Below, piece after piece: positions 1 to 23,117 of a stretch of 23,117 bases of DNA; the first letter of the stretch is position 1; each line of letters starts with the position of its first letter. The position numbers were made by a program, and so were the translations under genes. Origin of the DNA: a virus. The notes under the pieces are model-generated. The model searched no databases and was not told the DNA's origin. It worked only from the letters and a program-made list of their open reading frames with translations. Location: positions 1 to 23,117 of IMG/VR virus record IMGVR_UViG_3300050821_011445; one strand, 5' to 3'.

Positions 1-376
1 TCCTCAGAAGCGACGCCAGATTCCTGCGCCGCTGGAAGAGCAGGTTCAGGCTGTCCAGGTTCTGGTCGAAGTTCTGCCGGGCCTGATCGATGGAGGTGGG
101 GGCTGCTCCGGTGGACTGGTTGTAGGACGACACGTGCATGGTGAGAAGTCTCGTCATGGCGGTGAAGTACTGCGGGAACCAGAACTCGCCGTGCGACTGG
201 GCGAGCTGGAACATGCCGTTCGTTCCGCTGCTCGTGCTGCCGGTGGAGGAGCCGCCGCCCGTGTTCACACCGGCCCAGTCGTCCAGTCCGGACCAGGTGC
301 GGATGTCCCAGATCTTGTTCCCGGCGACGTAGTTGGACAGGGCGACCCCGTCGTACGTCCACGTCTCTGTGGCCAT
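1..376 (-). CDS. Distal tail (Dit-like) / minor tail protein, N-terminal part
   Basis: Partial gene; 125 codons are visible and it runs off the left edge. It starts at ATG 376, one base after the tape measure stop, with GGGAGG eight bases upstream. The N-terminus (MATETWTYDGVALSNYV, then IWDIRTWSGLDDW) resembles the W-T-[FY]-x-G-V-x-L opening of siphovirus distal tail proteins, which cap the tail tube and attach the baseplate. A Gly/Ser/Thr-rich stretch (about residues 40-55) separates this from a helical, Gln/Asn-rich segment ending in FQRRRN. Position directly after the tape measure gene is the usual place for Dit in phages with lambda- or SPP1-like order. The helical segment after the Gly/Ser linker is not typical of Dit, so a different minor tail protein remains possible. 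Family assignment is by position plus a short motif. Confidence 0.7.
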   Translation of the reverse strand, partial: MATETWTYDGVALSNYVAGNKIWDIRTWSGLDDWAGVNTGGGSSTGSTSSGTNGMFQLAQSHGEFWFPQYFTAMTRLLTMHVSSYNQSTGAAPTSIDQARQNFDQNLDSLNLLFQRRRNLASLLR

Positions 377-377
377 C

Positions 378-2966
378 TCAGGATCCTCCCGGGAAGTTGG
401 CGCCCATCGGAGCCTGGACGATGCCGAAGGCCGCGGTGCTCTGGAGCATCTTGGTCAAGGACTGGGAGGCGGGTTCCGGAGACGGGTTGTTGATCTGGAT
501 CGAACCCGAGGAGAACACGACGCTGGACCCTCCGGCCATGTTCCCTCCAGAGCCCACTGAAGTACCCATCTTGGCGTTCAGGGAGGCGTTTACCTTCGCG
601 GAGATGTCAGTGGTGAACTGGCTTCCGAACTGGCTTCCAACGGTCTTGGTCAGGCCTCCGAGGCTGTTGGCCACCTTGGCGTACCTGGACTCCAGGCCGT
701 TGACGAAGCCGTCGATGATCATCTGGCCCGAGCTGTAGAGGAGCGTCTTGTCCTTGGACGGCGGACCCTTCCAGGAAGTCAGCCAGTTCGTCAGGCTGCT
801 CAGCGTGGACTGCACCGAGTTGAACTCGCTCACGATGCCGTTGATGAACCCCTGGATGAGCTGGCTGCCCGCGTTCCACAGGATGCTTCCGAGGTTCCCC
901 AGCGCGCTGACGACTCTCCCCGGAAGTCCGTTGAACCAGTTGACCGCTGCGACGATTCCGTTGACCAGCGCCAGGTTGAACTGGGCCATCATCCTGGTCG
1001 CGACGGCCACCGTCTGGCCGGGCAACTGAGTCAGTGTTTGTATCGTCTGCGAGACGAATGTGACGAAGTTGGCGACCCACTGCGTGACCCAGTGGCCGAT
1101 CAGACCCCAGATGATTTTTCCGAGGGACTCGATGATTCCTTCCATCATCGTCAGGAAGCCCATCATCATTCCGCCGACAAGTGTTCCGAACCCTTCGAGG
1201 ATGTTGAGAAGCCCCTTCCAGATGAGGCCCCATTTTCCGCTGAGGATTCCCGAGAACAGCTGGAATATTCCTGCGATGATCTGGAAAAGTCCTCCGAATA
1301 TTCCTACCAGGTTCGTCATCTCGCCTTGGGCGATGAGCGTCAGCTGGGGAAGGAATCTCTTCCAGATCCCCTCGATCGTCGGCCACAGATTCGTCATGGC
1401 ATTGGTGAACTGGCTGACGTCGTGGGTGAGCTGGTCCCACAGCGGCTTCAGGTTCTTGTTCACCCAGTCGCGGAACTCCGCCGACTTGTTGTACGCGTAG
1501 ACGAAGGCGAGGCCGAGGGCCAGGATGGCGACGACGGCGATGCCGATCGGGCTGGCGATGAAGGACATCAGCGGTCCGAGCGCGGGGCCGAGCTTCCACG
1601 CGGCCACGCCGATGAGAAGCAGGTCCGCGGCGAACTGGGCCATTCCCGGGTGGGTTGCCAGGAACTTGTTGACGACCGACAGAAGTTGCAGAAGGTCGTT
1701 GAACAGGGTGTGGCTGACGCTCGCGGTGCCGAGAACTCCGACCAGCTGGGCCACGAAGAGGATGACCTGGCCCAGGATCTTCAGGATGACCGGGCCGTCC
1801 GTCTCCACGATTCCGAGGAACTTCTTGAATCCTTCGGAGGTGGATAGCTTCTGCGCCCAGTTGTCGAAGTCCTTCGTCATCTGAAGGAACCCGTTGGACA
1901 TCTTCACGCCGACCGGGAGGAACGCGTCGAGCAGCGCGGTGAGGCCCTCGATGATGTTGACGAAGCCGCCGCCCCAGTCGGTGACGAGCGTTCCCATGTT
2001 CGCGGTGGCGTCCTTGAAGAACTTCTGGAACGTCGGGTCCTTGAGCCGCGTCGAGAAGTTCAGGATGACAAGGTTGAGCGCCATGCCGAACGCGTACACC
2101 GCAGGCGTCAGGTACCCGAGAACCTGGCTGAGAAGGTGGAACGTGTCATACAGGACCATCGTCACAGGAAGCTGAATCGCGTTCTGGAAAGTGGTCAGCG
2201 CGTTCTTCATCATGACGTACCCGACCGTCACGGTCTGCATGGCGCTGTCCATGTTGTGGAACGCGGTGCTGTTGCTGTTCAGAATCGAGTAGATCTGCTT
2301 GTAAGAAGTCGCGTTCGCCAGAGCCGCGGTGGTGTTGGCGTCCAGCCCGGTGATGAGCGTGGTGATGTTCGTGTACACGGACTTCGCGGCAAGACCGAAG
2401 GCGAGCGCGGGGACGGCCATGGCGCCGAAGGCTGCGGCCATCCCCATGACGCCGCCAGCTGCCGCGATGGTGGCCGAGGCGATGGGTATGAGCAAGGGGG
2501 CCAGCGCCATGAGGGAGAACTTGAAGCCGTCCGAGGACTTCGCCACCTTGTCCAGCTTCTTCGAGGTGTCGTCCGTTGTCGCGTTGAGGGCTTTGAGCTT
2601 CGCCTCCGTGTCGGCTATTCCGGAGGTCGTCACCTTGACGTCCACGTTGTGGTCGTAGAGCTCAAGTTCGAGGATGTCGATGTAGAGCTTGTCCAGCTGG
2701 TCCTTGTCGAGGATGTCCACCTTTATTTTGGCGGTGTAGTCATGGGAGTCGATCTCGTCCAGGAACAGCTTCAGCTCATCGAGCTTGTCCATGCCGTCGA
2801 TGAGCACGGCGATGCTGATGTCCTTGTGGGATATCTCGTCGAGCTTGGCGCTGACCTCGTCGACCTTCGACATCAGCTCGTCGAACTTGTCGATGATGGC
2901 CGAGACGTCTTCGATCAGATGCTCGGGGTCGAGCGACGCTTCACCGGAGACCTCGAAATCGGCCAC
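378..2966 (-). CDS. Tape measure protein
   Basis: An 862-aa protein, the longest tail gene seen, lying directly after the tail assembly chaperone. It starts at GTG 2966, twelve bases after the chaperone extension stop, behind a near-perfect GGAGGTGA site. Residues about 10-145 are charged and Asp/Lys/Leu-rich, predicting coiled coil. Hydrophobic blocks follow near residues 150-195, 450-495 and 555-625. The C-terminal third carries repeated W-N-G / G-x-I-x-G segments and a WKGPPSKDKTLL stretch of a kind common in phage tape measures, then a Gly/Ser-rich tail. Tape measures set tail length, template tube assembly and pass into the host envelope at DNA entry. At roughly 1.5 angstrom per residue this predicts a tail of about 130 nm, an inference from the general rule. 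I saw no lysozyme or peptidase motif. Confidence 0.95.
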   Translation of the reverse strand: MADFEVSGEASLDPEHLIEDVSAIIDKFDELMSKVDEVSAKLDEISHKDISIAVLIDGMDKLDELKLFLDEIDSHDYTAKIKVDILDKDQLDKLYIDILELELYDHNVDVKVTTSGIADTEAKLKALNATTDDTSKKLDKVAKSSDGFKFSLMALAPLLIPIASATIAAAGGVMGMAAAFGAMAVPALAFGLAAKSVYTNITTLITGLDANTTAALANATSYKQIYSILNSNSTAFHNMDSAMQTVTVGYVMMKNALTTFQNAIQLPVTMVLYDTFHLLSQVLGYLTPAVYAFGMALNLVILNFSTRLKDPTFQKFFKDATANMGTLVTDWGGGFVNIIEGLTALLDAFLPVGVKMSNGFLQMTKDFDNWAQKLSTSEGFKKFLGIVETDGPVILKILGQVILFVAQLVGVLGTASVSHTLFNDLLQLLSVVNKFLATHPGMAQFAADLLLIGVAAWKLGPALGPLMSFIASPIGIAVVAILALGLAFVYAYNKSAEFRDWVNKNLKPLWDQLTHDVSQFTNAMTNLWPTIEGIWKRFLPQLTLIAQGEMTNLVGIFGGLFQIIAGIFQLFSGILSGKWGLIWKGLLNILEGFGTLVGGMMMGFLTMMEGIIESLGKIIWGLIGHWVTQWVANFVTFVSQTIQTLTQLPGQTVAVATRMMAQFNLALVNGIVAAVNWFNGLPGRVVSALGNLGSILWNAGSQLIQGFINGIVSEFNSVQSTLSSLTNWLTSWKGPPSKDKTLLYSSGQMIIDGFVNGLESRYAKVANSLGGLTKTVGSQFGSQFTTDISAKVNASLNAKMGTSVGSGGNMAGGSSVVFSSGSIQINNPSPEPASQSLTKMLQSTAAFGIVQAPMGANFPGGS

Positions 2967-2978
2967 GGTCTCACCTCC

Positions 2979-3666
2979 CTAGCTGTCCTTCTGCGTCTCC
3001 TGGTAGTACTTCTTCACCTTGTAGTACGTCCCCCACATCCGCAGCTCGCTAGAAGACAACGGTGCAGGCCTCCCGGTAAGAAGTTCCTGCACCGTCCGGT
3101 GTGTCATCTCTGCGATCTGGTAGGTGAAGAAGAGCTCGTCATCGGCGAGGAAATCGGCGCTCCCTCTTCTTCTCCGCGTCGTCGCTCATGCCGGACTTGT
3201 CGAGGATCCGGTTGGCGATCTTCGCGACGGCTCCCGCCGACTTCTGCACCAGGATGTTGTAGGTCTGGAGGTTCCCTGGAGGGCTGACGAGACCGGCGAT
3301 GATGAGCTCGCGCTCGGTGATGTCGCGGCGCATGCCGGACACCCTGGCCTGCTTCGTGTTCGCCTTGCGGCGGATGTACTTGAGCTCCTCCATGGAGATG
3401 CCCTTCACGACGACGTTCTTGCCCCACTCCTCGATGTAGAGCTTCTCCTCCGCGGTGTCGTCGACCTCGTTGAGCTCTTCGAGGGTGATGATCCCGGCGT
3501 CGTCGTGGGCGTGCGGGTCGTCTGGGGAGATACCAGGGGGCAGTTCCCCGTTCTCGTCCTCGTCGTAGTCGTCCTCGCCGTCATCGTCGTAGTCCTCGTC
3601 CTCCTCCGGCTCGTCTTCCGGAAAGTCCTTGTCGATGACGTCCTGGGGAAAAAGCGGCTGCGGCAT
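2979..3666 (-). CDS. Tail assembly chaperone, frameshifted long form (G-T-like)
   Basis: Long product predicted from the 175-aa short form by changing frame near its end. The short form stops at 3139-3141. The +1 frame stays open from 3185 to the TAG at 2979-2981 and encodes LADDELFFTYQIAEMTH, then TVQELLTGRP, SSELRMWGTYYKVKKYYQ. This has the hydrophobic and aromatic pattern of T-type extensions in siphovirus tail chaperones. No start with a good ribosome site precedes it. The simplest join is +1 slippage on Phe codon UUU (3151-3153) to UUC, giving about 228 aa (172 + 56). G and GT proteins in this family bind the tape measure protein and recruit tube subunits; GT is made at a low ratio and is absent from virions. 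A -2 shift gives the same frame and is not excluded. Confidence 0.75.
3139..3666 (-). CDS. Tail assembly chaperone, short form (G-like)
   Basis: A 175-aa protein between the tail tube genes and the tape measure gene, the standard place for the lambda G-type chaperone. The start is ATG 3666 with AAAGGG eight bases upstream; the open frame extends to 3954 but that part overlaps the tail tube gene in another frame. Residues about 13-45 are extremely acidic (long Asp/Glu runs). The rest is mixed alpha-helical (ISMEELKYIRRKANTKQ, ERELIIAGLVSPPGNLQTYN, AVAKIANRILDKSG), and it ends in a basic RERRFPRR tail. The acidic insert is unusual for the family and could help keep the hydrophobic tape measure soluble, which is inference. 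The last codons hold the proposed slippery site. Confidence 0.85.
   Translation of the reverse strand: MPQPLFPQDVIDKDFPEDEPEEDEDYDDDGEDDYDEDENGELPPGISPDDPHAHDDAGIITLEELNEVDDTAEEKLYIEEWGKNVVVKGISMEELKYIRRKANTKQARVSGMRRDITERELIIAGLVSPPGNLQTYNILVQKSAGAVAKIANRILDKSGMSDDAEKKRERRFPRR
3148..3156 (-). other. Candidate +1 programmed frameshift site (CGA UUU CCU)
   Basis: On the minus strand the chaperone reads CGA-UUU-CCU-CGC-CGA-UGA. One tRNA-Phe can pair with UUU and, one base forward, with UUC. The next zero-frame codon CCU ends in U, unusual in this G/C-ending coding DNA, so a slow A site could favour slippage. The useful window is narrow: the +1 frame opens after its own UGA (3186-3188) and the zero frame closes at 3139-3141. 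The -1 frame gives only a low-complexity Ser/Pro peptide ending at 3104. No classic -1 heptamer of X-XXY-YYZ type is visible. Position and direction are inferred from sequence only. Confidence 0.55.
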
Positions 3667-3695
3667 TTCATTCGCCCTTTGTCTCGTAGGAATTA

Positions 3696-4133
3696 TTACT
3701 GGATGGTGCGGACCGGGGTGCCGGAGTTCTGGAACTCTCCGGTCCATCCGAACGCTGCGTTCAGCGCCGACTTCTCCTCGTACTTCGTGAGGAACCCGAC
3801 GCCAGTGTAGAGCGGGCCGAGACCTGCGCCAATTCCGGTGGGGCCGTACTCCCACGCGATGGCGCTGCCCGCACCGGCCATGATGAACAGCGCGTACATC
3901 TGCGTGGTGATATTGACGTCGGCCGGACCCTGGAGCGGAATGACCAGGTCGCACAGACCGGCCACATAGCTCTTGAAAAGCTGCTTGAAAGCAGAGGCCT
4001 CCGCCTTGTCCCGGGTCATCCCGAGCGACGTCGTGTCGAGGTACTGGCTGATGGCGATGGCGGTACCGGGGGAACCCGAGGTGCCGATGTAGAAATCAGC
4101 GCGTGAGCCGTGGCTTGCAGACAGCGCGGTCAT
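3696..4133 (-). CDS. Major tail (tube) protein, short paralog
   Basis: A 145-aa protein starting at ATG 4133 with GAAGGAG a few bases upstream. It matches the N-terminal part of the preceding 252-aa gene: MTAL-ASHGS opening, a QY motif, then MTRDKAEASAFKQLFKSYVA, and near the end TKYEEKSALN. The T-R-D-x-A-E segment followed by K-x-Y-V-x-G-L is a pattern I associate with tail tube proteins of actinobacterial siphophages. It lacks the extra C-terminal domain of its neighbour. It lies directly before the chaperone gene, where the tube gene normally sits, so it may be the main tube subunit with the longer copy a minor or decorated version. The opposite assignment is equally open. Confidence 0.8.
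   Translation of the reverse strand: MTALSASHGSRADFYIGTSGSPGTAIAISQYLDTTSLGMTRDKAEASAFKQLFKSYVAGLCDLVIPLQGPADVNITTQMYALFIMAGAGSAIAWEYGPTGIGAGLGPLYTGVGFLTKYEEKSALNAAFGWTGEFQNSGTPVRTIQ
3981..4018. repeat. Diverged direct repeat inside the paralogous tail tube genes
   Basis: Positions 3981-4018 match 4773-4810 in 36 of 38 bases, a constant offset of 792 bp with no gaps. Both copies encode the conserved TRDKAEASAFKQ segment of the two tail tube genes. Flanking DNA is much less alike. This fits an old gene duplication held together by protein constraint, or refreshed by gene conversion. Confidence 0.8.
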
Positions 4134-4145
4134 CTCAACTCCTTC

Positions 4146-4904
4146 TTACTTCCTGGAGAACAGGGCGAGGAACGTCCCTGTGCCGGTCCACGTGACCCGG
4201 GTGTACTGGCGGATGGTTCCGGACGGGACGGTCCCGGCGGCCGGATAGCGGTAGGCACCGGCCACGGAGTTCGTCGGGCTCACGGTGTACCCGGACACGT
4301 TCGCGAAGGTGACGTTGTCCGCGGAGTCCTGGAGGTTGACCACGAGACTCGCCGCGTCCGAGAAGGCGTGGACGATGAGCACCCCGCCGTTCGCGGTGGC
4401 ACCGGCCGCGTTGTTCGTCGAGGAGCCCGTACCGGCGCTGCCCTGCGTCACCCAGGGGGACAGGATCAGGCCGTTGTCCAGTCCGCCGCCGGTGTTGTCG
4501 AGCTGCACTTCTGCGGCGATCAAGTTGGCGGAGTTGAGCGCCGACTTTATCTCGTACTTCGTGGAGATACCGGAGATGGACTTGGCCGGGTTCCCGAAGG
4601 CGCCGGACCCCTGGGCCCCCAAGGGGGCGTGGATCCAGTAGTTGTCCACGGCGGTCGTCTGCACCAGGAACCCGTACAGCAGCGGGTCCTCAGCCGTGGC
4701 GTTGGTCCCGTCGTAGAGTCCGGCGATGGCCACCACGCCGTCCGCGAGGCCCGCGACATAGGACTTGAACATCTGCTTGAAAGCCGATGCCTCCGCCTTG
4801 TCCCGGGTCAGCGACGGGTCGGCCTGGTTGAAGTACTGGCTGACGACCAGACCGTTCACGAGCACGTCTGTGTTGGAGCCGTGGCTGGCGAGTAGCGCGG
4901 TCAC
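4146..4904 (-). CDS. Major tail (tube) protein, long paralog with C-terminal domain
   Basis: A 252-aa protein starting at GTG 4904, which overlaps the stop of the 58-aa gene (GTGA), with AGAGGG nine bases upstream. Residues 1-130 are paralogous to the next gene: MTALLASHGSNTD, SLTRDKAEASAFKQMFKSYV, STKYEIKSALN. After a Gly/Ala/Asn-rich linker near residues 155-170, the last 80 residues form an added beta-rich domain (GGVLIVHAFSDAASLVVNLQ, DSADNVTFANVSG, then RQYTRVTWTGTGTFLALFS). Similar add-on domains occur on tail tubes of other phages, sometimes Ig-like, and project from the tube surface. I infer that this copy decorates the tail or forms a special ring. Direct evidence for either role is absent. 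Confidence 0.8.
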   Translation of the reverse strand: MTALLASHGSNTDVLVNGLVVSQYFNQADPSLTRDKAEASAFKQMFKSYVAGLADGVVAIAGLYDGTNATAEDPLLYGFLVQTTAVDNYWIHAPLGAQGSGAFGNPAKSISGISTKYEIKSALNSANLIAAEVQLDNTGGGLDNGLILSPWVTQGSAGTGSSTNNAAGATANGGVLIVHAFSDAASLVVNLQDSADNVTFANVSGYTVSPTNSVAGAYRYPAAGTVPSGTIRQYTRVTWTGTGTFLALFSRK

Positions 4905-5077
4905 TCTGCTTCACCCTCTTCCACACGCTCGATGTTCCCGTGCTCCAGCTCCAGACGGGCGGACAGCGGGCTCATGTCGTCGAAGACGTCCCCGTGCTCG
5001 ACGTGGACGTACTTCCCCGTGCGAGTGCTCGGATAGTCGATGACGTTCTTCGCCCTGTACTTGATGCTCTTCGGCAT
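4901..5077 (-). CDS. Small protein of unknown function, 58 aa
   Basis: A 58-aa gene between the tail terminator and the tail tube genes. ATG 5077 follows a strong GGAGGAG site, and its TGA overlaps the GTG start of the next gene, so it is clearly part of the operon. The sequence begins MPKSIKYRAKNVIDYPSTR and ends acidic (LEHGNIERVEEGEAE). The middle (TGKYVHVEHGDVFDD) is beta-like. No family is recognised. Small conserved proteins at this spot occur in several actinophages without known function. It could be a tail assembly helper, but nothing in the sequence shows that. Confidence 0.8.
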   Translation of the reverse strand: MPKSIKYRAKNVIDYPSTRTGKYVHVEHGDVFDDMSPLSARLELEHGNIERVEEGEAE

Positions 5078-5095
5078 TTCTCCTCCTCACACTCG

Positions 5096-5524
5096 CTATG
5101 CGCTGAAGTACTTCATGACCGCGAACTCCTGCACGTACACCGGCCGGTTGTTCGGGTCCAGCAGTTCCGGGGCCGGTGTCCCCATGGCCGTCAGCTTCAT
5201 GTAGAAGACCCCGTTGACCGTCTGGTTCACCACCGGCCTGAGCAGGTTCCAGATGGCCTTGGCGTCGCTCTCCGCCTGTCCGAAGCCCTGCGCCTCGGAA
5301 GTCCGGTTCGTGATGCGCAGCCGCGGGTTCTCCCATGCGTCGTTGTTCCCCAGCGTCCTCATCGGAGGACTTCCGGGGAGCTGGTAGACGCACACGCACT
5401 GGTCCGGCTCGGTGGGCTGCATCTCCATGAAGATGTTCCCGGTGGCAGCGTTCACCGCTGGGTCGATCCAGGTTGCCCCGAGGTTCGCCACGATGTACTT
5501 CACGATGTCCTGGACCATGGGCAT
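5096..5524 (-). CDS. Tail terminator protein
   Basis: A 142-aa protein starting at ATG 5524, just after the neck protein stop, with AGGGGTG upstream; a second in-frame ATG lies at residue 3. The sequence opens with a helix (VQDIVKYIVANLG), then alternates beta strands (DQCVCVYQLPGSPP, NPRLRITNRT), a helix (AESDAKAIWNLLRP) and a final strand pair ending VYVQEFAVMKYFSA. This alpha-beta layout and the position as last gene of the neck cluster match the lambda gpU / SPP1 gp17 / minor capsid gp11-like group. These form a ring that stops tube growth and joins the tail to the head. The family is inferred from pattern and synteny. Confidence 0.8.
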   Translation of the reverse strand: MPMVQDIVKYIVANLGATWIDPAVNAATGNIFMEMQPTEPDQCVCVYQLPGSPPMRTLGNNDAWENPRLRITNRTSEAQGFGQAESDAKAIWNLLRPVVNQTVNGVFYMKLTAMGTPAPELLDPNNRPVYVQEFAVMKYFSA

Positions 5525-5529
5525 TCACA

Positions 5530-5922
5530 TCACCCCTGAGCCAGCTCGTCCAGCTTCTTTGCCGCGAGCTCCTTGAACTTGTCCTTGGAGTTCTTCAGCG
5601 GATCCTCGACGAACTTCACCTTCGTCGGCGGCTCGTGCCGGTGCTCGTAGATCTCGTGGACGGCCTTCGCGTAGTCCACCGCGTGGTCGTCCTCCACCGG
5701 GGAGTCGCCGTACTTGATCTGCCAGCTGTCCGTCTTGTCGCCGCGCTTCAGGACTCCGGTGTCGCGCAGTGCCCCGGTGTCCTTCGGAACCTCGACCTGC
5801 GTCTGCGGGTATACCACGTCGCGCATGTGCTCGTACGTGGTGCGCTCGCAGGTGTGCCTCGACTCGTCGCGCAGGCGCACGAAGGCGTCGCGCATCTTGC
5901 CGACGTCCAGCGTGAAAGTCAT
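5530..5922 (-). CDS. HK97 gp10-like neck / tail completion protein
   Basis: A 130-aa protein starting at ATG 5922 behind GGGAGG. The opening helix (LDVGKMRDAFVRLRDESRH) is followed by VPKDTGALRDTGVL, the P-x-D-T-G-x-L-R signature of the HK97 gp10-like family. Further family-like features are a beta strand with YGDSPV, YAKAVHEIYEHRHEPPTKV, and a C-terminal helix of Lys/Leu repeats. Members lie between head and tail genes and act in neck or tail completion. Order here (adaptor, stopper, gp10-like, terminator) is the classic siphovirus neck block, which supports all four calls together. Confidence 0.9.
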   Translation of the reverse strand: MTFTLDVGKMRDAFVRLRDESRHTCERTTYEHMRDVVYPQTQVEVPKDTGALRDTGVLKRGDKTDSWQIKYGDSPVEDDHAVDYAKAVHEIYEHRHEPPTKVKFVEDPLKNSKDKFKELAAKKLDELAQG

Positions 5923-5931
5923 CGCGCCTCC

Positions 5932-6327
5932 CTACTCGAACGTGACCGTCATGACGAAGTTGTTCCCGTACTGGTCCGGGAAGGTTTTCACCAGACCCAT
6001 GCGCCGGACCGTTCCGTCGAGCTCGTCGTTCCCGGAATGGATGACGGTGATCTGCTCTTCCGCGCGGATCGGGTAGGCGTCGGTTCCTCCGATCGGAACC
6101 GTCAGGACGTAGGCGATGTACGGAAGTCCGTCCGTCGAGGTCCCCACCGTCCAGGAGGTTCTCTCGTTCGGCTGGATAAGGCAGTTGTACTGCCGCGTCT
6201 GCGACGGGTTGGTGGACAGTTGCCGCTTGCCGTACGCGTCGTGCCCCGCGTAGGTGACCACCTGGATTGTGTGGTGCATGTCCAGGAGGAAGACGCTCTG
6301 GGCGCTGATGAGCTCCGTGTTGACCAT
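5932..6327 (-). CDS. Head closure / head-tail stopper protein
   Basis: A 131-aa protein starting at ATG 6327, eight bases after the adaptor stop, with GAGG close upstream. It is mostly beta: DMHHTIQVVTYAGHDAYGKR, then TRQYNCLIQPNER, VLTVPIGGTDAYPI, AEEQITVIHSGN, and a final FVMTVTFE strand. The layout fits the SPP1 gp16 / HK97 gp9-like stopper fold, where a small barrel ring seals DNA in the filled head and docks the tail. No signature residue proves this, so the call rests on fold pattern, length near the family norm, and location between adaptor and gp10-like genes. Confidence 0.7.
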   Translation of the reverse strand: MVNTELISAQSVFLLDMHHTIQVVTYAGHDAYGKRQLSTNPSQTRQYNCLIQPNERTSWTVGTSTDGLPYIAYVLTVPIGGTDAYPIRAEEQITVIHSGNDELDGTVRRMGLVKTFPDQYGNNFVMTVTFE

Positions 6328-6334
6328 GCAGACC

Positions 6335-6802
6335 TCACGGGTAGCTGTAGAGCGGCGGGAGGTCGGCGGGCGGCCAGAACAGCGTGGACCCGGGGAAGTC
6401 GTCCTGGCCTATCTTGAAGATGTGCTGCGGCCCGCCGTTCCCGCAGTTGGTGTTCTGATACTCGATGTCGTTCACCGGGTAGAAGACGACGGACGCCCCG
6501 GACCACCTCGCCGCGGTGTTCCTGAGCGCCTCCGCCAGCGAGATGTAGAACGGAACCGCCTGACCGCGCTGAATGTTCAGCGGGCCGATGCGGGTGTTCT
6601 GAATCTTCGCCCAGTACGCCGCGATGACGTCGCAGCATTCCGCGGCGGCCAGGAAAACGTTCGACTGCTGCGTCAGCACCCAGTTTATTTCCTCGTCCTG
6701 GAGGCGGACGACACCGGCCGTCGTCACGTCGGTGTCCTGAACCAGGAACCTCACGGCGTCCTTGTTCGTCGTGCTCGGATCTCCGGAGTACGTCGCGGTC
6801 AT
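6335..6802 (-). CDS. Head-tail adaptor (connector) protein
   Basis: A 155-aa protein starting at ATG 6802 with a perfect AAGGAGGTG eight bases upstream, the strongest ribosome site seen here, which suggests high expression. The first part (TNKDAVRFLVQDTD, RLQDEEINWVLTQQSN) followed by a helical block (VFLAAAECCDVIAAYWAKIQ, then FYISLAEALRNTAARW) matches the HK97 gp6 / SPP1 gp15-like connector group, whose rings bind beneath the portal. The C-terminal 50 residues are Pro, Gly and aromatic-rich (GGPQHIFKIGQDDFPGS, FWPPADLPPLYSYP) and may be an extension specific to this phage group. It is the first of four neck genes in a row. Confidence 0.8.
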   Translation of the reverse strand: MTATYSGDPSTTNKDAVRFLVQDTDVTTAGVVRLQDEEINWVLTQQSNVFLAAAECCDVIAAYWAKIQNTRIGPLNIQRGQAVPFYISLAEALRNTAARWSGASVVFYPVNDIEYQNTNCGNGGPQHIFKIGQDDFPGSTLFWPPADLPPLYSYP

Positions 6803-6817
6803 GTGCCATCCACCTCC

Positions 6818-7468
6818 TTAGGACAGTGCGAGGAACGGGATGAAGGCGGATGGGGTCGTACCGGACAGCGTGATGGAGGCGGGCATCGTGGTCTGACCCG
6901 CCAGCGTGAACGAACGGTAGGCCGAAACCGCTCCGTTCTTGGCGAAGTTCATGGCCGAAGCGACGGTGCCGAGCTCGCCGTGCAGGGTCATCGCGGTTCC
7001 AGAGGTGGACCCCAGGAACGTGGCGATGTAGTACCCCGGCGTCAGGGCGGAAATGGCCGTCGTGAACGCCGCGTCCACGGAGACGTCCGGAGTGACACCG
7101 GTCCACGTCTGGTTCGCACTCACCGCAATCTGCGTGGCGGTGGTGTAAGTGGAGTTCAGCGAGTACAGGCCGACACCGTTGAAGTTCGTCTCAGCACCCT
7201 GCACGGTGTGCGGGATGAGACTGAGCCGGTTCGCTGGCTTTCCGGTGTTCGGAACAACGAGCAGCGCACCGTAGAGCGTCTGCGAGACGGTCAGCTGAGC
7301 CGCGGTGGTGACATCGGCCGGGTCGCACGTCCACGCGCTGATGCCGTAGTCGTCGGCGGTCGGCAGGTACGGCGAGTCCGGCGCGTTCACGATCAGGGAC
7401 CGCTGGACCTGGATGACACCGCCGCCCGCGTTCTTCTGGAAGTCGAACAGCTGCTGAGGGAACTTCAT
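6818..7468 (-). CDS. Beta-rich structural protein, probable capsid surface protein
   Basis: A 216-aa protein starting at ATG 7468; its AAGGAGGAG site overlaps the stop of the preceding gene. The first 35 residues (MKFPQQLFDFQKNAG, VIQVQRSLIVNAPDSP) look like an anchoring arm. The remainder is rich in Thr, Ser, Ala and Gly with alternating hydrophobics (ALLVVPNTGKPANRLSLIP, GYYIATFLGSTSGTAMTL, RSFTLAGQTTMPASITLSG), typical of beta-sandwich virion proteins. There are few charged residues and no enzyme motif. Located between capsid and connector genes, it could be a head fibre or decoration protein. No specific family is recognised. Confidence 0.75.
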   Translation of the reverse strand: MKFPQQLFDFQKNAGGGVIQVQRSLIVNAPDSPYLPTADDYGISAWTCDPADVTTAAQLTVSQTLYGALLVVPNTGKPANRLSLIPHTVQGAETNFNGVGLYSLNSTYTTATQIAVSANQTWTGVTPDVSVDAAFTTAISALTPGYYIATFLGSTSGTAMTLHGELGTVASAMNFAKNGAVSAYRSFTLAGQTTMPASITLSGTTPSAFIPFLALS

Positions 7469-7471
7469 CTG

Positions 7472-7687
7472 CTACTCCTCCTTCTCGAAGGTGAGCGTGA
7501 AGTGGTCCCCCGACTTCCAGTCGGCCGCGACTTCCTCCAGGACCGTCATGCTGATGCTCAAGGCCGGGGTGTACTTCGCCCACTCCTTGTTTGCACCGTC
7601 CGCGTAGTCCGCGGTGAAAGCCAGGAAGACCTGGCCGTCGCTGGGATCGCCCTTGCTGGACAGGAAAACCTTCGCGGTGGTGGCCAT
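7472..7687 (-). CDS. Small structural protein, 71 aa, unknown
   Basis: A 71-aa gene starting at ATG 7687; the GGAG ribosome site is inside the last codons of the preceding gene, so translation is probably coupled. Next gene starts four bases after its stop. The sequence (TTAKVFLSSKGDPSDGQVFL, FTADYADGANKEWAKYTPAL, then MTVLEEVAADWKSGDHFTL, ending in FEKEE) predicts a compact beta fold with one helix. Small proteins like this recur next to capsid surface genes in actinobacterial phages. I know of no defined function. A capsid or tail accessory role is inferred from location only. Confidence 0.75.
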   Translation of the reverse strand: MATTAKVFLSSKGDPSDGQVFLAFTADYADGANKEWAKYTPALSISMTVLEEVAADWKSGDHFTLTFEKEE

Positions 7688-7690
7688 GGT

Positions 7691-8209
7691 CTACTCCACG
7701 ATCTTTCCGCCGCCGACGCCGGTCTCCGCGTGCGCTTCGAGGGCGCCGTTCCAGCCGGGCTGGAGGGCGTCCCACGTCACGGACGGGCGCGCGTTCGGGT
7801 CCGACTGCACGCGCTCCCCGAAGGAGGAGAGCTGCACCGCAACCTGGGTCGCGAGGTGCGAGTTCGGGATGGACGGGTCGGACAGCGGGTTGTAGCCCTT
7901 GTCGCCCGGCTTGAGGGAGTACCGCTCCTGGTCGCCCGAGTGGGTGATCTCGAACTTCTCCCACTCCGTGTTCGACCTCGGGTAGTTGTCCGGACGCGTG
8001 TAGACCTTCGAGCCGTCCGGCATCTGGACGTACTGGCCCGCGTCGTCGAAGAGGATCTGCGGCTTCGCAGAGTCCTCCGGGGCCTCTTCCGCAGCCTCGA
8101 TCTCCGGCTCCGGCTCCTCGGTCTCCGGGTCTGCCGGAACAGCCTCAGGCTGGCTCTCCGGGTTTTCCGCCGGTGCTTCCTCCGGCTGGACTTCGGATGT
8201 GTCGGTCAT
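7691..8209 (-). CDS. Acidic N-terminal structural protein, unknown
   Basis: A 172-aa protein starting at ATG 8209 with AAGGG upstream. Residues 1-48 are nearly all Glu, Pro, Ala, Asp and Ser (repeated P-E / E-E-P units), likely disordered and strongly negative. The rest appears folded: QILFDDAGQYVQMPDGSKVY, EWEKFEITHSGDQERYSLK, a Pro/Asn-rich loop, a helix (SHLATQVAVQLSSFGERVQ) and SVTWDALQPGWNGAL. No known family is recognised. The preceding gene encodes a charged coiled-coil protein, and the pair lies between the major capsid and surface proteins. Both could be head assembly factors or internal proteins. Confidence 0.75.
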   Translation of the reverse strand: MTDTSEVQPEEAPAENPESQPEAVPADPETEEPEPEIEAAEEAPEDSAKPQILFDDAGQYVQMPDGSKVYTRPDNYPRSNTEWEKFEITHSGDQERYSLKPGDKGYNPLSDPSIPNSHLATQVAVQLSSFGERVQSDPNARPSVTWDALQPGWNGALEAHAETGVGGGKIVE

Positions 8210-8213
8210 GCTC

Positions 8214-8810
8214 TCAGCCCTTCTTCCTCAGAACCTTGGTCGGAGCCTTACGGGCCTCGCCGACGTTCGGAAGGTTCGTGGTGTTCCGCACGGTGGGGAG
8301 CGCGACGGGTCGCGGCATCCCCGTGTGCTTGGACTTGACGCCGCCGAGGTCGATCTTCTCGACGATGGTCTGCTCGCCTTCGAGGTCTTCGACGGCGGCC
8401 TTCTTCGGAGCGGGCGCCTCGGACTTCGCGGTCTTCTTGGCTTCCAGCTCCGCCATGCGCTGCTTCAGCTCCGCGAGCTCCTGCTCCTCCGCGAGGGCCG
8501 CGTCCTTCTCCGCGTCCTCCGCGGCGATGCGCTCCTCGTACTCCTCGCGCCACTCGTCGATCTGCGACTGGTTGACGGAGATCTTCTCCAGAAGTCCCTG
8601 CTTCAGGTAGAGGGCGACGTTCTTCCACTGCTCGGCCTCGGGAACGAAGTCCCCGAAAACGCGCTCGTGCGTGTGGATCCCGTCGCCGTCCGCCACCGTC
8701 AGCTTGGACAGGGCGCGGAAAGTCTGGACGACCCTCTCCGCCTTCGGGGACTTCGCCGGTCGAACTGTGGCCGTCCCCGGCTTCCGCAGCTTCTTGACTG
8801 TCTCGGTCAT
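8214..8810 (-). CDS. Coiled-coil head-region protein, unknown
   Basis: A 198-aa protein starting at ATG 8810, twelve bases after the major capsid stop, with GGGGAT upstream. The N-terminal 25 residues are basic (KKLRKPGTATVRPAKSPK). A folded segment with FRALSKLTVADGDGIHTHER and EAEQWKNVALYLKQGLLEKI follows. Residues about 85-135 are a charged heptad-like helix (Glu/Ala/Leu/Lys, including QELAELKQRMAELEAKK). The C-terminal third is Lys/Pro-rich and low in complexity. No family is recognised. The EAEQWKN-x-LYLKQGLL segment could be a small binding domain for capsid or DNA. Operon position directly after the capsid gene suggests a head role. Confidence 0.75.
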   Translation of the reverse strand: MTETVKKLRKPGTATVRPAKSPKAERVVQTFRALSKLTVADGDGIHTHERVFGDFVPEAEQWKNVALYLKQGLLEKISVNQSQIDEWREEYEERIAAEDAEKDAALAEEQELAELKQRMAELEAKKTAKSEAPAPKKAAVEDLEGEQTIVEKIDLGGVKSKHTGMPRPVALPTVRNTTNLPNVGEARKAPTKVLRKKG

Positions 8811-8822
8811 GGTTCAGATCCC

Positions 8823-9848
8823 CTAGGAAACCGGGTTGGCGACGCAGCCGGAGAGGAACGTTCCCAGTTCCGGAGCGGTCAGCTGGCAGACGTAGGACGC
8901 CTCGATCTCGATGCGGTCCGACGCGATGTGCTCCATGCGGTACTTCTTGATCCGGCCGCCCCATGCGGAGGCGCCCAGGTAGCCGTTCCACGCGAAGGTG
9001 TAACCGGCGGAGGGGGTCATCCGGGAGGGACGAGGGGCCGAGAAGATGAGCAGGATGCCGTTGGAGTCCGCCGCATTGGAGGCGCCGGTGATCCACTGGG
9101 TGGTCGGCGCGGTGTCCGCGACGATTTCCTCGTCGAGGTTCGTCGCCTGCACCGCGGAGGCCACGAGAACCTGGTCGATTCCCACGGCGCGGGCGATGAG
9201 CTGCTCGGTGATGAAACCGGCCTGCGTGTACTTGATGCGCTCGATGATCTCCGGGTGGTCCAGCAGCGCGTTGTACGCGTTCGCGGAGAACACCGCGATG
9301 TTCGGCATCATGCCGGTACGCCGCTTGAACCGCAGCATCGCAGCACGGAAGACTTCAATCGGTTGGGAACCGGCGAGGTCGAACTGCGTGAACTGCGTGG
9401 AGGTGGGGGAGTTCGAGGCGACACCCGTCAGGGTTTCTCCCCAGACGTTCGAGGCGAAGTAGGAGCTCACCCACTGGAGGTCGCGACGGATGAGGAGCTG
9501 CTGCGTGATGAGCTCCGTGCCCGCCGTGTCGAACTGGAAGTTGGCGTCCGCGTTGGAGCGGAGCTGGTCTTCCACGTCGTAGTGCAGACCCCACACCTGG
9601 GTGGTGTAGGTGGACTTCGTGAACGTCCAGTCCACACCCGGGGTTTCCGTTCCCGGTGCGCGCAGGGCGGCCTGCGACTGGAGGTAGCTCCTACGGCCGA
9701 AGCGGTAGTAGAAGTCGGAGATGTGGTCCACCGGGACGACCGGGAAGACCTTGTCCGCGATGAAGTCCTTCGACTGCTGCGCGTACGCGATCATGATCTG
9801 CGTCAGCGGCACCATCACGTGGACATCAGACGGTGTGATGTTCGGCAT
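8823..9848 (-). CDS. Major capsid protein
   Basis: A 341-aa protein starting at ATG 9848 with AGAGGG nine bases upstream. It lies downstream of protease, scaffold-like and decoration genes, and upstream of connectors, as expected for the major capsid gene. N-terminal features include ITPSDVHVMVPLTQIMIAYA, FIADKVFPVVPVDH and FYYRFGRRSYL, followed by VWGLHYDVEDQLRSNAD, the usual arrangement of HK97-fold coat proteins in which residues before and after the E-loop are aromatic and charged. Later segments (MMPNIAVFSANAYNALLDHP, FITEQLIARAVGIDQVLV) are typical of the coat P-domain and A-domain. Length fits the family. The exact Pfam family (E-like or another HK97-fold group) was not decided. Confidence 0.93.
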   Translation of the reverse strand: MPNITPSDVHVMVPLTQIMIAYAQQSKDFIADKVFPVVPVDHISDFYYRFGRRSYLQSQAALRAPGTETPGVDWTFTKSTYTTQVWGLHYDVEDQLRSNADANFQFDTAGTELITQQLLIRRDLQWVSSYFASNVWGETLTGVASNSPTSTQFTQFDLAGSQPIEVFRAAMLRFKRRTGMMPNIAVFSANAYNALLDHPEIIERIKYTQAGFITEQLIARAVGIDQVLVASAVQATNLDEEIVADTAPTTQWITGASNAADSNGILLIFSAPRPSRMTPSAGYTFAWNGYLGASAWGGRIKKYRMEHIASDRIEIEASYVCQLTAPELGTFLSGCVANPVS

Positions 9849-9865
9849 TCAGTTTCACCCTCTCT

Positions 9866-10249
9866 TTAGCTGGGGTCCACGGCGGGATCGATGACCCAGA
9901 CTTCCATGACTCCCCAGAAGTAGGTGAGTCCATCAGTCGTTTCGTGTCCGGTGGGAACGTTCGGCCCTCCGGTAGGAGAGTTGTAGGTCGGGCTTCCTGA
10001 ACCGGGAATTATCCGGTTGTTGTTGAGCTCGTCCGCGTAACTCAAAGCGTCGGCGATTTCGTCGAACGGTGCGTAAGCAGGAACAGCATACGTGTCCGCA
10101 CCACCAGAAACCCACGGAGAAAAAGAACCAGCGTTCAATCCGTACAGAGTTTCATTTCCGGAAGTGTCGTTGGAAGTACCCGGCGTAAAGCTCCGTAGAG
10201 AAACAACCGCGTACTTTTTGCTAACACGAGAGCTTTCGACGCTAGCCAT
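9866..10249 (-). CDS. Orphan 127-aa protein with atypical codon use
   Basis: A 127-aa gene starting at ATG 10249; its A is shared with the stop of the decoration gene (TAATG), so translation is coupled. I see no Shine-Dalgarno site. The open frame continues to 11437 in the shadow of the scaffold gene and that part is not coding. The sequence starts ASVESSRVSKKYAVVSLRSF, is rich in Gly, Ser, Asn, Pro and Tyr, and ends TYFWGVMEVWVIDPAVDPS. Many codons end in A or T (TCT, GTT, GGT, ACT, GAA), in contrast to neighbouring genes. It lies between decoration and major capsid genes. No family is recognised. It could be a second decoration or head protein acquired recently. Confidence 0.75.
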   Translation of the reverse strand: MASVESSRVSKKYAVVSLRSFTPGTSNDTSGNETLYGLNAGSFSPWVSGGADTYAVPAYAPFDEIADALSYADELNNNRIIPGSGSPTYNSPTGGPNVPTGHETTDGLTYFWGVMEVWVIDPAVDPS

Positions 10250-10680
10250 TAGACAATGGCGCCGAACGGCTTGAGCGAGATGGCGATGATGAACCCGGTT
10301 CCGTTGGCCGAAGCCTCTTCTGCGACACCAACTGCCTGGTTCGCAGTGCCGGTTGACTTCACCATGCCGAAAGCGTCGATGAAGACCTCGGAGCCGACGA
10401 CGATGGCCGCGTCGGTGGAACGCACGCGCGTGACACCGGAAATCATGACGGTGCCCGGCTGGCCCGGTGCGGGCTTGTTCTGGAGGACACCAACCGGCTT
10501 GTCGGTAGCCAGCGTTACCGGGACCAGAAGTCCTGCCACGAGCTTCACGAACATGTACTGGTAGCCGTTGGCGCAGACGATGCTGTTGATGGTCTGCGAG
10601 ATGGACAGGTCGGAACCCGGCGTGCCCGCAGTGCCACCCGCGATCCAGCTGCGCTGGAAGCCCGGGATTTCGAAAGCCAT
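10249..10680 (-). CDS. Capsid decoration (cement) protein
   Basis: A 143-aa protein starting at ATG 10680 behind GAAGGGAAG. The pattern fits small decoration or cement proteins (DUF2190-like group): PVGVLQNKPAPGQPGTVMI, SGVTRVRSTDAAIVVGSEVF, then VKSTGTANQAVGVAEEASA and GTGFIIAISLKPFG. These alternate short beta strands with turns. Such proteins sit at three-fold sites and stabilise the expanded capsid against DNA pressure. The gene lies between the scaffold-like and major capsid genes (with one orphan inserted), like lambda D between protease/scaffold and E. Assignment is by pattern and synteny. Confidence 0.8.
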   Translation of the reverse strand: MAFEIPGFQRSWIAGGTAGTPGSDLSISQTINSIVCANGYQYMFVKLVAGLLVPVTLATDKPVGVLQNKPAPGQPGTVMISGVTRVRSTDAAIVVGSEVFIDAFGMVKSTGTANQAVGVAEEASANGTGFIIAISLKPFGAIV

Positions 10681-10716
10681 TTTTCTTCCCTTCTATTCTC
10701 TCGATGCTTCCAGGAC

Positions 10717-12687
10717 TTAGCGGAGCTGCTTGGCTTCCTGGTAGAACTCGCCCGGGTGGTCCTTCATGTACTGGACCGCCGCCTGCTCGCGGGTCACGCC
10801 CTCGCCGTTGGACTTCCGGATCTGGTCGTCGGCCGCCGCGTAGGCCTTGGCCACCTTGGCGTTCATGTCGTCGTCGCCCAGGGAACCGGCGCCGGTCATG
10901 CCGTACTGCTTGAGGACCGCCGAGTCGTTGACCACGTTGGCCGACGCCGCGAGCATCTGCTCCAGCTCCGCGCCCATCTCCGGGTCCGTCTCGTAGGCGA
11001 CGCGCAGCTGCTTGGCCACCTTCTCCTCGTTCCAGCCGGGGATGCCCCGGAGCTCCCGCGCCTTGGAGATGTACTTGTTCTGCTCGCGCTCCTCCAAGAG
11101 GTCTTCGAGCATGTCCAGACGGCCCTTGAGGACCGGGTCCAGCTCGACCTCGATGCTGTCCTCGCCGCTCTGCGCGACGGACTTGTAGAGCTTCTTGTTC
11201 TTGCCCACGACGGTCTCCACCTTCTCGTTCTTGTTGGCGCGGGTGGTGGTCTTCAGCCTCCCCATGGAGTTCGTAGCCACCGAGTCCATCTTGTCCGCGT
11301 CCACGCCCTCGGACGCCTCGTCCGACATCTCGGAGGCAGGGCTGGCCTTGGAAAGAAGTTCGTACACTTCGGTCGCCACGTTCTCCACCTGAGTTCCAAG
11401 GGAGCTCGACTTCGTGATGGAGGAACCCGCGAACCATTCCTGGGCGCCAGCGTTCAGCACGTCCAGGAAGTCTTCGACGACCGCCGGGTAGAGGTCCGGG
11501 CGGTCCTTGTCGTGGATGGCAACCAGGTTCTTGGCCAGCCGCACGGCGAGGTTCGCCGCCTCCACGGCCACAAGGCCCTTCTGGAGCTGCTCCGGGGACA
11601 TGCGCCGGGACTTGTCCAGCGGGTTGGGCGGAGGGGCCACGGCGGTCCGCGGCTTGGTCGTGTACTTGTTGTGGCCGGTGCCCACGCCGTTCCGCTTCAC
11701 CCCCGGCTTGGTGTAGATGCCGTCCGCGGTGCCGTGGTCCATGATGTCCAGGCCCTCGCGGTTGGTCTTCTTGCGCCGCGCCTTGCCGATGCGCAGCGGC
11801 CGGTTGGCGTCGGACATCGTGGACTCCAGACGTGTCTGTGCCGGAACGGTGGGATCGGCTTCGTGCCGGTACATGTGCTCCGCGTTCTCCGTGACCACCT
11901 GGCTCCCGCCGTCAGTCAGGTCGTAGGAGTTCAGGCCCGGGTTCTCGGCGGTCTTCTTCAGCCGCTTCTTCTTGCCGAAGTCGGCGCGCGACTTGTGCGT
12001 GGCCATCGTCGAGTCGCTGGAGGAGGTGGCCGTGTTGGTGTATCCGCTACCCGGGTTCGGAGGCCGCTTCAGGCTGACGGGCTTGGTCTCCGCCAGCTGC
12101 TCGATCTCGCTGTCGTCGTCCTCGCCCTCCTTCTGGTGCTCCAGGGCCTCGTTGTCCACCGTGTCCACGGATTCCCCGGAACCGGCGTCCGCCTTCTCGA
12201 TGTCGTCCTCGAACCAGCCGTCGCGGCTGGCTCCGCTGTTGGACTTGCTCATCTTCGCCGAATCTCCTCCAACGTCGTCGATGTCGTCCTCGATGCTGCC
12301 GCCGAGGGCCTCGCCGTTCTCCCCGTTGTCCTGGTCGTACTGCTCGTCCTCGAACGTGTATCCGCTGGCGTTCGACGGGGAGTTCGTGGAGTCGTCGTTC
12401 TTCGGAGCGTTCTTCAGATTCGTCACCGTCTTCGTGACGACGATCCGCGTCTTGGCCAGATCAGAGGAACCGCAGCGCTTGCACTTCTGCGCGCCCTTGG
12501 CGTTCATCATCCCGCAGTGGTTGCACTTGATCTGGCCCATGGCCTTGCGGACGGTGAGAGTCTTCGGAGCAGGCTTCCGGTTCTTGGCGAGAAGAATGTG
12601 GGCGTGCGCGTTCGCCCCCTCCGCCACGAGGTCGACGCGGTCGTACTTCATCCGCGTCAGCGCTTGGCGCTTCCGTACTTCTGTCAT
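10717..12687 (-). CDS. Scaffold-like head assembly protein with N-terminal zinc ribbon
   Basis: A 656-aa protein. ATG 12687 overlaps the protease stop (ATGA) and has GAGG eight bases upstream; the open frame reaches 13035 but that part overlaps the protease gene. Residues 1-45 contain YDRVDLVAEGANAHAHILL, a segment often found near the end of phage head protease/scaffold proteins. A zinc ribbon follows (C-x2-C-x10-C-x2-C, about residues 54-71). Residues about 75-300 are low complexity, acidic and Ser/Asn/Lys-rich, probably disordered. The C-terminal half is helical (ELDPVLKGRLDMLEDLLEER, QYMKDHPGEFYQEAKQLR). The C-terminal H-P-x-x-[FY] helix resembles scaffold tails that bind coat protein. 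Length is well above usual scaffolds (150-350 aa). The role is inferred from position and composition. Confidence 0.75.
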   Translation of the reverse strand: MTEVRKRQALTRMKYDRVDLVAEGANAHAHILLAKNRKPAPKTLTVRKAMGQIKCNHCGMMNAKGAQKCKRCGSSDLAKTRIVVTKTVTNLKNAPKNDDSTNSPSNASGYTFEDEQYDQDNGENGEALGGSIEDDIDDVGGDSAKMSKSNSGASRDGWFEDDIEKADAGSGESVDTVDNEALEHQKEGEDDDSEIEQLAETKPVSLKRPPNPGSGYTNTATSSSDSTMATHKSRADFGKKKRLKKTAENPGLNSYDLTDGGSQVVTENAEHMYRHEADPTVPAQTRLESTMSDANRPLRIGKARRKKTNREGLDIMDHGTADGIYTKPGVKRNGVGTGHNKYTTKPRTAVAPPPNPLDKSRRMSPEQLQKGLVAVEAANLAVRLAKNLVAIHDKDRPDLYPAVVEDFLDVLNAGAQEWFAGSSITKSSSLGTQVENVATEVYELLSKASPASEMSDEASEGVDADKMDSVATNSMGRLKTTTRANKNEKVETVVGKNKKLYKSVAQSGEDSIEVELDPVLKGRLDMLEDLLEEREQNKYISKARELRGIPGWNEEKVAKQLRVAYETDPEMGAELEQMLAASANVVNDSAVLKQYGMTGAGSLGDDDMNAKVAKAYAAADDQIRKSNGEGVTREQAAVQYMKDHPGEFYQEAKQLR

Positions 12688-13199
12688 AGCGGGATCCTCA
12701 TTCCCGTTCCCTGCACCGACATCATGGCGTACTTGCCTTTCTTCACGCCGTCCCACGCTGCGGGATCGCTGATGTGGAAACCGGTCCACCAAGCGATCGG
12801 AAGGACCCCGGACGGGATCCCCATGGCCTTCCACTTCTCCGGGGTGGACACGAAACTCTCGATGAGAGTGCCCTTGCCGCCCTTGCCGATGTGTTCGACG
12901 CCCTGGTCCCGGCCGTGGAGGGTGAAGTCGTAGGCCGCGTCCTCGATGTCCTCGATGCTCTTGAGGACGTCCCCCTGCCAGTCGGTGTACTCGCGGTACT
13001 GCCCGTTGTCCGGAAGGTATCCGACGGAAGCCCATCCGAAGACGTTCTGCTTCTCGACGTTGAACTTCTGGATCCGGTGGAAAGTCTGGAAGCGGAAGTC
13101 GTCCCGCCCCTTCCAGATCCTCGCCTGCATGTCCGGGATTTTAGTCCCGACGAGTTCTGAAAAAGTACGGAACTCATTGTCCGTGATTGTAAGGTCCAC
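12684..13199 (-). CDS. XkdF-like prohead maturation protease
   Basis: A 171-aa protein starting at GTG 13199 with GGAG seven bases upstream. The central part matches the XkdF-type phage serine protease family (Peptidase_S78_2): DWQGDVLKSIEDIEDAAYDF, then GVEHIGKGGKG with candidate catalytic His103, TLIESFVSTPEKW with candidate Ser115, and GVLPIAWWTGFHISDPAAWD followed by VKKGKYAMMSVQGTG. In this family the protease cleaves scaffold and coat arms inside the prohead. The gene is directly before the scaffold-like gene and overlaps it by four bases, so equal expression is likely. The catalytic residues are assigned by family pattern from reading the sequence, not by alignment. Confidence 0.88.
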   Translation of the reverse strand: MDLTITDNEFRTFSELVGTKIPDMQARIWKGRDDFRFQTFHRIQKFNVEKQNVFGWASVGYLPDNGQYREYTDWQGDVLKSIEDIEDAAYDFTLHGRDQGVEHIGKGGKGTLIESFVSTPEKWKAMGIPSGVLPIAWWTGFHISDPAAWDGVKKGKYAMMSVQGTGMRIPL

Positions 13200-13203
13200 A
13201 GTT

Positions 13204-13698
13204 TTACTCCGTCAAACCCGAGAAGCAGGAAACCGCAGGCTCGAAGACGTTTCCGGACTTGCCGACCGAGGAACTTTCCGCCAGCGGGTTCTTCGCTCCG
13301 AGCTGCTTGGCCCGCCGCGCGATCAGGCGCTTCGCCGCGCCGACATCACCGTGGCCGGAGCGCGCGAGGGTCGCCGCGTTCTTCAGATCCTCGGTGTCCT
13401 CGATCGGGTACGAGTTGTTCGGCAGCGCCTTGCCCTGCGCCGCGAGGCTCCGGCGGTTCTTCGCGGAGTGGAACTTCTTCTGGACGTGCACCCGAGTATC
13501 CATCTTCTCCAACCAATCCGGCGTGTACTGGATCTGCTTGACTTTTCTCTTCTGTTCCCTGTTCCGCACCCGGCGCTCTTCGTCCATCGCCGTGGAGAAC
13601 TTCTTCTGCTTCTTCCGCGGCGGTGCCGACCCGGCCCCGTCCACATCGCTGTTAACTTCCCGGATCACGTGGACTGCGGAAGGCACTAGATTGGGCAA
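13204..13698 (-). CDS. Basic head-assembly protein with SYPI-type motif
   Basis: About 164 aa if translation begins at TTG 13698, chosen because GAGAGGGG lies eight bases upstream. The frame opens at 13746 (TTG) and also offers GTG 13707; either choice overlaps the preceding gene. Residues 30-80 are very basic (PPRKKQKK, RRVRNREQKRKVKQ). The C-terminal half holds KALPNNSYPIEDTEDLKNA followed by GDVGAAKRLIARRAKQLGA. This S-[YF]-P-I-x-x-x-x-D-L-x-x-A ... A-x-x-x-I-x-x-R-A-x-x-L-G pattern recurs in actinophage prohead protease and capsid-associated proteins, usually as one domain of a larger protein. Here it is on its own next to the protease. Exact role is unknown. Confidence 0.7.
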   Translation of the reverse strand: MPNLVPSAVHVIREVNSDVDGAGSAPPRKKQKKFSTAMDEERRVRNREQKRKVKQIQYTPDWLEKMDTRVHVQKKFHSAKNRRSLAAQGKALPNNSYPIEDTEDLKNAATLARSGHGDVGAAKRLIARRAKQLGAKNPLAESSSVGKSGNVFEPAVSCFSGLTE

Positions 13699-14188
13699 TA
13701 CCGTCACCCCTCTCGGCAGTCTTGAAGCGCTCGTAAGCTGCGGCAATCGCCTTCTCGGTCCACTCGTTGGCCAGCAGGTTCCTGCGCGTGGTGAGCAGCG
13801 TGCTCCTTTTTATCTGGAGATCCGACGCCCTTGAGCTGTTCCGGTAGAGATCGACCATCACGCGCGCCATCTCGGGGGTCATCCCCAGAGTCAGACCCCG
13901 GATCTTCTTGGCTTCCTGCTGGGTCATGCCCATGAGAACCAGGTCGTTCGACTTCTTGTTCAGCAGGTCGACCTGGGCATGGAGGACAAGGGTCCGGATC
14001 TCCTTGGCCACGCCGTCGTCGTGCAGGACGAAAGTCGATCCGATGAAGTACGCGACGTCCGCGTAGACCTGGTAGAAGGCCAGGTGGACCGGGGTCATGT
14101 TCAGCTGCGGGAAGTTGACGCAGGCACGGGTGGTGGCGAGGCGCATCCTGGCCTTGGCGTCGTTGACCGCTTCCGGATTGAGAATCAC
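13652..14188 (-). CDS. Head-region protein of unknown function, 178 aa
   Basis: A 178-aa protein. GTG 14188 overlaps the portal stop (GTGA) and is preceded by GAGGGTG nine bases upstream; the frame extends to 14737 but that part overlaps the portal gene. The sequence (ILNPEAVNDAKARMRLATTR, NMTPVHLAFYQVYADVAYFI, LVLHAQVDLLNKKSNDLVLM, MTPEMARVMVDLYRNSSR, NEWTEKAIAAAYERFKTAER) is almost fully helical. It occupies the place after the portal where many phages carry a MuF-like head morphogenesis protein, but no MuF signature is visible. Its 3' end overlaps the next gene by 47 bases with the chosen start. Function is unassigned; a portal or internal head role is inference. Confidence 0.75.
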   Translation of the reverse strand: MILNPEAVNDAKARMRLATTRACVNFPQLNMTPVHLAFYQVYADVAYFIGSTFVLHDDGVAKEIRTLVLHAQVDLLNKKSNDLVLMGMTQQEAKKIRGLTLGMTPEMARVMVDLYRNSSRASDLQIKRSTLLTTRRNLLANEWTEKAIAAAYERFKTAERGDGIAQSSAFRSPRDPGS

Positions 14189-17100
14189 TGGGTTATCACC
14201 CTCGGGAACGGGGCGTTCGGGTTTCCGTTGACGGGGCTCACCTGGTTGTTCTGCGTCCACCGGACTTCCGCGCGTCCTTGCGGGACGTGGATGTTGCAGG
14301 TCCGGTGCAGGATCGAGCCGCCCTGCATGAACCGGTTCTTCTCCGGGTTCTGGCAGTAGTCGCACTTCTTCATCGGGTACTTGACCTTGACCACGGTGAC
14401 CGGCGGACCGCTCTTTGACAATGCGTCCACGGTGTCCGAGAAGCTCTTCACCACGACCTTCACGGGCTGCTTCTCGGCCTCGAACCTGTCGCAGACGTCC
14501 TCGGGGTCGATGGCGCCCTTGACCAGGGTGCACGAGCCGGGGCCGCGGAACATGACGCAGTTCTCGCACTTCCTGGAACCGATGGACGGGCGGTAGTGCA
14601 CCTCCGCCTTGGCCAGCTTGTTGCGCGCCTTCTCCAGCTTGTCCGACTTGATGGCGTCGTGGACGCGGTCCAGGCTTCCGCGGAGCTCCTTGCGCAGGGC
14701 CGGGTGGTCGTCCGACAGATGCTTGGGGTCCCACCACGCCAGGGATTCGACGTTGTCCCCGTCCGGGTCGTCAGGGTTGGTCACCTGGTCGCGCGCCCCG
14801 TTGATGGGCACCTTGTGCTCGTGCGGAACAGTCAGGACAAGGCCGTGGTAGACGTTGTCCGGGCTGCTCCAGTGGCCGGTGAACTCCCCCTTCGGGAGCT
14901 TCATTCCGGTTTCTTCCTGCCATTCCCGGATGCCTGCGGATTCAGGGGACTCGTCCAGCACCTCCCGCCGTCCGCCGGGGAACTCCCACTTTCCGGAAGC
15001 CGGGTCGCTGTGGTCGAGGCCGCGCTGGAGCATGAGCACCCGGCCGGTGTCGGCCGCCTTCACCGCCACACCGCCAGCGCCGACCAGCTTCAGCCTGCTC
15101 TTCCTGACTGCGCCGCCCTTGTCGCCGGGCTCGTATCCGGATCCGTCCGGGCTCCTGCTCACCAGCTGGTGGCTGTGCATGGTCTCCCAGGGGCCGGAAT
15201 CCTTGGCCACCTTTCCGATGAACACCACCGGATCGACGCCAGCCTGCTTGTACGCGAGGACGTGGTGATGTCCGTCCACGACGCGCAGGTGGCTGTGCCC
15301 GGGCGCCCGGACCACCACGACCGGCTTCTGGACACCGCTCCGGATGTTCTTGGCGAAGTGGTCCACCTTGGCCTGCTCGTGGTGGGCCGCCCAGCGCTTC
15401 TCGTCGGAGAAGTCGATGTCCGTGACGGGAACCCGGACGGGCCCGGTCCAGCTGGCGTCGTCCATCCAGTCCATGTACCTCTCGGGGAAGTCCGAGGACA
15501 TCTGCTTCTTCACCTTGGCCAGCACGCTGGTCTTGGCGACGCTGCGGTTCTTCAGACCGCCGGTGGATTTCGCCGGTGCGTTCTGGGACGCCCTCGTGGC
15601 GATGGTCGTGCGCCGGGCCGCCGGAGGCTGCGTGGACTTCACCGGTCCGGTGGACTTCGTCGGAGCCCCGGGCGCGGATCCCTTCTGCTTCCCGCCGGTC
15701 CCCACAACCTTCGCTGCGCGGTTGGTGGCCGTCGCCTGCGCAGCACCCTGGGCCGGGCTCTGCTGGCCCGTGGAGGGCGCCCCCGGGGCTCCACTGGCAC
15801 CGCCTGCCGGTGGCTTCATGGTGATGGGGTCCATGCGCTCGACGATGCTGCCCTGCGGCGCGGGGACGATGCCCTCCGCGTTCGCGTCCCGCGCGGTGCG
15901 CTGCGCGATGTCCTCTTCCGCCGCGGAGCTGGCCAGCAGGGTGTCGAGCTGCTGGTTGATGATCTGGTCCTCGATCGCCTCGTTGGCCGGGTTCTCCTCG
16001 CGGATCGGCAGCTTGGCGAACTCGCGCAGATGGTTCTCCAGCCCCATGTCCGGGAAGAGCTGCGCACCGGCTCCGGCCATGGAGGAGACCAGCGTGGCCA
16101 GGTCGGTGAGGGTGGGCTTCTGGACGATGTCGTGCCGGAATTTCGGGTACGGCCCGTTGTTGAGGCCGTTCATCCGGAACAGCAGCGGGACGGCCCGGTT
16201 GTTCAGCTCGTTCTCGATGTCGTTCAGGAAGGTCTCCAGCGCGGACTGGAACATGCTGGCCTTGGAGGTGGACAGCGCGTAGGAGCCGTTGTTCGTCGCG
16301 TCGTTTCCGAGCAGCAGGAAGTCCGCCAGCATCGTCATCGCGATACGGGACTCGTACCGGCTGATGATGGTGTCGGTGGGGAACTGCCGCGTTCCTCCGG
16401 AAGTCAGGAGCTTGAACGTGTAGAGCTCGTGACCCGCTTGGTCGTAGGCCTGCGGCCAGACGATTCCTTCCTGCTCGTCCCTCCGGACGTTCTGGACCAG
16501 CTTGACGACCGAGGCCACCATCGCCTGATCCGCCTCGCTGGCGTTCTCTCCCAGCATCTCCGCTGGGACCGTGGCGATCGGGATACCGGCCAGGTCGCGC
16601 TCGACGCCGATGGCCTCGATCTCCTCGATGCGCTTGAGGAAGTACCACGCCCGGTAGGCGCTGCGCAGAAGGGAGACGCCTTCGGGGTTGTCCTTCCAGG
16701 ACTTCGTGCGGAAGTGCAGGGACTTTCCGATGGGCAGGTAGCGCTCGGAATAGTCCGGAGCGGGGCGCTGCCACATGCCGATCGTCTTGCCGGTCTGCGG
16801 GGAGAAGTCCCACCTCCACCAGGATTCCTGGGCGATCGGCATCAGCTTCTCCCAGCCGTACAGGCCGTCGTTCCACTGGGAGGCGGTTGTTCCGAACTCG
16901 TCCACGACATCGTTGAACCTCTGCTTGTAGCAGATCTCGAACCAGGACCATCCGAAGATGAGCATCGAGTTCACTTCGGAAATGAAGTCCGGCCAGCTCA
17001 TCTCCATGTCGTCCTTGCAGGACTCCAGGAACTTCGCCCGCTGCTTGTCCCCCTTCGAGTCGCTGGCCGGTTCGACGCGCCACGCCACCTTGCGCATGAA

Positions 17101-17325
17101 CATGTCGATGGCGAAGATGACCGCTCCGATGACAGAGGAGTTCTGGTACATCTCCTGGTAGACGCTGACCGCCTTGCGGCCTGCCAGCTGCGGGAGCAGC
17201 TCCTCATAGATGTACCCGTAGGAGCGCTTCAGGCCGCTCTGGCCGAGCTGGACCGCGCCCAGACCCAAGCGCGGTTCGGCGCCGGAAAGCGTGGGCGTCT
17301 TCCTCACCTTCAGTTTCGGCGCCAC
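14185..17325 (-). CDS. Portal protein fused to ParB-like, Nudix and zinc-binding domains
   Basis: A 1046-aa protein starting at GTG 17325 with GAGG upstream; earlier in-frame codons overlap terminase. Residues about 1-500 are portal (DUF935/Mu gp29-like: SVYQEMYQNSSVIGAVIFA, MLIFGWSWFEICYKQR, LHFRTKSWKDNPEGVSLLR, TIISRYESRIAMTMLADFLL). A Pro/Ala/Gly/Thr linker covers about 500-610. A ParB-like domain follows (about 625-705; PVTDIDFSDEKRW, HLRVVDGHHHVLAYKQAG). A Nudix domain follows (about 745-880; WEFPGGRREVLDE with REWQEETG; the box has one extra residue between GG and the first catalytic Glu). Two Cys clusters end it: C-x2-C-x8-C-x12-C (about 915-942) and C-x2-C-x18-C-x2-H (about 986-1012). 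Normal portals are 400-550 aa. The frame is uninterrupted across all domains. Function of the additions is unknown. Confidence 0.9.
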   Translation of the reverse strand: MAPKLKVRKTPTLSGAEPRLGLGAVQLGQSGLKRSYGYIYEELLPQLAGRKAVSVYQEMYQNSSVIGAVIFAIDMFMRKVAWRVEPASDSKGDKQRAKFLESCKDDMEMSWPDFISEVNSMLIFGWSWFEICYKQRFNDVVDEFGTTASQWNDGLYGWEKLMPIAQESWWRWDFSPQTGKTIGMWQRPAPDYSERYLPIGKSLHFRTKSWKDNPEGVSLLRSAYRAWYFLKRIEEIEAIGVERDLAGIPIATVPAEMLGENASEADQAMVASVVKLVQNVRRDEQEGIVWPQAYDQAGHELYTFKLLTSGGTRQFPTDTIISRYESRIAMTMLADFLLLGNDATNNGSYALSTSKASMFQSALETFLNDIENELNNRAVPLLFRMNGLNNGPYPKFRHDIVQKPTLTDLATLVSSMAGAGAQLFPDMGLENHLREFAKLPIREENPANEAIEDQIINQQLDTLLASSAAEEDIAQRTARDANAEGIVPAPQGSIVERMDPITMKPPAGGASGAPGAPSTGQQSPAQGAAQATATNRAAKVVGTGGKQKGSAPGAPTKSTGPVKSTQPPAARRTTIATRASQNAPAKSTGGLKNRSVAKTSVLAKVKKQMSSDFPERYMDWMDDASWTGPVRVPVTDIDFSDEKRWAAHHEQAKVDHFAKNIRSGVQKPVVVVRAPGHSHLRVVDGHHHVLAYKQAGVDPVVFIGKVAKDSGPWETMHSHQLVSRSPDGSGYEPGDKGGAVRKSRLKLVGAGGVAVKAADTGRVLMLQRGLDHSDPASGKWEFPGGRREVLDESPESAGIREWQEETGMKLPKGEFTGHWSSPDNVYHGLVLTVPHEHKVPINGARDQVTNPDDPDGDNVESLAWWDPKHLSDDHPALRKELRGSLDRVHDAIKSDKLEKARNKLAKAEVHYRPSIGSRKCENCVMFRGPGSCTLVKGAIDPEDVCDRFEAEKQPVKVVVKSFSDTVDALSKSGPPVTVVKVKYPMKKCDYCQNPEKNRFMQGGSILHRTCNIHVPQGRAEVRWTQNNQVSPVNGNPNAPFPRVITQ

Positions 17326-17336
17326 TTGTCGGTACC

Positions 17337-18773
17337 TCAAATCTTCCAGGGTGAAGTCTCGCGTGTGATGGAGACGACCGAAGTGCTTCTGTTCTGGTTC
17401 CGCTTGCGGGCCACCCACGCCAGCGCCACGGAGGCGATGGTGTCGGGGAGGTGGGCGCTCGGCCCGATGTTGTAGAGGTTGTCCGCGGTCACGAACCGGA
17501 AATCGTCGTACATGCTCGTGATCCGCGGGGCGAGGAAGTTGTCGCCCTCCACGCCGGTCACGAACTCGGTAATCATATCCGTTCGGACCTTGCCGTTCAT
17601 AGAAATCTCGGTGAGATTGTCCCGGACGGTTCCACGCGGATAAACCAGATGGTCGCCGACAACAGATCCGACGCCGGTTCCGTCGGAGACGACATCGCCG
17701 CCGTACAGGGCCCAGCGCTTGTTCAAACGCTCGATCATCACAGGCCAGGGCCTGTTGTTTATCTTCTCGAACGCCGCGAGCTTCCACTGGCCGACCGTGG
17801 TGTCCCAGGTGGTGATGACCGTGAAGTCGCGGGACTTCGCCCAGTCCACCCCGGTCACGTAGTCGCGGTCCGGCCGGGGCTTCATGAACTGGTAGTACAT
17901 CCCCGGCTCGCCCTTGACCACGTCCCACCGGGGGTCGAACATCCGCTCCACCGCGGCCTCGTCCAGAGCACGGCCCTCGAAGTTAGGCTCCAAGATGTCG
18001 TACTCGTTCTTCCACATCTGGGAGGGAATTTCGAGTCGCTTGCGGTCGATCTCTTCGGGGTCGAGCCACCCGTCATAGACGTTCCCGTTCTTGTCCAGCT
18101 TTTTCGAGGTCTCTTTGTAGCACCAGGAATAGACCGGGTTACCCTTCTCAGCGAACTCTCGCTTGTAGTAGGTGACGGGTCCGTCCGGATAGGTGTGCGT
18201 ACTGGAGAAGATAGTGGACGTCTCGATACGTTCCCCGGTGAGGCGAGAAACTCCGCGCATAGGCTGGCCAAGGGCGGCCTGCACGATGTCTAGGTCGGCC
18301 TCGTCGATCTCGTCAATCCGCAGGCGGGAAGGGTGGGGTCCACGGACAGATGTCTGGGAAGCCATCAGTGTTCGCGCCTTGCCGCCGTTCGTCAGCTCGG
18401 TGTCGAACTTCGTCGGCGCCTTCACCAGCAGATACTTCGGAGCTTTCGGCTTGTGCCACAGGTCATTCATGGACGCCTGCACACGCATGGCCTGCGCACC
18501 GGAACCGCCGAGGATCGATACTTCCGCACCGAGGAACGTCATCTCCATCATGCCCAGCAAGGACATGGTGAACGTCTTGCCGGAGAAACCGCGAGATCCC
18601 AGCCACATCGACTGGGGACTGCGTGCGAAGAACCCGTTGCAGAAGGCCTCGAACGGGGTGTCGTGGTGCGGACACACCCGGACACGGGGAATCTTTATCC
18701 CCCACGTGGCAACGACAGCCCAGTAGAGTTCCTCGTCCGTCTGCGGAGGACGTTGGATGACGAATTGCGGCAT
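17337..18773 (-). CDS. terL: Terminase large subunit
   Basis: A 478-aa packaging motor, starting at ATG 18773 three bases after the preceding stop. No Shine-Dalgarno site is visible, so translation may depend on coupling to the 128-aa gene. The ATPase half carries a Walker A motif GSRGFSGKT (59-67), Walker B LRIDEIDE (151-158) and a coupling motif near STIFSSTHTYPDGP (186-199). The RNase H-like nuclease half has TGVDWAKS with Asp310, VVSDGTGVGS with Asp364 and HLPDTIASVALAW with Asp444, consistent with the metal-binding acidic triad. The enzyme cuts concatemeric DNA and pumps it through the portal, which is encoded next. A small terminase subunit is not recognised anywhere in the window. Confidence 0.96.
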   Translation of the reverse strand: MPQFVIQRPPQTDEELYWAVVATWGIKIPRVRVCPHHDTPFEAFCNGFFARSPQSMWLGSRGFSGKTFTMSLLGMMEMTFLGAEVSILGGSGAQAMRVQASMNDLWHKPKAPKYLLVKAPTKFDTELTNGGKARTLMASQTSVRGPHPSRLRIDEIDEADLDIVQAALGQPMRGVSRLTGERIETSTIFSSTHTYPDGPVTYYKREFAEKGNPVYSWCYKETSKKLDKNGNVYDGWLDPEEIDRKRLEIPSQMWKNEYDILEPNFEGRALDEAAVERMFDPRWDVVKGEPGMYYQFMKPRPDRDYVTGVDWAKSRDFTVITTWDTTVGQWKLAAFEKINNRPWPVMIERLNKRWALYGGDVVSDGTGVGSVVGDHLVYPRGTVRDNLTEISMNGKVRTDMITEFVTGVEGDNFLAPRITSMYDDFRFVTADNLYNIGPSAHLPDTIASVALAWVARKRNQNRSTSVVSITRETSPWKI

Positions 18774-18776
18774 GGG

Positions 18777-19163
18777 TTACGCCGGGAGGAACCGGGACAG
18801 CTGGCCGTTCATCCCCATGTAGTCGGCGACGAGCATGCCGGAGTACGTGGCAGTAGGAACCGTGCCACCAGTGACAAGGAGGACATCCGTACTTCCGTCC
18901 AGCGTCACGATGAACTCGTAGGGTGAATCCGGTGACCCGGACACCGCAGGTACAGGAAGAACCTGCGTGGCGCTGCCCACCTTGAACACGACGTTGTTCG
19001 CGTCCCCTGCCACCGGAGCAGTCCCGTAGAGACTCACATAGGCCCTGATCCGGTATTGCCCAGCCTGCGTCACCTGGTTTGTGTGGCTGAGAGTTACAAA
19101 AGTCGAGTTCGCTGAAGCTGCTGCCACGCCTTCAGAGACGATCGAGGTAATCGCAGAAGTCAT
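18777..19163 (-). CDS. Small beta-rich virion-like protein, unknown
   Basis: A 128-aa protein starting at ATG 19163 behind GGAAGGAGAG, the first gene after the structured gap. It has the look of a beta sandwich: TSIVSEGVAAASANSTFVTL, VTQAGQYRIRAYVSLYGTAP, NNVVFKVGSATQVLPVPAVS, YEFIVTLDGSTDVLLVTGG, YSGMLVADYMGMNG. There are few charges and no cysteine. Such proteins are usually virion surface proteins or fibre tips. A location upstream of terminase is odd for one and is where a small terminase subunit often sits, but the fold pattern does not suit a helical DNA-binding TerS. Its strong ribosome site and stop/start closeness to terminase suggest it also drives terminase translation. Confidence 0.8.
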   Translation of the reverse strand: MTSAITSIVSEGVAAASANSTFVTLSHTNQVTQAGQYRIRAYVSLYGTAPVAGDANNVVFKVGSATQVLPVPAVSGSPDSPYEFIVTLDGSTDVLLVTGGTVPTATYSGMLVADYMGMNGQLSRFLPA

Positions 19164-19186
19164 GTCTCTCCTTCCAAAAGGTTCGA

Positions 19187-19253
19187 GGGCGGGCGCAGGT
19201 CACCCGCGTGGGGGCGCCTTGCACCCCGGCGAAAACTGGGTTGACGCCCGCCC
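19187..19253 (-). promoter_or_regulatory. Strong imperfect inverted repeat / RNA structure in leader of the packaging operon
   Basis: Perfect 9-bp arms at 19187-19195 and 19245-19253 are extended inward by pairing of 19200-19205 with 19238-19244 (one bulged base). Inside lies a second hairpin, 19211-19217 with 19221-19227 and a 3-base loop. In the inner hairpin one pair is G-U on a minus-strand transcript but C-A on the plus strand, so it favours the minus-strand RNA. No U-tract follows the inner or outer stem, so it is not a standard intrinsic terminator. It lies between the basic 144-aa gene and the 128-aa gene. Possible roles are RNA processing or stability, attenuation, or a protein-binding DNA site. 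Confidence 0.5.
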
Positions 19254-19262
19254 CCGGAACAC

Positions 19263-19291
19263 ATGATAGAACAGGAGCTTGACTTTTCCGA
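19263..19291 (-). promoter_or_regulatory. Weak candidate promoter for the packaging/head operon
   Basis: The minus strand has TATCAT at 19263-19268 (TANNNT type -10), and 17 bases upstream a poor -35 match (TCGGAA, 19286-19291; 3 of 6 to TTGACA). Transcription would begin near 19255, right at the base of the inverted repeat. This is the only sizeable non-coding gap in the window (133 bp), which makes it the natural site for a late promoter. The -35 is weak, and phage late promoters often use non-consensus sites. Confidence 0.25.
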
Positions 19292-19296
19292 CTTCT

Positions 19297-19731
19297 CTAG
19301 TTCGGCGTCGGGTTCTTCTGCTGCTTGGTCAGCTTCTCCTTCGGCGCCTTCAGGGTCGGCATCTTCGGCGGCTTGGCCGTCGGAACGTGCGTGGCGACGG
19401 TGGACTTCGCGGAAGTCGTCCCCTTGCTGGTGGTCGGGCTCTTGGACGCGGCGTGCAGAAGGCTGCTCAGGCCTCGCAGCCCGCGCCCCCGGGGATGGGG
19501 GATCCTGCGCAGCTGCGGCCGGTTGCTGCTCTTCTTGCTGTCCTTCTTCGCCTTGTCTTCCGCCTTCTTCTTGTCTTCCTTGGCCTTCTGGGTGTCCTTC
19601 TTCGCCTTCTCCGCCGCCTTCTTGTCCTCGTTGGCGACGCGCTTCGGCTCCTTCGCCGCTTCCTTGTCCTCCCGGACGCGTTCTCCGGCCGCTGTGAGGC
19701 CGCCGTTGCCGCCCCGCGATCCCTGCCCCAT
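19297..19731 (-). CDS. Lys-rich basic protein, unknown
   Basis: A 144-aa protein. ATG 19731 is preferred over GTG 19734 because GGGAGG lies six bases before it. The stop of the 41-aa gene overlaps this start. After a Gly-rich start (GQGSRGGNGGLTAAGERV), residues about 20-68 are an alternating Lys/Glu/Asp/Ala helix (KRVANEDKKAAEKAKKDTQK) like a single charged helix or coiled coil. The C-terminal half is Pro/Thr/Ser/Lys-rich and basic (PTAKPPKMPTLKAPKEKLTK). It is the last gene before the structured gap. It could bind DNA or RNA electrostatically, akin to histone-like or packaging accessory proteins. No family is recognised, and composition alone supports the idea. Confidence 0.7.
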   Translation of the reverse strand: MGQGSRGGNGGLTAAGERVREDKEAAKEPKRVANEDKKAAEKAKKDTQKAKEDKKKAEDKAKKDSKKSSNRPQLRRIPHPRGRGLRGLSSLLHAASKSPTTSKGTTSAKSTVATHVPTAKPPKMPTLKAPKEKLTKQQKNPTPN

Positions 19732-19856
19732 CACTTGCCTCCCTGCTGCTTGTTACTCGGCTTGGGGACGCGCCGGAAGCCCTTGAGGATGACCTGCCGC
19801 GCCTTCTGCCCCTTGGTCCGAGCCGCCCGCTTGGCGGACCGCGCATTAGTCCCCAT
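19731..19856 (-). CDS. Small very basic peptide, 41 aa
   Basis: A 41-aa gene starting at ATG 19856, eleven bases inside the end of the ParB/DUF4417 gene, and ending with TGATG that overlaps the start of the Lys-rich gene. The sequence MGTNARSAKRAARTKGQK continues as ARQVILKGFRRVPKPSNKQQ, with about a third of residues Lys or Arg and a single acidic residue absent. Ribosome site is modest (GAGAGG, thirteen bases away). The tight overlaps on both sides argue that it is a real member of the operon. Length and charge suggest nucleic acid binding, but no family is recognised. Confidence 0.6.
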   Translation of the reverse strand: MGTNARSAKRAARTKGQKARQVILKGFRRVPKPSNKQQGGK

Positions 19857-21162
19857 CGTTCTCGAAACCTCTCGTCCGCTTCTTGGAACGGATCTGCCGC
19901 TGGCCCTTCACGGTGGTTCCGGAGTCGAGAAGCTCCCGGCGCCGGTTGGTCCGAGTTTCCACCCGCACGACTTCCGCGTCCAGACCGGCGCGCTTGACCA
20001 CCTCGTCGGCGTCGGTATGCCCGTAGACGAGGATCTGCTGGAATCCGATCTGCTCCTCCGCCTTCTTCAGAAGTCTGGCGGTGGTGCGGATGCGGTCCGT
20101 GTCTCCGCGAACGGTCTGCACCTGCGTGGCGACCACCGGAGCGCCTTCCGGGATGCACTCCAGGCAGAGTTCCAGGGCCTCGTCGCTACCGCCGTACTGG
20201 ATATCCGGGATGACCAGGATGTCCGCCTCTTGCCAGTACCGGGCCACGTAGGCGGAACGATAGGCAGCGTAAATCCACAGAGCTGCGGGCCACCCGGTAT
20301 TTATGCTGTAGTTCGGCATGATGCACGTGGTGATCCCGCAGTTCAGGATCTTCTTCGTGTTCATCGCCGGATCGGTGTAGAGCCCCTCGAAGTGGAAGTC
20401 CTCCGTGTAGAGGCTGAGAATGCTGCGATCGAAGGGGATACCCCGGTTCCCGGTGTGCCACTGAGAGACCCACCACTGGCTTTCATCCGCGGCTCGGTCG
20501 GCGTCCAGCTCGATGCCGCCCCACATGTCCAGCTTCTCCGGAAGTTTCTCCGGAATCCTGTCGAGGCGCAGCTCAGGTATGTCGTAGTTCTTGTCCGAGT
20601 CGAAAAGGACGTACCGGCTCAGGTCGTCCACACCACCGAGGTCGTCCGGGGCGTCCTCGATGCTGTCGATGGAGTCGAAGGGGTCCCGGTTCATCTCCAC
20701 CAGAAGTTTTCCCAGGGATTCCTCGTTGTACGTGGTGCCGATCAGGTGTCCCAGTTCCTTCTTCTGCTCGTCGAGGAGCTGCGCGAGGATCGTGGGATCG
20801 TAGGTGGCGTCGTCGCTGGAGCCGTTGAGAGCCAGGACGATCTTCCGCGCCCCCGCTTCGTCCACGTCCACCCACCGCACGTCCACCGTCTTTCGCTTGA
20901 TGGCGTGCAGGGCCTTGAGCCGGTGGTTCCCGCTGAGAATCTCGTTCGGCCTGCCGGTCTTGGTCCCGATGTTGACGACAATGTTCTCCAGGAACCCGTT
21001 CGCCTTCACACTCTCCGCGATCTTCTCGACGTTGCCGCGCCGCGGGTTGTTGTGGAAGTAGTTCAGGGTGGTTACGTCCACACCGGATTCGTAGACACCC
21101 TCGTCAGGAACGGCGCTTGCCTGCTCGCTCTTGGGCTGCGGCTTTCTCAGTTTTCCGGGCAC
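19846..21162 (-). CDS. ParB-like domain protein fused to DUF4417-like domain
   Basis: A 438-aa protein starting at GTG 21162, with GAGGAAG upstream, overlapping the resolvase gene by 59 bases. Residues about 28-130 are a ParB/Srx-type domain: LNYFHNNPRRGNVEKIAESV, GFLENIVVNIG, and EILSGNHRLKALHAIK with the G-N-H-R motif at 78-81 in the place of ParB G-E-R-R. Modern ParB proteins bind CTP here, while phage ParB-like domains are often annotated as nucleases. Residues about 250-390 match the DUF4417 type found in phages and plasmids (ILNCGITTCIMPNYSI, LWIYAAYRSAYVARYWQEAD, VIPDIQYGG). The C-terminus is basic. The combination suggests a DNA-handling protein working with the resolvase, which is inference. 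Confidence 0.85.
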   Translation of the reverse strand: MPGKLRKPQPKSEQASAVPDEGVYESGVDVTTLNYFHNNPRRGNVEKIAESVKANGFLENIVVNIGTKTGRPNEILSGNHRLKALHAIKRKTVDVRWVDVDEAGARKIVLALNGSSDDATYDPTILAQLLDEQKKELGHLIGTTYNEESLGKLLVEMNRDPFDSIDSIEDAPDDLGGVDDLSRYVLFDSDKNYDIPELRLDRIPEKLPEKLDMWGGIELDADRAADESQWWVSQWHTGNRGIPFDRSILSLYTEDFHFEGLYTDPAMNTKKILNCGITTCIMPNYSINTGWPAALWIYAAYRSAYVARYWQEADILVIPDIQYGGSDEALELCLECIPEGAPVVATQVQTVRGDTDRIRTTARLLKKAEEQIGFQQILVYGHTDADEVVKRAGLDAEVVRVETRTNRRRELLDSGTTVKGQRQIRSKKRTRGFENDGD

Positions 21163-21643
21163 GGATCTTCCTCGCCAGTAGTCGTTCGTGGAGGACGCCG
21201 TACCGGTGGATGGCGATGGCGTCGATCAGGTCTTGGTCCCCTTCCGCCAAATGATAGGCCTCCGGGCAGTTCTTCTCCACCCACTCCGCGACTTCCGGCT
21301 TCTTGGCGTTGCCCTTCCCGAGTACGGTTTTCTTCCAGTGACCGACGTTCACCAGCTTCAGCGGCACGCCGAAGTTACTGGCAGCAGCCATCACCGCTCC
21401 GCCGACCTGAGCCTGCACGACTGTGGAATGCACCCCGCCGACGCCGACCAGAGGAGCCTCCATGTAGATCACCGGATCTCCGCCGAAGTCCAGAAACGAA
21501 AAAACCTCCCTGTAGGCCGCACCCGTCGCCGAGTACAGCCCCGCAGGGAGGCTAATCGTGTGAAGTTCTGAGTCGTACCCGTCTTCGGACACGCACAGAG
21601 CTAGCTTCTTGGAGCTGGGGTCGATGCCGATGACTGTTCTCAT
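21104..21643 (-). CDS. RuvC-like Holliday junction resolvase
   Basis: A 179-aa RNase H-fold nuclease starting at ATG 21643, twelve bases after the preceding stop, without a clear ribosome site. The first strand has VIGIDPSSKKLALCV with catalytic Asp8; the second acidic site is VIYMEAP with Glu62; the final helix is EGDQDLIDAIAIHRYG with Asp138 and Asp141. That arrangement is the RuvC / crossover junction endonuclease type, which resolves four-way and branched DNA. The C-terminus is basic (RKIRARKTEKAAAQERAGKR), suited to DNA binding. In phages, such enzymes debranch concatemers before packaging, which agrees with its place near terminase. The 3' end overlaps the ParB-like gene. Confidence 0.88.
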   Translation of the reverse strand: MRTVIGIDPSSKKLALCVSEDGYDSELHTISLPAGLYSATGAAYREVFSFLDFGGDPVIYMEAPLVGVGGVHSTVVQAQVGGAVMAAASNFGVPLKLVNVGHWKKTVLGKGNAKKPEVAEWVEKNCPEAYHLAEGDQDLIDAIAIHRYGVLHERLLARKIRARKTEKAAAQERAGKRRS

Positions 21644-21655
21644 CTGGCCAGGATA

Positions 21656-22789
21656 TCAGCGCTTACGCCAAGGAGGCGTATTCATTGCTGCGTAGTAACT
21701 GTCGCTGATGTCTATCTGTATTTTAGAATCCGGAGGAAACGTTGTATCTCTGATCGGTGTCTCCGCGATCCTGCGCTGGAACTCGATCGAAGGTTCCCCC
21801 TGAACATGGAGTGAGCTTAAGTTACCAAGAGATCCGGATGTATCGCTTTCCGAACTTGGCGGTATACCGAACCCACCGGACTGCACACGGTTCTTCTGCC
21901 GCGCCTTCTTCTTGCAGCCGGGGACGAGGCACACGAAGTACTCGTCCCTGCTCTCTACATCCACGACCTTGGACATCGCTCCGCCGTGCTTCGGGCACTC
22001 CAGGACGAACGGCTTGACGGGCTGCGCCACTTTATTCTCCGCTTCATCGATAGCCTTCTTCCACCCAAGCTCTGTGTGCATCTTGTCGATGCTGGCGTAT
22101 CCCTTGCGTAGAATTTCCGCATGGTCTCCAGGAGGAACCCTGACAATGTCCGACTTGAATCCGTAGTCTTCGGACTTTATCGCCAGCTGCAAGTCCATGG
22201 TTATTCCATCTGTCACCACGGTGTTGAACGTCAGCGCGAACGGTTTGGCGTATTCCCGCAGCGCTTCAACTGTCACCAGGTCGTCATACGGCTGCTGCGC
22301 CGTATACACCGGAAGTGCCAGTTGCTTCTTCATCATGTCGATGTGCCCACGAAGGAAGCGCTCCGGGTCCCTGTGGGTATCAACAGATTCCCTGGGTATG
22401 TCGGCGGTGCGCGACTTGAAACTATTCGGATCGGTCAGCATCAGCCTGTACGTTCCAGGCATGTTCGTCGTGCTAGTTGTCTCGATGTTCAGCCGGTACG
22501 GAGCGGCGTAGGAGATGAGCGCGTCCTGCCGCTTCTTGTTCCTTACGTAGTCACCAGGGCTTCCCATGTCCAGCAGTTCCTTCCTGACCTCGCTCCACGC
22601 ATCGTCTCTGTAGTTGGTCCACTCTTCATCGTGCCGAATCTCTTCCGAGTCTTGATTGCTCGGACTCCACTTGGCGTGCAGTAAGTCGCCGCGATCCAAG
22701 CTCCGCCGCAGATCTTGCCACCTCCCGAAACGTGCGTAGCTCCCCTGTCCGGAACTTGAAGTACTCCGATCCTTTTCCGATCGTCCCAT
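21656..22789 (-). CDS. Unknown 377-aa protein with Cys/His cluster
   Basis: Starts at ATG 22789 with a strong GAGAGGAGAGG upstream. That places 164 bases of overlap with the preceding gene in another frame; the next in-frame ATG is at residue 75 (22567). Residues 1-80 are polar and charged. Residues about 85-255 look globular (AAPYRLNIETTSTTNMPGTY, DLVTVEALREYAKPFALTF, ITMDLQLAIKSEDYGFKSD). C265-x2-H268 and C287-x4-C292 (LECPKHGGAM, YFVCLVPGCKKK) may bind zinc. The C-terminal 70 residues are Ser/Pro-rich. I recognise no family. The Cys/His cluster suggests DNA or protein binding. Confidence 0.7.
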   Translation of the reverse strand: MGRSEKDRSTSSSGQGSYARFGRWQDLRRSLDRGDLLHAKWSPSNQDSEEIRHDEEWTNYRDDAWSEVRKELLDMGSPGDYVRNKKRQDALISYAAPYRLNIETTSTTNMPGTYRLMLTDPNSFKSRTADIPRESVDTHRDPERFLRGHIDMMKKQLALPVYTAQQPYDDLVTVEALREYAKPFALTFNTVVTDGITMDLQLAIKSEDYGFKSDIVRVPPGDHAEILRKGYASIDKMHTELGWKKAIDEAENKVAQPVKPFVLECPKHGGAMSKVVDVESRDEYFVCLVPGCKKKARQKNRVQSGGFGIPPSSESDTSGSLGNLSSLHVQGEPSIEFQRRIAETPIRDTTFPPDSKIQIDISDSYYAAMNTPPWRKR

Positions 22790-23048
22790 TAGCCTCTCCT
22801 CTCAGGATGAGAGCCATCATCTCGCTGGCACGCGCGTAGTACTGGTCCGCGACTTCCTGGAGGGCATGGGTACCAGTGATCGGGGAATCCTTGCGACCGA
22901 GAAGAACATCCCAGTACTCCTCCAACTCGTCCCGCATGTCCTCGACAGTGGCTCCGTCCTCGAAGCTCCTGATTGGGATGGTACGCAGCCGTACATTCGT
23001 GTATCCGCGGTCCTTCTTCTCGTTCCGCATGGGGCGCAGCTGCTTCAT
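22626..23048 (-). CDS. Unknown 140-aa protein
   Basis: The preferred start ATG 23048 overlaps the stop of the upstream frame (ATGA) and has AGGA close upstream. An in-frame extension to 23108 is possible but its Arg-rich sequence looks non-coding. The N-terminus is basic (MKQLRPMRNEKKDRGYTNVR), the middle helical (ATVEDMRDELEEYWDVLL, ALQEVADQYYARASEMMALI) and the end RTGELRTFREVARSAAELGS followed by a charged tail. Size and helical content allow a small terminase subunit, which is otherwise missing here, but I see no defining helix-turn-helix. The last 164 bases are shared with the next gene. Confidence 0.6.
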   Translation of the reverse strand: MKQLRPMRNEKKDRGYTNVRLRTIPIRSFEDGATVEDMRDELEEYWDVLLGRKDSPITGTHALQEVADQYYARASEMMALILRGEANGTIGKGSEYFKFRTGELRTFREVARSAAELGSRRLTARQVESEQSRLGRDSAR

Positions 23049-23117
23049 GTCCTGTTCGGCCAGCTTCCTGAGTTGATGCACGCCCCGCCGACACCGCCGA
23101 AGGGGCACTTGAAGAAC
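23045..23117 (-). CDS. 3' end of an upstream gene (partial)
   Basis: The reading frame that ends at TGA 23045-23047 overlaps the ATG of the 140-aa gene. The visible 23 residues are FFKCPFGGVGGACINSGSW followed by PNRT, with two Cys nine residues apart. The ATGA junction is the same type used elsewhere in the operon, which supports it. Too little is visible to assign anything. The alternative is that the 140-aa frame extends upstream instead. Confidence 0.35.
   Translation of the reverse strand, partial: FFKCPFGGVGGACINSGSWPNRT

Follow-up and report, generated by a model that had tools for sequence, protein, structure and literature searches.

A Mu-type phage portal protein fused to ParB-like, Nudix and HiPIP-like modules that recur on other phage portals

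Analysis of a 23,117-nucleotide stretch of viral DNA (IMG/VR record IMGVR_UViG_3300050821_011445, referred to here as the window) revealed a single uninterrupted frame that joins a Mu-type portal core to a ParB/sulfiredoxin (Srx)-fold module, a Nudix domain, a HiPIP-like module and a second Cys cluster (Table 1). An earlier note, made from the letters alone, had read a portal core, a linker, a ParB-like domain, a Nudix domain and two Cys-rich clusters in this frame, and all of these were recovered; that note gave no strand for the frame, which is encoded on the minus strand. Within the lineage of the window, the constant set consists of the ParB/Srx fold, the HiPIP-like four-Cys module and the second Cys cluster. 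The Nudix domain is an optional insert between the ParB and HiPIP-like modules, found in the window contig only. What is new here is that HK97-type portals of distantly related phages also combine ParB, Nudix and HiPIP-like modules, arranged in varying order. Portal-borne cargo as such is known, and an iron-sulfur carrier-like module on a portal appears to be undescribed in the searchable literature.

Table 1. Features of the fused frame and neighboring genes, in window coordinates
Feature	Position	Strand	Remarks
Whole fused frame	14185..17325	-	1046 aa plus stop, GTG start, calculated 115 kDa
Mu-type portal core, residues 37-486	15868..17217	-	Portal_Mu, phrog_113
Linker, residues 487-600	15526..15867	-	65% A/P/G/S/T, net charge +13
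ParB/sulfiredoxin-fold module, residues 601-735	15121..15525	-	phrog_1033, PDB profile, AF2/Foldseek
ParB/Srx motif VDGHHH, residues 683-688	15262..15279	-	VDGHHR in L012 and most HK97-portal copies
Nudix domain, residues 745-890	14656..15093	-	PF00293 E=5.5e-13; optional insert
Nudix box GGRREVLDESPESAGIREWQEETGM, residues 784-808	14902..14976	-	one residue longer than consensus
HiPIP-like module, residues 905-950 (Y911, C920, C923, C932, C945)	14476..14613	-	PDB profile, NCBIfam Iro
Second Cys cluster, C988-x2-C991...C1010-x2-H1013	14251..14373	-	zinc-ribbon-like by pattern only
Conserved C-terminal tail, NNQVSPVN..P..PFPR	14185..14250	-	kept in relatives
Terminase large subunit, directly upstream	17337..18773	-	phrog_9 E=1.1e-4; synteny in relatives
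Conserved 178-aa gene, directly downstream	13652..14188	-	same-place homologues in L002, L012, L014
XkdF-like prohead protease candidate	12684..13199	-	Peptidase_S78_2 E=2.4e-13
Major capsid protein	8823..9848	-	phrog_1005 E=1.1e-73

Portal core, ParB-like module and Cys clusters

The N-terminal half belongs to the Mu-type portals, with a Portal_Mu (PF06074) match to residues 54-422 well above the curated Pfam cut-off (E=2.1e-25; 90.2 bits versus 23.9), a match to the portal family phrog_113 over residues 37-486 (E=1.2e-71, PHROGs) and an adjoining terminase gene. The linker that follows contains a conserved stretch, APTKSTGPVKS...RSVAK. The protease that had been placed near the portal gene was indeed found there, as a candidate of the XkdF-like type. 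The 178-aa gene downstream of the portal gene showed no family match in Pfam or PHROGs; it occupies the place held by MuF in scaffold_33 (L009).

Residues 601-735 are predicted to adopt the ParB/sulfiredoxin fold by both sequence-profile and model comparisons, in agreement with the ParB-like domain of the earlier note. The ParB-like family phrog_1033 matched residues 648-696 with E=4.3e-6 on the full protein and E=1.1e-7 when the module was searched in isolation, a profile search of the PDB returned SerK (E=2.4e-5), and the AF2 model of the module (pLDDT 80) was matched by Foldseek to sulfiredoxin (E=2.5e-4) and ParB-CDP. Pfam ParB models scored below cut-off on the window module. SerK (5x0e), SbnI (6nr6), sulfiredoxin (6ky4) and ParB-CDP (7bnk) have in common with the module the fold and a DGHHR-type motif, but identity to them is low and the window has HHH instead of HHR. 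The motif reads GHHH in the window, in two of its three full-length relatives (L002 and L014) and in a few HK97-portal copies, and GHHR in the third relative (L012) and most HK97-portal copies. Because the window thus lacks the arginine of the G-x-x-R motif of this fold, the activity of its module may differ from that of most copies.

The two C-terminal Cys clusters had both been taken for zinc-binding modules; both clusters are present, but profile comparison led us to reject the zinc reading of the first, which is HiPIP-like. A profile built from 15 sequences and searched against the PDB gave six matches up to E=10, all of them HiPIPs (PioC, 6xyv, E=2.9e-6; 3h31, E=1.2e-4; and four weaker ones), whereas two shuffled profiles in which the four Cys were kept matched no HiPIP in the PDB. 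In addition, the NCBIfam model Iro (NF041615) was matched by the window protein itself (E=4.8e-4). PioC, 3h31 and Iro share with the window the four-Cys spacing, a conserved Tyr and an aromatic residue after the last Cys, the latter two lying within the match; these proteins are stand-alone cellular electron carriers, whereas the window has a module of about 46 aa inside a portal.

It is unlikely, in our view, that this module is instead a divergent zinc knuckle that resembles HiPIPs, which would leave the cargo without iron-sulfur chemistry. Such a reading could draw on the shortness of the module, on the frequency of small zinc clusters in phage proteins and on PF23601 (DUF7140, a family of unknown function), which matches the stretch about equally well. 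With single sequences, the Pfam HIPIP model gave no match to the window and scores below the curated cut-off for L012, L014 and L027, the best E among the 15 copies being 0.0003. However, PioC, an established HiPIP of only 54 aa, itself scores just 0.054 against PF01355, below cut-off, and the HiPIP-only matches, the negative shuffled controls and the two conserved aromatic positions argue against a zinc knuckle.

The second Cys cluster, which is kept in four relatives, had no match in the family libraries or the PDB. The C-terminus was also considered as a remnant of MuF and rejected, since no MuF match was found in the window or in the contigs of the three relatives and the C-x2-C/C-x2-H pattern is unlike the CxxC...HPRCRC end of MuF. 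When the C-terminal half was modelled in full with AF2, the mean pLDDT was 49 and only the ParB part was usable; the HiPIP and Nudix fold assignments therefore rest on sequence.

Recurrence of the module set and a proposed role

Comparison with published systems showed that the portal as a carrier of cargo, which the earlier note had set against the mainly MuF-type carriers described before, has precedents. Phage Nudix domains fused to MuF, portal and capsid-processing serine peptidase have been described, with a proposal that they are packaged in the head and injected (PMC9503650, section 3.5.2, Fig. 5a); the portal-Nudix pairing is common to the window, and a ParB or iron-sulfur module is not mentioned there. 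PBECR, 2H and InPase domains are likewise fused to portals (PMC5512222). Like the polyvalent proteins of that study, the window protein is a single chain with several effector-type domains, encoded among virion genes; they include a ParB-superfamily (DdrB-like) domain and some portal carriers, but no HiPIP or iron-sulfur domain is mentioned, and the typical polyvalent MPTase and ArdC domains were not found in the window protein. Among cultured phages, Sonali gp3 and Mufasa8 gp3 of Arthrobacter phages join portal, Nudix and MuF in one protein of about 1000 aa. Their Nudix domains are 44-48% identical to that of the window, but their portal is of HK97 type, ParB and HiPIP-like modules are absent and MuF stands at the end. 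Microbacterium phage portal-MuF fusions (PMC7302621) also attach head proteins to the portal gene, with no enzymatic trio described. In the literature within reach of our searches, we came across no account of the trio, nor of head proteins that bear HiPIP-like modules.

In addition to the HK97-type portals, for which the trio was checked with Pfam on seven ORFs, portal-MuF fusions in other phages carry these modules in varying order, and in some phages the HiPIP-like module is encoded by its own gene, which follows immediately after a portal-ParB gene. Scans of genome contigs found no relatives in cellular genomes, and cultured phages gave no convincing match to the ParB, HiPIP-like or second-cluster modules. 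The recurrence of the modules on the portals of distantly related phages suggests that these viruses share a toolkit that has yet to be described. That two kinds of portal bear the same three modules in differing order, and that split-gene versions exist, points to a common, testable function; the modules also offer a functional handle for many long portal ORFs now labelled just 'portal protein'.

The C-terminus of this portal carries a set of exchangeable modules, and we lean towards the explanation that they serve as packaged, nucleotide-acting cargo early in infection. As in other portals, the C-terminus would be directed into the head, so that the portal vertex would hold twelve packaged cargo arms of about 60 kDa; in P22, the C-terminal barrel of the portal points inward and ejected proteins cluster around it (PMC4992974). 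The arms would probably act on nucleotide-type substrates, the Nudix domain on NDP-X and the ParB/Srx module as an NTP or phosphoryl-transfer fold, with the HiPIP-like module as an iron-sulfur partner; if that module binds a cluster, up to twelve HiPIP-like centres would sit at the DNA exit of a tailed phage. The cargo would act once it has been released, possibly by the XkdF-like protease cutting in the linker, and has entered together with the DNA. Early in infection it may weaken host defences that rely on nucleotide signals or NAD, or reset host metabolism. Against delivery, an arm that is not cleaved off the portal stays in the particle, and we identified no cleavage site. More tentative, and to us rather doubtful, is the extended proposal of a previously undescribed, transferable virion kit, in which ParB/Srx, Nudix and genuine HiPIP-type [4Fe-4S] cassettes move between portals of two families and free-standing genes and are co-delivered for redox-linked nucleotide processing against host defence.

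The portal core had dN/dS ratios of 0.15-0.27, compared with 0.37-0.57 across the cargo as a whole and 0.57-0.75 in the ParB module. The faster change of the cargo and its insertion slot fit a host-facing role; the difference from the core could alternatively reflect relaxed constraint. For the ParB module, a quartet test for exchange had too few informative sites, so that faster change and recombination are indistinguishable. We consider it improbable that the C-terminal modules are instead structural or assembly parts, forming a head-internal crown that organises DNA close to the portal, senses packaging or aids the procapsid and is never delivered. Such a crown would suit the good conservation of the basic linker and of the extreme C-terminal tail, the ability of ParB-fold proteins to bind DNA and nucleotides, and the scaffold- and protease-type genes that follow. 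Nevertheless, shuffled module order and rapid change are not typical of structural parts of a head, the Nudix domain is present or absent between close relatives whose core is 90% identical, and closely related Nudix domains also occur on MuF and prohead proteases.

The Nudix insert and the integrity of the frame

The Nudix domain, which the earlier note had listed with the other modules of the fusion, was absent from all three full-length relatives. Its identity is clear from the Pfam match to PF00293 (residues 757-875; 49.5 bits versus a cut-off of 21.1). In a Nudix tree, the window grouped with L026 (92/88) within a poorly resolved region that holds ParB/HiPIP-bearing portals and is distant from the protease-borne clade. 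In a sample of 80 loci, Nudix domains of the same clade were part of head proteins in at least 69, which favours the cargo reading. The box reads G785-x6-E792-x7-REWQEETGM (canonical GX5EX7REUXEEXGU) and thus has one residue more than usual separating GG from the first Glu, as had been pointed out before; none of four comparison domains has this extra residue. That it inactivates the domain is quite improbable: it probably falls within a loop, the domain is complete and its frame unbroken, and the window retains every box position that does not vary among five related Nudix domains, the first Glu and REWQEETG among them.

The 1046-aa frame contains no internal stop codon, and an uninterrupted portal-ParB-Cys1-Cys2 fusion was found in three independent IMG/VR contigs from other metagenomes (L002, L012 and L014), bringing the portal-ParB-HiPIP-like fusion to four contigs overall. 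The recurrence shows that no stop was missed in the window, and neither a frameshift between the portal and ParB parts nor a lack of ParB or Nudix similarity, the two outcomes held to count against the fusion, was observed. Although the source is one contig of uncultured origin, an assembly or sequencing error is exceedingly improbable, as the three other contigs and the purifying selection on the cargo refute it for portal-ParB-HiPIP, the Nudix insert alone depending on the window contig. Finally, the sequence TTTGAGG precedes the GTG start in the window and in the three full-length relatives, which supports the position of the start codon.

The fused portal frame and its neighbours

The window is a virus record of 23,117 bases. 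As the earlier note proposed, the portal core, linker, ParB-like, Nudix and two Cys-rich modules lie in a single open frame; Pfam recovered its portal and Nudix parts, and PHROGs its portal, ParB-like and Nudix parts. IMG/VR scans gave three further full-length relatives, L002 (869 aa), L012 (850 aa) and L014 (942 aa), and two contig-end fragments. In each full-length relative the portal, linker, ParB and both Cys clusters again form one unbroken frame, which speaks against a missed stop or frameshift, and the GTG start, preceded by TTTGAGG, is shared in position and signal. The cargo (the modules beyond the core) is under purifying selection, yet changes more quickly than the portal core: dN/dS was 0.37-0.57 for the cargo as a whole and 0.57-0.75 for its ParB module, against 0.15-0.27 for the core. 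Unbroken fusion in three relatives and purifying selection on the cargo indicate that the fusion is real and maintained.

No MuF gene was detected in the window, L002, L012 or L014; in L009 (scaffold_33), MuF follows a portal of the same type. A 171-195-aa gene of unknown function is conserved at the MuF position in the window and the three relatives.

Features of the window and domains of its portal
Feature	Location	Strand	Remarks
Fused portal frame	14185-17325	-	1046 aa, no internal stop (translation); between terminase and 178-aa gene
Portal_Mu	portal residues 54-422		Pfam E=2.1e-25
Portal	portal residues 37-486		PHROGs E=1.2e-71
ParB-like	portal residues 648-696		PHROGs E=4.3e-6
NUDIX	portal residues 757-875		Pfam E=5.5e-13
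Nudix	portal residues 743-897		PHROGs E=1.1e-14
Major capsid protein	8823-9848		
Zinc-ribbon protein	10717-12684	-	655 aa; N-terminal CNHCGMMN...CKRCGS, then low complexity; position suggests scaffold-like head protein
XkdF-like protease	12684-13199		
Terminase large subunit	17337-18773		
Another ParB-like protein, distinct from the fused portal and joined to DUF4417	19846-21162	-	phrog_940 'nuclease' E=7e-47; conserved beside terminase in L002 and L012
RuvC-like Holliday junction resolvase	21104-21643	-	conserved in L012

Identity of the cargo modules

Both Cys clusters described previously as zinc-binding are present, but the first, judged by profile comparison, is HiPIP-like (HiPIP, high-potential iron-sulfur protein). 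Against the PDB, a four-sequence profile of residues 905-955 matched PioC (5e-5) and HiPIP 3h31 (5e-4) and nothing else with E<1, and all six matches of a 15-sequence profile up to E=10 were HiPIPs (best 2.9e-6); two column-shuffled profiles with the four Cys held in place matched no HiPIP (best E=0.24, aldehyde dehydrogenase). In the reverse direction, residues 904-948 of the window protein matched NCBIfam NF041615 (E=4.8e-4), the family of Iro, an iron oxidase of HiPIP type. Pfam HIPIP was matched by 5 of 15 module copies (best 3e-4), under the cut-off where scores were shown; PioC, an established HiPIP, itself reaches just 0.054, and PF23601 (DUF7140, unknown function) matches the same stretch about as well. 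Invariant residues are Y911, R912, C920, C923, C932 and C945; an aromatic residue follows the last Cys. The second cluster (C-x2-C...C-x2-H) gave no match and was found only in the lineage of the window portal.

The AF2 model of the ParB module (four sequences, pLDDT 80) matched sulfiredoxin (E=2.5e-4) and CDP-bound ParB (E=1.2e-3) in Foldseek, and its profiles matched the ParB/Srx-fold kinases SerK and SbnI (SerK at E=2.4e-5 with a 17-sequence profile). Its motif is VDGHHH in the window, L002 and L014; L012 and most of the copies found elsewhere have VDGHHR.

Nudix is an optional part of the fused portal, being absent from the portal and remaining contig (possibly a fragment) of L002, L012 and L014; about 80 unrelated residues occupy its slot in L014. 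The window Nudix box does carry an extra residue between GG and the first Glu, but retains all the residues that do not vary among four related Nudix domains.

Recurrence of the ParB, Nudix and HiPIP-like modules

An IMG/VR scan with five head-borne Nudix domains returned 131 relatives, the best 80 of which were kept and their modules called with HMMs built for this analysis. Among these best 80 of 131, at least 69 hold a head-protein domain in the same ORF (52 HK97-type portals, 31 MuF and 11 S78 protease, overlapping); ParB or HiPIP occurs additionally in 16, and both in 10. The orders include portal-ParB-Nudix-HiPIP-MuF (L021, its portal cut by the contig end, L027, L039), portal-ParB-HiPIP-Nudix (L030, L100), portal-HiPIP-Nudix-ParB (L031, L032, L055, L080, L088), MuF-ParB-Nudix (L064) and portal-Nudix-ParB-MuF (L062). 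A Pfam check of seven ORFs found MuF and Nudix in L064; the other six showed portal and Nudix, the L100 portal match falling slightly below the cut-off.

A second, independent scan used just the HiPIP-like module and gave 46 loci, some of them on contigs also present in the Nudix scan; 22 lay in portal ORFs, 19 of these also with ParB. In eight further loci, about four distinct phages given several identical sequences from related assemblies, an ORF ending in ParB is followed directly by the HiPIP-like module as a gene of its own, which in L104, L116, L117 and L120 overlaps the upstream stop as GTGATG. Fusion or adjacency across loci suggests that ParB and HiPIP functionally cooperate. About a dozen HiPIP-like modules had no recognised portal, ParB or Nudix neighbour in the surrounding DNA examined (L113, L118, L132, L134, L135, L137, L140-L142 and L144-L146, on other phage contigs).

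Portal-MuF proteins of L102, L104, L114, L116 and L131 have a weak Nudix-like stretch of ~60 residues preceding ParB (E about 1e-5 to 1e-7), possibly a degenerate Nudix. Two very large phage proteins, L107 (2066 aa) and L063 (2480 aa, open end), carry HiPIP-like and/or Nudix modules and no recognised portal.

Proposed role and precedents

Portal C-termini can reach into the capsid, as in the P22 barrel (PMC4992974). By analogy, twelve cargo arms of about 60 kDa each would be located at the DNA-exit vertex, the basic, conserved linker being a candidate DNA binder or putative cut site for the XkdF-like protease. Because the trio combines a nucleotide-hydrolase fold, a phosphoryl-transfer/NTP-binding fold and a HiPIP-like module, it may act early in infection on metabolites or signals of nucleotide type. 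Shuffled module order, an optional Nudix and fast change tend to favour a host-facing over a structural role.

In phages, fusions of Nudix to MuF, portal and capsid-processing peptidase have been reported, with head packaging and injection proposed (PMC9503650), as have portals bearing other effector domains and polyvalent proteins that contain ParB domains (PMC5512222). Among cultured phages, Sonali gp3 and Mufasa8 gp3 are portal-Nudix-MuF proteins, and Pam4 has a MuF-Nudix fusion. A portal-borne Nudix, presented initially as novel, is therefore not new. Neither PMC9503650 nor PMC5512222 mentions iron-sulfur or HiPIP, and no phage HiPIP was found in the openly licensed papers searched; what is new here is the recognition of the HiPIP-like module and of the trio's recurrence. 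A separate clade joins prohead protease to Nudix (L075, L077-L079, L081, L082, L087, L090, L093, L095, L099) and resembles the S78-Nudix protein gp52 of the cultured Streptomyces phage Gilgamesh.
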